The notes under the pieces: model-generated
What the model saw: the letters and a program-made list of their open reading frames with translations, nothing else
Database searches by the model: none
What the model was told of the DNA's origin: nothing
Source of the DNA: Bacillus sp. N1-1
GTDB lineage: Bacteria > Bacillota > Bacilli > Bacillales > Guptibacillaceae
DNA length: 64,000 nt
NCBI RefSeq assembly: GCF_009818105.1
Contig: NZ_CP046564.1
Coordinates: 1,674,001 to 1,738,000, forward strand
Direction: 5' to 3'
Shown: positions 1-64,000 of the stretch, piece after piece
Numbering within the stretch: position 1 is the first letter of the stretch
Layout: the number at the start of each line of letters is the position of its first letter
Program-made: the position numbers and the translations under genes

Positions 1-1
1 G

Positions 2-1255
2 AAAACGCTATTAATTGAAAAAGATAAAAAGAGTGGGTTGATTTATAAAGGAGAACTGCTTCAGCCAAAGAGCCTTGAAGTTCTTGATCGGATTAATGTG
101 CTAGAAGTTGTGAAAGAGAACGGGTTTCTGTTACCTTCGATTGAATTTTACGAGTATAACCAAACAGATGATGGATCAATGGAACAGCTGAGTGTTAATG
201 AGTTCCGTTACGATGTAATCCCATCTCCATACAACACGTCACTTATGATTCCGCATGAGCGGCTAAAAGAGCTTTTGTTTGAAGAAGCTTCGAAATATGA
301 TTCGGTTGATTATATACAGCCTGCGAAATTAACGGGTTTTACTGAAGAAGAGCCTGAGAACAGGAAAGCCATTATTCAAACGAAAGAAGGAGAGCGTGAA
401 ATTCATGCAAACTTTTATATTGGCGCCGAGGGAAGGGCATCTCCGACAAGAACGGCAATGGAAGTTGAGATGAAGAATACGAAATACAATCATCATTTCT
501 TAACAGTTTCGTTTCCGAGACCAGAAACGCTCGATCAGTCAACGATCATTACGACTCAAAATAAATTTGTTGGCCTTTTCCCGCTTCCAAACAATGAAGT
601 GAGAAGCGTTCTCTTAATTAAACCAGGTGAATTTAAGACGATGCGAGAAGAGGGACTGGAATCGTTTTACCGTGCTTATTGTGAACTGATGCCTGAACTT
701 AAAGGCTATGTGCATCAGATTGATGCGTGGAAAAAAATTCAGCTCATGATTCCGGTTAGACACAATGTTTCAAATTACGTGAAGAACAATTTTATTTTAA
801 CTGGAGATGCAGCTCATAGCGTTCACCCTATGGCAGGCGAAGGTATGAACCTGGCAATTCAGGATTCAGATGTGTTAGGAGAACTTCTCTGCTGGATGTT
901 TCAAACAAATCAAACGGATTGGAAGCATCTAAAGTGGTATGAAAAAGTAAGAAAGCCGCGAGCAGAATATGTTTCAACATTAAGCCACCAGGCTGCATTG
1001 CTTTACTCATTTCCTTATCGGCCGTGGCAGAAGCTTCGTATAAAAGGAGTGAAGCAAACGGAGCATTCCCCGCTCCTTCATTTTAAACAGATGCTGAATA
1101 CGTCAGGTCTGGGAATTTGGAAATTCACCTTGTTGGATCGTATGAAACAAGCAGGATTCATTCCAGCTTCGATAGGGAACGGGAAATTAAGTAAATACCA
1201 TAAAAGGAAAAGGATGTTTACGAAGGAAGATGACTATCCGTGGTATCGCAAATGA
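2..1255 (+). CDS. FAD-dependent monooxygenase (PHBH/UbiH-like), 5' end outside window
   Basis: Flavoprotein of the p-hydroxybenzoate hydroxylase/UbiH type, which uses NAD(P)H and O2 to hydroxylate or epoxidise aromatic or polyketide-like substrates. The reading frame is open from base 2, where it reads like the first beta strand of the FAD fold (TLLIEK), so the GxGxxG motif and true start lie left of the window. The second FAD motif, GDAAHSVHPMAGEGMN, is clear near base 805. The TTG at base 38 is only the first start-like codon and is not the real start. A methyltransferase follows after 16 nt and an amidotransferase after that, suggesting tailoring of a small molecule. The substrate is unknown. 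Confidence 0.82.
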   Translation, partial: KTLLIEKDKKSGLIYKGELLQPKSLEVLDRINVLEVVKENGFLLPSIEFYEYNQTDDGSMEQLSVNEFRYDVIPSPYNTSLMIPHERLKELLFEEASKYDSVDYIQPAKLTGFTEEEPENRKAIIQTKEGEREIHANFYIGAEGRASPTRTAMEVEMKNTKYNHHFLTVSFPRPETLDQSTIITTQNKFVGLFPLPNNEVRSVLLIKPGEFKTMREEGLESFYRAYCELMPELKGYVHQIDAWKKIQLMIPVRHNVSNYVKNNFILTGDAAHSVHPMAGEGMNLAIQDSDVLGELLCWMFQTNQTDWKHLKWYEKVRKPRAEYVSTLSHQAALLYSFPYRPWQKLRIKGVKQTEHSPLLHFKQMLNTSGLGIWKFTLLDRMKQAGFIPASIGNGKLSKYHKRKRMFTKEDDYPWYRK

Positions 1256-1271
1256 GACGGGAGGAAGTAAA

Positions 1272-2267
1272 ATGAAAGAAATTAAAAGGATCTGGCGTGC
1301 TCGAAAGTGGATGAAAAGTAATGAGCCCTTTTTATATGCCTGGCACGCTCACGTAGGATATGTACACGATTTATTTGATGAATTCGAATCCGGCACCACC
1401 GTCTCAAGCGTTGCGACCAAACGAGACATGAATGAACTGCTTCTAACAAGATGGGCCGATGTTGGTGTGGCAATCGGTCATTTAACAAATGAAGAGAATG
1501 GAAAAATTCGTTCAAAGAAACATATGGTGGAGTCAATATCCAAAAATAGTGAGCAGTCTGTTGGCATTTTATTAAAAGAAATGATGGAATTACATATTCC
1601 GATTTTGCTTTCTTATCCGGATTTACTAAACAAAGATCAACATGCCCTCTATCAGGATGAAGACTATGGTGGAACTGTTGCAGCGACATCAAGCTTTATT
1701 GAACGGTTTGCCTTTCCAAAGATTTATCAAGCCATTAAATCAACAAATGCAACTTCTGTCATTGATTTTGGTGCAGGATATGCAGGTTATTTATCGCGTA
1801 TTGGGGCGAAGCTTGAAAATATGAAACTTGTTGGAATTGAGAAAAATCGATCGGTTTGTTTGGATGCAGAGGACCACATCCATTTTCCGTTAAAATCACC
1901 GATTAACCTCTACCCTGATGATATGATGACGTGGAAATGGGACGGAGAGCCATTTGATGTAGCCATGATGAACAATTTACTCTACTATTTTGCTCCTGAG
2001 GATCGAGTGAAGCTGTTTGAGAAAGCCAATGAAGTAACTGGGGAAAATGGTCAGCTTCTCATTATCACCCCAATGCATGAATCCAAGCATGGCCTTGCCT
2101 TTTCAGCAGCGTTTAATAGCTTCATGAGTGCACACGATAATCTGTTTCCGCTGCCGAGTCGAGAGGAAATGGAGGAGCTTGCCGCTGAAACTGGATTTCA
2201 ATTAAAGCAGGTAAAACCTGTTGTCAAAGAAGGCGCATGGTACTTCTTGCGTTTTCAAAAAGTGTGA
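1272..2267 (+). CDS. class I SAM-dependent methyltransferase
   Basis: 331-residue methyltransferase. SAM motif I is seen at about residues 163-178 (VIDFGAGYAGYLSRIG), followed by an acidic residue after the second strand (VGIEKN) and a motif IV-like segment (FDVAMMNNLLYY). The N-terminal ~150 residues are a helical extension of unknown role. I chose ATG 1272 because a GGAGG sits 8-12 nt upstream; the longer frame from 1230 has no such site. It lies 16 nt after the FAD monooxygenase, so the two are probably co-transcribed and may modify the same product. A terminator-like hairpin follows directly. Substrate unknown. Confidence 0.8.
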   Translation: MKEIKRIWRARKWMKSNEPFLYAWHAHVGYVHDLFDEFESGTTVSSVATKRDMNELLLTRWADVGVAIGHLTNEENGKIRSKKHMVESISKNSEQSVGILLKEMMELHIPILLSYPDLLNKDQHALYQDEDYGGTVAATSSFIERFAFPKIYQAIKSTNATSVIDFGAGYAGYLSRIGAKLENMKLVGIEKNRSVCLDAEDHIHFPLKSPINLYPDDMMTWKWDGEPFDVAMMNNLLYYFAPEDRVKLFEKANEVTGENGQLLIITPMHESKHGLAFSAAFNSFMSAHDNLFPLPSREEMEELAAETGFQLKQVKPVVKEGAWYFLRFQKV

Positions 2268-2293
2268 GGCCTTTTAAAAGGTCTCTTTTTTTC
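2266..2293 (+). terminator. rho-independent terminator after methyltransferase gene
   Basis: Near-perfect inverted repeat GAGGCCTTTTAAAAGGTCTC followed by seven T. It overlaps the methyltransferase stop codon and separates it transcriptionally from asnO. Confidence 0.7.
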
Positions 2294-2310
2294 GTTGTAA
2301 CTGAGACATT

Positions 2311-2338
2311 TTGCACGAAACTTAGGCGTATGCATAAT
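2311..2338 (+). promoter_or_regulatory. candidate asnO promoter
   Basis: TTGCAC at 2311-2316, 16-bp spacer, CATAAT at 2333-2338, between the upstream terminator and asnO. It resembles a sigma-A promoter. AsnO of B. subtilis is expressed in sporulation, so another sigma factor could act here; I cannot tell. Confidence 0.35.
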
Positions 2339-2372
2339 GTGAAAAGAGAGCAACGAGGGGAGGAAGATCTTT

Positions 2373-4214
2373 TTGTGTGGAATAACGGGATGGGTGGATT
2401 GGAAGAAAAATCTAACAGGCGAAGAGAAAGTCCTCCAGGATATGGCGCAAACTTTATCAAAAAGAGGACCTGATGCATCAAACGATTGGGTTGATGGGCA
2501 TTGTGGATTTGGTCATACGCGATTAGTCGTTGTCGATCCGGCTGGTGGAAGTCAGCCTATGACAAGAAAACATGGTGATATCAACTATACAATTTGTTAT
2601 AACGGTGAGTTATACAATACAGAGGATTTACGCAAAGTTCTCCTCGGTAAGGGATATACTTTCCAATCTCATTCAGATACGGAAGTTCTTTTAACGTGCT
2701 ATGTCGAGTGGGGAGAGCAGTGTGTGGATCATTTGAATGGCATATTTGCCTTTGGGATTTGGGATGGGGAACGTCTCTTTCTTGCAAGAGATCGACTTGG
2801 GGTTAAACCGTTATTTTATCGACAAAGTGGAAGTTCGCTTCAATTCGGATCTGAACTTAAAGCGATACTTGCTCATCCAGACGTCAAGAAGGAGATCGAC
2901 CGAGGTGGTTTACAAGAAATCTTTGGCCTAGGTCCATCTCGTACGCCAGGTCACGGTGTTTTTCGTGGAATCAGTGAGCTCCGGCCGGGATTTGCTATGA
3001 AGTTTGACCGAAGCGGGCTACGGATATGGCGTTATTGGAACGTCGTAAGTAACGAGCATACGGATAACCTTGATACTACGGTGGAAAAGGTTGGCGATCT
3101 TTTAAAAGATTCGATTAAAAGGCAGCTTGTAGCGGATGTTCCCGTATGTACGTTTTTATCCGGTGGGGTTGATTCTAGTGCGATCACTTCTGTTGCTCGA
3201 AGTGCATTTCAGGATGATGGGAAAGGTACGCTTCGCTCCTTTTCCGTAGACTATGTTGATAATGATAAATACTTTAAGAGTAGTGAATTTCAGCCTAATT
3301 CAGATGCGCCTTGGATTAAAAAGGTTTCCGCGGAGCTAGCAACAGATCATACGAACTGTGTAATTGACACAGCTCAGCTTGTTCATCATTTAAAAGAAGC
3401 GATTGAATGTCGTGATCTTCCGGGCATGGCTGACGTCGATTCATCCTTGCTATGGTTCTCAAAAGAAATCAAAAAACACGCAACTGTTGCGTTATCTGGT
3501 GAATGTGCGGATGAGATCTTTGGTGGTTATCCTTGGTTTCATAAACCGGAACTATTAGATCAGGAACAGTTTCCATGGATGCGGTCTACTCTTGAAAGAC
3601 AGGCGATGTTAAAAGAAGACGTTCGGAATAAGTTGAAATTAGAAGACTACGTGATTGAAAGGTACCGCGAGTCGATTAAAGAAACCCCGGCTCTTGATGG
3701 CGAAAGTGAAATCGAAGCAAAAAGAAGAGCACTCTTTTATTTAAACTTAAATTGGTTTATGACAACGTTACTTGAACGCAAAGATCGTATGAGCATGGGG
3801 GCTAGTTTAGAAGTTAGGGTGCCGTTTTCCGACCACCGTATCATTGAATACGTTTGGAACGTACCGTGGGAGATGAAAATGCTTGATGGACGAGAAAAAG
3901 GGCTATTGCGTAAAGCGATGACTGGAACGCTCTCGCATGATGTTCTCTACCGTAAAAAAAGCCCTTATCCTAAAACGTATAACCCAGCTTATACGAAAGC
4001 CGTTTCCTCATGGCTTCAAGATACGCTCAACAATAAGCAAGCGCCACTCCTCGAATTAATCGATCAAAAAGTTGTTCAAGAAATTATCGATTCAGAGGGG
4101 AAAGCATTTAAAGTGCCTTGGTTCGGTCAGCTAATGGCAGGGCCACAATTAATTGCCCACCTTGCTCAAATCAATTACTGGATGGAACATCATAACGTGA
4201 ATTTAGTAGATTAA
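2373..4214 (+). CDS. asnO: asparagine synthetase (glutamine-hydrolysing), AsnO type
   Basis: 613 residues, the size of B. subtilis AsnO (YisO). It transfers glutamine-derived ammonia to an AMP-activated carboxylate, normally aspartate. The TTG start at 2373 places the catalytic Cys at position 2 (MCGITGW), as Ntn amidotransferases require; a GAGGGGAGG ribosome site lies 8 nt upstream. The glutaminase domain covers about residues 1-200 (RGPDA, CYNGELYN, RDRLGVKPLFY). The synthetase domain has the PP-loop SGGVDSS at about 263-269 and SGECADEIFGGYPW further on. AsnO homologues act in sporulation; next to a monooxygenase and a methyltransferase it could instead amidate a specialised metabolite, which is inference only. 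Confidence 0.85.
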   Translation: MCGITGWVDWKKNLTGEEKVLQDMAQTLSKRGPDASNDWVDGHCGFGHTRLVVVDPAGGSQPMTRKHGDINYTICYNGELYNTEDLRKVLLGKGYTFQSHSDTEVLLTCYVEWGEQCVDHLNGIFAFGIWDGERLFLARDRLGVKPLFYRQSGSSLQFGSELKAILAHPDVKKEIDRGGLQEIFGLGPSRTPGHGVFRGISELRPGFAMKFDRSGLRIWRYWNVVSNEHTDNLDTTVEKVGDLLKDSIKRQLVADVPVCTFLSGGVDSSAITSVARSAFQDDGKGTLRSFSVDYVDNDKYFKSSEFQPNSDAPWIKKVSAELATDHTNCVIDTAQLVHHLKEAIECRDLPGMADVDSSLLWFSKEIKKHATVALSGECADEIFGGYPWFHKPELLDQEQFPWMRSTLERQAMLKEDVRNKLKLEDYVIERYRESIKETPALDGESEIEAKRRALFYLNLNWFMTTLLERKDRMSMGASLEVRVPFSDHRIIEYVWNVPWEMKMLDGREKGLLRKAMTGTLSHDVLYRKKSPYPKTYNPAYTKAVSSWLQDTLNNKQAPLLELIDQKVVQEIIDSEGKAFKVPWFGQLMAGPQLIAHLAQINYWMEHHNVNLVD

Positions 4215-4215
4215 G

Positions 4216-4250
4216 AAAAGGACCGGAGCCTGGGGGCTCCGGTCCTTTTC
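4216..4250 (+). terminator. strong terminator after asnO
   Basis: Perfect 15-bp stem (AAAAGGACCGGAGCC with its complement) closing a TGGG loop and ending in TTTT. Confidence 0.9.
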
Positions 4251-4270
4251 TATTGGTGTTTATAGTGTAG

Positions 4271-4400
4271 GGCTCCAGCGCTTGTCGAGGCTAAACGGGC
4301 GCTTCCGCTTTTCGTTGATCCAGCTGCAGTGGGCAGACACTCGGTCACTTCACCCTATAACTCAAACACAAAGACCGTGTAACGGGCGCTTCCGCTTTTT
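4271..4400 (+). repeat. structured repeat cluster 1 (half unit plus rearranged unit)
   Basis: A 3' half unit (4271-4313, ending CTTCCGCTTTTC) is followed by a second unit (4317-4400). The second has the normal 5' arm (AGTGGGC, AGACAC), apical stem start and loop AAAGACC, but then jumps to AACGGGCGCTTCCGC. Its outer 5' arm AGTGGGC therefore cannot pair with its 3' arm GGGCGCT, so it looks like a deletion or recombination product between two copies. The CTTTTT end lies 3 bases from the amtB stop codon (amtB is on the other strand). Confidence 0.8.
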
Positions 4401-4403
4401 GTT

Positions 4404-5807
4404 TTACCCGCTGGTTTTTGCTTCGGCTTGTGGTTCTTTAACACCTGGTTCGAGTCCGTTGAGTCGCTCGACTAGGCCGTGGCCGAATGGAGAAGGGGAT
4501 GAAGGGCTTTCGTTGTTGTTTAGAATGCCGCCTCTAAGCTCGTATGCTGTGGAGCCGTGCTCGGCGAAATCAAGTCCTTGAATTTCTTCTTCACGAGAAA
4601 CGCGGATTGATGTGAAACGTGTATAGATGAATAAAAAGGTGCCAACCGTTCCCATTGTCCAGGCCATAACTGCTAGAATTCCGATTGCTTGAACAAGGAT
4701 AAGGGATGCGCCGCCTCCGTAAAATAATCCTCCATCGATAGCAAATAATCCGACTGCTAAAGTTCCCCATACCCCGCATACGCCGTGAACTGCAATTGCT
4801 CCAACGGGATCATCCAATTTTACGCGACGGTCGATCAGCTGAACGGCTTCAATTAGAATAACTCCAGAAATGAGACCGATAAACATGGCGCCAATTGGGG
4901 ATACGCTTGCTGTACCTGCTGTAATTCCGACTAATCCAGCTAATGCTCCGTTAAGTGTTAAGGAAGCATCAATTTGCTTATAGCGAACGTAAGAATAAAG
5001 GGCACTTCCAATGACACCACTTGAAGCTGAGAGAAGAGTGGTTGCTACGATAGTAGGAATAAGTGCGTCGCTTGCTGAAAGAGTACTACCTGCATTAAAA
5101 CCAAACCAACCGAACCAGAGAATGAATACTCCAAGAGCACCGAGTGGAATATTATGTCCTTGAATAACATTTACCTTGCCGTTCGAATATTTCCCAATAC
5201 GTCCTCCGAGAAACGCAACGGCAACTACTGCTCCAAGTGCACCAGTCATGTGAACGACCGTTGATCCTGCAAAGTCCGTGAATCCTAACTCTGCAAGCCA
5301 TCCGCCACCCCAGATCCAGTGGCCAACGACAGGGTAGACAAATCCAATCATAATTACTGTAACAGCGATGTAGCTAATCAGTTTCATTCGTTCAGCTACT
5401 GCCCCAGAAATGATCGTTGCACAAGTTGCTGCAAAGACGGCTTGGAATACAAAGAATCCAAGATTTTCAGATTGTCCAAAGAGAAAGAAGCCATCACTAC
5501 CAATAAATCCGCCTGCTGACGAACCAAACATTAATCCATAGCCAACAATGAAGTAAAGAACTGCACCGATCGACATCGTTAGTAAGTTTTTCATTAAAAT
5601 GTTTAATGCGTTTTTCGAGCGAGTAAACCCAGTTTCAACCATTGCGAATCCTGCGTGCATAAAGAATACGAGAAATGCAGCAATCATAATCCAAACCGTA
5701 TCCATTGAAGCACTCAAGGCACTTACTTCTGTAGCATCACCTGCAGCGAAGACATGCCCACCTGAAAGAAGGAAGAGAAGAGCGAACAAACCAGTGATCT
5801 TTTTCAT
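4404..5807 (-). CDS. amtB: ammonium transporter AmtB
   Basis: 467-residue Amt/MEP/Rh channel that conducts ammonium/ammonia across the membrane. It has an N-terminal signal peptide, eleven expected hydrophobic segments, and both pore histidines (GSTVVHMTGALGA and AIAVHGVCGVWGT). The cytoplasmic tail carries the family motif EEEIQGLDFAEHGSTAYE, the region that docks PII proteins. I chose ATG 5807: the ATG at 5819 overlaps its own AAAGGA site, whereas 5807 has correct spacing. It lies 22 nt after glnK, its PII regulator, in one operon. A structured repeat begins 3 nt beyond the stop codon. Confidence 0.95.
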   Translation of the reverse strand: MKKITGLFALLFLLSGGHVFAAGDATEVSALSASMDTVWIMIAAFLVFFMHAGFAMVETGFTRSKNALNILMKNLLTMSIGAVLYFIVGYGLMFGSSAGGFIGSDGFFLFGQSENLGFFVFQAVFAATCATIISGAVAERMKLISYIAVTVIMIGFVYPVVGHWIWGGGWLAELGFTDFAGSTVVHMTGALGAVVAVAFLGGRIGKYSNGKVNVIQGHNIPLGALGVFILWFGWFGFNAGSTLSASDALIPTIVATTLLSASSGVIGSALYSYVRYKQIDASLTLNGALAGLVGITAGTASVSPIGAMFIGLISGVILIEAVQLIDRRVKLDDPVGAIAVHGVCGVWGTLAVGLFAIDGGLFYGGGASLILVQAIGILAVMAWTMGTVGTFLFIYTRFTSIRVSREEEIQGLDFAEHGSTAYELRGGILNNNESPSSPSPFGHGLVERLNGLEPGVKEPQAEAKTSG

Positions 5808-5829
5808 TGTTTTTATCATCCTTTTCTTT

Positions 5830-6171
5830 TTATTTAAATGCAGTTAGTCCATGTTCACCAGATCGTATGCGAATGACATCCTCGACCGGATAGACGAATA
5901 TTTTACCGTCCCCAACTTCTCCTGTTGCACATATATCTCGAATATTCTTAATCACATGATCAAGTAGATGGTCGTCGAAAATGAGCTCTACTTTAATTTT
6001 TGCTTGAAGTGAGACTTCGAAGTGGCTTCCTCTAAACACGCCTGTTTGCTTTTTTTGTAATCCGCATCCGGCTACCTCGGAAACGGTCATGCCTGTGATT
6101 CCTTCATCTCGCAATCGATCTCTCAGTTCCTGGAATGCTTCAGGGCGAATAATGGCTTCTACTTTTTTCAT
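5830..6171 (-). CDS. glnK: PII nitrogen-regulatory protein GlnK/NrgB
   Basis: 113-residue PII trimer subunit that senses ATP/ADP and 2-oxoglutarate and blocks AmtB when nitrogen is plentiful. It opens with MKKVEAIIRP and ends with the usual ATP-binding C-terminal region (GKIFVYPVEDVIRIRSGE). The T-loop has Phe at position 51 (GSHFEVS) where enteric PII has the uridylylated Tyr51, consistent with control by ligands rather than uridylylation, as in other Bacillaceae. Unlike the B. subtilis nrgA-nrgB order, glnK is first here. A perfect TnrA/GlnR box lies 14 nt upstream of its start. Confidence 0.93.
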   Translation of the reverse strand: MKKVEAIIRPEAFQELRDRLRDEGITGMTVSEVAGCGLQKKQTGVFRGSHFEVSLQAKIKVELIFDDHLLDHVIKNIRDICATGEVGDGKIFVYPVEDVIRIRSGEHGLTAFK

Positions 6172-6184
6172 GTAAGACCCTCCA

Positions 6185-6201
6185 TGTCAGTTTTTCTAAC
6201 A
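6185..6201 (-). promoter_or_regulatory. TnrA/GlnR operator (proximal)
   Basis: In the gene direction it reads TGTTAGAAAAACTGACA, a perfect match to the TnrA/GlnR consensus TGTNA-N7-TNACA. It lies between the likely promoter (-10 ATGTTA complement at 6223-6228, -35 at 6246-6251, 17-bp spacer) and the glnK ribosome site. This downstream position suits repression by GlnR, or roadblocking. Confidence 0.8.
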
Positions 6202-6279
6202 TTGCTTTTTTTCTATATCCTCATGTTATGCTCAGAAAACGTGAAATTCAAGTTTATTTTTAGAAAATTTAAAATACTT

Positions 6280-6296
6280 TGTTAGAAAATCTAACT
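6280..6296 (-). promoter_or_regulatory. TnrA/GlnR operator (distal)
   Basis: TGTTAGAAAATCTAACT on the + strand, one mismatch (last base) from TGTNA-N7-TNACA. It is upstream of the candidate -35, so TnrA activation under nitrogen limitation is plausible. The distance to the proposed start (~70 nt) is longer than the usual ~50, so the promoter call may be shifted. Confidence 0.65.
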
Positions 6297-6374
6297 ATGT
6301 CTAAAATGAATTATCAGAATATTCAAGGCGTGGTAAGGATGATTACGCTTACAGAGTAGGTAGAGGATTTGATA

Positions 6375-6410
6375 CGAAAAAATCTCCCGGATTCTATATC
6401 CGAGAGATTT
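6375..6410 (-). terminator. terminator after the amylase gene
   Basis: In the minus direction, AAATCTCTCGGAT and ATCCGGGAGATTT form a stem around a 5-nt loop, followed by a T-run, just after the stop at 6415. Confidence 0.8.
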
Positions 6411-6414
6411 GTCC

Positions 6415-8184
<1,770 letters not shown>

Positions 8185-8334
8185 TTAGTTTTAAAAAATC
8201 ACCCTAGCTTTTTCTAATAGAAGAAAAGGCATGTAGCGCTTCTTCTCTATCAAATGTAGAAGATCAATCGCTTCTAGTCAAATGTAAAAAACAAGGAGGA
8301 TTTGGTATTTCGAAAAAATTTTGAAAAAACTTTG

Positions 8335-8371
8335 TGCAAACGGTTGCGAAAAATTAATGGGCATGTATAAT
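8335..8371 (+). promoter_or_regulatory. mdxE promoter with overlapping LacI/CcpA operator
   Basis: TATAAT at 8366-8371 with TTGCGA 16 bp upstream (8344-8349). The operator-like TGCAAACGGTTGCG (8335-8348) covers the -35 region, so a bound LacI-family repressor would block the promoter. Confidence 0.65.
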
Positions 8372-8388
8372 AGGTTATAGAAAGTCAG

Positions 8389-8426
8389 TGCAATCGTTTT
8401 CACTAAAGCATATGAAAGCGCTTGTA
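8389..8426 (+). promoter_or_regulatory. two further LacI/cre-like sites in the mdxE leader
   Basis: TGCAATCGTTTTCA (8389-8402) matches the cre pattern at every specified position. TGAAAGCGCTTGTA (8413-8426) matches the TGAAARCGYTTWCA form with two mismatches. Both are downstream of the -10 and 33-70 nt before the start codon. One may serve CcpA and another the local regulator. Confidence 0.55.
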
Positions 8427-8458
8427 TGATGATCGAAAATTTAAGAGGGGGTTAACAC

Positions 8459-9742
8459 ATGAAACGCTTTTTCGCTTTGTTTTTTACTCTAGTTCTTGCA
8501 ATCGGCGTTCTTGCAGCATGCGGACCGCAAAACAATGAAAACGCTTCAAGTAACGGGGGAGGCAGTGATTCTGAAGGGGATGACGCTAACAAACCTGAGA
8601 AGCTCGTTGTTTGGGAAGATACAGATAAAGGGATTGCGCTCGAACCGGCAATTGCTAGTTTCGAAGAAGAGTATGGCATTAAAGTTGAATTTAAAGAACT
8701 AGGTATGGCGGATGAAATTAGAGAACAAATTCGTCTTGACGGCCCAGCAGGTACTGGACCTGACGTTATTACACTACCACACGATCAAATTGGACAAGCT
8801 GCGGTTGAGGGACTTATTTCTCCAATCGAAGTTGAGCAGTCCGTTGTTGATACGTTTACAGAATCTTCTATTCAAGCAGAAAGCTTTGATGGAAAGCTAT
8901 ACGGACTACCAAAAGCAACAGAAACACCTGTTTTTATTTACAACAAAGAACTTATGGACAAAGCACCAGAATCCATGGATGAAGTCTATGATTTCGCAAA
9001 GGATTTTACAAAAGACAAGCAGTATGGCTTCTTAGCACTTTGGGATAATTTCTATTTTGCAAACGCTGTATTAGCTGGTTATGGAGGCTATGTCTTTGAT
9101 CGCACAGATGATGGCCTGAATCCGGATGATATCGGTCTGAACAATGAAGGTGCAGTAGAAGGTACTGAGTACATTCAGAAATGGTACGAAGAAGGGCTAT
9201 TCCCTAAAGGTCTTATTGGTGAAAACGGTGGATCAACGATGGACGGTCTCTTTAATGAAGGAAAAGCCGCTTCCGTTATGAACGGACCATGGTCATTCCA
9301 GGGCTATAAAGATGCTGGTATTGATATTGGTGTTGCACCAATGCCTAAACTTCCAAACGGCGAAAACTTTAAAACATTTATCGGTGTTAAAGGATGGCAC
9401 GTAAGTAACTTCTCTGAGAACAAAGAATGGGCTACGAAGCTTGTTGAATGGTTAACGAACGAGGAAAATGCGAAGATTCGTTATGAAGAAACAGCTGAAA
9501 TCCCTCCAGTTAAATCACTTATCGAAGACCCAGTTATTGCTGAGAATGAAGGTGCAAGTGCAGTAGCAGTTCAATCTCAATATGGTGTTCCAATGCCTAA
9601 CATTCCAGAAATGGCAGAAGTATGGGAGCCAGCGGCATCTGCACTTCAGCTAGTTGCTACGAATAAGCAAGAGCCGAAAGCTGCATTAGATGAAGCAACG
9701 AAAACAATTAAGTCTCAAATTGAACAAAATCACAGCAACTAA
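8459..9742 (+). CDS. mdxE: maltodextrin ABC transporter, substrate-binding lipoprotein
   Basis: 427-residue extracellular solute-binding protein (family 1) that captures maltose/maltodextrin for import. The signal peptide ends in a lipobox (LAAC, Cys at about 21) followed by a Gly/Ser/Asp-rich linker, so it is membrane-anchored. The mature part resembles MalE-type proteins (LVVWEDTDKG, GKLYGLPKATETP, MNGPWSFQGYKDAGI). ATG 8459 has GAGGGGG upstream. It is first of the mdxEFG set and is followed by a hairpin that should keep its expression above that of the permeases, as is common for binding proteins. Confidence 0.92.
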   Translation: MKRFFALFFTLVLAIGVLAACGPQNNENASSNGGGSDSEGDDANKPEKLVVWEDTDKGIALEPAIASFEEEYGIKVEFKELGMADEIREQIRLDGPAGTGPDVITLPHDQIGQAAVEGLISPIEVEQSVVDTFTESSIQAESFDGKLYGLPKATETPVFIYNKELMDKAPESMDEVYDFAKDFTKDKQYGFLALWDNFYFANAVLAGYGGYVFDRTDDGLNPDDIGLNNEGAVEGTEYIQKWYEEGLFPKGLIGENGGSTMDGLFNEGKAASVMNGPWSFQGYKDAGIDIGVAPMPKLPNGENFKTFIGVKGWHVSNFSENKEWATKLVEWLTNEENAKIRYEETAEIPPVKSLIEDPVIAENEGASAVAVQSQYGVPMPNIPEMAEVWEPAASALQLVATNKQEPKAALDEATKTIKSQIEQNHSN

Positions 9743-9756
9743 TGATTTGAAAATTC

Positions 9757-9787
9757 AAAGCGGTACTCCGGAAACGGGGTACTGCTT
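9757..9787 (+). terminator. intercistronic hairpin between mdxE and mdxF
   Basis: AGCGGTACTCCG and CGGGGTACTGCT pair around GAAA. There is no long T-run, so it probably acts as partial terminator or mRNA stabiliser giving more binding protein than permease. Confidence 0.6.
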
Positions 9788-9837
9788 CTCACTTTAATGC
9801 TACAAAAGTGAGGAGAAGAAAGGGGATTGCCATCACG

Positions 9838-11121
9838 ATGGAGGCAACTGAACGTCAAACGAAGCATCGCAAAACAGCACTAGCACTTTCAATCATTCCT
9901 GGATTCGGTCAGTTTTATAACAAGCAAATCCTCAAAGGACTAATGTTTTTCATCCTAACAGTCTCATTTGCAGTTGCTTTTGCTGACTTAATCAACATTG
10001 GACTATGGGGGATCGTTACGTTAGGAGAAAAGCTACCGCGAGATCATTCCATCTTCTTGTTAACACAGGGAATTATCGCTGTCCTTGTTATCCTAATCGG
10101 ATTGGTTATTTACTTCTTAAACCTGAGGGATGCATACTTGAACGGAAGAAATCGTGATCTTGGCATTCCTCTAAATTCAGTAAGAGAGCAATATCGTAAT
10201 GTTGCAGATCAAGGTTTTCCTTATTTAATGTTAACACCAGGATTTTTCTTGTTAATCTTTGTTGTTATTTTCCCGATATTGTTTGTGATTTTGCTTTCAT
10301 TTACAAACTACGATCTTTATCATTCTCCACCAGCTAATTTAGTTGACTGGATCGGGATTCAAAACTATATTGATATATTTAAATTGGATATTTGGCGCGA
10401 TACATTTTTGGATGTATTTTCGTGGACGATCGTTTGGACATTCGTAGCAACGACCGGACAAATCGCGATTGGCATTTTTCTCGCTGTTTTAATGAATCAG
10501 AAAGACCTTAAATTTAAAGGCATTTTCAGAACAATCTTTATCTTGCCATGGGCCGTACCAGCATTCGTATCTATTCTTGTATTTGCAGGGATGTTTAATG
10601 AAACGTTTGGTGCGATAAACAATGACATTTTAGCAGCGTTCGGGATCGATGCAATACCATGGCTTACAGAGCCATTCTGGACGAAAATTGCTTTAATTTT
10701 GATACAGTTCTGGCTTGGGTTCCCGTTTATTTTTGCAATGGTGACAGGTGTACTCCAATCGATTCCAGATGAGTTATATGAAGCTGCGACGGTTGACGGA
10801 GCGAATATGTGGCAGAAGTTCAGAGGGATTACACTTCCAATGGTACTGTTTGCCATCGCACCAATCTTAATCACGCAATACACATTTAACTTTAATAACT
10901 TTAATGTTATTTACCTGTTTAACGGAGGGGGACCTGCAGTTTCAGGTCAAACAGCTGGTTCCACTGACATTTTGATTTCGTGGATTTACAAGCTAACATT
11001 TACTTCCGCACAATATGGAAAAGCTGCCGCAATTACAATGATACTATCAGCGATCGTTATCGGTGTTGCACTGTGGCAGTTTAGAAGAACGAAATCATTC
11101 CAAGAAGAGGATATGATGTAA
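9838..11121 (+). CDS. mdxF: maltodextrin ABC transporter permease, MalF type
   Basis: 427-residue inner-membrane permease. It has the extended N-terminus typical of MalF/MdxF, with a GFGQFYN motif and two extra membrane segments before the core, and the EAA loop EAATVDGANMWQKF that contacts the ATPase. I prefer ATG 9838 (AAGGGG upstream) over GTG 9808, which lacks a ribosome site. The next gene starts 1 nt after the stop. No ATPase gene is present in the locus; a shared MsmX-type ATPase encoded elsewhere is expected from Bacillus precedent. Confidence 0.9.
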   Translation: MEATERQTKHRKTALALSIIPGFGQFYNKQILKGLMFFILTVSFAVAFADLINIGLWGIVTLGEKLPRDHSIFLLTQGIIAVLVILIGLVIYFLNLRDAYLNGRNRDLGIPLNSVREQYRNVADQGFPYLMLTPGFFLLIFVVIFPILFVILLSFTNYDLYHSPPANLVDWIGIQNYIDIFKLDIWRDTFLDVFSWTIVWTFVATTGQIAIGIFLAVLMNQKDLKFKGIFRTIFILPWAVPAFVSILVFAGMFNETFGAINNDILAAFGIDAIPWLTEPFWTKIALILIQFWLGFPFIFAMVTGVLQSIPDELYEAATVDGANMWQKFRGITLPMVLFAIAPILITQYTFNFNNFNVIYLFNGGGPAVSGQTAGSTDILISWIYKLTFTSAQYGKAAAITMILSAIVIGVALWQFRRTKSFQEEDMM

Positions 11122-11122
11122 T

Positions 11123-11965
11123 ATGAGTCCAAAAATGCAGAATACCGTACGCTTAACCTTGTCCTATATTGCTATTGCGATTGCATGCGTCATCATTTTA
11201 TATCCAGTTCTCTGGATCGTTGGATCATCGTTTAATCCTGGAGACAGCTTATCTGGATCATCGATTATTCCAAAAGATGCAACGCTCGATCACTACAAAT
11301 CGTTGTTTAATACAGAAGAAAGTGACTACCTACTCTGGTACTGGAACACGCTTAAGATTTGTATCATCACTATGATTCTAGCTGTAGCCATGATTTCTTG
11401 TATGGCCTATGCTTTCTCACGTTATCGCTTTGTTGGTCGTAAAAATGGCTTGATGACTTTCTTAATCCTTCAAATGATTCCAAACTTTGCGGCACTCATC
11501 GCGATTTACGTTCTGGCTTATATTACAGGATTATTGGATACACACTTTGCATTAATCCTTGTTTATGCAGGTGGGCTACTTCCGATGAATACGTGGTTAG
11601 CGAAAGGTTATTTTGATACAATTCCTAAAGAACTTGACGAGTCCGCACGTATTGATGGAGCAGGGCACTTTCGGATCTTCTGGCAAATCATTTTGCCACT
11701 TGCGAAACCGATTCTTGCTGTAGTAGCGCTTTTCAGCTTCATTACGCCGTTCACGGACTTTATCCTTGCTCAAGTTATCCTTAGAAGTGAAGAGAAATTT
11801 ACGCTTGCTGTTGGTCTTTACAAAATGATTTCTGATCAATTCGGGAATGAGTTTACAACATTTGCTGCAGGATCTGTTTTGATCGCCATTCCAATTTCCA
11901 TCCTATTCCTATCGCTTCAACGCTACTTTATTTCTGGCCTAACTGCTGGAGGAACAAAAGGATAG
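11123..11965 (+). CDS. mdxG: maltodextrin ABC transporter permease, MalG type
   Basis: 280-residue permease with six predicted membrane segments. The EAA loop reads ESARIDGAGHFRIFWQIILP. It starts 1 nt after mdxF and pairs with it to form the membrane channel. The ending LQRYFISGLTAGGTKG is typical of MalG proteins. A strong terminator follows, so the importer operon ends here, before the separately transcribed regulator. Confidence 0.92.
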   Translation: MSPKMQNTVRLTLSYIAIAIACVIILYPVLWIVGSSFNPGDSLSGSSIIPKDATLDHYKSLFNTEESDYLLWYWNTLKICIITMILAVAMISCMAYAFSRYRFVGRKNGLMTFLILQMIPNFAALIAIYVLAYITGLLDTHFALILVYAGGLLPMNTWLAKGYFDTIPKELDESARIDGAGHFRIFWQIILPLAKPILAVVALFSFITPFTDFILAQVILRSEEKFTLAVGLYKMISDQFGNEFTTFAAGSVLIAIPISILFLSLQRYFISGLTAGGTKG

Positions 11966-11976
11966 ATCTCAGACTG

Positions 11977-12028
11977 GAGAAAGAAGATGAAGAGGAAAGC
12001 TTCTCTTATTCCTTCTTTCTCTTTTTTA
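11977..12028 (+). terminator. terminator after mdxG
   Basis: Ten-base stem GAGAAAGAAG/CTTCTTTCTC with an inner AAGAG/CTCTT stem, then T6. Confidence 0.8.
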
Positions 12029-12142
12029 TCTTAAACTTACGTGTGAAAAAACTACCTCATAAATACCAATCGAGACGTTTAAGTGGGAGCAATTGATCTT
12101 AAAGGTTCGATTCGTTAGAGATGTTTTTTTAGTAAGAAATCG

Positions 12143-12171
12143 TTTACAATAAGTGATTAGGTTATTATTAA
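12143..12171 (+). promoter_or_regulatory. candidate promoter of the LacI-family regulator gene
   Basis: TTTACA, 17-bp spacer, TATTAA. Just downstream (12184-12199) is a tandem copy of AGGCGCTA. Confidence 0.4.
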
Positions 12172-12224
12172 TGAAATCGTGCTAGGCGCTAAGGCGCTAG
12201 TAGCTTTGTATAGGAGGAATTCCA

Positions 12225-13265
12225 ATGGCTGTAACGATAAAAGATGTAGCAAAACTTGCGAATGTCGCACCTTCTACAGTATCGCGCGTTATCGCAAACA
12301 ATCCCCGAATTAGTGAACAAACTAAACGCCGTGTAAGAGAAGCGATGGAAGAGCTTGGCTATCATCCTAACTATAATGCAAGAAGTCTAGCCAATCAGAG
12401 TACCCAAACAATTGGTCTAGTGATGCCAAGTTCTGCCGATAAAGCATTACAAAATCCGTTCTTTCCCGAAGTTCTTCGTGGAATTAGCACGAAGGCTCAC
12501 GAAAAAGAATACACGCTTTATCTTTCAACAGGCGCTACTGAAGAAGAAATGCTTCAAGGGGTTATGGGGATGGTTCACGGTCGAAGAGTGGATGGAATCG
12601 TCATGCTGTACTCAAGAATCGATGATAAAATCATGGCATTTCTTGAGCAACAGAACTTTCCATTTACAGTGATTGGCAAGCCGCTAGTAAATCCTGATTC
12701 AATTACTCACGTGGATAATGATAATTTTCGAGCCGCGAAAGATGTGACCGATCACTTTATAGGAAAAGGTCACAAGCGGATTGCATTTGTCGGAGGGAAT
12801 TTAGATCTTGTTGTAACAGTGGATCGACTAAGCGGGTATGAAAAGGCACTACGAGAAGCTGATATTCCTTACAGCGATGATTATGTAGTACACGTAGAGT
12901 TTCTTAAAGAGGGTGGACATGAAGCTGTAATGGAGCTGTTTTCTTTAGAAAAACCACCAACCGCGCTCGTTGTAGCCGACGATCTAATGGCCTTAGGAAT
13001 AATGAGCAAATTAGATGAAATGGGATTATCAGTGCCTCAAGATGTTTCCATTATTAGCTTTAACAATGTTATGCTTGCAGAATATGCTAGCCCCCCATTA
13101 ACGTCCGTGGATATTAATATCTTTCAACTAGGATATCAGGCCGTTAATTGCTTACTTGAAAAAATCGATGACAGTGAGATGACGAGTAAACGAGTCTGCA
13201 TACCGCATCATGTAGTTGATCGTTGGTCAGTCAGAACGCTTAACGAAAGCGAAAAAGTAAACTAA
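12225..13265 (+). CDS. LacI-family transcriptional regulator of maltodextrin use
   Basis: 346 residues. The N-terminal LacI helix-turn-helix is plain (TIKDVAKLANVAPSTVSRVI, then a hinge at about residues 50-60), followed by a periplasmic-binding-like sensor domain (GIVMLYSRIDD, ALVVADDLMALGIM, DVSIISFNN). Start 12225 has a TAGGAGGAA site. It directly follows the mdx operon and the divergent amylase, so it is the likely MalR/MdxR-type repressor binding the TGCAA-CG-TTGCA palindromes at 8170-8426. Target assignment is inference from position and motif family. Confidence 0.88.
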   Translation: MAVTIKDVAKLANVAPSTVSRVIANNPRISEQTKRRVREAMEELGYHPNYNARSLANQSTQTIGLVMPSSADKALQNPFFPEVLRGISTKAHEKEYTLYLSTGATEEEMLQGVMGMVHGRRVDGIVMLYSRIDDKIMAFLEQQNFPFTVIGKPLVNPDSITHVDNDNFRAAKDVTDHFIGKGHKRIAFVGGNLDLVVTVDRLSGYEKALREADIPYSDDYVVHVEFLKEGGHEAVMELFSLEKPPTALVVADDLMALGIMSKLDEMGLSVPQDVSIISFNNVMLAEYASPPLTSVDINIFQLGYQAVNCLLEKIDDSEMTSKRVCIPHHVVDRWSVRTLNESEKVN

Positions 13266-13292
13266 CCGTCTTATAGATGGTTAGTTTTTTTT
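13261..13292. terminator. bidirectional terminator between regulator and polymerase gene
   Basis: ACTAACC/GGTTAGT stem followed by T8 on the + strand. It overlaps both stop codons of the convergent genes. Confidence 0.7.
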
Positions 13293-14170
13293 GTGAGTAG
13301 CCAGTCTAATATTTCTTTAAAGGGTTGCTGATCTCTTGCCTTTTCATAATCGTGGAATGGCGTCAATTTACGCTTTAACACGCGTTCCATTGAAAAATCA
13401 GTAGGCGTTAATTCGTCTTTTAATTCATTCCATTCAATTGGTGCGGCAACTAACCCTTCGGCATTTCCACGAGGGGAATACGGTGCAATGATTGTTTTAC
13501 CTGAAGCATGTTGGACATAGTCAATATAAAGTCGCTCATTTCGGTTCTTTTTAAGACGCTCAATTGTGAATAAGTTAGGGTTCGTTTCAACTAAGAATTT
13601 TGCCATAAATGCAGTAAATACTTTTGTTTGTTCATAAGTGAAGGTATCGAATGGAAGCGGGATGTGAATTTGAAGACCTTTGTTTCCTGATAATTTCAAA
13701 AAACCTGTTAAATGAAGGCGATCAAGGTTGTCCTTTATTTGTTCTGCGGCGAGCACCGCTAGATGAAACGCCTCATTAGAAGGAGGATCAAGGTCAAAAA
13801 CAATTTCGGAGGGCTTTTCGGATTGATAGGAAGAGAAAGGAATATGAAATTCAATTGCAGCTTGGTTACCAAGCCATAGTAAGGAAGGTAGATCTGAGCA
13901 AATAATGTAATTGTTATCATGGTGCTCAACTGTTTTAATAAAGTCTGGAGCGTATTCAGGACAGTTTCTCTGATAAAAGGCTTCTCCCATAATACCATCA
14001 GGATACCGAATGACCGTTAACGGTTTGTTATGTAAAAATGGAAGCATAAGGGGAGAGATTTTAGCTAAATAATTCAAATAGTCAGCTTTGGTAATGCCTT
14101 TCCACAGAAGCTTCTCCGCATTCGTAATCGTAACCTCTACATCTCCCACTGTGATTGAATGTTGTCCCAT
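13271..14170 (-). CDS. LigD-type DNA repair polymerase/primase (stand-alone)
   Basis: 299-residue archaeo-eukaryotic primase-type polymerase that fills ends in non-homologous end joining. Family motifs are visible: SITVGDVEVTITNAEKLLW at the start, IVFDLDPP (metal-binding Asp pair), LSGNKGLQIHIPL and KTIIAPYSPRG. In B. subtilis LigD this domain is fused to the ligase; here it is a separate frame overlapping the ligase end by 34 nt. ATG 14170 is chosen because GGGAGG lies 7 nt upstream, inside the ligase coding sequence. The gene is last in ku-ligase-polymerase. Confidence 0.88.
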   Translation of the reverse strand: MGQHSITVGDVEVTITNAEKLLWKGITKADYLNYLAKISPLMLPFLHNKPLTVIRYPDGIMGEAFYQRNCPEYAPDFIKTVEHHDNNYIICSDLPSLLWLGNQAAIEFHIPFSSYQSEKPSEIVFDLDPPSNEAFHLAVLAAEQIKDNLDRLHLTGFLKLSGNKGLQIHIPLPFDTFTYEQTKVFTAFMAKFLVETNPNLFTIERLKKNRNERLYIDYVQHASGKTIIAPYSPRGNAEGLVAAPIEWNELKDELTPTDFSMERVLKRKLTPFHDYEKARDQQPFKEILDWLLTKKTNHL

Positions 14171-15039
14171 GTACATTCCTCCCATGATCGATCAAAACAA
14201 AACTGATGAAACCTCGGGTGTCTCAACTTTTCCTTATATAGATCGAGGTATTTAAGCTGAATTACTATGCCGGGATCTACATAAGTTAAACCAGCTTTTT
14301 CGTATACTTTATTAAGTTTCATCACCTCAAATAAAGCTGTTCTTTCTTCTGAACGGAGCCCGTGTGTAAAATTCGCCACTTGATAAATATCACCCGATCG
14401 CTTAACAGCTACATGAAAATACCCGTTCGTTTGATCATATGCATGCAAAAAAACGAAAGCAATTTTCCAATTTTTCACCTTCAACCAGTTTTTCGTTCGT
14501 TTTCCAGGGGAATAGATACTGTCAGCTTTTTTGCAAACCATTCCTTCACCGTTGTGAGATGTAATCAAATTCCATAAGGGATCGGCATCATTGTATGAAT
14601 CAACATAATAAATACTGTTGTTCGGAGGGAATTTCTTCATCACCTTTTGAAGATATGTCTTTCTATTGTTTAGTGGAGTTGATAATAAGACATCATCGAA
14701 AAATTCTATAAGATCAAACGCCATAAACGAAAGATTATCTTCTTGACCGGTATGAAGGGCTTCAAAATTTGCGAAGTATCTATTTTTTAACACACACACT
14801 TCACCATCCAAAACGCATAATGGAATATTGTTCTCTTTAAACAAATTGATAAGCGACTGATGTAAGAATTGAAATTTCTTATTGAAATTGTGACCATTTC
14901 GACTTGTTAATGTTATTGTATTTCCATCCCAGTATAAGAAAGTTCGATAGCCATCATATTTCACCTCATACAACCAGTTCGCTGTATGAGGAATTGAGGC
15001 GGTAAGTGTAGGGAGCATAGGAAGATAAGTTGATGTCAT
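14137..15039 (-). CDS. ligD: ATP-dependent DNA ligase of NHEJ (LigD ligase domain, stand-alone)
   Basis: 300-residue ATP-dependent ligase that seals double-strand breaks. The adenylation motif YEVKYDGYR holds the catalytic Lys at about residue 27, followed by DGEVCV, FMAFDLIEF, EGMVCKK (motif IV) and KTKNWLKVK-like motif V. The OB-fold region follows. It is as long as the ligase half of the ~610-residue B. subtilis LigD and ends with a normal stop, while the polymerase half continues in another frame. Start 15039 overlaps the ku stop (ATGA), indicating translational coupling. Confidence 0.88.
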   Translation of the reverse strand: MTSTYLPMLPTLTASIPHTANWLYEVKYDGYRTFLYWDGNTITLTSRNGHNFNKKFQFLHQSLINLFKENNIPLCVLDGEVCVLKNRYFANFEALHTGQEDNLSFMAFDLIEFFDDVLLSTPLNNRKTYLQKVMKKFPPNNSIYYVDSYNDADPLWNLITSHNGEGMVCKKADSIYSPGKRTKNWLKVKNWKIAFVFLHAYDQTNGYFHVAVKRSGDIYQVANFTHGLRSEERTALFEVMKLNKVYEKAGLTYVDPGIVIQLKYLDLYKEKLRHPRFHQFCFDRSWEECTWDNIQSQWEM

Positions 15040-15857
15040 TTAGCGACCTTCTTTTTCCTTGGTGCAGCTTTTTTCTTTTTTGGAGGCGCCTTAGGACTTG
15101 TATCTAAGCTTGCTTGTAGGGCATCCATCAGATCGGCAACATTTCTTTTCGGTTTTTCTTCCACAACTTTTATTTCATTACCAGAAATCTTACTTTCAAT
15201 AAGGGCAAGTATCGCTTCACGTCGCTCATCTTTGTACTGAGAAGGATCAAATTTGGTCGTCAGTTGTTCGATTAACTGTTTTGCCAACTTCTTTTCTTTA
15301 TCGCTTACGTCAAGTTCTTCAGGAATATCTGGAACATTACCGATCTCCCTTACTTCATCAGGGAAGTACATCGTTTCAAGCATCAATCCTTTGTCATATA
15401 CTCGTACTGCTGCAAGATGCTCCTTAGAGCGAATCGTTATTTTAGCGAGTCCAATTCTCCCCGACTCTTCCATCGCTTGCTTTAACAGCATATACGGTTT
15501 ACTTCCATGATCATTTGGACCGATAAAATAGGATCGATTGAAATAGATTGGATCAATGTCATTTAATTCAACGAAATCCACAATTTCCACTGATTTGTTT
15601 TTTTCGTGCGCCAGTGATTCAATTTCATCCTTTTCCATGATGACAAACTTTCCATCTTCGTATTCATAACCTCTCACAATATCTTCTGATTCTAACGGCC
15701 GATCACAATTAGGGCATCGTTTCTCATACTGGATCGGAGTATGGCATTCCTTATGAAGGTAGCGCATCTTAATATCCTTATCCTCTGTCGCAGCATAAAG
15801 CTTAACAGGTATATTAACCAATCCAAAGCTAATAGCCCCCTTCCACATCGTATGCAA
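15036..15857 (-). CDS. ku: Ku protein, DNA end-binding factor of NHEJ
   Basis: 273-residue bacterial Ku homodimer subunit that rings DNA ends and recruits LigD. Diagnostic segments: MHTMWKGAISFGLVNIP at the start, VRGYEYEDGKFV, YFIGP and KPYMLLKQAM. The C-terminal tail is Lys/Pro-rich (PPKKKKAAPRKKK), as in Ku proteins that use a basic tail on DNA. I chose TTG 15857 because it gives the MHTMWKG start known from B. subtilis and has AAAGGGTGAG upstream. First gene of the NHEJ operon, which in Bacillus protects germinating spores. Confidence 0.92.
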   Translation of the reverse strand: MHTMWKGAISFGLVNIPVKLYAATEDKDIKMRYLHKECHTPIQYEKRCPNCDRPLESEDIVRGYEYEDGKFVIMEKDEIESLAHEKNKSVEIVDFVELNDIDPIYFNRSYFIGPNDHGSKPYMLLKQAMEESGRIGLAKITIRSKEHLAAVRVYDKGLMLETMYFPDEVREIGNVPDIPEELDVSDKEKKLAKQLIEQLTTKFDPSQYKDERREAILALIESKISGNEIKVVEEKPKRNVADLMDALQASLDTSPKAPPKKKKAAPRKKKVAK

Positions 15858-15955
15858 CACACTCACCCTTTCCAATTCTTTTCACTTAGTTTCTCACAAG
15901 AATCAAAAATCATAATAGAAAAAAATGGTGGAGGGAAATGCAGCAGGGTAGCAAA

Positions 15956-15976
15956 AAAACCTCCAGTGGAGGTTTT
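15956..15976. terminator. terminator of the SDR gene
   Basis: Perfect palindrome AAAACCTCCA-G-TGGAGGTTTT flanked by A and T runs; on the minus strand it ends the SDR gene whose stop is at 15978. Confidence 0.8.
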
Positions 15977-15977
15977 A

Positions 15978-16847
15978 TTAAGAGGTAACGAACTGTCCGC
16001 CATTAATGTGGATCGTTTGTCCAGTCATATAGGAAGAATCATCCGAACCAAGAAGGACGTAAGCCGCAGCTAATTCTTCAGGTTGACCAGGTCGCCCCAT
16101 TGGCGTATTTGTTCCAAAGTTTTTAACCTTATCAGCAGAAAACGTTGAAGGAATTAGCGGTGTCCAGATTGGTCCAGGAGCAACGCTGTTCACTCTTATC
16201 CCTTTGCCAACGAGTGATTTCGCGAGACTTCTCGTGAATGTTGTAATCGCGCCTTTTGTACTTGAATAGTCAATGAGCTGTTCATTTCCCTCATAAGCCG
16301 TAACGGAAGAGGTGTTAATAATCGCACTGCCTTTCTTAAGGTGAGGAAGCGCTGCTTTCGTTAAGTAAAACATCGAAAAGACGTTAGTTCGAAATGTCTT
16401 TTCAAGTTGCTCGGCTGTAATTTCTTCAATGCTCTGCTTAGGATGCTGTTCAGCTGCATTGTTGATTAAAATATCCAATTGTCCGAAGTGATCAATCACC
16501 TGCTTGATCACACTCGTCGCAAAACGTTCATCTCCAATATCCCCAGGTAATAACAAGCACTGAGTACCTTCATCTTCGATTTGCTTCTTCGTATTCTGTG
16601 CATCTTCATGTTCGTCCAAGTAGACGACGGCTACATGAGCACCTTCCTTCGCATAAGCGATTGCAGCTGCTTCGCCAATGCCGCTATCTCCTCCAGTAAT
16701 GAGGGCAACTTTACCTATTAATTTACCAGAACCCCTGTAGTCATGATCCTCTGTAAGGGGGAGTGGATTCATTTCTTTTTCAGATCCTGGTTGGTGGTTT
16801 TGATGCTGGGCAGGTTGTCCTTCTGTTTGTCTAAAATCTGGTCGCAT
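15978..16847 (-). CDS. short-chain dehydrogenase/reductase (YhxC-like, glucose-1-dehydrogenase type)
   Basis: 289-residue classical SDR. The NAD(P)-binding motif TGGDSGIG is at about residues 52-59, NNAAE follows, and the catalytic set is Ser in NTSSVTAYEG with Tyr and Lys in DYSSTKGA. The first ~40 residues are a Gln/His/Pro-rich extension (QPAQHQNHQPGSE) seen in the Bacillus YhxC/YhdF stress-type SDRs. Substrate unknown. ATG 16847 has an AAAAGGAGTG site. It is monocistronic with its own terminator. Confidence 0.85.
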   Translation of the reverse strand: MRPDFRQTEGQPAQHQNHQPGSEKEMNPLPLTEDHDYRGSGKLIGKVALITGGDSGIGEAAAIAYAKEGAHVAVVYLDEHEDAQNTKKQIEDEGTQCLLLPGDIGDERFATSVIKQVIDHFGQLDILINNAAEQHPKQSIEEITAEQLEKTFRTNVFSMFYLTKAALPHLKKGSAIINTSSVTAYEGNEQLIDYSSTKGAITTFTRSLAKSLVGKGIRVNSVAPGPIWTPLIPSTFSADKVKNFGTNTPMGRPGQPEELAAAYVLLGSDDSSYMTGQTIHINGGQFVTS

Positions 16848-16990
16848 GTTAGCACTCCTTTTACTTTGTCTTTATGTAAGAGTTTACCAATAAAAATGTT
16901 TTCTAAACCTAATGTAGGAGAAGTAATGATGACCTTTCCATTACATGATAAAATAAAGCATACTTAAATGTAGTTTGTGAGGCGAAAGGC

Positions 16991-18154
16991 ATGAATGTTG
17001 ATCTAAAAGAATCGGAATTTAAAGAACAGCTTGCTTCGTTTTTAGAAGAGAGTCAGCCCCAAATTGTTGAAAAATGGTTGGCGGGCGCAAAAATTTCTCC
17101 CGATGATCCTTACTATGAAGAAATTATAAAAAATGGAAAGCGCACGGTTGAACTGATTTCTCGCTATATTCGAGTGCAGGATGAAAATTGGATCATCACG
17201 CTAACGAAAAAAATTGCTAATGAACGAATTGAGGCAAATGTCAATATAGGCGAATTTATTGCGAATATTAACTTCGGTCGATCCGTTGTGCTCTCGGTTT
17301 TACACGAGTCCTCGTTTAACAGAAACGAATTGTCGCAAGGACTGCAAATCATAAATAATTACTTTAACGCTTATTCTTATCATTCGGTTACGGAATATAC
17401 GAAGTTGAAAGATAGTATTATCCAGGATAAAAATAAATTCATTCAAGAAATGCACAGTGATCGGTTAACCATTCTTGGCCAACTTGGGGCAAGCTTTGCC
17501 CATGAGTTTCGTAATCCCTTAACTTCAATTAAAGGGTTTTTGAAACTAATTGAAGATGAGTGTGAAACGAATCACCCTTCAGGAAAGCATTATTTTGAAA
17601 TCCTTAACAGTGAAATGAAGAGTCTGGAAGAAAAGGTAAGTCAATTTCTCTTTTTATCGAAAATGCGCGGAATCGATGATCGCCCACTGTCTTTAAATTT
17701 AAGTGGTTTATTAAGATACACAATCGATATTCTTTATCCACGTCTTCTTGAATCGAATATAGAAGTCGAGACCGACATTGCATCCGACATTCCATTATTC
17801 GGAGTTGAAGAGCAAATAAAACAGGTGATTCTTAATATCATGATCAATTCCATTGAAGAGTTAAATGAAAACATCATCGAGAATCGAAAGATACAGGTAA
17901 AGGCAAAAGAAAACCACGGACGAATCACTGTAGAAATTTCGAATAATGGACGTCAAATATCATCGCATCTCGTTGAAAGCATCTTTCAACCGTTTATAAG
18001 CACGAAGAAGCTAGGAACAGGACTTGGTCTCTCGGTTTGCAAACAAATTATCGAAAAGCATGAGGGTCTGATATCCGTTACGTCCAATCCTGAACAAACA
18101 ACTTTCGTCATCGAGCTTCCAGTGATGGTTGACAAAGGTGTTAAAGAAGAGTAG
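16991..18154 (+). CDS. soluble sensor histidine kinase (sporulation-kinase-like)
   Basis: 387-residue kinase with no membrane segment. The N-terminal ~150 residues form a helical sensor domain of unknown ligand. The phospho-acceptor region is clear (ASFAHEFRNPLTSIKGF, His at about residue 170), as are the N box (NIMINSIEEL) and G2 box (GTGLGLSVCKQII). The G1 box, normally DxGxG, reads NNGRQI, so the adenine-contacting Asp is Asn and the second Gly is missing. There is no response regulator next to it, as for the KinA-KinE kinases feeding the Spo0 phosphorelay. That pathway assignment is inference. Confidence 0.82.
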   Translation: MNVDLKESEFKEQLASFLEESQPQIVEKWLAGAKISPDDPYYEEIIKNGKRTVELISRYIRVQDENWIITLTKKIANERIEANVNIGEFIANINFGRSVVLSVLHESSFNRNELSQGLQIINNYFNAYSYHSVTEYTKLKDSIIQDKNKFIQEMHSDRLTILGQLGASFAHEFRNPLTSIKGFLKLIEDECETNHPSGKHYFEILNSEMKSLEEKVSQFLFLSKMRGIDDRPLSLNLSGLLRYTIDILYPRLLESNIEVETDIASDIPLFGVEEQIKQVILNIMINSIEELNENIIENRKIQVKAKENHGRITVEISNNGRQISSHLVESIFQPFISTKKLGTGLGLSVCKQIIEKHEGLISVTSNPEQTTFVIELPVMVDKGVKEE

Positions 18155-18195
18155 TTTAATAGTATCAAACCATTACATGTAAAGCTTTTATATAT

Positions 18196-18326
18196 CCACT
18201 AGGGGAGTCATTTAAATGACTGAGACAGGTGTTCCTGGACCCTTTGAACCTGATCTGGTTAGCGCCAGCGGAGGAAAGTGGAGACGGATGCCACCGCAGC
18301 CGCTCCATTTCTGGAGCGGCTTTTTG
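18196..18326 (+). promoter_or_regulatory. TPP riboswitch with terminator
   Basis: Aptamer at about 18196-18284 with the thi-box landmarks ACTAGGGGAG, CTGAGA, ACCCTTTGAACCTGAT, CTGGTTAG, AGCGGAGGAAAGTGGA. The expression platform ends with a GCCGCTCCA/TGGAGCGGC hairpin and T5 (18298-18326). Thiamine pyrophosphate binding should favour termination before tenA-ykoEDC. Confidence 0.95.
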
Positions 18327-18433
18327 ACGTAGAAAAAACGTTGAAAGCGAATTGTTTCAGAAATGACGGATCAACGGTATTCAAGCTCCTTTCCTCTTCA
18401 TCAGGCGGATGAAAAGCGGAGAGGAGTTTTTTT

Positions 18434-19126
18434 ATGGCATTTACAAAACAGTTAAGAAAAGAAGCTGCACCGATTTTTGAGGCGATTTTCAAACATCCAT
18501 TTGTGAGAGGGATCGCTGAAGGAAAGTTAGAGAAGGAACAATTAGTACACTACGTAAAGCAGGATTTTGAGTATTTGAATACGTTTGTAAGAATCTATGG
18601 CATAGCGTTATCAAAGTGTGAAAATCGTGAAGAAATGGCACTTTTCAATGAGCAAATATCATTTGTCCTTCATAGCGAAATTCATCCACATAACAATTTA
18701 TGTCGCGCCGCTGGCGTTTCTTATGAAGAGCTACAAGGCTATCCACTAGCGCCGACTGCACACCATTATACGAGACATATGCTTGATGCCGCACATTCCG
18801 GAACGCTAGGTGAAATTATTGCAGCGCTCTTGCCATGTCCCTGGACTTACCTTGAGATCGGTCAGCGATTAATGGAAGAGGTAAACCCTAAAGAAGATCA
18901 CCCTTTTTATGATTGGATCACGTTTTACGGAGAGAAATCAATGGAACCTGTTACCGATCAACTTAGAGGGATACTTGACGATTTGGCTGAAACGGCACCA
19001 GAACGAGAGTTAAAACGAATCAAAGACTATTTCATTCTTAGCTGTCAGTTGGAATATGGTTTTTGGGAAATGGCATATCAAGTGGAAGAGTGGCCAGTAG
19101 CGATTCAGAAAGGTGAGCGCGTATGA
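18434..19126 (+). CDS. tenA: TenA, aminopyrimidine aminohydrolase (thiaminase II)
   Basis: 230-residue TenA-family protein that salvages the pyrimidine part of degraded thiamine (aminopyrimidine to HMP). The catalytic Cys is in LLPCPWTY at about residue 137, and other family residues appear in HSEIHPHN and CQLEYGFWEMAY. ATG 18434 has GGAGAGGAG upstream. It is the first gene after the TPP riboswitch and its stop overlaps the ykoE start (ATGA). In B. subtilis the corresponding transporter operon begins with ykoF instead; here a salvage enzyme is coupled directly to the importer. Confidence 0.92.
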   Translation: MAFTKQLRKEAAPIFEAIFKHPFVRGIAEGKLEKEQLVHYVKQDFEYLNTFVRIYGIALSKCENREEMALFNEQISFVLHSEIHPHNNLCRAAGVSYEELQGYPLAPTAHHYTRHMLDAAHSGTLGEIIAALLPCPWTYLEIGQRLMEEVNPKEDHPFYDWITFYGEKSMEPVTDQLRGILDDLAETAPERELKRIKDYFILSCQLEYGFWEMAYQVEEWPVAIQKGERV

Positions 19127-19701
19127 AACGATTAAAACTTTCAGATATTTTAATAACGATTGTGATTGCCCTGGTGTTTGGGATTATTTATAAACTGTGG
19201 GGGCCGGTTTACACCATTTTCAAACCTTTTGGACTACATGTTGGGGACGTCATTTACGGTATGTGGTTTATTGCGGGAACAGTCGCGATTCTTCTTTTAC
19301 GTAAGCCAGGAGTCGCCTTATTAGCGGAAACAGCTGCTGCATCTGGGGAGTTTCTCGTTGGATCAGAATACGGTTTATCTGTTCTTCTATATGGGATCGT
19401 ACAAGGACTAGGAACGGAATTAATGTTTGCTTTATTTGGTTACAAACGATACACAGCTTTTGTTGCAGCACTTGGAGGAATTGCTGCAGCGGTAGGCTCG
19501 CTAGTCATGGATGCTGCCTATGGCTATGTGATGGATCTCGCGCTTTGGAATTTACTGCTTCTTATCGGTGCCCGTTTGTTAGGTGGCTTTTTGATAGCCG
19601 GAATTCTTGCTTATTTCCTAGTTGAGGCTTTAGAGAAAACTGGCGTAACAACGTTAATTAGACCTGCAAGCGATGAGGATTACAAAGCGTTGGATCAATA
19701 A
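19123..19701 (+). CDS. ykoE: ECF transporter S component YkoE (thiamine/HMP precursor)
   Basis: 192-residue substrate-binding membrane subunit with about six hydrophobic helices. It resembles YkoE, the S component for hydroxymethylpyrimidine or thiamine, in length, start (LSDILITIVIALVFGIIYKLW) and context: under a TPP riboswitch and followed by the duplicated ATPase and transmembrane T subunit. It overlaps tenA by 4 nt. Exact ligand (HMP versus thiamine) cannot be read from sequence. Confidence 0.88.
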   Translation: MKRLKLSDILITIVIALVFGIIYKLWGPVYTIFKPFGLHVGDVIYGMWFIAGTVAILLLRKPGVALLAETAAASGEFLVGSEYGLSVLLYGIVQGLGTELMFALFGYKRYTAFVAALGGIAAAVGSLVMDAAYGYVMDLALWNLLLLIGARLLGGFLIAGILAYFLVEALEKTGVTTLIRPASDEDYKALDQ

Positions 19702-19712
19702 GGAGTGGTAAC

Positions 19713-21164
19713 ATGAAAGTTGGCGTATCAAATCTTCGTGTAAAATACGCAGGAGCAAAAACGTTATTGTTTAACAACTTGTCACTTCAAGTTAAAGAAG
19801 GAGAGAAAGTCTTATTCCTTGGCCCGAGTGGTTGTGGGAAATCGACACTGCTACAAATTTTATCTGGACTAATCCCAAATGCCGTTCCAGTTCCGATGAA
19901 AGCGGATCAAGTTAAAATTCCTGAGTCCTCGGGCTTCGTCTTTCAAGACCCTGATTCTCAATTTTGCATGCCTTATGTAGATGAAGAAATGGCTTTCGTT
20001 CTAGAAAATCGAGCAGTACCCCAACCTGATATGGAGGGATTCATTCATCACTATCTTAATAAAGTGGGTCTTCACTTTGGCGATCCGCATGTTGAAATAA
20101 GTTCTCTTTCTCAAGGGATGAAACAGCGTCTCGCCATCGCTTCCATGCTTGCTCTTGAACCAGATGTTATCTTTTTAGATGAACCAACAGCATTGCTCGA
20201 TCCTGAAGGAACAACTGAAGTTTGGAATACGATTAAGCAAATCAATGCAAAACAAACGATGATCATTGTGGAACATAAAATTGATGAAGTAATTCACTTT
20301 GTTGATCGAATTGTGCTATTTGATTCAGAAGGAAAGATGATTGCTGATGCCGATCCTAAAAGTGTGTTTTCATTTTATAAACCTAAACTGAAGGAATACG
20401 GCATCTGGTACCCGGGCGTCTGGGATGAACATAAGAAAGATAAGAATCTTCCAGCACCTTATATAAAAGGACAGCAGCTGATGGCCATCCATCAGTTGAA
20501 AGGCTATCGAGGGAAAACACCAAAAATTGAAGTGTCAGATGCGACAGCTCATGAAGGCGAATGGATTGTGGTTACAGGAAAAAATGGAGCTGGGAAAAGT
20601 TCATTTCTGTTAAGTTTAATGAATGTAATGAAAACAACAGGTACGAAAAGCGTAAGAGGGCAACCATTAAAAACAATCAAGGCATCGCGAGAACAGCTTG
20701 CTTTTGTTTTTCAAAATCCGGAATTTCAGTTTGTTACGAATTCCGTTTATGATGAGCTTGCTTACTCACTTGAAATGATGGACGACAGGAACGTAGCAGA
20801 AAAAGTGAAGAACTGGCTCGAGGCTTATGAGTTACATCACGTTCAAAACCTTCATCCTTATCAGCTTTCTACGGGTCAAAAGAGACGGCTAAGCGTGGGG
20901 ACAGCATTGTTTGGGGATCAACCTGTTTTGTTGTTAGATGAACCAACATTTGGACAGGATGCAAGCAATACATTTAAGCTTCTAGCTTTATTTGAACAAT
21001 TAAGGTCTAAGGGCATGCTAATTATGATGGTTACGCACGATGAGATGATTGTGCAAAACTATGCTACGAGAGAGTGGGTTATACAAGAGGGAAAGCTGAT
21101 TGAAGATAGAGAGTTAGAACGTAGTGAAGAGGGGGGACGTCATGCAGTGGACTCTACAATATGA
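19713..21164 (+). CDS. ykoD: ECF transporter ATPase with two fused nucleotide-binding domains (YkoD)
   Basis: 483 residues with two ABC ATPase domains. Domain 1 has Walker A GPSGCGKST (about 37-45), signature LSQGMKQR and Walker B VIFLDEPTALLDP. Domain 2 has Walker A GKNGAGKSS (about 289-297), signature LSTGQKRR and VLLLDEPTFGQDA. Fusion of the two energising ATPases in one chain is typical for YkoD. It starts 11 nt after ykoE and overlaps ykoC by 23 nt. Confidence 0.92.
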   Translation: MKVGVSNLRVKYAGAKTLLFNNLSLQVKEGEKVLFLGPSGCGKSTLLQILSGLIPNAVPVPMKADQVKIPESSGFVFQDPDSQFCMPYVDEEMAFVLENRAVPQPDMEGFIHHYLNKVGLHFGDPHVEISSLSQGMKQRLAIASMLALEPDVIFLDEPTALLDPEGTTEVWNTIKQINAKQTMIIVEHKIDEVIHFVDRIVLFDSEGKMIADADPKSVFSFYKPKLKEYGIWYPGVWDEHKKDKNLPAPYIKGQQLMAIHQLKGYRGKTPKIEVSDATAHEGEWIVVTGKNGAGKSSFLLSLMNVMKTTGTKSVRGQPLKTIKASREQLAFVFQNPEFQFVTNSVYDELAYSLEMMDDRNVAEKVKNWLEAYELHHVQNLHPYQLSTGQKRRLSVGTALFGDQPVLLLDEPTFGQDASNTFKLLALFEQLRSKGMLIMMVTHDEMIVQNYATREWVIQEGKLIEDRELERSEEGGRHAVDSTI

Positions 21165-21936
21165 AGAAACCTGGCTTCATCGCTTAAACCCAGCCTTTAA
21201 ATTGGTTTTCTTTCTTTCGCTATTTCTCATTCTCTTGTTTGTTCATAATCCGAATGTGATTAGCAATTTAACCTTTGTACCGTTCATTCTGGTTTTGTTT
21301 GCAACAGGACATCGAAGGAAAGTAATAGCTCTATTGCTTATCCCGTTTTTATTATTGTTTTTCTCAAGTGCATCGAGCATGATGTTTTTTGGACAGGGAT
21401 CCACGACTTGGTGGAGGTGGGGGATTATTCACATTACAGAGGAAAGTTTTTTTCGAGGTCTTCACATCGGATTTCGAGCGCTGAATTTCGCTCTTTTAGG
21501 ACTGCTATTTGCGCTTACGACGCGACCAGTCTTTCTGTTCTATTCTCTCATTCAACAGCTTAAAGTGCCGCCAAGGTTTGCCTATAGTTTTATGGCAGCT
21601 GTGCGAATTCTTCCCGTTATGGTGGAGGAGTTTCAACAGCTTAGGGCCGCTTTATTAATTCGAGGAGTGAAAAAGAAAAAAGGATTGCAGCGTGTCACGC
21701 AATCAATTATGCTCTACGCTGTTCCGCTTCTCTCACAAAGCATTCGTAGAGCTCATCGTATTGCTGTTGCGATGGAAGCGAAGCAGTTTGATAATAAGGA
21801 GAGAACGTATTATTACAACCAAACTTTTTCGAAAGTAGACATTTATTTTGTTCTCTATATCATAGCGGGCTTTTGTCTAGCTTATTGGATCGGTCATACG
21901 TTTCCATACTTTGAGATAACGGATGTTCGTAATTAA
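21142..21936 (+). CDS. ykoC: ECF transporter transmembrane T component YkoC
   Basis: 264-residue EcfT-type protein that couples ATPases to the S component. It has about five hydrophobic segments and the EcfT coupling motifs AALLIRG and AMEAKQFD. ATG 21142 has GAGGGGGG upstream within the end of ykoD; the longer frame from 21124 lacks a site. Last gene of the TPP-controlled operon, closed by a bidirectional terminator. Confidence 0.9.
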   Translation: MQWTLQYEETWLHRLNPAFKLVFFLSLFLILLFVHNPNVISNLTFVPFILVLFATGHRRKVIALLLIPFLLLFFSSASSMMFFGQGSTTWWRWGIIHITEESFFRGLHIGFRALNFALLGLLFALTTRPVFLFYSLIQQLKVPPRFAYSFMAAVRILPVMVEEFQQLRAALLIRGVKKKKGLQRVTQSIMLYAVPLLSQSIRRAHRIAVAMEAKQFDNKERTYYYNQTFSKVDIYFVLYIIAGFCLAYWIGHTFPYFEITDVRN

Positions 21937-21967
21937 GAAACCGGCTAGTTTAACTAGCCGGTTTCTT
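21935..21967. terminator. bidirectional terminator after ykoC
   Basis: Perfect 16-bp stem AAGAAACCGGCTAGTT and complement around a single T; A- and T-rich ends serve both convergent genes. Confidence 0.88.
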
Positions 21968-21980
21968 CCTGTTTAGAGGC

Positions 21981-22112
21981 TTATAAATGATCGGTGTCTT
22001 TTGAATATTGATGCTTACCGCCTTCACGGTTTTCTTCTTTTAACCTGTTTTTTAACATTCGTTTTGCGTTTTTATCAACAGGTTTTTTGTTGTTATCTTT
22101 TGTTGATGACAA
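21981..22112 (-). CDS. small basic/hydrophilic protein, 43 aa
   Basis: Short frame starting at TTG 22112, with a strong AAGGGAGG seven nt upstream. The product (SSTKDNNKKPVDKNAKRM at the start, SKDTDHL at the end) is very hydrophilic and Lys/Asn/Asp-rich with no hydrophobic segment. Composition recalls the small spore or stress proteins common in Bacillus, but I do not recognise the family. A longer frame (GTG 22163) exists but lacks a ribosome site. It ends against the ykoC terminator, which works in both directions. Confidence 0.5.
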   Translation of the reverse strand: MSSTKDNNKKPVDKNAKRMLKNRLKEENREGGKHQYSKDTDHL

Positions 22113-22196
22113 TTCAAGTCCTCCCTTGCTGTCAGGATGGCCATGCACATTTATAGAGTACACGATAATGCGACATCCTATGTAGAAGGAAGTTAC

Positions 22197-23051
22197 TTAT
22201 TTATTTAGGAAAAATAAAGCAAGCGTGCCTGGACCTGAGTGAGAACCGATCGTTGCGCCTACTTCATGAATGACGAAGCGTTCGCTACCATATGTTTCTT
22301 GAATCGCGCTTTTTAATTTTTCGGCGCTTTCAAGATCGTCACCGTGCGAGATACCGATTAATTGAGACTGTAGATTGACGCCGCGTTCTTGCATGATCTC
22401 AACCATCCGCTTTGTCACTTTGTTTTTACCACGTATCTTTTCAATAGGGATAAGCTTTCCGTCATCCACATGAAGCACTGGTTTAATTTTTAACATTCCG
22501 CCAAAGAAGGCAGAAGCTTTACTTACTCGACCACCACGCTGAAGAAATTCGAGGTCATCCACCGTGAAAATGTGCTCCATATGTGTTAGATAATGGTTGT
22601 GTAAGCTTTCAGAAATCTGTTCGAACGATTTACCGTTCTCAGCAAGCTCGGCAGCATGAATCGCCATAAGTCCATAACCAAGTGACGCTGCCTTTGAGTC
22701 AATCACTTCCATTTGAACGTTAGGGAATTCTTCCTGCACTTCATTTTTTATAATTGCAGCAGATTGATACGTTCCAGAGATACCCGATGATAGGGCGATA
22801 TAAATGAATGGCTGACCTTTCTCGGCATATTTCATAAACGTTTCTTTTATTCTTGCTGGAGGAATTTGCGACGTTTTAGCCATTGTTCCTTCGCGTAACA
22901 GTTTGTACAATTCTTTCGCTTGAATTTCTTCTCGGTCGTAATATTCTTCCTCGCCAATGATGACCATTAAAGGCATGATGTCAATTTGGTGCTTTTTCAC
23001 AAGATCCTCTGGTAAATCTGAGGCGCTATCCGTAATGATTTGAACGTTCAT
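22197..23051 (-). CDS. DegV family fatty-acid-binding protein
   Basis: 284-residue DegV protein. Members bind a fatty acid and supply it to fatty-acid kinase FakA, or act in lipid homeostasis. Family signatures: ITDSASDLPEDLV at the N-terminus, TSQIPPARI, SSGISGTYQSA (ligand carboxylate site) and DSKAASLGYGL. ATG 23051 fits homologue starts (MNVQIITDSASDL); the extra eight residues from 23075 are not typical. In B. subtilis the paralogue YitS also lies beside yitT; here the two are divergent. Confidence 0.88.
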   Translation of the reverse strand: MNVQIITDSASDLPEDLVKKHQIDIMPLMVIIGEEEYYDREEIQAKELYKLLREGTMAKTSQIPPARIKETFMKYAEKGQPFIYIALSSGISGTYQSAAIIKNEVQEEFPNVQMEVIDSKAASLGYGLMAIHAAELAENGKSFEQISESLHNHYLTHMEHIFTVDDLEFLQRGGRVSKASAFFGGMLKIKPVLHVDDGKLIPIEKIRGKNKVTKRMVEIMQERGVNLQSQLIGISHGDDLESAEKLKSAIQETYGSERFVIHEVGATIGSHSGPGTLALFFLNK

Positions 23052-23340
23052 ATTGGACCATCGTCCCTTCATCAATTATTAAATACGTATGTAGATTGAA
23101 GCTTGTTTTCTTAAAGTTTATCCCCTAGTCTAATGGAAATCAATCCTATTGAAGAAGTTGAATAGAAAACAGTTGACGTAGTTGAAATTGTTTGTTTAGA
23201 TAAACATGGCTAAGTCGAAGGGTTTGTTTGTAACCAATCGATGAACGACAAAGTGTTTGAGCGAAAAAATGATTACGTGAGAACTCAATTAAAATTCTGT
23301 AAACGAGTTAAAGCTCTGTTTCAAAAAGAAGGTGCTATGT

Positions 23341-24180
23341 TTGGAAGAAGTAAAAAAAATAATTGTCATTCTCTTAGGTGCGATTCTCGGGGCTGTTTCT
23401 CTTAACTTGTTTCTAATTCCTGCAAATGTGTATGCGAGCGGGTTTACAGGGATAGCGCAGCTCATTTCAAGCGTACTAAGTGATTATACACCTATTACCA
23501 TCTCGACAGGTATTCTGCTCATGTTACTCAATATTCCTGTTGCGATTCTTGGATGGAAGAAAGTGGGGAAGTCCTTTACATTATATAGTGTGATTAGCGT
23601 AGGGGCTACCACTATATTCCTTGAAATCATTCCAGTCCAAGCGCTTTCAGAAGATATTTTGTTAAATGCGGTATTTGGAGGCGTCATTGCAGCGATTGGT
23701 ATCGGTTTTACGTTAAAATGGGGGGCTTCTACCGGCGGAATGGACATTGTCGCTATGATCCTTTCTAGAATGAAAGATCGTCCCATTGGTACGTACTTCT
23801 TTAGCATGAACGCGTTGATTATTTTAACAGCGGGAATGCTGTACGGTTGGGAAAAAGCGCTTTACACGCTCGTTACCTTATATGTATCCTCTCGCGTGAT
23901 TGATGTTATTCACACTCGTCACGAAAAACTAACGGCCATGATCGTTACAGCGAAAGGTGACGAAATGCAAAAAGCCATTCACGATCGTCTAGTAAGAGGA
24001 ATCACCAAGCTTCCAGCCAAAGGAGCCTACCGCGGTGAACCTAAAGAAATGCTCATGATCGTCGTCACAAGATATGAACTCTATGACCTTGAACATATCA
24101 TTCAAGACATCGACCCAACCGCCTTCACCAACATCGTCAACACCACAGGAATATTTGGTTTCTTCCGAACGGATGGTTAG
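23341..24180 (+). CDS. YitT family membrane protein (DUF2179)
   Basis: 279-residue YitT-type protein. Five to six membrane helices occupy residues 1-165 (FLIPANVYASGFTGIAQLIS, GASTGGMDIVAMIL are family hallmarks), followed by a soluble DUF2179 domain (VTAKGDEMQKAIHDR, EPKEMLMIVVTRYEL). Transport substrate unknown. I prefer TTG 23341, spaced correctly from AAGAAGG; the GTG at 23332 overlaps that site. A fragment of the structured repeat begins at the base after the stop. Confidence 0.86.
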   Translation: MEEVKKIIVILLGAILGAVSLNLFLIPANVYASGFTGIAQLISSVLSDYTPITISTGILLMLLNIPVAILGWKKVGKSFTLYSVISVGATTIFLEIIPVQALSEDILLNAVFGGVIAAIGIGFTLKWGASTGGMDIVAMILSRMKDRPIGTYFFSMNALIILTAGMLYGWEKALYTLVTLYVSSRVIDVIHTRHEKLTAMIVTAKGDEMQKAIHDRLVRGITKLPAKGAYRGEPKEMLMIVVTRYELYDLEHIIQDIDPTAFTNIVNTTGIFGFFRTDG

Positions 24181-24244
24181 AAAAGCGGAAGTGGGCGTTT
24201 AGGGTCGACAAGCGCTGGAGCCTTATCAAAATAACACGCTCTTA
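24181..24244 (-). repeat. structured repeat fragment (3' half), directly after yitT stop
   Basis: On the minus strand it reads as the 3' half of the repeat family: remnant apical stem, GGCTCC, AGCGCTTGTCG, then TAAACGCCCACTTCCGCTTTT. The 5' half is missing. The CTTTT end is immediately adjacent to the yitT TAG stop. Confidence 0.8.
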
Positions 24245-24283
24245 AAGCTCTCATTAAAAAACCGAAAAAACCATAATTAACAA

Positions 24284-24320
24284 AAAAAGTTCCTCAAGAT
24301 AACCCCTGAGGAACTTTTTT
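24284..24320. terminator. bidirectional terminator
   Basis: AAAAAGTTCCTCA and TGAGGAACTTTTT flank a 10-nt loop; it serves the minus-strand Nfu-N gene and can end transcription from yitT. Confidence 0.85.
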
Positions 24321-24581
24321 CTATGCGTTATTAGAGATAGTTTCCTTTACTTCAGGAAGTAAAGTATCCCAATCTGCTTCAGGCATTTTGTTAATCGTAA
24401 TGAAATCCTGGTAACCAAATACATTATCAACGCCCTCTAATTTTAGAAGGGCAGCTGCCATCGCATGGTCAGGGTTATCGTTCTTCTTAAAAGAGTGACT
24501 TGAAGACCCTTCAAAAAGCTGCTGATCGGCAGTGATTTTAACTGCATTTGGGTTTGGTGTACGGTCTACGCGTAGTTCCAT
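24321..24581 (-). CDS. Nfu/NifU N-terminal-domain scaffold-like protein
   Basis: 86-residue stand-alone Nfu_N domain. The hallmark start RVDRTPNPNAVKIT and the GVDNVFGYQDFITINK segment match the N-terminal domain of Nfu iron-sulfur carrier proteins. It has no CxxC and so cannot itself hold a cluster; Bacillus genomes encode such short proteins, of uncertain role. ATG 24581 has AAAGGAGG upstream. Confidence 0.82.
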   Translation of the reverse strand: MELRVDRTPNPNAVKITADQQLFEGSSSHSFKKNDNPDHAMAAALLKLEGVDNVFGYQDFITINKMPEADWDTLLPEVKETISNNA

Positions 24582-24652
24582 AGTATACGCCTCCTTTCGC
24601 TTTCATCTATTAGTGTATCAGAAACGCTCTTTGCAGCATATAACCTTTCGGG

Positions 24653-25111
24653 TTAAGAAGAGAAAGTAAAGCCATAGCGATTTGAGACAATATCGTGAAA
24701 CCCAAGAGAATTATACAAATGCTTCGTAATCGCATTGTTAATGCCCGTTTCAAGTTCGATGCCTTTAATGCCCTCATTCTCTGCCCAATAGATCACATGA
24801 AGAAGTAGTTTTCTACCAATCCCTTGATTCCGAGCATCTGGGTCAACAAACAATTCGTTTAACCAAATATAAGGACCTCCACTTGCGAGACTAACTCCGA
24901 TATTAAAAAAAGCTACGCCAAGTACTTCATCGTCAGATTCTGCAATGACGATTCTTGAAGCAGTTTGTTCTTCAAGAGCAAGCTTTACCCCTTTAACGAG
25001 CTTTTCATAGCTTCCATTCTGATCAGAACGGGTAATTTGCTTCATTAGTAAATTTGATACCTTTTCAATCGTTTCTTCATCTGTCTGGCTCGATAATTGG
25101 TACACATTCAT
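24653..25111 (-). CDS. GNAT N-acetyltransferase
   Basis: 152-residue GCN5-related acetyltransferase. The acetyl-CoA pyrophosphate loop DARNQGIGRKLL is at about residues 97-108, preceded by YIWLNELFVDP and followed by GIELETGINN and HLYNSLGFHD. ATG 25111 has GGAGGTGG upstream. Substrate unknown. Monocistronic. Confidence 0.85.
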   Translation of the reverse strand: MNVYQLSSQTDEETIEKVSNLLMKQITRSDQNGSYEKLVKGVKLALEEQTASRIVIAESDDEVLGVAFFNIGVSLASGGPYIWLNELFVDPDARNQGIGRKLLLHVIYWAENEGIKGIELETGINNAITKHLYNSLGFHDIVSNRYGFTFSS

Positions 25112-25258
25112 TACCGTTCCACCTCCGTCATACTGTTTCGACCCCATCAACTACAATCCCTTTTAAGAGGCCGAGAATAAAATATTTATTTAATCACTGG
25201 AAATTTGAAACATTCAGCCATTTCCATTCGTCTATAAGATAGGGAAGGAGCTTACAAG

Positions 25259-25927
25259 ATGAATATTACCTTTTCATGGAGCTCTGGAAAAGATAGCGCC
25301 ATGGCTTTATATGACTGTCTCTCACAATCTCATTTTCAAGTGAAAACGTTATGGACAACGGTGAATGAAACGGATGGGTCCATTCCATTTCACGGCGTCG
25401 ATACCGCGCTATTAAAAGAACAAGCAGATGCAATCGGAATCTCTCTAACGATAACCAATTTACCAGATAATTGTACAAATAAGCAATACGAGAAGCTTGT
25501 TCGGAAGCAATATAAAGCATTTCGAAATGAAGGACTGGAAGGTGTCGCTTTTGCGGATTTGTATTTAGAGGACATACGCCACTATCGCAACACTTTGTTA
25601 CAGGACTATCAATTAAAAGCTATCTATCCCATCTGGAAACAGCCAACTTTACATACAGCGAAACGATTTCTCGCCGATGGATTTAAAGCAATCATCACAA
25701 CTGTCGATCAAAAAAAACTTCAGAGTGAATGGGTAGGAAACCCATTCGATGCAACCTTTTTAGAAGCACTTCCTGAAGGCGTCGATCCGTGCGGAGAAAA
25801 TGGTGAATTTCATACATTTGTTTATGATGGACCAATTTTCTCTAAAGCCGTATCTTTTGATATACAGGAGATCAGAAAAAAGGGATCCTTTCATACCGCG
25901 CGATTAACTACGAAATGGGAAAGGTAA
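25259..25927 (+). CDS. Dph6/diphthine-ammonia ligase-like ATP pyrophosphatase
   Basis: 222-residue adenine nucleotide alpha-hydrolase. The PP-loop SSGKDSA is at residues 8-14, and the family C-terminal signature VDPCGENGEFHTFVYDGPIF is intact. In eukaryotes and archaea Dph6 amidates diphthine on EF-2; bacteria lack diphthamide, so the bacterial members act on an unknown carboxylate substrate. ATG 25259 has GGAAGGAG upstream. Next gene starts 22 nt after the stop, so the pair is probably one operon. Confidence 0.85.
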   Translation: MNITFSWSSGKDSAMALYDCLSQSHFQVKTLWTTVNETDGSIPFHGVDTALLKEQADAIGISLTITNLPDNCTNKQYEKLVRKQYKAFRNEGLEGVAFADLYLEDIRHYRNTLLQDYQLKAIYPIWKQPTLHTAKRFLADGFKAIITTVDQKKLQSEWVGNPFDATFLEALPEGVDPCGENGEFHTFVYDGPIFSKAVSFDIQEIRKKGSFHTARLTTKWER

Positions 25928-25949
25928 GGAAAGAAGGGGGGAGAAGAAA

Positions 25950-26531
25950 ATGCCAGTACTTGTTTGTTTTGGGGACTGTCTGACAGCTAGAGAAGTAGAC
26001 GATAAAGGAAACGAGCGACTGACTTCAAGGATTAGAGGAGCTCTTGATGAATGGATCGTAATCAACGCAGGTTCAACGCCAACTTCTCGTGAAGGAGTGT
26101 CGCGATTTCAATCAGATGTTTTAAGTTACCAACCGGATTATGTTACCATTTTTTTTGGTACACAGGAAGCTTGTCTGATCGATGGTTCAGATATAAGTGA
26201 GTTTGAAAGAAATATTGGGTATATGGTTAACAACCTTCCTCCAGAGCGAGTGATTTTGATATCACCATCACCTGTGATGAATGAGGAAAATGCTTCGATG
26301 ACGAATTTGAAAATTGAAGGGTATGCAGAACGAATTCGTTTTTTGGCTAAGAAGTTTGGAACGAGACATATTGATCTCTGGCAACTGATAAATGAAAGTC
26401 GAAAAAGTAAAACGCTTTATGAGAAAGACGGCGTTCAGCTAAGTTCCAGGGGGTATAAACTGATTACGAAAGAAGTTTTAAAATCACTTGGTAGAAAAAC
26501 AAGGCTAAAACCAATGATTAAACTATTCTAA
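25950..26531 (+). CDS. SGNH/GDSL-fold protein with altered catalytic residues
   Basis: 193 residues with the block layout of an SGNH hydrolase, but every catalytic block is changed. Block I is FGDCLTA, where GDSL has Ser as nucleophile; the oxyanion block normally GxND reads GTQEA; and the final block, normally DGxH, reads DGVQLSSRGY, so the His is Gln. The fold is otherwise kept (VINAGSTPTSREGV, VILISPSP). It could be a Cys-based or non-catalytic derivative. GGGGGGAG lies 8 nt before ATG 25950. Likely co-transcribed with the Dph6-like gene. Function unknown. Confidence 0.75.
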   Translation: MPVLVCFGDCLTAREVDDKGNERLTSRIRGALDEWIVINAGSTPTSREGVSRFQSDVLSYQPDYVTIFFGTQEACLIDGSDISEFERNIGYMVNNLPPERVILISPSPVMNEENASMTNLKIEGYAERIRFLAKKFGTRHIDLWQLINESRKSKTLYEKDGVQLSSRGYKLITKEVLKSLGRKTRLKPMIKLF

Positions 26532-26574
26532 TAAATGGGACGAAAAAATTTAAGGAAGCGTCCGGTCCGCAAAT

Positions 26575-26609
26575 AAAGAAACCCGTCACGAATTGACGGG
26601 TTTCTTTTA
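26575..26609. terminator. bidirectional terminator
   Basis: AAAGAAACCCGTCA and TGACGGGTTTCTTT around CGAAT; ends the SGNH gene and the convergent small-gene operon. Confidence 0.88.
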
Positions 26610-26619
26610 TGGGGAAAAA

Positions 26620-26844
26620 TTAAAAGGGTTTATTGGATGCTTCATGGCTAAGTTCTTGAATGACTTCCTGGTATGAAGTGAGCTGTTCTTTTTCAGCGCT
26701 AGTTGATTGATGGAATGCAGCAGAAAGATTGTTAAGGGCCACGTTGATTTGATTCTGCGTATCTGGATGTCCGCTTGTAGCCATTTGTTCTGCTCTTTCT
26801 ACCGCTTCACGCGCAAGTTGGAAATAACGATTTCCCATCTTCAT
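26620..26844 (-). CDS. DUF3813-like small protein (YitR-like)
   Basis: 74 residues, soluble and mostly helical (GNRYFQLAREAVERAEQMA near the start, then Gln/Ser-rich). I recognise it as the DUF3813 type found in the yit region of Bacillus; function unknown. Its ATG at 26844 overlaps the TGA of the preceding 47-codon gene (ATGA), so the two are translationally coupled; the ATG two codons on (26838) is also possible. Confidence 0.65.
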   Translation of the reverse strand: MKMGNRYFQLAREAVERAEQMATSGHPDTQNQINVALNNLSAAFHQSTSAEKEQLTSYQEVIQELSHEASNKPF

Positions 26845-26984
26845 TCACCACCAGACAAATTTTCTTGTTGTTGTTTCTTTCTTTGCTGACTGCTTAAACT
26901 TGTCAAGTCGTGCTGATCCATGTTTTGAACGGCACGATCTGCGCCTTCTTTTATCATTCGCTTCGTTTTGCTGTTCTTTGCCAT
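26841..26984 (-). CDS. conserved-looking small protein, 47 aa
   Basis: Short frame MAKNSKTKRMIKEGADRAVQ... ending in LSGGE. It has an excellent AAAGGGAGGGAT ribosome site before ATG 26984 and is overlapped at its stop by the start of the DUF3813-like gene. The protein is charged, Gln/Lys-rich and probably helical, with no membrane segment. Family not recognised; translational coupling supports it being real. Confidence 0.65.
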   Translation of the reverse strand: MAKNSKTKRMIKEGADRAVQNMDQHDLTSLSSQQRKKQQQENLSGGE

Positions 26985-27077
26985 GATTGAATCCCTCCCT
27001 TTCCTTTATAGGATGAGTTCAACGATCAGTTATTATTCTGCATTGATCTCTCCTTTACAGAATATAAAAAAGACAGC

Positions 27078-27917
27078 TTATGATAGCTGTCTTTTGTCAG
27101 AAATCGAGAGTTTCAGCCTTTCCTCAAGAAAGGTTGCAATCCCATCTTCTTCATTTGTTACAGTCACGTCATTCGCGATATTTTTTAACTCCTCAATTGC
27201 ATTTCCCATCGCAACGCCAGTCCCTGCGTATTCAATCATTTCAAGGTCGTTGTCTTCATCGCCAAAAGCAATAATTCTCTCTTGAGGAACGTTAAAGTGA
27301 GCTGCTAAACGCTGCAAACCGACTGCTTTGTTTAATCCCACCCGAACGATTTCGATGATATTTAATGGAGCCGCCCAAACCCTGTGCTCAATCATTTCCG
27401 CATGGTGATCTCTCAACATTTGCCTCAGATCCGCCAGCTGTTGCTCGTGCGGATGAATGAGAAGAGAGGTTGGATCATCCTTTAGATTTTTATGGATTTC
27501 CCCAGTGAAAATGGAAGAGTCATTTATAATCATATTTTGCATAATAAGCTCATCATGCTGATGCAGGTAAACATCATCAAGCACTTCAGCCATAATATTT
27601 TTTACATTAATATCACTACAGGAAGAAACGATGGATTTCGCCGTAGTTAATTCCATTGGAGAATGATGAGTTCCAAAAGAGCGATCGAGGGGATGGTGAA
27701 CAAATGCCCCGTTAAAATTAACGATCGGAGAATCAAGTGCTAGTTCATTATAATAGCGAACGCTTGCCCGATAAGGACGACCTGTTGCGATTGCGACGTG
27801 GTGACCTTGCCTTTTCGCTTCAAAGATGACAGATTTCGTACGTTCTGAAATATTCTTTTCGCTGTTTAACAACGTGCCATCAAGATCAATTGCGATTAGA
27901 TGCGGTTTAGTTGTCAT
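27078..27917 (-). CDS. yitU: HAD-superfamily Cof-type phosphatase (YitU-like)
   Basis: 279 residues. HAD motif I DLDGTLL with nucleophile Asp at about residue 11, motif II ATGRP, motif III Lys in GLNKAVGLQRL, motif IV GDEDNDLEMIEYAG. The C2-type cap between motifs II and III marks the Cof subfamily, which dephosphorylates small sugar phosphates or FMN/PLP-type substrates; B. subtilis YitU is associated with FMN hydrolysis. ATG 27917 has AAAGGAG upstream. Position matches yitU between yitT and yitV. Confidence 0.86.
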   Translation of the reverse strand: MTTKPHLIAIDLDGTLLNSEKNISERTKSVIFEAKRQGHHVAIATGRPYRASVRYYNELALDSPIVNFNGAFVHHPLDRSFGTHHSPMELTTAKSIVSSCSDINVKNIMAEVLDDVYLHQHDELIMQNMIINDSSIFTGEIHKNLKDDPTSLLIHPHEQQLADLRQMLRDHHAEMIEHRVWAAPLNIIEIVRVGLNKAVGLQRLAAHFNVPQERIIAFGDEDNDLEMIEYAGTGVAMGNAIEELKNIANDVTVTNEEDGIATFLEERLKLSISDKRQLS

Positions 27918-28050
27918 AGAAGCTCCTTTGAAAAGTGTCTTTTTGTTGTAGCGCCTGTTCGTCTACAAACTTATTGTACATGGCATAAGATTAAGTGTCT
28001 ATTTTGTTATATTAAAATTTTGACAAAAGTATTAAAAGGAAACGATAGTC

Positions 28051-28076
28051 GTTTGAGGAATTATTAAGAAGGGTAC
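28051..28076 (+). promoter_or_regulatory. candidate sigma-B promoter
   Basis: GTTTGA, 14-bp spacer, GGGTAC, close to the sigma-B consensus GTTTAA-N12-15-GGGTAT, 38 nt before the start of the small anchored protein gene at 28114. Confidence 0.5.
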
Positions 28077-28113
28077 ACTACAACTATCATTCCATTGGAG
28101 GTGGCAGTCGATT

Positions 28114-28431
28114 ATGACTAAGAAACAAACATGGCTAATATCAAGTATTGCGGCAGGGACAATCGGCATTTCATCCTATTTGCTAAAGGATGAAGAAAAG
28201 AGAGCGAAATTAAAAACGAAGGCAAATGGTCTGCGTAAGCAAGTGTCAAAGAAATTTAGTGACAGCTTGCCAATCGAAAAAGCAGGCAACCCAACAACAC
28301 CTGATCAATCAGATGATAGCGGAGATAGCAAGATGGTTTATGAAGGTTCACAGTTTCCAACTCAATACTACAATAAATTAGAAAACATGAAATCAGTTGA
28401 AAAAAGTCACGAAGAGCAAGTGAAAAATTAA
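28114..28431 (+). CDS. small N-terminally anchored hydrophilic protein, possible general stress protein
   Basis: 105 residues. One hydrophobic stretch (WLISSIAAGTIGISSYLL, residues 7-24) is followed by a basic Lys/Arg region and an acidic Ser/Asp-rich tail, a layout like the YtxH-type stress proteins but without clear family identity. ATG 28114 has GGAGGTGG upstream. A sigma-B-like promoter lies 38 nt before the start, which would make it a general stress gene; that is inference. A clean terminator follows. Confidence 0.7.
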   Translation: MTKKQTWLISSIAAGTIGISSYLLKDEEKRAKLKTKANGLRKQVSKKFSDSLPIEKAGNPTTPDQSDDSGDSKMVYEGSQFPTQYYNKLENMKSVEKSHEEQVKN

Positions 28432-28439
28432 CGAATTTG

Positions 28440-28467
28440 ACATGCAAGCAGTGCTTGCATGTTTTTC
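28440..28467 (+). terminator. terminator
   Basis: ACATGCAAGCA/TGCTTGCATGT hairpin followed by T5. Confidence 0.85.
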
Positions 28468-28552
28468 TTTGCTTGCCTGACTTCAAATTTCTCATGTAAC
28501 CATATGAATGGTACGATAGATAGGACGGTTACTAAAGGAAAGGGGTAAGCTA

Positions 28553-29320
28553 ATGATTACAATTGTAAATGAATACATAGAGAATATACCCGTTCTACAC
28601 GTGGTAGACGGTGAACTTGCGAATGAAAAACTTCCGCTCATTATGTTTCAACATGGTTTTACTAGCGCAAAAGAACATAACCTACATATTGCCTACCTTC
28701 TAGCTGAAGAAGGGTATCGCGTGCTTCTTCCTGATGCTGTTCATCACGGAGAACGCGAAAATGATCTATCAGGGAAAAAGCGTCAGTATGTGTTTTGGGA
28801 AATTGTGATTCAAAGTTTAACGGAGCTTGACCAACTTAGACAGCACCTTGTTGATCGAAATCTTGTTCAAGAAGATCGAATTGGCATGTCTGGCACTTCA
28901 ATGGGAGGCATTCTAACATTTGGGGCACTTACACAATATCCATGGATTAAAGCGGCTGTTTCATTAATGGGGTCGCCGTCTTATTTTAAACTGGCGAACG
29001 CTCAAATTCGCTATTTGAAAGAAGAAGGATTCAGTCTTCCGATTTCTGAAGAAGAAATGAAAAAACAAATTGAAGGTTTACAGTCTTATGACCTTTCTTT
29101 ACAAGAAGTCAAACTTGATGGGCGTCCACTCATGATGTGGCATAGTACAGTAGATAAGGTCGTGCCGTATACCCTTACGTATGATTTCTATCACCAGATT
29201 AAACCGCTCTATGAAGGGAAGGAAGAGCATCTTAAATTTATTAAAGATGAGACTTCCGGTCATAAAGTTTCACGAGAAGCAGTTCTGGCTTTAGTGGACT
29301 GGTTTAAAACTCATTTATAG
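28553..29320 (+). CDS. yitV: alpha/beta-hydrolase esterase (YitV-like)
   Basis: 255-residue serine hydrolase. The nucleophile elbow GTSMGG lies at about residues 114-119, with candidate acid in STVDKVVPY and His in TSGHKVSREA. HGFTSAKEHN near the N-terminus gives the oxyanion region. No signal peptide. Its position after a yitU-like and before a yitW-like gene matches B. subtilis yitV, a predicted carboxylesterase/dienelactone-hydrolase type protein. Confidence 0.85.
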   Translation: MITIVNEYIENIPVLHVVDGELANEKLPLIMFQHGFTSAKEHNLHIAYLLAEEGYRVLLPDAVHHGERENDLSGKKRQYVFWEIVIQSLTELDQLRQHLVDRNLVQEDRIGMSGTSMGGILTFGALTQYPWIKAAVSLMGSPSYFKLANAQIRYLKEEGFSLPISEEEMKKQIEGLQSYDLSLQEVKLDGRPLMMWHSTVDKVVPYTLTYDFYHQIKPLYEGKEEHLKFIKDETSGHKVSREAVLALVDWFKTHL

Positions 29321-29401
29321 AATTAAGCCTTTTCGGTTTAAGTTAAATCTGAATTTGTTATAATGAAAGTTGGAAGCACTTGTATGAAAGGAGAGATTTG
29401 A

Positions 29402-29722
29402 ATGTCTGAGCAAACAGATCAAGAAATGAGAGATAAATTATTTGAAGCTCTGGAAAATGTGATTGACCCTGAGCTTGGGATAGACATCGTAAACCTTGGC
29501 CTCGTCTACGAAGCCGATCTTAACGATGAAGGTGTAGCTCAAGTCGTTATGACGTTAACTGCAATGGGTTGCCCATTAGCAGGGACAATTGTTAACGATG
29601 TAAAACGCGCCCTATCAGATGTGGAGGAAGTGAACGATGCTGATGTTAACATCGTTTGGAATCCACCATGGTCGAAAGACAACATGTCACGCTATGCAAA
29701 AATCGCACTTGGCATTACATGA
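29402..29722 (+). CDS. yitW: MIP18/DUF59 family iron-sulfur assembly factor (YitW)
   Basis: 106 residues of the SufT/MIP18 family, which help load Fe-S clusters onto target proteins. The signatures VIDPELGIDIVNLGLVYE and MTLTAMGCPLAGTI with the conserved Cys are intact, as is WNPPWSKDNMS near the C-terminus. ATG 29402 has GAAAGGAGAG upstream. Synteny agrees with B. subtilis yitW. Confidence 0.9.
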   Translation: MSEQTDQEMRDKLFEALENVIDPELGIDIVNLGLVYEADLNDEGVAQVVMTLTAMGCPLAGTIVNDVKRALSDVEEVNDADVNIVWNPPWSKDNMSRYAKIALGIT

Positions 29723-29725
29723 TTA

Positions 29726-29757
29726 GAAAAGGAAGAGGGACTCCCTCTTCCTTTTTA
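29726..29757. terminator. terminator after yitW
   Basis: AAAAGGAAGAGGGA and TCCCTCTTCCTTTT form an almost perfect stem, ending in a T-run. Confidence 0.88.
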
Positions 29758-29795
29758 TTTTATGTTTTGTCAGCAATTATAGTAAAATGACGTTT

Positions 29796-31475
29796 CTATT
29801 CTGTGCGTTCAACGACGATTTTTTCGTTAATCATCTTCCAGATCGCAGGGTCCTCCATCCCGAGTCGCCATAAGGCTACTCCCTGGACACCAAGTTCATT
29901 GGCTAACCGAATTTTTGCTTCAATGCTTTGTTCGTTTTCAAACCAGACTTCGTGCTTATTTCCTTCCTCATCTGTATAGCGAAAGAAAGGTGTTTTCCGT
30001 TCTTCATCAAATTCTACTTCGGCGTTGTACTTCTTTTTTAATTTCATAGCCATATCATACGTGACGTACGTGCTTTTTTCTTTATCAAGGTTAAAATCAA
30101 AACCAAACACAGAAATAGCGGATACTAACTTTTCAGGAGGAATTCTCGTTTTGGCATATGTCATCACTTTTTCCATCCATCCGGCTGTCACGGCAGGACC
30201 TGGAGGGCTACCTGGCCAGCCAAATTCGTTATAAAGCATGACGATAAATTGATCAACGGCTTTGCCGATCTCAGCATAATTAAATGGATCTGAAAATGGA
30301 TTAACAAGTTCATCTGAAGCTCTTGAAGGAACGCTTGCTGAGAAGAAATATCCTTTCTTACGAAGCTCTTCTCCGATTGTCTGGTAAAGAAGCGTTAGTT
30401 TATCCGCATCTTCAATATAGACGTCTTCAATGTCAATATCGACCCCATCAAAATTATATTTTTCGATTAATTTAACGAGATTTTTTGCAAATGCTCTTCG
30501 GTTTTCCTCGCTTGAAACGAGTGTCTGAACAACCTTCTTACTTGGTTCGGTGTCGCCCTTTTTATACAGTAAGTTATGCACAACAGGCATGATTTTAATG
30601 TTTTGATCATGGGCAAGTTGGACAAGTTTCTCAATTTCTCTGTCGCTAAACTTGCCGAACTTCTCAATTGTTGTTGGATTCTCTTGGCTGATTCGAAAAA
30701 GAAATAGAGCTAGCTGCGAAAGGGCGGATCGATTCGAAACAAATGATTTATAAGAAGAAGGGAGCGACGGGCCTTCTTCAAGCGTATAGTAACCGATAAT
30801 CCGTGATACGGGCTTTTCGTCTCCATACGCTTTAAATGTAACGAGGCTATCCGCTATCCAACCAGTCGTACCATCATATAGCTGCACTTTGTACCAATTT
30901 CCACGAATACCTTCAACCGCAAGCTTCGCTCCAGCTCTCAATTGAGCAATGATGTTATACCCTTTGCCTGGGCCAGTTCTCACATTCGCTCGGTCAGCTT
31001 TTACAACGACTTCTGTATATACTGGAATCTTTAATGTTTGACCTATTGAGAGCGCATCTGATGTTAAATCATTCAACACCTGAATACTTTGTGCTGTGGT
31101 ACCATAATTTTGGGCAATGGTGTACAGGCTGTCTCCTGCTTTTACTTTATAGTCAATGCGCATTGATCGAGAACGGTTTAAAGGGAGCTCAAGGCGTTGA
31201 CCAACATAAATAAGGTTAGATGGCAGTTGATTTAGCTCTCTAACTTCTTCAACTGGAACGTGGTAATCTTTTGAAATACTTAATAATGTATCGCCTTGTT
31301 TCACAGTATACGATTGATTAGTTGAAGGAGAAGGGATTCGAAGCATTTGTCCAACGTAAATGATGTTTGAATTAAGCTGGTTCATTTGCTTGATTTCATT
31401 CACGGATTGATCGTGCGATTCTGCAATTTTAAGCAGTGTATCGCCAGGCTTAACCCAATATTCTTTTTGAGGCAT
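29796..31475 (-). CDS. LysM-SH3b-GH18 spore-type glycoside hydrolase
   Basis: 559 residues. Three LysM repeats occupy about 3-47, 52-97 and 108-152 (YWVKPGDTLLKIA, YTVKQGDTLLSIS, YKVKAGDSLYTIA). A bacterial SH3 domain follows at about 155-210 (ANVRTGPGKGYNIIAQL, GWIADSLV). The GH18 barrel has the catalytic DGVDIDIED near residues 338-346. It resembles YaaH/SleL cortex-lytic N-acetylglucosaminidases, which have LysM plus GH18 but normally no SH3b domain. There is no signal peptide, as in spore-coat SleL. ATG 31475 has AAAGGAG upstream. Confidence 0.87.
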   Translation of the reverse strand: MPQKEYWVKPGDTLLKIAESHDQSVNEIKQMNQLNSNIIYVGQMLRIPSPSTNQSYTVKQGDTLLSISKDYHVPVEEVRELNQLPSNLIYVGQRLELPLNRSRSMRIDYKVKAGDSLYTIAQNYGTTAQSIQVLNDLTSDALSIGQTLKIPVYTEVVVKADRANVRTGPGKGYNIIAQLRAGAKLAVEGIRGNWYKVQLYDGTTGWIADSLVTFKAYGDEKPVSRIIGYYTLEEGPSLPSSYKSFVSNRSALSQLALFLFRISQENPTTIEKFGKFSDREIEKLVQLAHDQNIKIMPVVHNLLYKKGDTEPSKKVVQTLVSSEENRRAFAKNLVKLIEKYNFDGVDIDIEDVYIEDADKLTLLYQTIGEELRKKGYFFSASVPSRASDELVNPFSDPFNYAEIGKAVDQFIVMLYNEFGWPGSPPGPAVTAGWMEKVMTYAKTRIPPEKLVSAISVFGFDFNLDKEKSTYVTYDMAMKLKKKYNAEVEFDEERKTPFFRYTDEEGNKHEVWFENEQSIEAKIRLANELGVQGVALWRLGMEDPAIWKMINEKIVVERTE

Positions 31476-31614
31476 GATCATCACTCCTTTCCATATAAGA
31501 TGCATCACTAACAATCTATTCACGGCCTTCTTCATTCATTCGAGTTTTCCATTTAAACGAAATGAGCGAATTTTTGTTACAATGAAGAGGAAAATGTGAA
31601 CAGATGGAGATGAG

Positions 31615-32877
31615 ATGATGGTCGAGAGAAGAAAACCAATCACAGTGGAAGAAGCTGTTCAAAAGGTAATGAACCTCTCTTATGAAGGAATGCTTGAAAC
31701 AGTACGATTAGAAGAAAGCGATGGGCGTCATCTCGGAGTCGATGTTAAAGCCGATCATGATGTTCCACCGTTTGATCGTTCCCCTTATGATGGCTTTGCG
31801 ATCCGAGCGGAAGATACATATGAAGCTTCGAAAGATACGCCAGTTAAATTGAAAGTTATTGAAGAAATCGGAGCAGGCACTGTGGCCTCTAAAGTCCCTG
31901 AGAAAAACGAGGCGATTCGTATTATGACGGGTGCAGCTATACCTGAAGGGACGAATGCGGTGATCATGCTCGAACTTGTTCAAGAAATCGAGGAAGAAGA
32001 TCAGCCATTCATTCAAGTGAAGCGGAAAGTAGTAAAAGGAGACAATCTTTCTTTACGTGGAGAAGATACACAGAAAGGAACTGTACTTATTGAAAAAGGA
32101 ACTCTAATTACGCCTGGGGTTAAGGCACTTCTTGCAACATTTGGATATGCAAACGTTCCAGTAGCTCGTAAACCGGAAGTAGGCATATACGCTACTGGTA
32201 CAGAGCTATTGGATCCTGATCAAGCGCTTCAACCAGGAAAGATACGGAATAGCAACTCTCCTATGATCGAGGGACAGATAAAGGAGGCAGGAGCAACACC
32301 GCTTTACTTTGGAAAATTAGAGGATAACTTTGAAACTTGTTTTTCTTCAATCAAAGCCGCGTTAACCAAAGTAGATTTTCTTATTACAACAGGAGGCGTA
32401 TCGGTAGGCGATTATGATTACCTTCCAGCGATTTATGAGAAATTAGGGGCAACGGTGTTATTTAATAAAGTAGGAATGAGACCGGGTAGTGTGACGACAG
32501 TTGCTGAATGGAATGGGAAATTACTATTTGGTCTATCTGGTAATCCTTCTGCCTGTTTTGTAGGCTTTGAGTTATTCGCAAGACCAATGATTAAGCGTGC
32601 GCTCTTTTCGAAGTATCCTTATCGCATGAAAAACCAGGGAGAACTGTTAACGAACTTTCCAAAACCTAACCCGTTCACAAGGTTTGTACGAAGTAGAACA
32701 GAAGAGAAAAACGGTCGACTTTATGTGAAACCAACGGGACTTGATAAATCAGGAAGCGTGACCTCTCTTGCCGAAGCAAATGCTTTTGTCGTGTTACCTG
32801 GAGGAACACGTGGATTCGAGGCTGGAGATACAGTTGAACTACTCCATCTTCGTGAAGGTGGGTCGGCTACGTGGTAA
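31615..32877 (+). CDS. moeA: molybdopterin molybdenumtransferase MoeA
   Basis: 420 residues. MoeA inserts molybdate into adenylated molybdopterin. Signatures: DHDVPPFDRSPYDGFAIRAED, IMTGAAIPEGTNAV, TTGGVSVGDYDY and LFGLSGNPSACFVGFELF. ATG 31615 has GGAGATGAG upstream; a second ATG follows directly. It begins the moeA-mobB-moaE-moaD operon, and its stop overlaps the mobB GTG start. Confidence 0.93.
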   Translation: MMVERRKPITVEEAVQKVMNLSYEGMLETVRLEESDGRHLGVDVKADHDVPPFDRSPYDGFAIRAEDTYEASKDTPVKLKVIEEIGAGTVASKVPEKNEAIRIMTGAAIPEGTNAVIMLELVQEIEEEDQPFIQVKRKVVKGDNLSLRGEDTQKGTVLIEKGTLITPGVKALLATFGYANVPVARKPEVGIYATGTELLDPDQALQPGKIRNSNSPMIEGQIKEAGATPLYFGKLEDNFETCFSSIKAALTKVDFLITTGGVSVGDYDYLPAIYEKLGATVLFNKVGMRPGSVTTVAEWNGKLLFGLSGNPSACFVGFELFARPMIKRALFSKYPYRMKNQGELLTNFPKPNPFTRFVRSRTEEKNGRLYVKPTGLDKSGSVTSLAEANAFVVLPGGTRGFEAGDTVELLHLREGGSATW

Positions 32878-33374
32878 AAACACCAGTGATTCAGGTCGTA
32901 GGATACCAAAATAGCGGGAAGACGCTTTTTGCTGAAAAATTGATTGAACAAGCGTCATCACATGGCATAAAGGTTGGCGTGATTAAGCATCATGGTCACG
33001 GGACCCCTGACGTATATGATCAGAAAAAAGATACAGGACGCCATCGAAATGCCGGAGCCGTTGTCACGGGGGTTAGCGGTGGCGGAATGGTATCCATTCA
33101 TGCAACACAAGGAAGCGACTGGGAACTTGAACAATTAATTCGTTTATACGATTCGTTTGATCTTGATCTTATTTTAGTGGAAGGGTTCAAAGAAGAGAGC
33201 TATCCAAAGATTGTGCTTTTAAGAAATAAAGATGATCTTGACTTGTTAAACAAAAATCAAATCATTGCAACGATCATGAAAGAAGCCCACGATGTTTCGG
33301 TTGATAATAGCTACATGAATGATCAAATGAACGACTGTATAGAAGATGTGTTGAAGGATGTTAGGAGAGGGTAA
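32871..33374 (+). CDS. mobB: molybdopterin-guanine dinucleotide adapter MobB
   Basis: 167-residue P-loop protein. The GTP-binding motif GYQNSGKT is at about residues 11-18, followed by GVIKHHGH and LILVEGFK. MobB assists MobA in building the guanine dinucleotide form of the cofactor. The GTG start at 32871 overlaps moeA by 7 nt, and moaE begins 2 nt after its stop. Confidence 0.92.
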   Translation: MVKTPVIQVVGYQNSGKTLFAEKLIEQASSHGIKVGVIKHHGHGTPDVYDQKKDTGRHRNAGAVVTGVSGGGMVSIHATQGSDWELEQLIRLYDSFDLDLILVEGFKEESYPKIVLLRNKDDLDLLNKNQIIATIMKEAHDVSVDNSYMNDQMNDCIEDVLKDVRRG

Positions 33375-33376
33375 CA

Positions 33377-33838
33377 ATGGAATATTATAAGATAACTTCT
33401 GAAGAAATTGATGTAAATCAAGTGATAACTAGCGTGATCCGTCCTGAAGCTGGGGCAATCAACACGTTTATTGGCACGGTAAGAGAATTTACTGGTGAAA
33501 AGCAGACCGTTTCGCTACAGTATGAAGCCTATCCTTCTATGGCTGAAAAACAGCTGAAACGAATCGGAATAGAAATTCGCGAGCAATGGCCTGATGTCCA
33601 AACGTCGATTGTGCATCGAATCGGAAAATTAGCCATTAGTGATGTTGCTGTCGTGATTGCTGTCGCATCTCCACACCGAGCAGAAAGTTATGATGCAAGT
33701 CGCTATGCCATTGAGAGAATCAAGGAAATTGTCCCAATTTGGAAAAAGGAATATTGGACTGATGGAGAAGAATGGATTGGGGATCAACTTGAAAACACGG
33801 CATACAAAAACGGAGCACCGAAGGAGGAAAAAGAATGA
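33377..33838 (+). CDS. moaE: molybdopterin synthase catalytic subunit MoaE
   Basis: 153 residues. MoaE converts precursor Z to molybdopterin using sulfur carried by MoaD. Signatures GAINTFIGTVRE, YEAYPSMAEKQL, HRIGKLAISDVAVVIAVASPHR and the active-site lysines in IWKKEYW are present. It overlaps moaD by 4 nt (ATGA), consistent with their heterotetramer. Confidence 0.93.
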   Translation: MEYYKITSEEIDVNQVITSVIRPEAGAINTFIGTVREFTGEKQTVSLQYEAYPSMAEKQLKRIGIEIREQWPDVQTSIVHRIGKLAISDVAVVIAVASPHRAESYDASRYAIERIKEIVPIWKKEYWTDGEEWIGDQLENTAYKNGAPKEEKE

Positions 33839-34068
33839 TTACCGTTCTTTTCTTTGCAAAACAGCAGGAACAACTTGGCTTGGAAAAGTTAGAGCGCTCT
33901 GAATCACAGCTTGCTGTTTCTGAGCTGAAACAAAAACTGATAGCCGATTATCCTGAGCTTACTCTTGCTCATACGATGACAGCGATTAATGAAGAGTATG
34001 CGGAAGAAGATCAAGTAATAAACGATCGCGATGTTGTCGCGTTTATTCCACCGGTTAGTGGAGGTTAA
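33835..34068 (+). CDS. moaD: molybdopterin synthase sulfur carrier MoaD
   Basis: 77-residue ubiquitin-fold carrier ending in the required Gly-Gly (PPVSGG), which is thiocarboxylated. It begins ITVLFFAKQQEQLG, typical of MoaD. AAGGAGG lies just upstream. Last gene of the molybdenum cofactor operon; a terminator follows at once. Confidence 0.93.
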   Translation: MITVLFFAKQQEQLGLEKLERSESQLAVSELKQKLIADYPELTLAHTMTAINEEYAEEDQVINDRDVVAFIPPVSGG

Positions 34069-34069
34069 G

Positions 34070-34096
34070 AAAAAACACCCAAATGGGTGTTTTTTG
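34070..34096 (+). terminator. terminator after moaD
   Basis: AAAAAACACCC and GGGTGTTTTTT around a 4-5 nt loop. Confidence 0.88.
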
Positions 34097-34120
34097 TTTG
34101 AGAAGGGATACTTTTCCCGT

Positions 34121-34209
34121 TTCGCGGATATATTCGTATTTTCGCGGAATTAACAACCGATTTCGCGGAAAAAATCAGAATATCGCGGAATTATTTGAAA
34201 TATCGCGGA
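34121..34209. repeat. five-copy CGCGGA array with 20-21 bp period
   Basis: The motif (A/T)TCGCGGA occurs at 34121, 34141, 34162, 34182 and 34202, so the steps are 20, 21, 20 and 20 bp. Sequence between motifs is AT-rich and poorly conserved, with AAT often following the motif. No ORF crosses it. The period is close to two turns of B-DNA, so all motifs face one side. Function unknown. Confidence 0.8.
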
Positions 34210-34228
34210 ATTGATGGTCGAAAGGGGT

Positions 34229-34739
34229 GCAATATCTCCGTTTCTCTTCGCTTTACAATGAGATCCAGCTGCGCGGGCCAAATCCTCCGGCTGTTTCGCC
34301 CTTTCGATTGAGACAAAAAGCGTCTTATTCGAAAGGGCTCCAACATCCTGCGGATTTAAGCAGGCCCGCTCCGCTTTTCGTGAGATCCAGCTCAGTGGGC
34401 AGGTCCTCGATCGCTTCACCATTTCATCCGAACACAAAGGGCGTGTTCAAATGAAATGCCTCCAGCGCTTGTCGGACCTAAACGCCCACTTCCGCTTTTC
34501 GTGTCTAGCTGCGACTCGCAGAAACTGCGATATTTCACTCTTTCACCAGAACACAAAGGGCGTGTTCTAGTTCAAGAGTTCCAATATCTTCGTTTCTAAA
34601 CGCTCGTCTCCGCTTTTCCTAGATCCAGCTGCAGCGCCCAGACACTCGGTCACTTCACCTTTTCATCCGAACACAAAGACCGTGTTCAAATGAAAAGGCT
34701 CCAGTGCCTGCCGTGTCTAAACGGGCGCTTCCGCTTTTC
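34229..34739 (+). repeat. structured repeat cluster 2 (partial unit plus four tandem units)
   Basis: Partial unit 34229-34254, then units at 34263-34379, 34384-34500, 34503-34618 and 34622-34739, head to tail. Each begins near CCAGCT(GC) and ends near CCGCTTTTC. Outer 7-bp stems differ but pair: GCGGGCC/GGCCCGC, AGTGGGC/GCCCACT, AGCGCCC/GGGCGCT (unit 3 imperfect, 5 of 7). Second stems also pair: AAATCC/GGATTT, AGGTCC/GGACCT, AGAAAC/GTTTCT, AGACAC/GTGTCT. Each has a 3' bulge (AAAC, or AAGCA in the first), a CTCC/TTCC internal loop and a 7-nt apical loop (AAAGGGC, AAAGACC or AAAAAGC). The last unit ends one base before the fnr stop codon. Confidence 0.9.
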
Positions 34740-35429
34740 TTATAACCTACAAATCGTGATTGGGCAGTCTTCGCAGTGGATGGCGCAGCGGAGGAATTCG
34801 AGGTCGTGGATGGTGATTTTTCCTTGTTTGACTGAGACGATGTTGGCTTTTTTTAGTTCGCTTAGGATGCGGTTGACGCTTTCTCTTGTAAGACCGCAGA
34901 AGTTGCCTAATTCTTGATTGGTAAGGGAAATATCGATTAGGATGTCATCTTTCTTTTTGACGCCATATGTATTGGAAAGACGAATTAAAGTGGAGTAGAG
35001 GGCTCCTTTTTTTCCGTGTAACAATAGATCTCGAAATTTAGATTGGTTTTTTCTAAAGTTTTCACCCATAAATTTCATAAATTGAGTGGCGAGGATGGCA
35101 TCGCTCGTTAATGTATCTTCAAGGTGAGCCTGTTTGACAAAGGTAGCTTTTACTCCATCAACTGCCCAGGCGTTTGCGGAGAAGTTAAGTTGTCCTGTAT
35201 AAAGAGCGAGTTCACCGATAAGATCACCTGGCTGACAAATTTGAAGCGTTAGTTCTCTACCATCTGAGGTCAGCTTGTTTAATCGAACGTTTCCAGACTG
35301 TATAAGAAAAAGGCGATCCGCTTTCATTCCATCCATATAAAGTGGTTCGTCTTTTTGAAATGAAATTGATTCGCCTTCTTCAGCAATCCACTTTTTCAGT
35401 GCATCTGAGTTGATCGTATCTTTTTTCAT
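34740..35429 (-). CDS. fnr: Fnr-type oxygen-responsive Crp-family regulator
   Basis: 229 residues: cyclic-nucleotide-type beta barrel (about 20-110), dimer helix, then a Crp helix-turn-helix (TNQELGNFCGLTRESVNRIL). The C-terminus CEDCPITICRL gives Cys-x2-Cys-x4-Cys, the spacing reported for the [4Fe-4S] ligands of B. subtilis Fnr, whose fourth ligand is an Asp; the matching FRDLLLHGKKGALYS segment is present. It should activate anaerobic respiration genes. GGGAGG precedes ATG 35429. The molybdenum cofactor genes nearby fit nitrate respiration. A structured repeat ends one base before its stop. Confidence 0.9.
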   Translation of the reverse strand: MKKDTINSDALKKWIAEEGESISFQKDEPLYMDGMKADRLFLIQSGNVRLNKLTSDGRELTLQICQPGDLIGELALYTGQLNFSANAWAVDGVKATFVKQAHLEDTLTSDAILATQFMKFMGENFRKNQSKFRDLLLHGKKGALYSTLIRLSNTYGVKKKDDILIDISLTNQELGNFCGLTRESVNRILSELKKANIVSVKQGKITIHDLEFLRCAIHCEDCPITICRL

Positions 35430-35533
35430 TTTCAGCCTCCCTGGATCAATTTACGTACTATTATCCCACGTTATCTTTCTCCACTACAACCGTCATTTCC
35501 TTGTATTTGTCATATCTATGATATAAAGCATAT

Positions 35534-35562
35534 AAAAAAACCGGCATTAGCCGGTTAAAAAA
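35534..35562 (-). terminator. terminator after uppP
   Basis: AACCGGC/GCCGGTT stem around TAAT with T-run in the minus direction, overlapping the uppP stop. Confidence 0.85.
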
Positions 35563-36349
35563 TAAGGACAAGTGCTCCTACGATAAAGCAATAAATGGAG
35601 AAATAAATCAAATTACCTCGAGCCATAATATTCATAAACCACTTTAATGAATAGTATGAAGCTGTAAGGGATAATAAAAAGGCTATAATATAAGGGATAA
35701 GCATATCGCCAAATTGAAGGTCGCCAATGCTGAGGATCATTGACCCTACGCTTACTGGAATAAACAATAAGAAAGAAAAGCGTAGCGCAGTTTCTTGCTT
35801 CATTCCAAGTCCCATGGCAGCTACAATCGTTGCTCCAGAGCGACTAATCCCAGGAATTAAGGCGACAGCCTGAGCTAGCCCTACAATTAGCGCATCTTTA
35901 AAGTTGAGAGCAGATTCGCCTTTTGATCCGCGCAAGTTACGTATAAGCCATAGCGCGATACCAGTAATGATCAGGGTAGCTCCTACTACTTTAAGACCCT
36001 TTAATTGTTCACCAATGAAATCTTCAAATAGTAATCCAAGAACCGCTGCAGGAATCGTTGCAACGATAAGGTAAACGATGAACATAAATTCGCTTTTGGA
36101 CTCTTTATCTCGAGAGACAACGTATCGTACCCCGTGAGAAGTGAGGCGAATCAGGTCGTCGCGGTAAATAAGAAGAACCGCAAGCAATGAGGCAAAGTTC
36201 ATTAAGATTTCAAAACTAAGTCCTTTAATTTCTAGCCCAAATACTTTCTGTGCTATGACAAGGTGTCCACTTGATGAGATTGGAATTGGTTCAGTGAAGC
36301 CTTGAAGTAAACCAAGAAAAGCGTATTTAAGTAATTCCAACAGTTCCAT
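35555..36349 (-). CDS. uppP: undecaprenyl-diphosphatase UppP (BacA)
   Basis: 264-residue membrane phosphatase recycling undecaprenyl pyrophosphate for cell wall synthesis; overexpression gives bacitracin tolerance. The two active-site motifs are intact: [19 protein letters not shown] near the N-terminus and [16 protein letters not shown] about midway. About eight membrane helices. ATG 36349 has GGAGGAG upstream and matches homologue starts; the frame from 36391 would add 14 atypical residues. Confidence 0.93.
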
Positions 36350-36520
36350 GAGTAATGCTCCTCCAGTAATTGTTACAAGATAAATTGACACATGTAACCA
36401 TTAAACACCAGTCCTTCCATTTTTGTAAAGGGAAATTTCTAGTCAAGTTACATAAAAGAGTATTCGCTGATGAATGCTGATAAAGGGGGCAAATTTAGAC
36501 AAGTGGAAGGAGGCAGATGT

Positions 36521-36709
36521 ATGGGCGGAGAAAATCGTCAATTTACACCTGGGCAAAAGGCACCAAACAATGGAATATACATTGAAATCGGAGAGACAGG
36601 TGGAATGGTGAAAGATCCGAAACAAATTGAACTTCGTGCCGGTGAGCCGTTTCCTGAATGTTCAAATCAAAATCGGAAGTGGTCAAGGGAACCTAAACCG
36701 CATCACTAA
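36521..36709 (+). CDS. yjzC: YjzC-like small protein
   Basis: 62 residues, matching the YjzC type (ENRQFTPGQKAPNNGIYIEI, GETGGMV, KQIELRAGEPFPE). ATG 36521 has AAGGAGG upstream; earlier in-frame starts lack one. Soluble, function unknown. Position fits the B. subtilis order yjzC-yjzD-yjaU before the comZ-fabH region. Confidence 0.82.
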   Translation: MGGENRQFTPGQKAPNNGIYIEIGETGGMVKDPKQIELRAGEPFPECSNQNRKWSREPKPHH

Positions 36710-36728
36710 TAGCAAAAAAGATTGTACA

Positions 36729-36763
36729 AAAAAACAAGCGCCGTAAGAGGCGCTTGTTTTTAC
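36729..36763. terminator. bidirectional terminator between yjzC and yjzD
   Basis: AACAAGCGCC/GGCGCTTGTT stem with flanking A and T runs between convergent genes. Confidence 0.88.
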
Positions 36764-36948
36764 TGTTCAGCAGGGTCGGAGATGAGACCTTCTCCTATTA
36801 CCATTGCCGCAACGGCTATTACTACTCCAAAGAGAGATGCGGCTCCAAATTCATAATGGCCGCCTTGCATTGATGCAAGTACGTAAAAAATCATATTACT
36901 CAGTAGAAAACCCCAAATAATTGCCCATAAAAAACGCACGAAATTCAC
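36760..36948 (-). CDS. yjzD: YjzD-like DUF2929 membrane protein
   Basis: 62 residues with two hydrophobic segments (FLWAIIWGFLLSNMIFYVL and ASLFGVVIAVAAMVIGEGLI), matching the DUF2929/YjzD type. Function unknown. Convergent with yjzC, as expected from the conserved neighbourhood. Confidence 0.75.
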   Translation of the reverse strand: MNFVRFLWAIIWGFLLSNMIFYVLASMQGGHYEFGAASLFGVVIAVAAMVIGEGLISDPAEQ

Positions 36949-37014
36949 CTCATTTGTAAACGTATTCTATCGAATATCATACCACAAAACTGTCCCATTC
37001 AACATCTATCAATT

Positions 37015-37476
37015 TTAATTCATCGTATAAAATAGCCACGATAAATAAGTCGCAAAGGAGGTCCAAAGAAAATAAGGGACTAGTAACCAGCCTGCGACAC
37101 GATTTTGTCTGCCTGCAAGAAAGATAAGAATGAGCGTAGTAATAGCGATGAAAAGTGCATCCATAAACGTTGCAAAAAGCGCGTGAAGATCAAATTGCAA
37201 GTAACTAAAGGCTTGATTCAATATGTAGTTAATACCCAGAAGTGAAATGTACTCACTATTATGGCGATCAAAGCCGCGTTTTTGGTAAACGATCGCTGTA
37301 GATAATGCGATGAAACCAAAAAGAATTGCCCAAATAATGCCGATTACAGAGCCGTCTGGTGTCCAGTCTGGCTTTGATAAAGAGGTATACCAATCGGCGT
37401 CAAAAGGAAATAGGAATCCGGAAATACTAAAAAGAAGGTACACAACTACAAAAACGAGAACAGTTGATTTTTTCAT
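37015..37476 (-). CDS. tspO: TspO/MBR family membrane protein
   Basis: 153 residues with five hydrophobic helices. TspO landmarks: WYTSLSKPDWTPDGSVIGIIWAIL (the W-x-P loop) and a last helix with PYFLWTSFATYLSW. Family members bind porphyrins and affect stress tolerance. The Trp/Phe residues said to degrade protoporphyrin appear partly retained. Insertion of this gene between yjzD and yjaU is a local difference from B. subtilis. Confidence 0.85.
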   Translation of the reverse strand: MKKSTVLVFVVVYLLFSISGFLFPFDADWYTSLSKPDWTPDGSVIGIIWAILFGFIALSTAIVYQKRGFDRHNSEYISLLGINYILNQAFSYLQFDLHALFATFMDALFIAITTLILIFLAGRQNRVAGWLLVPYFLWTSFATYLSWLFYTMN

Positions 37477-37689
37477 TCTTTATCACCACCTTCCTTTCCA
37501 TACCCAAAAATATCCTAACTCATGCAAAGGTATAGTTGGAAAAACGGAACATATAATGGTGGAAGGGGTTTTTTATCATTTTTTCAGTAAGTGAAAGATG
37601 AAATTCCCTATAAATAGGCACTTCACCCTTTCTTCCACATGCCACTTGCATACGTTATACAGAAAGTGATAAAAGGGCGAGGGGAGAGT

Positions 37690-38412
37690 ATGTGTATTCG
37701 TAAACGAGCCTATCAATTAGACGGGGAGTGGACGATCGTTCTCGTCCCTGAACGGCCTAACGGGTTTGGCATTTTCATTATAGGTGGTTTAACCCATTTT
37801 GTAGACGCTGATACGAGTTTTTGGTTGCAAAATCACACCCGTCAAGGAATGGTTGCTGATTTTCTTGATGCAGGCTATACCGTATACACAAGCAACTTAT
37901 ATGGTCGGCACTGGGGGTCACCAAAAGCTGTGAAATTAACGGAAAGAATCTATAATCTGGTGCATAAACAAGAAATTCTTAATCCAAGGATCCATGTAGT
38001 CGCAGAGGGAATGGGGGTTCTTGCTGCGAATGCTTTCTTAAACAATCGTCAACCCCTCATTCGTTCAGCCGCAATATTAAATCCTTGTTTTGATGTGAAA
38101 AGTCTTGTTCATCAAGAACAGATGAATCGCCTCTTTTATAAAAGGTTAGTAAAAGAAATGGCTAGAGCATATGAAATTCAAAGTGAAGAGGTTATACCTA
38201 AAATAGAAGAAAAAGAAATGATAACGTCTACTTGTCCGATTAAAGTATGGCATCATTCGCTTAAAAGTCCGTACTCGCTTGAACAAATTCGAGTGTATGA
38301 ACGTGTTCAGAGGGAATTAGGCTATCCCATTGAACTTGCACTATTAAGCGATAGTTATCAATCCCTAGGTAAAAAGATGATTCGATTTTTTCAAGAACAT
38401 GAAAATCTCTAA
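37690..38412 (+). CDS. yjaU: YjaU-like alpha/beta-hydrolase fold protein, nucleophile apparently missing
   Basis: 240 residues with an alpha/beta-hydrolase layout (GFGIFIIGGLTHF, TVYTSNLYGRHWGS, RIHVVAEGMGVLAANAF). The nucleophile elbow, normally GxSxG, reads AEGMGV, so Ser is Gly. The protein may be non-catalytic or use another residue. ATG 37690 has GAGGGGAGAG upstream; the frame from 37639 adds 17 residues without a ribosome site. Identified as YjaU mainly from synteny. Confidence 0.65.
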   Translation: MCIRKRAYQLDGEWTIVLVPERPNGFGIFIIGGLTHFVDADTSFWLQNHTRQGMVADFLDAGYTVYTSNLYGRHWGSPKAVKLTERIYNLVHKQEILNPRIHVVAEGMGVLAANAFLNNRQPLIRSAAILNPCFDVKSLVHQEQMNRLFYKRLVKEMARAYEIQSEEVIPKIEEKEMITSTCPIKVWHHSLKSPYSLEQIRVYERVQRELGYPIELALLSDSYQSLGKKMIRFFQEHENL

Positions 38413-38416
38413 GTAA

Positions 38417-39603
38417 CTAACGCTTCAGCCTTGTAATGTCCATCGCTGGATGATGCCCGTATAAAATAAGGTCTTTAAGGATTTCAGCACCAAGCATACT
38501 GTAAACTGTACCGTTTCCACCATATCCAAGCATAAAATAGACGCCGTCATATTTGGGATGCTTCCCAATGTAAGGGAGACCGTCTTTCGTTGAGCCGAAG
38601 ATTGCACTCCATTCAAAAGCAATTGACGTTTCAATGGAGGGAAACAGATCATGGAGTTTATTCAACAATTGTTGACCTTGCTGCTCTAGCTTTTCTTCTT
38701 TATTTAAATTGGCATCCAACCCACCGATGAGGATACGGCGATCTGGTGTTGTCCTTAAATAGTAGTAAGGGCGCTCCGTCTCCCAAATGAGTGATTGGTT
38801 GTGCCAACCAGGAAATCGGTCAATGGGTTCTGTTGCGATTGTATAGGTGCGCTCTAAAAGGGCGCCTTTTGTTTTGGCAAACTCCTGTGTTCCATAGCCA
38901 GTTGCATAGATAACGTGTTTCGTACGAATTTCTCCCTTTTCAGTTTGGAAAATCAGTTCCCTATTATGAAATTGGTGAGAAAGCACTTCAGTATGTTCAA
39001 ATACGTTAACACCTAGATCGGCGCTGCATGACTTGCAAGAGCCAGGGCGAATTTATAGGGATTTACTTCTGCCTCGGCTTTCGTGTAGATTGCCGCAGGT
39101 GGCTTGAATGAGTAGAGGTTTTCAATGGCGGTGGAGTCTAAATAATCAGCGTTAAAACCATATTATTAAAGCATCGTACTCCTTTTTCAGTTTTTTAACA
39201 TGATGTTCATTACTTGCGAAATAAAGGCTCTCCGTCCGCTTGAAATCGGTATTTTCTTTTAGAGTGGCATTATACTTATCAAGTTCATCAATTGCCTTTA
39301 AACAAAGCTTATAGAAATAGACAGCTTTTTCTTTTCCAATCCGGTCGATAAGGTCTATTAACATGGCATCATTAGAAAATTGAAGAAGACCATTGTTTAC
39401 AGAATACTTCCAGATGCAATCGTATCTTTTTCAATTAAAACGGTATCGATCTGGTAGTCTGCAAGAATTCTTGCCATAATTGATCCTGACATTCCACCAC
39501 CAATGATTAACACATCACATGTGACTGCGGTTGTAAGTTCTGGAAATGCCCGTGACTTTTGCACAGTTGTTGGCCAAAATAAATTTCCGTGATGTAGCTC
39601 CAT
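38417..39603 (-). pseudogene. decayed FAD-dependent amino-acid/glycine oxidase (DAO family)
   Basis: Three pieces of one flavoprotein lie in different frames. 39397-39603 holds the FAD motif (DVLIIGGGMSGSIMA); 39152-39364 the middle part; 38417-38986 the C-terminal DAO domain (HVIYATGYG, KDGLPYIGKH, GYGGNGTVYSMLG). Reading across the breaks recovers protein: NNGLLQFSNDAMLID past ~39396, YGFNADYLDSTAIENLY past ~39160, and ADLGVNVFEHTEVLS past ~39024. At least three frameshifts are needed, so it is not expressed as one enzyme. The surviving motifs are typical of DadA/YurR-like oxidases. Confidence 0.85.
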
Positions 39604-39699
39604 GATGAGAATCCTCCCTTTTCAATCAGCGACATTGTGAACGCTATTAGAATGATCGTACTGAAACAAAAGTATTCTTAAAGAAATTGAGGTGGGAAA

Positions 39700-40611
39700 A
39701 TGAAGAAAGTTTTTATAACAGGTGGGTTAGGCTTTATTGGTTATCATTTAACAGATTTTCTTTTAAATAAAGGAATAGAAGTCGTAGTAATAGATGGGAA
39801 ATTAGATGAAAGAAGAAAAGCTGAATATGAGATGAAAGAAATGATGCTTCTGAGAAACGCGAATTACAAACAAATAAACAGTCGGATAGAGGAAGCTTCA
39901 CTAGGTCATCTATCGAAAGACTGTGATACGATTTTTCACCTTAGTGCACCAAAAGTTATCAATGTGAAACAAGGTTCAAAAATGATTGAAAATAGTCTGG
40001 ATTGCACTCGAAACGTAGTGGAAAATTCCAAAGGAAAAGTGCTCGTTCATTTGTCAAGCACAGAAGTATTTGGGACACGGTATGGGAGTATTACAGAAAG
40101 AACGCCTCATCATCCTCATTCGAATGTTGGAAAGCTAAAATCAGCAGAGGAACAAATTCTTTTAAATCGTAAAAGTGATATCGTAAAAATTTTACGTCTT
40201 CCGCTTGTATATGGTCCGTGGCAACCATCCCATCATGTTTTCCAATATTATTTCTTACATCATAAGCTTCCACTGAAATATGAAGAAGAAGGGGTAAACT
40301 TTCATTTCGATGCTGTATATGTAAAAGACGTTTGTGAGTCCATTTATCAAGCCGCAACACGGCGTGAACATTCAGAAACGTTCAATCTAACAAGTGGAAG
40401 AGAAGGAGAATGGCAAAGAGGAGTCGAATGGTGTATAGGAGATTCAATAGACTTACATGATGAAAAGAAATTAAGGTGTGGGATTTCAAACAAACAATGT
40501 GCAAGTAAGCTTGGTTTTACCAACATCACTTCTATTGAAGAAGGATTGCACCAACAGCGTCTGCACACTGAAAAAATGATCGCATTTGATCCTTCAATCT
40601 ACTTAACGTAA
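39700..40611 (+). CDS. NAD-dependent epimerase/dehydratase-like protein, catalytic Tyr replaced
   Basis: 303-residue extended SDR. The Rossmann motif GGLGFIGYH is intact and HLSAP, HLSSTEVFG follow. The catalytic YxxxK, usually in PYGxSK, reads NVGKLKSAEEQ: the Tyr is Val while the Lys remains, so classical epimerase chemistry is doubtful. The C-terminal substrate region is divergent. AGGTGGG precedes ATG 39700. It sits where B. subtilis has yjaV, before comZ, but I cannot confirm orthology. Confidence 0.7.
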   Translation: MKKVFITGGLGFIGYHLTDFLLNKGIEVVVIDGKLDERRKAEYEMKEMMLLRNANYKQINSRIEEASLGHLSKDCDTIFHLSAPKVINVKQGSKMIENSLDCTRNVVENSKGKVLVHLSSTEVFGTRYGSITERTPHHPHSNVGKLKSAEEQILLNRKSDIVKILRLPLVYGPWQPSHHVFQYYFLHHKLPLKYEEEGVNFHFDAVYVKDVCESIYQAATRREHSETFNLTSGREGEWQRGVEWCIGDSIDLHDEKKLRCGISNKQCASKLGFTNITSIEEGLHQQRLHTEKMIAFDPSIYLT

Positions 40612-40640
40612 TTTCACTGACTGAGAAGGGAAGATTCTGC

Positions 40641-41195
40641 ATGATTGAAAAAACACTAGGTAATTATGATGTACATGATTCCTCTCATGGCCTTCAAGCT
40701 TTAAAGGAAACGAGAGAAAAACTTCTTTCAATGGTAAGTGACATTGAATTTCAGGAACTTCACTATGGATACTCAAGTTTTCCTACAGTTGGAGCCTATT
40801 TACTTCATATTGCACAAATCGAGCTTTGGTGGGTAAAGAATGCGCTTATGGGTGAGAGCGTAACAGAGGAAGAGAAAGAGCGGTACTATTTTCAGGAAGC
40901 ACAAGTCATCGCTGCACCCGATGACAAAGAACTTTCCTGGTTTTTAGCTCGCCTTGCCGAAGCGCGTGATTATATTCGAGCGTATTTTAATCAGTTGTCA
41001 GACGTGGAATACCGGAAGCCTGGACCAGAAATTACGATTAATGGGGAAACGTTTCGCTATTCTCCTGAATGGATTATTAGCCATTTAATTGATCATGAAG
41101 CTTACCATAGAGGACAGGCTGCAATGGTATTGAAAATGGTTTCCGGACAGCGAGAAGCATGGGAGCATTTCAATACGCCGTATTTGTCGTTATAA
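40641..41195 (+). CDS. DinB/YfiT-type metal-binding four-helix protein
   Basis: 184 residues of the DinB superfamily: four-helix bundle with three metal-binding His, here in AYLLHIAQIE (about residue 57) and HLIDHEAYHRGQ (about 154-158). Members include thiol-transferases and mostly unknown hydrolases. GAAGGGAAG lies upstream of ATG 40641. It is 29 nt after the epimerase-like gene and 45 nt before comZ. Confidence 0.83.
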   Translation: MIEKTLGNYDVHDSSHGLQALKETREKLLSMVSDIEFQELHYGYSSFPTVGAYLLHIAQIELWWVKNALMGESVTEEEKERYYFQEAQVIAAPDDKELSWFLARLAEARDYIRAYFNQLSDVEYRKPGPEITINGETFRYSPEWIISHLIDHEAYHRGQAAMVLKMVSGQREAWEHFNTPYLSL

Positions 41196-41240
41196 TAGAG
41201 GATGAGCCTTTTAGGCGAAAGTGAATTAGGAGTGAACGAA

Positions 41241-41417
41241 ATGGATCAAAACATGAGATTTATGCAAATTGCAATGAAGTATTTACCTGAAGCGAAACAA
41301 TCGCTCGGTGAACAGGACATTGAACTTGATCTTGAAAAAATGCAGCCGCTACTTCAGCTCTTTCTTAAAGCGATGGAAGATGCTTATGAGCTTGGAAAGC
41401 AGGATGCACAGGAATAA
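41241..41417 (+). CDS. comZ: ComZ, late competence gene repressor
   Basis: 58 residues matching ComZ (about 63 in B. subtilis), with MRFMQIAMKYLPEAKQ and FLKAMEDAYELG. In B. subtilis it dampens comG expression. ATG 41241 has TTAGGAG upstream. Location just before fabH agrees with B. subtilis, but no med gene is present upstream. Confidence 0.85.
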   Translation: MDQNMRFMQIAMKYLPEAKQSLGEQDIELDLEKMQPLLQLFLKAMEDAYELGKQDAQE

Positions 41418-41429
41418 GGAGAGAATAAA

Positions 41430-41573
41430 ATGGGCCGTAAAGCTTTCTGGATCTGGTTTGTCCCACTAGGTGGCTTATTGATTGGCATTTTAATCGGCAG
41501 TTTTAGTTTAATGGTCATCTCTGGCATCTTATTATTTATTAGTGCGGGAAGCATGCTGTTTCTTTCCAAATGA
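41430..41573 (+). CDS. small membrane protein, 47 aa
   Basis: MGRKAFWIWFVPLGGLLIGI... to ...MLFLSK: nearly entirely hydrophobic, two membrane helices with a positive N-terminus. AAGGAGAG lies 8 nt before ATG 41430, and it starts 12 nt after comZ, so it is likely co-transcribed. It occupies the place of the short yjzB gene of B. subtilis, but I do not recognise sequence similarity. Confidence 0.65.
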   Translation: MGRKAFWIWFVPLGGLLIGILIGSFSLMVISGILLFISAGSMLFLSK

Positions 41574-41605
41574 ATTGAAAAGACGTGATGCCACGTCTTT
41601 TCAAT
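41574..41605. terminator. bidirectional terminator
   Basis: AATTGAAAAGACGTG and CACGTCTTTTCAATT around ATGC, between the comZ-side operon and the convergent YppG-like gene. Confidence 0.88.
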
Positions 41606-41928
41606 TATTTTACGAATAAGTTAAGCAATGATCCCATTTGTTTTACCATAGGTGTGATCTGTTGAACTGTATTCATCATTTTAGGGAAGTCATATTGGCC
41701 GTTTTGCTTTTTGAACTGGTTCATAAATGGCTGCCCACCGGGATACCCTTGATAAGGGCCGTATGGTTGTTGGTAATAAGGGTGGGGATAGTAGGGCTGC
41801 CCACCAGGATAATAATTTTGTCCCTGATAGGGTGGATAAGGCGGATAAGGTGTGAACGGTTGTTGCTGATACGGTTGATAGCCAGAGGGTTGATTATAAT
41901 AAGGCTGTTGCTGATAATACGGATACAT
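41605..41928 (-). CDS. YppG-like Tyr/Pro/Gln-rich protein, possible spore coat protein
   Basis: 107 residues. Residues 1-70 are low-complexity Tyr/Pro/Gln/Gly repeats; the tail (QFKKQNGQYDFPKMMNTVQQ, then hydrophobic MGSLLNLFV) matches the YppG type, which is linked to the spore coat. ATG 41928 has AAGGAGG upstream. The composition resembles other coat proteins, so a spore role is likely but inferred. Confidence 0.75.
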   Translation of the reverse strand: MYPYYQQQPYYNQPSGYQPYQQQPFTPYPPYPPYQGQNYYPGGQPYYPHPYYQQPYGPYQGYPGGQPFMNQFKKQNGQYDFPKMMNTVQQITPMVKQMGSLLNLFVK

Positions 41929-42038
41929 CCATCTATCCTCCTTCATTCAAGTTTACTTATAACTTAGCTTATGAACCTCCTACGCTAAAGGTGTGTGCTA
42001 GGCAGTCAGGTAGACAAATCGTTCAATATGGCTTAAAA

Positions 42039-42055
42039 TTAGTACCAGCTACTAA
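42039..42055 (+). promoter_or_regulatory. FapR operator
   Basis: TTAGTACCAGCTACTAA, matching the FapR consensus TTAGTACCTGATACTAA at all but two central positions. FapR represses fatty acid synthesis genes until malonyl-CoA accumulates. Confidence 0.85.
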
Positions 42056-42101
42056 AGATTGGTTTTAAGTACGAAAATATCCTATAAAGGGGAAATTCAA
42101 G

Positions 42102-43040
42102 ATGAACGCTGGTTTACTAGGTGTAGGACATTATGTACCAGAACGTGTATTAACCAACCAGGACTTAGAGAAAATGGTTGATACATCTGACGAATGGATC
42201 CGCACTCGAACAGGTATCGAGGAAAGAAGAATCGCAGATGATGATATGAATACATCGGATATGGCTTATTTAGCTTCAAAAAAAGCCCTTGAAGATGCTA
42301 ATATAAAAGCGGAAGATCTGGATCTTATTTTAGTTGCGACCGTAACTCCAGACTATCCATTCCCATCTGTTGGCTGTTTGCTTCAAGAGAAACTAGGAGC
42401 AACAAATGCTGCCGCAATGGATTTAAGTGCAGCTTGTGCAGGTTTCATGTATGGCATGATTACAGCTGGACAGTTCATTAACAACGATACTTACAAAAAT
42501 ATCCTAGTTGTAGGGGTTGAAAAACTTTCGAAAATCACGGACTGGGAAGATCGAAACACCGCGGTTCTCTTTGGTGATGGTGCTGGAGCTGCCGTCATTG
42601 GTCCAGTAACAGAAGGAAGAGGGATCCTTTCATTTGAACTTGGTTCAGATGGGGCAGGTGCCAAGCATCTCTACCAGGAGCCAAATGGCTTTATGGCAAT
42701 GAACGGCAGAGAAGTGTTTAAGTTTGCAGTAAGACAAATGGGTCAATCAGCTATTAATGTGATTGATAAGGCCGGTTTAACGAAGGAAGATGTTGATTTC
42801 TTAATTCCTCATCAGGCAAACATTCGAATCATGGAAGCATCCAGACAACGACTGGAACTCCCAGTTGAAAAGATGGCAACAACGGTGAAGAAATATGGAA
42901 ATACATCATCATCAACCATTCCAATTGCGCTTTCAGAAGCGATGGAAGAAGGCAGAGTGAAGGATGACGATGTAGTGATTCTTGTTGGTTTCGGAGGCGG
43001 TTTAACTTGGGGAGCCGTTGCCCTCAAATTAGGACGCTAA
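42102..43040 (+). CDS. fabH: beta-ketoacyl-ACP synthase III (FabH)
   Basis: 312 residues. FabH condenses a branched or straight acyl-CoA primer with malonyl-ACP to start fatty acid synthesis. The Cys-His-Asn triad is visible: [19 protein letters not shown] and [20 protein letters not shown] precedes ATG 42102. FapR site 47 nt upstream. Followed by fabF after 34 nt. Confidence 0.95.
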
Positions 43041-43074
43041 AACTGTAGTAGTGAAAAAAGGAGCGCTGGTAAAA

Positions 43075-44313
43075 ATGAAGAGAAGAGTTGTTATTACCGG
43101 GTTGGGGACGGTTTCCCCACTTGGGAATTCATTAGAGGAAACGTGGACAAATGTAGTGAATGGTGTTTCTGGGATCAACCCACTAACTCGTTTAGATAAA
43201 GATCAGTTCGCAGCAAAAGTTTCAGGTGAAGCGCTTGAGTTTGATCCAGAAAAATTCATGGACCGTAAAGAAGCTCGTAAAATGGACCGTTTTACACAGT
43301 TTGCTGTAGCCGCTTCTCAAATGGCTGTTGAAGATGCTGGTTTAAAGATTAATGAAGATAATGCTGAGAGAGTTGGCGTATGGATCGGATCAGGTATAGG
43401 CGGTATGGAAACGTATGAGTCGCAATTCCGTACGTTCATGGATAAAGGCGCTCGTCGCGTTAGTCCATTCTTCGTTCCGATGATGATTCCAGATATGGCG
43501 TCAGGTCAAGTTTCCATTATGCTTGGAGCAAAAGGAATTAATTCATGTACCGTAACTGCCTGTGCTTCAGGAACGAACTCAATCGGAGATTCGTTTAAAG
43601 TGATTCAGCGAGGTGATGCGGATGTGATGATCACCGGTGGATCTGAAGCGCCGATTACAAGCATGAGCGTAGCTGGATTTGGTTCAATGAAAGCACTATC
43701 CACAAATGCTGATCCAGCATCTGCAAGTCGCCCATTTGATGCAAACCGAGATGGATTTGTCATTGGAGAAGGTGCCGGAATTCTTGTCATCGAAAGCCTT
43801 GAGTCTGCAGAAAAACGCGGTGCAAAAATTTACGCAGAAATCGCAGGTTACGGTTCTACAGGTGATGCGTATCACGTTACGCAACCTGCACCTGAAGGAG
43901 AAGGTGGCGCAAGAGCCATGCAACAAGCAATCAATGATGCAGGTCTTTCTCCATCTGATATTGGCTATATTAACGCACACGGAACAAGTACAGATTATAA
44001 TGACAAGTTTGAAACTGCCGCGATTAAGTCTGTGTTTGGAGAGCATGCTTATAAGCTTGCTGTTAGTTCGACAAAGTCGATGACTGGTCATTTACTAGGA
44101 GCAGCCGGCGCGGTTGAAGGTGTATTCTGTGCAAAGGTATTAGAAGAAGGAATTCTTCCACCAACGATTAACTACGAAACGCCAGATCCAAACTGTGATC
44201 TTGACTATGTGCCAAATAAAGCCCGCAAAACCGAAGTGAATGCCGTTATGAATAACTCACTTGGTTTTGGTGGTCATAATGCGACATTAGTGTTTAAGAA
44301 ATTCGTGAAATAA
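43075..44313 (+). CDS. fabF: beta-ketoacyl-ACP synthase II (FabF)
   Basis: 412 residues. FabF carries out chain elongation in fatty acid synthesis. Catalytic Cys in [13 protein letters not shown], His residues in [11 protein letters not shown] and [13 protein letters not shown], and the closing [13 protein letters not shown] loop. ATG 43075 with AAAGGAG upstream gives the standard start RRVVITGLG. Second gene of the FapR-controlled pair. Confidence 0.95.
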
Positions 44314-44317
44314 AGAA

Positions 44318-44353
44318 CGTAACCTCTGGGGAAAACCTGGGGGTTATTTTTTT
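44318..44353 (+). terminator. terminator after fabF
   Basis: Imperfect stem AACCTCTGG/CCTGGGGGTT followed by a T-run. Confidence 0.65.
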
Positions 44354-44379
44354 GTGGACGGGGCGGGGGTGGTTTATAA

Positions 44380-44910
44380 ATGCTTGTCTCCGCAGCGCCT
44401 GTGGGCCCTAACAACCAGCTCCGCTTTTCGTCTGATCCAGCTGCGACTCGCAGAAACTGCGATATTTCACTCTTTCACCAGAACACAAAGGGCGTGTTCT
44501 AGTTCAAGAGTTCCAATATCTCCATTTCTAGACGTTCGTCTTCGCTTTTCGTGTCTAGCTGCAGCCTCCAGACCCTCGGTCACTTCACCTTTCAACCTGA
44601 ACACAAAGGGCGTGTTCATTTTGAAAGGCTCCAGTGCCTGCCGGGTCTAAACGGAGGCTTCCGCTTTTCGTGTGATCCAGCTGCAGTGGGCAGACACTCG
44701 GTCACTTCACCCTATAACTCGAACACAAAGGACGTGTTCAATTTGGATGCCTCCAGTGCCTGCCGTGTCTAACCGCCCACTTTCGCTTTTCAATGTCTAG
44801 CTACGACTCGCAGAAACTGCGATATTTCGCACTTTCACTAGAACACAAAAAACGTGTTCTAGTTCAAGCGCTCCAATATCTCCGTTTCTAAACGCTCGTC
44901 TCCGCTTTTC
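44380..44910 (+). repeat. structured repeat cluster 3 (degenerate unit plus four tandem units)
   Basis: A worn partial unit (44380-44429) is followed by units at 44434-44550 (type B), 44553-44669, 44674-44791 and 44795-44910 (type B). Outer stems of the two A-type units, AGCCTCC/GGAGGCT and AGTGGGC/GCCCACT, and second stems AGACCC/GGGTCT and AGACAC/GTGTCT all pair exactly. The B units share AGAAAC with (G/A)TTTCT and GATATT/AATATC. All keep the GAACAC-7nt-GTGTTC apical hairpin. Chance frames of 73 and 99 codons crossing the cluster are not genes. The rest of 44314-45016 holds only the fabF terminator and yjbA leader. Confidence 0.9.
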
Positions 44911-45016
44911 ATGTGTTCTATTAATCTTTTCTTAATAATATATTGATTATGGAATAATTTAACTTGGTCCTGACTATACTGTTTTTACAAACAGTAGCGA
45001 AGTGAGGGGTAGCCAG

Positions 45017-45763
45017 ATGTTGTATTTGCGAGATGTTTGGGTGAATTGGTTTGAGGGCGAAGAGAATGGATATAACGTATGTAATTTCCATGAATGGCGT
45101 AAAGATGATTTTATTGAACTATTGGATCAAGTGCCTGTCATTAAGGTAGAATCGGTCTTGTATCATTATATCGAGAATGATCTTACTGAGCTTCCGGAGA
45201 GTTTGCTTAATGATGTTTTTCAACAGAGCTATATTCGAAAGAACAATGAACGATCACCTTTAGAATATTGCTTCCTGGCTACGGATGGCAGAGGTGTTAT
45301 CGTGATTGATACATTAGGATATAAGATTCCGATTCGTAAAAGTCGAGTGATTCCAAGACAGGAAAAAGCGGTTTATGAAATGGTGGCAGATATTGAAGCA
45401 ACACGTTACCCATTTGAAACGGATCAACCTATGAAGGAGCATCATATTCTTTCACCAGAACCAGACATTATGATGGGGTTAACACGAAAGGAAAGACAGT
45501 TAAAACAGCTTTTGTTTATGGCACTAGATCAGCTCTATTCAAGTGGGAATTCAGCTGAAATAAGGTATTGGTTCACAGAATGCCAACCCAAAAAATATGT
45601 GCAGATCCAAAACATGGAAATGGACGAGGCATGGGAAGGGCTATATCGAGAAGTGAAAGCAGGTTGGTCAGCAAAACATGAGCAAATTTGTGAACGGATT
45701 ATTAAAGGACAACCGTATTTTGAAAAAATATGGGAGCTTGAAAAGGGAACGCACGTAAACTAA
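45017..45763 (+). CDS. yjbA: YjbA (UPF0736) conserved protein
   Basis: 248-residue soluble protein matching YjbA ([35 protein letters not shown] at the ends). Function unknown; conserved between fabF and trpS in many Bacillaceae, as here. ATG 45017 has GAGGGG upstream. A terminator follows directly. Confidence 0.88.
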
Positions 45764-45797
45764 AAGAAGAAGGCTGCCGTTGGCAGCCTTCTTCTTT
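45763..45797. terminator. bidirectional terminator between yjbA and trpS
   Basis: AAAGAAGAAGGCTGCC and GGCAGCCTTCTTCTTT around a short loop. Confidence 0.9.
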
Positions 45798-45812
45798 GTT
45801 AATTGGATCAAA

Positions 45813-47105
<1,293 letters not shown>

Positions 47106-47148
47106 TTACTAGTATAGCGCAATGATTTCATTCGATGCAACAAGTTAG

Positions 47149-47517
47149 CTACTGAATGAGAGCAATGGAAATAATAATCGTAACAATCGTACAAAAAGCA
47201 CCAGCGATTAGAAGAGGATAAGTAATTGGGTTATCATAATCAAGCTGATATTTAATTTCAGAATGATCTTCTTCAATCATTTGCCGTTTAGCTGTATTTC
47301 GAAAATATCGTTTGAAGGAATAGACGATGCCATCGAAGAAGCCAGTCTGAACAACGTGAAGAGCAGCCCCAATTAGTAACATTCCAAGAGCGATCATAAA
47401 GAGAATATCGGAAACTGGCTGTAAGCCAAATCCTTCATCAGATGTAATAGATATGACCATTGAAGCGACAATGGCCAAAAAAACCAGTATACCTGACTTA
47501 AATATAAGTGTTTTCAT
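47149..47517 (-). CDS. DUF3899-like small membrane protein
   Basis: 122 residues with three hydrophobic helices: about 6-27, 40-62 and 98-120. A central cytoplasmic segment FDGIVYSFKRYFR separates the second and third helices. I recall DUF3899 proteins with this layout but am not certain. ATG 47517 has TTGGGGG upstream; the frame from 47619 lacks a good site. Function unknown. It is divergent from oppA. Confidence 0.65.
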   Translation of the reverse strand: MKTLIFKSGILVFLAIVASMVISITSDEGFGLQPVSDILFMIALGMLLIGAALHVVQTGFFDGIVYSFKRYFRNTAKRQMIEEDHSEIKYQLDYDNPITYPLLIAGAFCTIVTIIISIALIQ

Positions 47518-47986
47518 AGCAACCCCCAATTTCTTTCTATTGTTAAGTATAAAAAAAGAAAGGGCCAAGGACAATAAAGAAGCGATAAAAAGCGTGAAAT
47601 ATGTAACGACTTTACACATCGTTCATATTTCAGAATATTTCGCGACATGCATACAGTATACACGAACGTATACTATATACTTTCAGGTAAGGGGGATAGA
47701 TAGATTTTCATACATTTCTCTGTAAAAATTAAAATCTTACCCATAAACCAGAGAATTTATACCAGGACTAAAGAACTATTTTCTGTTATGCAAACGTAAT
47801 GCTGACGCGGTTTTTGTAAATCAGTGTAAAAATTGTGTATGCAAAATAGTTAGAAAACTTGTATAATACGAGTTGTGGGCGAAACGAATCAAAAAAATCT
47901 CTCGTGAATTGTTGGATAATTTGAAGAATTTCGTCATGCGGATTACTAGCTTTTATAGCTACATATTTTAAGGGAGGTCACACAGC
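47518..47986. other. 469-bp intergenic region with operator-like palindromes, oppA leader
   Basis: It holds the divergent starts of the DUF3899-like gene and oppA. An imperfect hairpin TGAAATATG/CATATTTCA lies at 47595-47632, and a perfect 7-bp inverted repeat at 47655-47674. A TATAAT at 47862-47867 is the likely oppA -10, though I find no convincing -35. No gene is visible. Confidence 0.6.
47655..47674. promoter_or_regulatory. operator-like palindrome
   Basis: AGTATACACGAACGTATACT: perfect 7-bp arms spaced by 6 bp. Typical of a homodimeric regulator site; the protein is unknown. Confidence 0.45.
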
Positions 47987-49672
47987 ATGAAGAAATCAAG
48001 ATGGACGCTTGTCCTATCTCTTGTGCTTGTATTGAGCGTATTCCTGTCGGCTTGCGGCGGCGGCTCAAACAACGGGGGGAACAGTGGCGGAGAAGGCGAA
48101 GGAGAAGGCGGTTCTGCTGAACAAGTACTTAACTTAGTAGAAACAGCTGAAATTCCTTCAATGGATACAACACAAGCTACTGATAACACATCTTTTAAAG
48201 CAATGAACCAGGTTTTCGAAGGACTTTACCGTCTTGACGAAAATAACGAGCCTACACTTGGTATGGCTGCCGAAGAACCAAAAGAAGAAGAAAAAGACGG
48301 TGAAACTGTTTACACATTCACAATTCGCGATGACGCTAAATGGTCTGACGGATCTGATGTAGTAGCAGGAGATTTCATCTATGCATGGCATAAAGCACTA
48401 AACCCAGATACAATTTCTCCTTACGCTTCTATGTTTGGTACTGCAGGAATCAAGAATGGTAATGCGATCATTACTGAAGGCGATCCTCTTTACGGTAAAG
48501 TAGAAGAGCTTGGAGCTAAAGCAGTAGACGAGAAAACACTTGAAATTACTGTAGAAAATCAAGTTCCATATTTCAAATCGTTGCTTACTTTCGCAACTTT
48601 CTATCCACAACCAGAAGGCTATGCTGAAGAGCAAGGCGATAAATTTGCTCTAGAAGCTGACACTATGCTTTACAACGGACCATTCGTTTTCTCTGAGTGG
48701 AATCACGGCGAAGGCTGGACTTTTGAGAAAAACCCTGAGTATTGGGATGCTGAAACTGTAAGCCTTGAAAAAGTTACAACTAAAGTTGTACAAGATGTTG
48801 CAACAACAGTTAACCTTTATGAAACAGGCAAGATTGACCGCGCAGGTCTATCAGCTGACTTTGTAGATCAGTTCAAGGACAACGAAGAGTTCTCAACTCT
48901 TGTAGATCCTACAATGTACTTCATGCGTCTAAACCAGGAAACTGAAGCACTAGCGAACAAAGATATCCGTAAAGCACTTTATCTTGCATATGACCGCGAA
49001 GGACTTGTAAATGTTCTTCTTAACAACGGATCAATTGCAGCTAAATATTTCGTGCCAAAAGACTTTGTAAAAGGTCCAGAAGGTGATGACTTCCGCGAAT
49101 TCGCTCCAGACGGCTTCTATGCTGATCAAGGTGAAGAAGAAGCGAAAAAAGCTTGGGAAGCTGGACTTGAAGCTCTAGGTACAGATTCTGTTGAACTAGA
49201 ATTCCTTACAACTGATAATGAGCTTGCTGCGAAAATTGCAGAATATGCAAAAGATCAGTTTGAAACAAAGCTTGACGGTCTTACACTTACAATCAACAAG
49301 CAGCCTTGGAAGCAATTCCTAGAGCTTGAAGATTCAGGTGACTTTGATATCTCAACTGGTGGTTGGGGACCTGACTATCCAGATCCAATGACATTCCTTT
49401 ATATGTTTGAAACAGACGGCGCATACAACCGCATGGGTTACTCAAGTGAGAAGTATGACGAGTTAGTTTCAGGAGCTAAGAAAGAAACAGATGAAGCTAA
49501 GCGTTGGAAAATGATGCAAGATGCTGAGAAGGTTCTAATGGAAGAGGACATTGCAATCGTTCCTACTTACCAAAAAGGTAATGCAATCCTTCAAAAAGAT
49601 TACGTTAAGAACTTCTATGTTCACTCCTTTGGTGCTGACTCATCTTACAAATGGATCAAGATTGAAAAATAA
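47987..49672 (+). CDS. oppA: oligopeptide ABC transporter binding lipoprotein OppA
   Basis: 561-residue peptide-binding protein. Lipobox LSACGGG at about 20-26 followed by a Gly/Glu-rich linker. Family 5 solute-binding signatures: FKAMNQVFEGLYRLDE, YTFTIRDDAKWSDG and DKFALEADTMLYNGPFVFSEW. It captures peptides, including in B. subtilis the Phr signalling peptides for competence and sporulation. AAGGGAGG precedes ATG 47987. A strong hairpin after it should give excess binding protein over the membrane parts. Confidence 0.94.
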   Translation: MKKSRWTLVLSLVLVLSVFLSACGGGSNNGGNSGGEGEGEGGSAEQVLNLVETAEIPSMDTTQATDNTSFKAMNQVFEGLYRLDENNEPTLGMAAEEPKEEEKDGETVYTFTIRDDAKWSDGSDVVAGDFIYAWHKALNPDTISPYASMFGTAGIKNGNAIITEGDPLYGKVEELGAKAVDEKTLEITVENQVPYFKSLLTFATFYPQPEGYAEEQGDKFALEADTMLYNGPFVFSEWNHGEGWTFEKNPEYWDAETVSLEKVTTKVVQDVATTVNLYETGKIDRAGLSADFVDQFKDNEEFSTLVDPTMYFMRLNQETEALANKDIRKALYLAYDREGLVNVLLNNGSIAAKYFVPKDFVKGPEGDDFREFAPDGFYADQGEEEAKKAWEAGLEALGTDSVELEFLTTDNELAAKIAEYAKDQFETKLDGLTLTINKQPWKQFLELEDSGDFDISTGGWGPDYPDPMTFLYMFETDGAYNRMGYSSEKYDELVSGAKKETDEAKRWKMMQDAEKVLMEEDIAIVPTYQKGNAILQKDYVKNFYVHSFGADSSYKWIKIEK

Positions 49673-49685
49673 TTTTAGATTTTCA

Positions 49686-49723
49686 GGAGAGTATATGTCA
49701 TCCTGACATATACTCTCTTTTTT
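49686..49723 (+). terminator. intercistronic terminator between oppA and oppB
   Basis: Perfect 14-bp stem GAGAGTATATGTCA/TGACATATACTCTC with a 3-nt loop and T6. Strong enough that oppBCDF need read-through or their own promoter in 49724-49840. Confidence 0.88.
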
Positions 49724-49848
49724 ACCTGTAATAAGAAATATGTCGAAAAGTAAGCTAGATGTGAAATAGATAGAAAATTTATTCTAGTGAAATTCCATTT
49801 TTCGACTTATAATAAACAGGCAGGTATCTTTTGAGGAGGTTGGTTGTA

Positions 49849-50778
49849 GTGGGACGTTATATTGGCGGAAGAATCATATCAATGTTGATTACCTTCCTAA
49901 TTATTGCTTCGCTAACATTTTTTCTAATGAAGCTTCTCCCTGGTACACCGTTTAATAACCAGGATAAGCTAACTGAAACACAAATTGTTCAATTGAATGA
50001 TAAATACGGTTTGAACGATCCAGTTCCCGTACAGTACTTCAATTATATGAAGAACTTATTATCAGGTGACCTCGGTGTTTCCTTCCAGCAGGATGGCCGT
50101 GAAGTATCAACAATTATTGGTGAGCGTATTGGACCATCTGCTTACCTTGGATTACAGTCCTTAGTAGTTGGAACGATTATTGGTCTTTTCCTTGGAATCA
50201 TTGCAGCATTAAAACACAATTCATTCCTTGATTATGGAACAATGGTTATTGCCGTTCTTGGTATTTCCATTCCAAACTTCGTTATCGCTGGCCTTATGCA
50301 ATATTGGTTTGGCGTAAAGTGGCAGCTTTTACCGGTAGCTTACTGGGATGGCTTCGCCTATACGATCATGCCAACAGTTGCAATAGCTTCGATTGTTGTG
50401 GCAACTATAGCTCGTTTTATGAGAACGGAAATGTTAGAAGTTCTTGGACAGGACTATATTACAACAGCGAAGGCAAAAGGCTTAAGTAGCACAGCGGTTG
50501 TTATTAGACATACAATCCGTAATGCTTCTATACCTATCATTACCATTATGGGACCACTGGTTGTAGGTCTAATGACAGGTACTCTCGTAATTGAGCAAAT
50601 TTTTGTTATTCCAGGGCTTGGTGAAAAATTCGTTAACTCGATCTTAACAAACGATTTCCCAATTATTATGGGTACAACGCTTTTCTTTAGTTTACTATTT
50701 ATAGTTGTTATTTTATTGGTAGATATTATGTATGGAATTATCGATCCTCGAATTCGTCTAGCGGGAGGTAAGGGTTAA
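49849..50778 (+). CDS. oppB: oligopeptide ABC transporter permease OppB
   Basis: 309 residues, six membrane helices. Starts GRYIGGRIISMLITF; inner-membrane motif DYITTAKAKGLSSTAVVIRHT contacts the ATPases; LVIEQIFVIPGLGEKF is typical. GTG 49849 is chosen because AGGAGG lies 9 nt upstream; the TTG at 49831 overlaps that site. The stop overlaps the oppC start. Confidence 0.93.
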   Translation: MGRYIGGRIISMLITFLIIASLTFFLMKLLPGTPFNNQDKLTETQIVQLNDKYGLNDPVPVQYFNYMKNLLSGDLGVSFQQDGREVSTIIGERIGPSAYLGLQSLVVGTIIGLFLGIIAALKHNSFLDYGTMVIAVLGISIPNFVIAGLMQYWFGVKWQLLPVAYWDGFAYTIMPTVAIASIVVATIARFMRTEMLEVLGQDYITTAKAKGLSSTAVVIRHTIRNASIPIITIMGPLVVGLMTGTLVIEQIFVIPGLGEKFVNSILTNDFPIIMGTTLFFSLLFIVVILLVDIMYGIIDPRIRLAGGKG

Positions 50779-51806
50779 TGAGTATGAAACAAGAAAAACT
50801 ACACGACATCTCAGACGACATGTTTCAACCCGCTGATATTGATTCATTAGAAAATGAGCAAATTGCTCGTGAAAGTACAGGGTTTTGGAAAGATGCTTGG
50901 CGCAGATTAACTAAAAATCCTGGTGCGATTACTGGTTTGATCATCATTATAGCGATCATATTACTTGCGATTTTTGGACCAGGAATGAATGAATACTCAT
51001 ATTCTGAGCAAGAGTTAACGCGAGCTAAGCTTCCAGCTAAGGTTCCCGTTCTAGAGAATATTGATTTCCTTGGCGTAAATGGAGTCGATATTCGTGGAAC
51101 CGACCAGTACGAAGCGAAAGGTTATGAAGACGAATACTTCTGGTTTGGAACAGATGAGTTCGGTCGTGACCAGTGGACGCGTGTATGGCAGGGAACGCGT
51201 ATTTCTCTCTTTATCGCGGCAGCAGCAGCGTTTATTGATTTTGTAATTGGAGTAGCTTACGGTGGAATTTCCGCATATTACGGCGGTCGAGTGGATAATT
51301 ATCTCCAGCGTATTATTGAAGTGCTTATTGGTATACCAAACTTAATTTTGATTATCCTCTTTATATTAATATTTGAACCTGGAATATTCTCGATCATCCT
51401 TGCTCTGTCAGTTACAGGCTGGATAGGAATGTCGCGGATTGTTCGAGGACAAGTCTTAAAGCTTAAAACACAAGAGTTCGTATTGGCTTCTCGTACTTTA
51501 GGAGCTACAAGCGGACGGGTAATTGGGAAGCATTTAATTCCAAACGTACTCGGACAAATCATTATTACAACGATGTTTACCATTCCAAGTGCAATTTTCT
51601 TCGAGGCGTTCCTAAGCTTTATCGGTCTAGGATTACGTCCGCCAGAAGCATCACTAGGATCCATTATCAACAACGGATTTAAGAGTCTACAAATTTATCC
51701 GCATCTTGTGCTATGGCCTTCCATTATCATTTCATTGATTATGATTGCCTTTAACCTTCTTGGTGACGGCCTTCGAGATGCATTTGATCCAAAGCTACGT
51801 AAATAG
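50778..51806 (+). CDS. oppC: oligopeptide ABC transporter permease OppC
   Basis: 342 residues. N-terminal cytoplasmic segment, one helix (AITGLIIIIAIILLAIF), an extracellular insert containing FGTDEFGRDQWTRVWQG, then the permease core with EFVLASRTLGATSGRVIGKH. It overlaps oppB by one base (TAATG). Confidence 0.93.
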   Translation: MSMKQEKLHDISDDMFQPADIDSLENEQIARESTGFWKDAWRRLTKNPGAITGLIIIIAIILLAIFGPGMNEYSYSEQELTRAKLPAKVPVLENIDFLGVNGVDIRGTDQYEAKGYEDEYFWFGTDEFGRDQWTRVWQGTRISLFIAAAAAFIDFVIGVAYGGISAYYGGRVDNYLQRIIEVLIGIPNLILIILFILIFEPGIFSIILALSVTGWIGMSRIVRGQVLKLKTQEFVLASRTLGATSGRVIGKHLIPNVLGQIIITTMFTIPSAIFFEAFLSFIGLGLRPPEASLGSIINNGFKSLQIYPHLVLWPSIIISLIMIAFNLLGDGLRDAFDPKLRK

Positions 51807-51818
51807 GGGGGAATTAGA

Positions 51819-52889
51819 ATGGAAAAGATTCTAGAAGTGAACGATTTGCACGTCTCCTTTGATACGTTTGCTGGAGAGGTACAGGCAGTTCGTGGAGTAA
51901 ACTTCCATTTAAATAAAGGTGAAACATTAGCAATTGTAGGAGAGTCAGGATCAGGTAAATCCGTTACATCGAAAGCGGTTATGCGCTTGATTCCAAACCC
52001 TCCTGGACGTATTAAAGAAGGTGAGATCAAGTTCGGCGATCGTGATCTTGCTCAGCTGTCCGAAAAGGAAATGCAAAAAATTCGCGGATCTGAAATCTCA
52101 ATGATTTTCCAGGATCCAATGACATCATTGAACCCAACCATGACGGTTGGAAAACAAATCATGGAAGGGCTAGTAAAACATCAAAACATGAGTAAGTCTG
52201 AAGCGAAGGAACGTGCGATCGAGCTTTTGAAACTCGTTGGTATTCCAAACGCAGAGGGAAGAGTGAATGAGTTTCCTCACCAATTCTCTGGTGGTATGAG
52301 ACAGCGTGTGGTTATCGCGATTGCCCTTGCATGTAATCCACGTGTTCTTATTGCCGATGAGCCAACAACAGCACTTGATGTAACGATTCAGGCACAAATT
52401 CTTGAACTATTAAATGACCTTCAAGAAAAAATGGGTACATCGATTATCTTTATTACGCACGACCTTGGGGTTGTAGCAAATATTGCAGATCGTGTAGCTG
52501 TTATGTATGCAGGTAAAATTGTTGAAACAGGAACTGTTGATGAAATCTTCTACAACCCTCAACATCCTTACACATGGGGACTGCTCGGTTCGATGCCAAG
52601 TCTTGATTCCACGGATGAAGAGCTAATTGCAATTCCAGGTTCACCTCCAGATCTTCTTGATCCGCCTAAAGGCGATGCTTTTGCACCGCGTAATCCTTAT
52701 GCGATGAAGATTGACACGGAGATGGAACCACCTTTATTCAAGATTTCAGATACGCACTATGCCGCTACATGGCTATTGCACGAAAAGGCACCTAAAGTAG
52801 AACCGCCTGGAGCGATTAAAAAGCGGATGCAGGGAATGGCTCCAAGCGAGCCGATCATTGGCGCGAAAGATGGTGGGAAGAATGTCTAG
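51819..52889 (+). CDS. oppD: oligopeptide ABC transporter ATPase OppD
   Basis: 356 residues. Walker A GESGSGKS (about 40-47), signature FSGGMRQR, Walker [14 protein letters not shown], and the C-terminal oligopeptide extension with Pro-rich [12 protein letters not shown] and a shortened Cys region. One of two ATPases energising the Opp importer. It overlaps oppF by 8 nt. Confidence 0.93.
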
Positions 52890-53814
52890 TCAAGAGAAAC
52901 TATTAGAAATCAAAAACTTGAAGCAGCATTTTAAAGTAGGTAAAAGTACTGTAAAAGCTGTTGATGGTTTAACATTTGATATTTATAAAGGTGAGACGTT
53001 CGGTCTTGTAGGAGAGTCTGGTTGTGGGAAATCGACAACTGGACGTACGATTATTCGCCTTTACGATGCAACAGATGGTGAAGTTCGTTTTAATGGTGAA
53101 GATGTTCATGGAAAGAAGTCTGCGAAAGAGCTTAAGAAGTTTAATCAAAAAATGCAGATGATTTTCCAGGATCCTTATGCTTCATTAAATCCGAGAATGA
53201 CCGTTTCTGATATTATTGCAGAAGGCATAGATATTCACGGTCTTGCAACATCTAAGAATGCTCGTATGGACAAAGTGGTTGAGCTTCTTGAAACAGTAGG
53301 ATTGAATAAAGAGCATGCGAACCGCTACCCCCACGAATTTAGTGGTGGACAAAGACAGCGTATCGGAATCGCTCGCGCCCTTGCAGTAGATCCGGAGTTT
53401 ATTATTGCCGACGAGCCAATTTCAGCACTAGATGTTTCGATTCAAGCACAGGTCGTTAACTTGATGAAGAAGCTACAGCGTGAAAAGGGCTTAACGTATT
53501 TGTTTATTGCGCATGACCTTTCGATGGTGAAATACATCAGTGACCGTATTGGTGTCATGTATCGTGGTCAAATCGTAGAGCTTGCTGAAAGTGAAGAGCT
53601 TTACCGTAACCCGCTACACCCCTATACGCAGTCGCTACTTTCTGCGATTCCTCTTCCGGATCCAGAATATGAGCGCTCAAGAAAGCGTAAAATCTATGAT
53701 CCTGAAAAGCATCTTCCCAAAAATGGGGAAGAGCGTGTCCTTCGTGAAGTAATGGAGGGCCATTGGATTGCTTGTACAGAAGAAGAATACCAAAAGTATC
53801 AGGTAACGGTTTAA
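52882..53814 (+). CDS. oppF: oligopeptide ABC transporter ATPase OppF
   Basis: 310 residues. Walker A GESGCGKST (about 43-51), signature FSGGQRQR, Walker B FIIADEPISALDV, then the oligopeptide C-terminal domain (HPYTQSLLSAIPLPDP). ATG 52882 has GGTGGGAAG upstream inside oppD. Last gene of the operon. Confidence 0.93.
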   Translation: MSSQEKLLEIKNLKQHFKVGKSTVKAVDGLTFDIYKGETFGLVGESGCGKSTTGRTIIRLYDATDGEVRFNGEDVHGKKSAKELKKFNQKMQMIFQDPYASLNPRMTVSDIIAEGIDIHGLATSKNARMDKVVELLETVGLNKEHANRYPHEFSGGQRQRIGIARALAVDPEFIIADEPISALDVSIQAQVVNLMKKLQREKGLTYLFIAHDLSMVKYISDRIGVMYRGQIVELAESEELYRNPLHPYTQSLLSAIPLPDPEYERSRKRKIYDPEKHLPKNGEERVLREVMEGHWIACTEEEYQKYQVTV

Positions 53815-53819
53815 AACCG

Positions 53820-53855
53820 TTAAGGACCGCATTTCAGCTGAAATGCGGTCCTTTT
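53820..53855. terminator. bidirectional terminator after oppF
   Basis: Perfect palindrome around AAGGACCGCATTTCAGC and its complement, ending in TTTT; it also overlaps the stop of the convergent small gene. Confidence 0.9.
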
Positions 53856-54030
53856 ATGATTCTTTTTTGTTTTTAAATTTTGTTACAAGATAAGCGATGT
53901 ACATGATGAGTGTTACGATCAGAAATCCTTTAATATAAAGGGATAAGTCAGTGGACAGCGAATAGTCTACTAAAATAAGGCCACATAGAATAAAAGTGGA
54001 GACGAGTAAATTAAATTTCAATTTAGACAT
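53854..54030 (-). CDS. small membrane protein, 58 aa
   Basis: MSKLKFNLLVSTFILCGLIL... with two hydrophobic helices (about 7-21 and 31-49) and a basic tail KFKNKKES. AAAAGGAG lies 7 nt before ATG 54030. It ends inside the opp terminator. It occupies roughly the yjbB position of B. subtilis, but I see no clear sequence match. Function unknown. Confidence 0.7.
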   Translation of the reverse strand: MSKLKFNLLVSTFILCGLILVDYSLSTDLSLYIKGFLIVTLIMYIAYLVTKFKNKKES

Positions 54031-54108
54031 AAGAGCTCCTTTTGGATGGTGAAGTATGAAGTTAAGTAATAGTTAAAACAAGAAAGGTGACTTAAAGGGA
54101 GGTATTGG

Positions 54109-54504
54109 ATGAATTTTTACGCATTTAACCCTGACTTTGATAACGAAACACTAGAATCAATCAGGTCTGAAAACGTCATAAGAGTCGGGATTGAACCTTC
54201 CCCTCATTCTACAATATACCTTTTTGAATCAAAAGATCAAACAGTTGGTTACGTATGGATGGAAAGTTTATCAGAGTACGTTGAATTATTGGAGTTTTTT
54301 TATAAAGGTTCAGAAGAAAAAAGATGGGGTCTTTATGATTTTGTGGTTAAGTTAGCTGAAAAACAGAGAAAAAAAGCAATTAGAATGAAAACGCCGGCTA
54401 ATGAAATGGGAGAGAAATTTCTTGAAAAATGGGGAGGGATGGTGGTGGAAAGGGATGGAAGGGGAATGCTCATTGAAATCCCTTTCCTAAGCGAATGGGA
54501 GTAA
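54109..54504 (+). CDS. small acetyltransferase-like protein
   Basis: 131 residues. The pattern resembles part of a GNAT fold (STIYLFESKDQTVGYVWMES, KAIRMKTPANEMGEKFLEKW), but the acetyl-CoA loop RxxGxG is not evident, so catalytic function is uncertain. AAAGGGAGG lies upstream of ATG 54109. Convergent with the HD protein gene, 2 nt apart at the stops. Confidence 0.6.
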   Translation: MNFYAFNPDFDNETLESIRSENVIRVGIEPSPHSTIYLFESKDQTVGYVWMESLSEYVELLEFFYKGSEEKRWGLYDFVVKLAEKQRKKAIRMKTPANEMGEKFLEKWGGMVVERDGRGMLIEIPFLSEWE

Positions 54505-54506
54505 AT

Positions 54507-55043
54507 CTATACACTTTGTTGCCACTCGTTTTGTTTGTTTAAACTACTTTCAATCAAATCATCCAGTGCGTTAAGCTCAACTCTTGCTTCTTCTTCAGAC
54601 ATCACTTTGTAGTGGTGTTTGCCACCAGGCTCTTCATCAGCTTCATCGGCCATAGCGACGACTTCTTGCAAAGCATTGCGGTTCACGGTACCCATAAAGT
54701 AAGAATCTGTATGGAAAAGGATCGCGACGGCAATCTCTTTGGCTGATACAGGGTTCTCACCGAGGCGAATAAGCATTTTGTGTGCTCGCTCAGCTCCTTT
54801 AATCGCGTGAATATCATTTTGTTTATATAAATTATAGTCCCATTGTCCATTGCGGTACCATGTATAGTGACCAATATCGTGAAGTAAAGCTGCTTTTGTT
54901 GCAAGATCAGGATTAACCTCATGCTTATTTGCAAAGTGATAAGCGTGTTTGGCCACGGTAATCGCATGAGCCAGTCCAGCGCGCTTTAGGTATTTTCGTG
55001 CAAATGGGAGTTGGAAAATATCTGATAAGGTTACGTTTCTCAT
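54507..55043 (-). CDS. HD-domain phosphohydrolase
   Basis: 178 residues. Metal-binding HD motif: AKHAYHFA, LLHDIGHYTWY (His-Asp), KGAERAHKML and the final Asp in VVAMADEADEE. Such proteins hydrolyse nucleotides or other phosphoesters; substrate unknown. TAGGAGG lies upstream of ATG 55043. Confidence 0.83.
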   Translation of the reverse strand: MRNVTLSDIFQLPFARKYLKRAGLAHAITVAKHAYHFANKHEVNPDLATKAALLHDIGHYTWYRNGQWDYNLYKQNDIHAIKGAERAHKMLIRLGENPVSAKEIAVAILFHTDSYFMGTVNRNALQEVVAMADEADEEPGGKHHYKVMSEEEARVELNALDDLIESSLNKQNEWQQSV

Positions 55044-55221
55044 GTTAATGGCCTCCTAACTTTCTTGAATTTATTTTTCTAAACATCATACCATTTAGAA
55101 AAAAATAAATCAATCATAAGCGTTCACGAAAAAGACATGAGAAATTTTACTGGAAGTTCTTTCAAAGCCTGGATATTCGTCTTATAATAGAGGAGGCAAA
55201 CTAATAAAGGGGAGAGAAGCT

Positions 55222-56430
55222 GTGCGTATTTTTAAACTAGGGTTGAAAAGCCTGCTCGCGTCGGTTTTGCTATTTTCTGTGTTCGGACATTCTGTATTAG
55301 CAGAAGATGCACGATCCGCGACAAATCTTAAAGGTTTTGAATTAGAAAACAAAGAATTAACACTTCCAGATCGTCTTCCGAGATTTGTTTATGATTCTGG
55401 ACTGGATTTTAAGTATCCAGACGCAGTACGAGGTATTTATGTAACGGGAAATTCAGCTGGGGGAAGTCGGTTTAGTAAGCTCACGGAGTTCGTGAATTCA
55501 ACAGATCTAAATGCAATGGTCATCGATATTAAAGATGATTTTGGAAACCTTACATATGTACCAAAGAAGGACTCACCATTAGCAGAGTATGAGATTGGTA
55601 AACCTTATATGAAAGATCCACGTAGCGTACTAGAAGAAATGGAGAAAAACGATATTTATCCAATTGCGAGAGTAGTAGTTTTTAAGGATACTGTTCTTGC
55701 GGAAGCGAGACCAGAACTTTCCTATAAAGAGGGCGGTTCTGTTTGGAAAAATGGACGCGGAGAAGCATTTGTTAATCCATTTAAAGAAGAAGTTTGGGAT
55801 TATAACGTGGAAATTGCGATTGAAGCAGCTAAAATGGGCTTCAAAGAAATACAATTTGACTACGTTCGTTTCCCTGAAGGATTTGAAACACGCGAAGATA
55901 AATTAGAGTATTCGATGGGCAAGTATGCCGATTTGGATATGGACAATGTCCAAAAACGAGTTCAAGCTGTCACTGATTTTGTGGAGTATGCAAATTCTAA
56001 GCTTGAACAATATGATGTCGATGTATCGGTTGATATTTTTGGATACTCAGCGACGATTCCTGAAGCACCGGGAATCGGACAAAACTTCTCCAAAATTTCA
56101 AGTAATGTGGATGTGATTTCATCCATGATCTACCCAAGTCATTGGGGATCTTACTTTGGCATCGCTAAGCCAGATCTTGAGCCTTACAACTTAGTGAACG
56201 AATATGCGAAGGTTGAGAACGAAGTGTTAGGTAAGCTAGAAGAAGCACCTACAAGTCGTCCTTGGATCCAGGATTTCACTGCAAGCTATCTTGGTAGCGG
56301 AAATTATTTAAACTATGGTAAAGCGGAAGTTGAAGCACAAATCAAAGCTTTGAATGACAATGGTATTAATGAATTCCTACTATGGGATGCGAGTAATAGC
56401 TATACAAAAAACGTCGATTATACACCATGA
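55222..56430 (+). CDS. secreted DUF4015 putative glycoside hydrolase
   Basis: 402 residues. Signal peptide at 1-27 (LKSLLASVLLFSVFGHSVLA), then a TIM-barrel type domain of the DUF4015 family (VRGIYVTGNSAGG, NAMVIDIKDDFGNLTY, IQFDYVRFPEGF, VSVDIFGYSA, SSMIYPSHWG). The sugar substrate is unknown; the family is related to GH13/GHL barrels. GTG start at 55222 with AAAGGGGAGAG upstream. A clean terminator follows. Confidence 0.85.
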   Translation: MRIFKLGLKSLLASVLLFSVFGHSVLAEDARSATNLKGFELENKELTLPDRLPRFVYDSGLDFKYPDAVRGIYVTGNSAGGSRFSKLTEFVNSTDLNAMVIDIKDDFGNLTYVPKKDSPLAEYEIGKPYMKDPRSVLEEMEKNDIYPIARVVVFKDTVLAEARPELSYKEGGSVWKNGRGEAFVNPFKEEVWDYNVEIAIEAAKMGFKEIQFDYVRFPEGFETREDKLEYSMGKYADLDMDNVQKRVQAVTDFVEYANSKLEQYDVDVSVDIFGYSATIPEAPGIGQNFSKISSNVDVISSMIYPSHWGSYFGIAKPDLEPYNLVNEYAKVENEVLGKLEEAPTSRPWIQDFTASYLGSGNYLNYGKAEVEAQIKALNDNGINEFLLWDASNSYTKNVDYTP

Positions 56431-56436
56431 TTTCAA

Positions 56437-56463
56437 GAAAAGACCGCCATTGGCGGTCTTTTC
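56437..56463. terminator. bidirectional terminator
   Basis: AAAAGACCGCC/GGCGGTCTTTT around ATT. Confidence 0.88.
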
Positions 56464-56466
56464 CAA

Positions 56467-56646
56467 TTAGTTAGGATCATTCGATAATTTTTTCCAGTTT
56501 CTTTGACTATTATGAAGTGGTTTCTGAAAAGTATTCTTTTTCTTTTGGAAAAGGAGATGACCTGAAGCATTTAAAAATACCGCAATGAAAGCTGTGAAAG
56601 TAATAAGTACCATGGCTAATAAAAGAAACTCACTAAAAAAATTCAT
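56467..56646 (-). CDS. small single-span membrane protein, 59 aa
   Basis: One long hydrophobic helix (LLLAMVLITFTAFIAVFLN, about 8-27) followed by a basic tail with many Lys/Asn. GAGGAGGAAGG is just before ATG 56646. No family recognised. Confidence 0.6.
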   Translation of the reverse strand: MNFFSEFLLLAMVLITFTAFIAVFLNASGHLLFQKKKNTFQKPLHNSQRNWKKLSNDPN

Positions 56647-56799
56647 GTCCTTCCTCCTCATAGCTCATTATAGTATTAGTGTACTAAATGTTTACTTATC
56701 AAAGAAGAGGGGAAAATAACGATTAGCACGTCTAGCACTATCTTACTGGATAAATGTGTTATACTTATAGTGAAGAATTAATTAAAAGGGAGTAGATCA

Positions 56800-57363
56800 A
56801 TGAACTGGTATGAGAAGCTGAAGCAATATTTCCCCATTGAAGAGATGAAATCAAAAGAGCATATGGACTTGCTATTGGAAGAAAAGGGTGACATTTACAA
56901 TAAGGACGAGGGACCGCACCATGTTCTAATGTATGCCGATCTTCCTGATTTCATATTCGTGGACTATATTTTCGTTTCCAGGGATGCCAGAGGTCAGGGG
57001 CTAGGAAAGAAATTAATTGAACAATTGAAAGAAAAGCAGAAACCAATTATCCTTGAAGTTGAGCCAGTTGATTATGAAGAAACAGATACGGAAAAAAGAC
57101 AGCGCTTTTATCTTCGAGAAGGTTTTAAACATGCGAAGTCAATTGGCTATCGTAGAAGATCTCTTGCTACGAACGAGATTAACGAAATGGAGATCTTATA
57201 CTGGTCACCGAGTGAAGCTGGTGAGAAAGAAGTATACGAAGCAATGAAGCACACGTATCAAGAGATTCACACATATAAGGATAAACAGCTTTATGGTGAA
57301 TCGTATCAGCCGGTAGAAGAAGTGTTGAGCCTTAAAGAAGAGAAGGAACTTATCGAAGAATAA
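56800..57363 (+). CDS. yjbC: GNAT acetyltransferase YjbC
   Basis: 187 residues. The acetyl-CoA loop DARGQGLGKKLI is at about 66-77, followed by ILEVEPVDYE and RFYLREGFKHA. It matches YjbC, which lies next to spx in B. subtilis and is co-transcribed with it; here an RND efflux pair is inserted between them. The C-terminal ~60 residues are a charged extension. AAAAGGGAG precedes ATG 56800. Confidence 0.85.
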   Translation: MNWYEKLKQYFPIEEMKSKEHMDLLLEEKGDIYNKDEGPHHVLMYADLPDFIFVDYIFVSRDARGQGLGKKLIEQLKEKQKPIILEVEPVDYEETDTEKRQRFYLREGFKHAKSIGYRRRSLATNEINEMEILYWSPSEAGEKEVYEAMKHTYQEIHTYKDKQLYGESYQPVEEVLSLKEEKELIEE

Positions 57364-57396
57364 GAGAACTGTTTTCGATCAGGAGGGAAACTTCTT

Positions 57397-57525
57397 ATGA
57401 AGAATCGTGAGAAGAAAAAGCAAAAGAAGCGCGAATGGTTGAAGGATTTATTGAAAAGACGCTGGAAAACCTGGAAACCGCAGTCTTCGAAAGAGCCCGC
57501 CTCAAATACGAGAACATCTGCTTAA
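57397..57525 (+). CDS. small highly basic protein, 42 aa
   Basis: MKNREKKKQKKREWLKDLLK... then a Trp/Lys region and a Ser/Thr tail. CAGGAGGG lies 9 nt before ATG 57397, and it starts 33 nt after yjbC, ahead of a strong terminator. Strongly positive charge suggests RNA or membrane contact. Family not recognised. Confidence 0.6.
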   Translation: MKNREKKKQKKREWLKDLLKRRWKTWKPQSSKEPASNTRTSA

Positions 57526-57539
57526 CGCTAGTGATTATA

Positions 57540-57573
57540 AAAACCGAAAGCCAATGACGGCTTTCGGTTTTTT
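57540..57573. terminator. bidirectional terminator
   Basis: AAAACCGAAAGCC/GGCTTTCGGTTTT stem ending in T6, between the yjbC side and the RND gene. Confidence 0.9.
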
Positions 57574-60500
57574 CTATTGATCCATTTCAATTTTCTTCTC
57601 TAGCCGCTTTTGGCGACGAAGGTCAATTAGGTAATACACTACTGGAATAAAGACGAGCGTAATAAAAGTGGCTACGCTTAGGCCAAATACAATGACAATC
57701 GCCATAGGCTGTTGAATTTCGGTTCCTTCTCCAAATCCAAGCGATAGTGGTACAAGACCAAGGATCGTTGTTAAGGCCGTCATGAGGATTGGTCTTAAAC
57801 GAATAGGTCCAGCTTCTAAAATAGCTTCCCGCGTGTTCATTCCTGTCTCACGTAGCTTATTAATATAATCAACGAGGACAATCGCGTTATTTACGACGAT
57901 CCCAGTTAAGATAAGCATTCCGACGAGCGAACCTACTCCGAGTGGTTGGAAGGAGATGAGCAGCCCAAAAATAATACCGATGGCAGTTAATGGGACAGAG
58001 AACATGATGATAAAGGGATAGAGAAATGATTCAAATTGTCCTGCCATCACCATATAAACTAGAACAATAGCAAGAGCGAGTGCTCCAGATAATTTAAAGA
58101 AAGCATCATTCATTTGTTCATCTTGACCACCAAAGGTGATTTTATAAGAATTTCCTGGTAGCGGAACGTCTTTAACAAGCTTCTCGCGAATTTCGTCGGT
58201 TACAGTTCCAAGGTCTCTACCTAACAAACTGGCTGTAATTTCAACTTGTCTTAGTCGATCAGTACGTGTAATTTCCGAAGGACCTAAACCTCGCTCGATT
58301 TCAGCTACAGCGGAAAGAGGGACTTTTTCGCCAGTTTGTGTTTCGATAAGCAGACTCGAGAGTGAATCTAGTGACTCTGTATATTTATCTTCGACTGCAA
58401 GGCGAATGTCCAGTTGGTTCCCGTCTCGAGCAAGATTACTCGCAACAAGTCCCTTCGTTGCATTTGAAATAGCTGTTGAAATTTGAGAACTTCCGATTCC
58501 ATAACTGGCCGCTTTCTCGCGATCAATTAGAATTTGAACTTCAGGATTGTTTGATTCAATACTTGAAGTTGGTTCTCTTACACCATCAACCTCTGAAATG
58601 CTTTTCATTACATCATCTGATAGCTCTTTAAGGACATCAAGGTCTGGTCCAATAATATTAATCGAAATTGGATCAGCACTAAATCCAGAGTCACTTGCAG
58701 ATACAGATATATCGGCATTTGGAATATCTTTAAGTTTCTTTCGTATATCCTCTGCTACTTCTAAATCGGACTGGTCACGCTCATCAATAGGTACGAGCAG
58801 CACGCTATAAGTAGCTCGGTTCGTCTGGCTTCCTGCACCAATGCTAAAGTTGTCAGAACCACCTGCTGTTAAATAAGAAAGGTCAACTTCAGGAATCGAA
58901 TTTAACACGTTATCAATTTCCTCAGTGACGTTCTCGGTTGCGTCTAAAGAACTTCCTGCAGGCAAATTAGCTGATATGTTTACGAAGCTTTGATCCTGGG
59001 CAGGCAGAAACTCCGTGCCAATAAAAGGGGTTCCTGCTGCAGAAATGGCTAATAGCAAGACGGTAAAACCGACCGTCTTTTTAGGATGAGATAAGGTTTT
59101 ATCTAATACCCGTCTGTACCAATTGTTCACACGATCGAATTTTAGTTGGAAAATGGATTTTGATTCGTTTCGATTCATTAATAGTGAAGAAAGCAAAGGT
59201 ACAATAATCAGAGCTGTAAACAGCGATGCCAATAAAGAAAATGTTACAGCAAGCGCGAGTGGTTTAAAGAGCTGAGCAGCAAGTCCAGTAACGAAAACGA
59301 TTGGCAAGAACACAACGACGGTTGTGAGTGTTGACGCAATAATGGCGCTACCTACTTCTTTTGTTCCTTCTACAGCTGCTTCTTTCAGTGATTTTCCTTC
59401 TTGTCTTAATCGATAGATATTCTCGAGAATCACGATCGAGTTATCGACCATCATTCCAACGCCGAGCGCCAGTCCTCCCAATGTAAGAAGGTTAATGGTT
59501 TGTCCGGAAAAGTACATTAAAATAAATGCACCTACGATCGAGATTGGAATGGAGAGACCAATAATCAACGTGCTGCGAATGTTTCGTAAAAACAGATAAA
59601 GCACTGCAGCAGCTAAGAGGCTTCCTATAATAATGTTCCATACAACTGCACGAATGGATTGATTAATAAATTTAGCTTGATCAAACACCGTTTTAATTTC
59701 CATGTTTTCTGGAAGGGAAGGCTGGATTTCCTCAAGCTTATCATTAACTTGTTTTACGACTTGAACCGTATTTGCACCTGATTGCTTTTGAATTGAAAAG
59801 CCAATCGCAGGTTCACCGTTTAGGAAACTTTCTTGAACAGCAGGTTTCATCATCTCTTCAATTTCAACGAGCTGATTGAGCTTTACCGTACCATTTTCTG
59901 TTGGAACGGATAGGTTCTTTAAATCATCTACAGATTTAAACTCGCCAGTCACACGAAGCGGTAAGTTCTTATTTTCGGTTTCGATGGACCCGCTCGGTAG
60001 GTTAAGATTCTCTGAGCCAATTAGCTGCTGTAAATTTGTTAGTGTAACCCCATACTGACTTAATTTATCGGGATCAGCCGTTAATCGAATTTCTTTTTCA
60101 AGCTGTCCTTCAATGGTAACGGCAGCAACTCCAGGAACGGAGTCGAGTGATGGTTTAATTTGATCTTCAATCACTTTTTTGACAGCGGTAAGGTCTTCTT
60201 CTGAGCCGGCAACACCAAGCTGCATAATAGGAATGTCACTTGGATTAAAACGAAGTACTTTCGGAATCGGAACTTCAGATGGAAGTGAATCTCTCACTGC
60301 ATCAATTTGTTCCCGCATATTAAGTGTTGCAAAATCCATGTCGGTACCCCACTCAAATGAAACGAGGATTAACGCTCCGCCATTTTGCGAGACGGAAGAA
60401 ATGCTTTCGACGTTTGGAAGAGTACCCATTACATTTTCAAGAGGGGAGGCGAGTAGATTCTCAACCTCTTCAGGTCCAGCGCCTTCATAAGTAACTGTTA

Positions 60501-60639
60501 CCGCAGCTACTGGAAACGTTAAATCTGGAAAAAGGTCGACCGGCATGTTTCGAAGTGAAACGGTTCCGATGATGAGAATGAAAATAATGACCATCCCCAT
60601 GGCAATGGGGCGAAACACGGAAAGCTTAGCAATATTCAT
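57574..60639 (-). CDS. RND-family efflux transporter (SwrC/AcrB-like)
   Basis: 1021 residues with the duplicated RND plan: helix, large extracellular porter domain, then helices 2-6, repeated. Family motifs: GMVIIFILIIGTVSLRNMPVDLFPDL at the start region, SPLENVMGTLPNVESISS, helix 4 GVGMMVDNSIVILENI with proton-relay Asp, and helix 10 NAIVLVDYINKLRE. In Firmicutes the relative SwrC (YerP) exports surfactin and lipids. It is co-transcribed with an adaptor lipoprotein 11 nt upstream. Substrate unknown. Confidence 0.9.
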   Translation of the reverse strand: MNIAKLSVFRPIAMGMVIIFILIIGTVSLRNMPVDLFPDLTFPVAAVTVTYEGAGPEEVENLLASPLENVMGTLPNVESISSVSQNGGALILVSFEWGTDMDFATLNMREQIDAVRDSLPSEVPIPKVLRFNPSDIPIMQLGVAGSEEDLTAVKKVIEDQIKPSLDSVPGVAAVTIEGQLEKEIRLTADPDKLSQYGVTLTNLQQLIGSENLNLPSGSIETENKNLPLRVTGEFKSVDDLKNLSVPTENGTVKLNQLVEIEEMMKPAVQESFLNGEPAIGFSIQKQSGANTVQVVKQVNDKLEEIQPSLPENMEIKTVFDQAKFINQSIRAVVWNIIIGSLLAAAVLYLFLRNIRSTLIIGLSIPISIVGAFILMYFSGQTINLLTLGGLALGVGMMVDNSIVILENIYRLRQEGKSLKEAAVEGTKEVGSAIIASTLTTVVVFLPIVFVTGLAAQLFKPLALAVTFSLLASLFTALIIVPLLSSLLMNRNESKSIFQLKFDRVNNWYRRVLDKTLSHPKKTVGFTVLLLAISAAGTPFIGTEFLPAQDQSFVNISANLPAGSSLDATENVTEEIDNVLNSIPEVDLSYLTAGGSDNFSIGAGSQTNRATYSVLLVPIDERDQSDLEVAEDIRKKLKDIPNADISVSASDSGFSADPISINIIGPDLDVLKELSDDVMKSISEVDGVREPTSSIESNNPEVQILIDREKAASYGIGSSQISTAISNATKGLVASNLARDGNQLDIRLAVEDKYTESLDSLSSLLIETQTGEKVPLSAVAEIERGLGPSEITRTDRLRQVEITASLLGRDLGTVTDEIREKLVKDVPLPGNSYKITFGGQDEQMNDAFFKLSGALALAIVLVYMVMAGQFESFLYPFIIMFSVPLTAIGIIFGLLISFQPLGVGSLVGMLILTGIVVNNAIVLVDYINKLRETGMNTREAILEAGPIRLRPILMTALTTILGLVPLSLGFGEGTEIQQPMAIVIVFGLSVATFITLVFIPVVYYLIDLRRQKRLEKKIEMDQ

Positions 60640-60650
60640 ATGGACTCAAC

Positions 60651-61853
60651 TCACTTCTGTACCTGGATTTCGGATGCCTCATTTAAGCGGTCTTTTCCTT
60701 TTGTAATCACTTGATCACCTTTTGAAAGGCCACTTGTAATTTGGATGTTTTTATCAGTTTCTGCACCAAGTTCAACATTGATTTGTTTTACTTTCTCACC
60801 TTGAGGCACGTACACAAACGTTTCTTCTTCACCATAGATGATCGATTCTTTTGGCACAACGATGGCATTCTCAATTAGGTCAGTCTGAATGGTAGCGGTA
60901 GCTTTCATGCCGCCTTTGATTTTTAGATCTTTATTCTCAAGAGGAATTTCGATTAGGAATGAGCCTGTTTGTTCATTAGCGGTTGGAGGGATCGCATTTA
61001 ATTTTCCATCAAATGTGCCGTCAACTCCATCGAATGTAATCGCTACATCTTGATCCTTTTTTAACTGAGATATTTGAAAGCTATTCACCTGAAATGTAGC
61101 TTTGATTGGATTTAAATTAACGACGACTGCAAGAGGCGTACTTGGAACGGCCGCTGCATTTTCTTCCGCATTAATCTGAGAAACAATGCCATTAATAGGT
61201 GATTCAATTGTTGTCGCATTTAAGACATCCTGTGCTTGATTCAAACTTGCTTTTGTTTCGGATAGCTGTGTTTCTAATTGTGTGACATTACCAGCAGACA
61301 TTGAAGGTACTTGTGCAGCTGCTTGTGATAGCTGTGCTTGCTTGATTGTCACTTCAAGACTTTCTTTTAAAACATCTGCAGCTGTTACTTCTTCAGAATC
61401 TAACTCACTTAGAAGCTCTTTAGAGCGCTCGAGAGAATGGTTTAATTCTGATTGAAGATTTTTCAGTTCCTGAGCGCTTTTCTCAGCTTGTCCCGAAAGC
61501 TCCTTCGCTTGATTGACAGCCTTCTCGAGTTCGTTCACTGCATTAGTAAGTTGATTAACATTTTCTCTTGCAGATGAATCATCTAGAGCAGCAATTAAAT
61601 CCCCCTTTTCAACTGTGCTTCCAACCGTCACGTTTATCTCCGTCACTTTAAGCGGAGAAGGTGCAGCAAGAGGGATGGTTACTCCGGGGGTAGCTTGACC
61701 GGATAATTCAAGATCATTTGAAATATCTTTTTGATCAACCGATGCCACTTCTACCGGTATTGGTTCATTTGCAGTTTCTTGATTTGTAATCTCTTCCGTT
61801 GTACAAGCGCTTGCAAAGACAAGCATACTAGCAAGGAAAACAGCCTTTTTCAT
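60651..61853 (-). CDS. membrane-fusion (HlyD/AcrA-type) adaptor lipoprotein
   Basis: 400 residues. Lipobox FASAC near residue 17 anchors it outside the membrane. It has the adaptor layout: lipoyl half (IPLAAPSPLKVTEINVTVGS), a long alpha-helical hairpin rich in Gln/Glu/Leu (about 90-190), second lipoyl half (ATTIESPINGIVSQINAEEN), beta-barrel and membrane-proximal domains. It pairs with the RND pump. ATG 61853 has GAGGTGA upstream; the frame from 61931 would add 26 residues before the signal peptide and is wrong. Confidence 0.9.
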   Translation of the reverse strand: MKKAVFLASMLVFASACTTEEITNQETANEPIPVEVASVDQKDISNDLELSGQATPGVTIPLAAPSPLKVTEINVTVGSTVEKGDLIAALDDSSARENVNQLTNAVNELEKAVNQAKELSGQAEKSAQELKNLQSELNHSLERSKELLSELDSEEVTAADVLKESLEVTIKQAQLSQAAAQVPSMSAGNVTQLETQLSETKASLNQAQDVLNATTIESPINGIVSQINAEENAAAVPSTPLAVVVNLNPIKATFQVNSFQISQLKKDQDVAITFDGVDGTFDGKLNAIPPTANEQTGSFLIEIPLENKDLKIKGGMKATATIQTDLIENAIVVPKESIIYGEEETFVYVPQGEKVKQINVELGAETDKNIQITSGLSKGDQVITKGKDRLNEASEIQVQK

Positions 61854-62058
61854 ATTATTCACCTCAGAATTAGTGTATCTCTTACGAATCGTATCATGTG
61901 AAGCAAACTTTTTTATCTGAAATTCAAACATTTTTATAACAATACAGGTTTGGATAGTTGGTGAAGGGGAATATAGGAGTTAGACTTAACATTAAACAAT
62001 TGTATAGCTATTGTATAGCTTTTATGTAATTTTTGTCATCCCCTATTTATTTGATAAG

Positions 62059-62079
62059 AATTGTAGTATAATACAAATT
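62059..62079. promoter_or_regulatory. spx promoter region with palindrome over the -10
   Basis: TATAAT lies within an imperfect inverted repeat TTGTA-N6-TACAA. Slightly upstream (62000-62021) an 11-bp sequence TTGTATAGCT(A/T) occurs twice in tandem. In B. subtilis spx is repressed by PerR and YodB; I cannot match either site with confidence. Confidence 0.4.
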
Positions 62080-62140
62080 GTGAAAAGATAATTTTTCTAA
62101 TGTGGATTTGACGTTTACTTATAGAAAGGAGCAATTCCTT

Positions 62141-62536
62141 ATGGTAACACTCTATACATCTCCAAGCTGCACATCTTGCCGAAAAGCAAAAGCGTGGTTG
62201 CAAGAGCATGATATTCCGTTTACAGAACGAAATATTTTTTCCGAGCCTCTAACAATCGAAGAAGTGAAAGAAATTCTACGGATGACGGAAGACGGAACAG
62301 ATGAAATTATATCAACTCGCTCTAAAACATTCCAGGAATTGAACTTAAATCTTGATACGGTTTCATTACAGGAATTGTTTGAACTGATTAGCGAGCATCC
62401 CGGATTGCTTCGCCGTCCGATTATTTTGGACGAAAAACGACTTCAGGTTGGGTATAACGAAGATGAAATTCGTCGTTTCCTACCTAGAAAAGTTCGTACG
62501 TTTCAACTTCAAGAGGCACAGCGTCTCGTTAATTAA
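62141..62536 (+). CDS. spx: Spx, redox-responsive RNA polymerase-binding regulator
   Basis: 131 residues, identical in length to B. subtilis Spx. The CxxC redox switch is Cys10-Cys13 (SPSCTSCRK). Gly52 and Arg60, linked to RNA polymerase alpha-CTD contact and redox sensing, are kept, as is Arg47. It activates thiol-stress genes and is degraded by ClpXP. ATG 62141 with GAAAGGAGC upstream is the true start; the frame opens earlier at 62102. The mecA and yjbE genes nearby complete the known neighbourhood. Confidence 0.96.
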
Positions 62537-62575
62537 TAAAAAACTTCTACAGCAATGCCTGTAGAAGTTTTTTTG
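62537..62575. terminator. bidirectional terminator between spx and yjbE
   Basis: AAAAACTTCTACAG and CTGTAGAAGTTTTT around CAATGC. Confidence 0.9.
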
Positions 62576-62584
62576 TTGGAAAAG

Positions 62585-63271
62585 TTATTTAGTTGATTGG
62601 ATGTAAACGATATTCCCTTTTATTTTCTTTACGAACCAGCCTCCAAGAATGACTATAAGAAGGAAGGCAACTTGAGTGGCAATTTCAAAGGAAGGGTAAG
62701 TATAGAAAAACGTTTTTAATTCAGCTGCGCTTGTTAACATTTTGGCAGATGTAAAGGCTAAAATTCCAGCACCAATGTAAATTAGTATCGGAAAATGATC
62801 AAGGGCATGCATGATCATGCGACTGCCCCATACGATAATAGGGATAGAGATCACTAATCCGAAAACCACAAGCGGTAATTTCCCTTCAGAAGCACCTGCT
62901 ATTGCGAGCACATTATCGAGGCCCATGATTAAATCAGCCACTACAATTGTTCGAATCGCTCCCCAGAAAGAGAAAGTTGAATGGATGTTTTCACTGCTCT
63001 CACTATCAATCACAAGTTTGAAGGAAATGTAGAGAAGAAAGAGGCTACCGACAATTAATAAGAAAGGGAGCATTAATAAATAGACAGCCACTATTGTTAG
63101 TGCTATTCTAAGTCCAACGGCAATAGCTGTACCCATCAAAATGGCTTTACTTCGATGAGAGGGAGGGAGATTACGGCAGGCGAGAGCAATCACAACTGCG
63201 TTATCTCCACCAAGTACAATATCAATTCCGATAATGAAGAAAACCTGAGTAATGGTTTCTAAGTTAAACAA
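62585..63271 (-). CDS. yjbE: TerC-family membrane protein YjbE
   Basis: 228 residues with about seven helices. TerC metal-site motifs are intact: IDIVLGGDNAVVIALA and VVADLIMGLDNVLAIAGAS. Family members export manganese or help metalate exported enzymes. I prefer TTG 63271, which is 8 nt from GGGAG; the GTG at 63280 touches that site. I find no Mn riboswitch in the upstream region. Synteny with B. subtilis yjbE supports the name. Confidence 0.88.
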   Translation of the reverse strand: MFNLETITQVFFIIGIDIVLGGDNAVVIALACRNLPPSHRSKAILMGTAIAVGLRIALTIVAVYLLMLPFLLIVGSLFLLYISFKLVIDSESSENIHSTFSFWGAIRTIVVADLIMGLDNVLAIAGASEGKLPLVVFGLVISIPIIVWGSRMIMHALDHFPILIYIGAGILAFTSAKMLTSAAELKTFFYTYPSFEIATQVAFLLIVILGGWFVKKIKGNIVYIQSTK

Positions 63272-63539
63272 GGAATCCACTCCCGAGTAGCGAATTTTTT
63301 AATCTCATGACAGGAGCACTTTTGGGCAAGCTATACACATAAATAAATATATCGTGTATATGGTGTAATATGAGTGAAAAAATCAAACGATTTTTTATTT
63401 CCATTCTTTGATGGTTTATCATAGAATGGTATTACAAGAGAAAAGTGGTTAAATTAAGCCGCTTAAGGGAAAGAGGAAATTAGGAGTATCCCAGAGGGAA
63501 TAGCCTTCCGGTTAACTAAACAGGAGGGAGAGAGTGCAC

Positions 63540-64000
63540 ATGGAAATCGAACGCGTCAACGCGAATACATTGAAATTCTTTATTACGTATAGAGACATTG
63601 AAAATAGAGGATTCGATCGAGAAGAAATTTGGTACGACAGAGAAAGAGGAGAAGAATTGTTCTGGGAGATGATGGATGAAGCTCATCAAAGAGAACAGTT
63701 TTCACTCGAGGGCCCTCTCTGGATTCAAGTTCAAGCTCTTGAAAAAGGACTTGAGATCATTGTCACTCGTGCTCAAATGTCAAACGACGGATCAAAACTT
63801 GAACTACCGATTTCAGAGGAAAAGCAGCTTGATCTTCCACTTGATGAGAACATGGATAAAATTCTTGATGATAAATTTGCCCTTCAGAATAACTATGAGC
63901 CAGAAGACGAGCCTGAACCTCTTGAAGGAGAAGAGCTTTCCTTTATGATCGCGTTTAGAGATTTTGAAGATGTCATTTCATTATCGCACGGATTTGATCC
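63540..64000 (+). CDS. mecA: adaptor protein MecA (N-terminal part; continues past window end)
   Basis: Open frame of at least 153 codons running off the right edge. It starts MEIERVNANTLKFFITYRD, the typical MecA N-terminal domain that binds substrates such as ComK. An acidic linker follows (EPEDEPEPLEGEE), then the beginning of the C-terminal ClpC-binding domain (LSFMIAFRDFEDVISLSH). GGAGGGAGAG lies 9 nt before ATG 63540. MecA directs targets to ClpCP and controls competence; its neighbour spx encodes another proteolysis-controlled regulator. Confidence 0.94.
   Translation, partial: MEIERVNANTLKFFITYRDIENRGFDREEIWYDRERGEELFWEMMDEAHQREQFSLEGPLWIQVQALEKGLEIIVTRAQMSNDGSKLELPISEEKQLDLPLDENMDKILDDKFALQNNYEPEDEPEPLEGEELSFMIAFRDFEDVISLSHGFD

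Follow-up and report, generated by a model that had tools for sequence, protein, structure and literature searches.

The array described here lies in a window of 64,000 nucleotides, the whole stretch of DNA that was analysed, from the 4.5 Mb single-contig genome of Bacillus sp. N1-1, placed here in the genus Pseudalkalibacillus. At positions 34265-34739 of the window, on the forward strand, four nested hairpins stand head to tail between genes. They follow a set of molybdopterin genes ending in a MoaD-type gene, and the CTTTTC that closes the fourth unit directly adjoins the stop codon TTA (34740-34742) of a Crp-type gene on the reverse strand (Table 1).

All four units start with C(C/T)AGCT and end in CGCTTTTC. 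The outer helix of the unit has 7 bp and is accompanied by a 3' bulge of 4-5 bases. A helix of 6 bp and a short helix come next, then an internal loop, and innermost stands a long helix with a loop of 7 nt. The original prediction had described these flanks, the 3' bulge, the internal loop, the 7-nt apical loop and a number of stems for the four units, and inspection of the sequence together with folding confirmed the presence of them all. Unit 3, whose stems it did not quote, has an imperfect outer helix with only five of seven pairs. Folded as single-stranded DNA, units 1 to 4 each performed better than 200 of 200 dinucleotide shuffles (z of -5.5, -5.1, -3.2 and -6.1, respectively); the DNA fold of unit 3 consists of the inner hairpin only, and its fold with RNA parameters has the family shape.

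Table 1. Hairpin units and neighbouring features. Positions are those of the window unless a locus handle is given; subfamily letters (A, B, C, C') are labels given in this analysis.
Feature	Position	Strand	Remarks
MoaD-type (ThiS family) gene	33835..34068	+	last of the upstream genes
Terminator-like inverted repeat	34067..34098	+	after the molybdopterin genes, upstream of the array; read from the sequence, absent from the terminator-scan list
Probable remnant of a 5'-truncated older unit	34218..34256	+	3' arm, end GCTTTAC; read from the sequence and from likeness to a remnant in congener locus L011
Hairpin unit 1	34265..34379	+	subfamily A; outer stem GCGGGCC/GGCCCGC
Hairpin unit 2	34387..34500	+	subfamily C; outer stem AGTGGGC/GCCCACT
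Hairpin unit 3	34505..34618	+	subfamily B; outer stem GACTCGC/GCTCGTC, imperfect, 5/7 pairs
Hairpin unit 4	34625..34739	+	subfamily C'; outer stem AGCGCCC/GGGCGCT
Crp/Fnr-type regulator gene	34740..35429	-	convergent on the array
Second array, four units	44437..44910	+	44437-44550, 44555-44669, 44677-44791, 44797-44910; covariance model matches
Decayed units	4263..4400	+	beside gene 4404-5819 (-)
Single 5'-truncated unit	24180..24243	-	3' arm, start near the apical loop
23S-5S spacer units	L135:3295-3409, L136:3018-3132, L137:2942-3056	-	three rRNA operons of the window genome, 4 nt after 23S; two identical, the third two bases different
23S-5S spacer unit, another genus	L124:1501-1616		3 nt after 23S

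The second array of the window is preceded by a terminator-like stretch and a 3'-arm remnant, both read by eye. Just upstream of the first array, at 34120-34213, there is a second short repeat with CGCGGA cores about 20 bases apart; this repeat, TCGCGGAA, is found at 34142, 34163, 34183 and 34203, with one further copy elsewhere in the window, on the reverse strand at 49091, and the number of its copies upstream of the array varies among congeners. The window also holds a T-box leader (46867-47092, reverse strand) and a TPP riboswitch (18191-18293, forward strand), both ordinary by Rfam.

The units belong to a family of non-coding DNA hairpins of about 115 bases found in scattered genera of Bacilli. 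A covariance model built from 40 units gave at least 67 matches in the window genome, where 150 of 1680 candidates were scored, 100 matches in the congener G009 and hundreds in the genus. Model building and genome search had been proposed by the original prediction; the eight full units of the window were recovered at E 3.4e-28 or better, several of them being among the model's own training units. Another 217 matches were found in 68 eight-kilobase loci of relatives, seven of the initial 75 loci having been left out for unrelated titles. The original prediction had pointed to similar repeats in other Bacillaceae, and the architecture is indeed common to other Bacilli: matches occur in 17 of 151 sampled Bacilli genomes, or 14 of 82 genera (per-genome counts of 24 in this survey mean at least 24), with 62 matches in genome G168 and 38 in genome G161. 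The list of 17 carriers is incomplete, as G032 was also matched by a second model and G014, G023 and G027 showed similarity at the DNA level; none of these four enters the carrier counts.

The second model, derived from 32 units of at least 11 genera, matched six of 398 sampled Bacillota genomes, all six of class Bacilli; absence outside Bacilli is weak evidence, because only nine candidates were scored per genome, at E 1e-6 and with strict filters. At the gathering score no Rfam family covers the units of the window or those of 17 other loci, the matches there lying elsewhere, and at E up to 5 nothing convincing fell on the units over 33800-35000. A known Rfam family over the units, which the original prediction had named as evidence against itself, was thus not found in Rfam 15. 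Plasmid and phage collections gave no match to the units at blastn sensitivity. In literature text, searched with subscription journals mostly outside the search and so giving no proof of absence in print, five unit end sequences were found only in papers unrelated by title to bacterial repeats, and within the same limits no report on Bacillaceae terminator-type repeats came up. Two variants were also seen. In L108 and L123 (genome G172) the units measure 143 nt, the apical part being larger and the outer helices as usual, and G168 has (in L195, L196, L199, L201, L202 and L210-L212) a further kind of unit, with a stretch like CTCGTGCGGATCGCTCCAGTCCATACGTCGCTAAACGG, which precedes many units and was undetected by the first model.

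The moaD-crp site could be compared in nine of the 14 genus genomes, namely the window genome and eight congeners; in the other five the gene was not found at E 1e-60. The site carries one to five units in varying order, for instance A-C-B-C' in the window and A-B-C-A in G008, with B as the sole full unit in G011 and G004. All nine arrays end at the crp stop codon, and two of them include a truncated unit. At site A (G000:4270383) a unit was detected by the profile in seven of the 14 genus genomes, rearranged remnants in two and none in five, and at site B (G000:1994968) units are present in 12 of the 14 and absent from two.

Direct comparison of an empty and a filled sequence suggests how a unit is placed. 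The empty locus L218 reads ...CTCGGCTTTTC TCTACTTC, and the filled locus L220 reads ...CCCGGCTTTTC [unit CTTTTC][unit CTTTTC] TTTATTTC, so that relative to L218 the unit stands 3' of a CTTTTC and itself ends in another CTTTTC. At a further site the near-empty ortholog has GAG TAA AAC and the filled one GAG TAA AGCG. In both empty sequences of site B a strong terminator-like hairpin precedes the target; of the eight site A sequences only one has a hairpin there that beats 95% of its shuffles. A short repeat similar to the CGCGGA one, TTTGGCCAATAAAA/TTTGGACAATATAT, stands to the left of the hairpin units in L155 and its orthologs L213-L224, its copy number varying.

Neighbours within an array are mostly unlike each other. 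Outside their ends, 125 of 136 adjacent pairs ending in TTTTC and 25 of 27 ending in TTTAC are less than 90% identical, and tandem duplication was therefore rejected as the source of most arrays; it is likely for a few, such as the five units with near-equal scores at G000:1621255-1621848. The endings behave otherwise and cluster by array, with 30 TTTAC-TTTAC pairs, seven mixed and 207 without TTTAC (p 1e-30). Copies at orthologous loci are not independent in these two counts, nor in the counts of truncation, last-unit pairs and alignment mispairs given below. Hence the ending, CTTTTC or CTTTAC, is for the most part a property of the place, and the body one of the unit; this is expected if each insertion copies or duplicates its target and thereby makes the next one. 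For 31 of the 38 TTTAC units, counted with orthologous arrays, the nearest body nevertheless belongs to another TTTAC unit, and shared endings within an array could stem from conversion between neighbours. Looked at as a target site duplication, CTTTTC/CTTTAC stands on both sides of the units and follows the array, and is at the same time the unit's own end.

The orientation of the arrays is biased with respect to replication. Among 66 arrays of three near-complete genomes from three families, 49 have the leading and 17 the lagging orientation (p 0.0001); these are 27 arrays of the window genome, 20 of G168 and 19 of G161 among the matches listed, the lagging G168:720120 being left out. The origin was taken as the contig start and the terminus as 2.35, 1.60 and 1.824 Mb, and for G161 and G168 the flank GC skew had its expected sign in 36 of 39 rows. 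Arrays between convergent genes, a setting in which gene direction introduces no bias, are leading in 16 cases and lagging in four, two of the four in rRNA operons. The 27 arrays of the window genome occupy the spaces between larger open reading frames. The exception is L151, into which a frame of 612 codons extends by 45 nt; some other arrays are overlapped by short frames.

Placement with respect to genes is also one-sided, in counts where genes were called as open reading frames only, so that small genes and rRNA genes were missed. An opposite-strand gene flanks 38 arrays on the 3' side. Of these arrays, 28 end within 8 nt of the stop codon of that gene, and another three have their end 4 nt past a 23S rRNA gene, before 5S rRNA; an overlapping set of 63 non-redundant loci has 25 of 31 arrays abutting an opposite-strand stop. 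No array out of 45 starts within 8 nt of the end of a same-strand gene on its 5' side. Such abutting of stop codons, and the spacer units of Table 1 within 3 or 4 nt of 23S, would suit RNA structures that work locally, as the 3' UTR of a reverse-strand transcript, rRNA spacer or terminator, and are under selection at each place. We consider this unlikely, as species of the genus differ in how many units they carry and in what order, and the terminator scan gave one weak site over the array (34723-34736), with three sites in the region against 1.7 in shuffles; the substitutions discussed next also bear on it.

The stems covary strongly. In the genus alignment of 40 units, 26 of 40 pairs are doubly changed, with 292 doubly changed cells against 94.9 in shuffles; further pair types number 50, not above the 54.8 of shuffles, and 16 cells, summed from the table, have a one-sided change to another standard pair. 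Across genera (32 units, at least 11 genera) 36 of 39 pairs are doubly changed, in 317 cells against 83.5, with 88 further pair types against 74.4 and 21 one-sided cells. Most of the signal is lost in both sets when the partner is shifted by one to three columns. The scarcity of G-U steps is unusual for RNA. From such two-sided change the original prediction had concluded that a fold is selected and that simple duplication is insufficient: the change is indeed real, far beyond chance and more than duplication explains, whereas selection for a folded RNA at each place was not borne out by the analysis of single copies.

If each copy had an RNA job, its private changes should avoid stems or end as G-U pairs. 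In 177 distinct units of 12 subfamilies, private changes fall on stems (106/13346 = 0.0079 per base) about as on loops (68/6939 = 0.0098 per base; p 0.17), and the one-sided private mispairs are 17 G-T, 18 A-C and 32 other. The three model alignments, with constant columns left out, have G-T to A-C mispairs of 17:12 (A1), 28:42 (A2) and 30:43 (A3). More favourable to local RNA are 34 pairs of last units at orthologous sites, which share members and are not independent: in these pairs stems changed less than loops (0.053 versus 0.081), and A-C mispairs outnumber G-T by 24 to 8 on the written strand, with no G-U excess, which weakly fits some use of a reverse-strand RNA.

In the same 177 units, 39 further positions changed jointly with their partner, some of them in units only two or three places off the subfamily consensus. 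Single copies thus drift and yet paired changes keep arising; therefore either the well-folded units are those that propagate, or one arm serves as template for the other. Arm-to-arm copying of hairpins by template switching during DNA replication, yielding compensatory pairs in one step, is described in one study (PMC8794818). A possible instance is the shortened unit of L216 at site A, the arms of which, AGCTGCAGTGACC and GGTCACTGCAGCT, are fully complementary. The structure seems to be kept at the level of the spreading family, as would suit a DNA hairpin with a role in propagation. The covariation test suggested in the original prediction would probably be passed, and it cannot separate local selection for RNA from a DNA hairpin kept at the level of a spreading family.

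Truncation is one-sided as well. Among units cut on one side only, the 3' side is kept in 50 and the 5' side in one, and 37 of the 50 5'-truncated units begin no earlier than model position 43, with the apical loop spanning about positions 51-57. A constant 3' end with 50:1 loss of the 5' side is what target-primed reverse transcription would leave, in which an RNA ending in the unit's U-tract is copied onto the target end, in the manner of group IIC introns downstream of terminators; the replication bias and the terminator-like hairpin before the target at site B agree with it. Reverse transcriptase (RVT_1) has no match in the window genome, though, and is not associated with the family (9 of 17 carriers versus 84 of 151 sampled genomes), and the equal G-T and A-C mispairs give no sign of an RNA stage, all of which makes this explanation very improbable; a reverse transcriptase was accordingly set aside as the partner.

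Single-stranded DNA transposition is the other enzymatic route. Non-autonomous elements could be moved in trans by a dedicated ssDNA transposase of another type, in the REP/IS200/IS605 manner, with hairpin recognition, a short target and a preference for the lagging strand, the latter being reported in PMC6006769. Such a transposase would account for hairpin ends, fixed orientation to a short target, a replication-linked direction and the patchy presence among genera. The element's own right end should not, on the other hand, follow the array, yet the endings do. The Y1 transposase (PF01797) occurs in 9 of 17 carriers and 74 of 151 sampled genomes, which is no association, and is absent from G161 despite its model matches; the three Y1 genes of the window genome have no unit within 1.5 kb and are not flanked by units. 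RAYT/Y1 was rejected as a required partner, having no flanking units and no association across the 151 genomes, and five of the 17 carriers (G083, G026, G119, G155 and G161) have neither Y1 nor RVT_1. On balance we hold a dedicated transposase of another type to be rather unlikely.

The reading that we favour, while giving it somewhat short of an even chance, is that the repeats spread as selfish mobile DNA, new units being copied in at CTTTTC/CTTTAC in one orientation and stacking on themselves. From the observed filled, differently filled and empty sites, the unlike neighbours, the array-bound endings, the orientation bias and the loss of 5' parts we infer a possible course of copying at replication forks. 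In the leading orientation the written strand of the unit is on the lagging-strand template. The growing strand would come from the 3' side, copy the CTTTTC foot and be halted by the hairpin beyond. The halted end, GAAAAG or GTAAAG, could then pair with the CTTTTC end of another unit, copy this donor from the 3' to the 5' end and return, an early return leaving a 5'-truncated copy. Because units themselves end in the target stretch CTTTTC/CTTTAC, they would stack head to tail. Paired changes would be made or kept during propagation, through the spread of good folders and the restoring of pairing by arm-to-arm copying, with no job for the resident copy.

Such copying would yield fixed orientation, a target at the foot of a hairpin, array-bound endings, 5' truncation, replication bias, mixed stacking and the lack of a shared enzyme. 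Its transposase-free form, in which hairpins multiply by catching stalled lagging-strand ends, so that the fork copies and stacks the units and the same switching keeps the arms complementary, we put forward only tentatively, as somewhat doubtful. Confidence in both the whole and the enzyme-free form is held down because each feature has another possible source. Simple decay could account for the 5' truncation, because a loss from the 3' side would damage a gene, and patchy presence among genera is what one would expect of an element that has its own enzyme or is transferred. Copying alone does not predict how sharply the arrays abut stop codons and the ends of 23S. The weak hairpin before the target at seven of eight site A sequences counts against the copying model, and the slower stems and A-C excess of the 34 orthologous pairs count against a reading by DNA copying only.

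If fork copying is right, the repeat would need no enzyme of its own to spread. Should a hidden enzyme come to light, the units would be part of a new mobile system, directed by hairpins and stacking on itself. The results also suggest that a DNA element with freely decaying single copies can produce overwhelming covariation, which is usually read as a mark of functional RNA; the family would thus be a useful negative example for covariation-based RNA discovery.

Several known systems share single features with the family. Integron attC sites are long imperfect single-strand hairpins in which the stem sequence varies and the shape is kept. The units here are likewise hairpins of shape over sequence, and differ in their conserved ends and in having no cassettes between them; the only gene examined as possible cargo between two units encodes a 4HBT thioesterase and is an ordinary gene. 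Group IIC introns insert after intrinsic terminators, which is a likeness, and a unit of about 115 nt is far too short for a group II intron ribozyme; the window genome, moreover, has no RVT_1 match. Hairpins made by template switching share the one-step compensatory pairs, and in the accessible part of PMC8794818 they concern RNA genes and not a way for a repeat to spread.

A MITE of a DDE insertion sequence would have the 15-30 bp terminal inverted repeats of its IS, which are not present here: the outermost pairs kept in 40 of 40 units are three, AGC/GCT, and the rest of the inverted repeat varies. The repeats bcr1 of the Bacillus cereus group, EFAR, BOX and RUP are small non-coding intergenic stem-loop repeats of Gram-positive bacteria (PMC2267715, PMC3733652). 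These MITE-like repeats are alike in being small intergenic stem-loops and are set apart, by description only, by the missing 15-30 bp IS inverted ends of our units. Bhal-1 of Bacillus halodurans, as given in a 2008 survey (PMC2267715), is 74 bp long and has 36 intergenic copies with a predicted common structure. It thus shares with the present units the intergenic place, a predicted common structure and a Bacillaceae host, its 74 bp standing against about 115 here, and on this comparison of partial descriptions it may be related to them.

The family is without a match in Rfam 15 and is common in some Bacilli. REP, BIME and REPIN elements with their RAYT (TnpA-REP) resemble it as intergenic palindromes in high copy number (at least 67 here), found in arrays and likely linked to replication. 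These elements are combined in arrays and lie near gene ends. REP elements are 20-40 nt long according to PMC3733652, and the units here differ in their length of about 115 nt, in their nested helices, in standing head to tail in one orientation and in having no Y1 link. By behaviour, REP/BIME/MITE-type intergenic palindromes are nevertheless the closest known kind, and the family described here is a large self-stacking variant of them.
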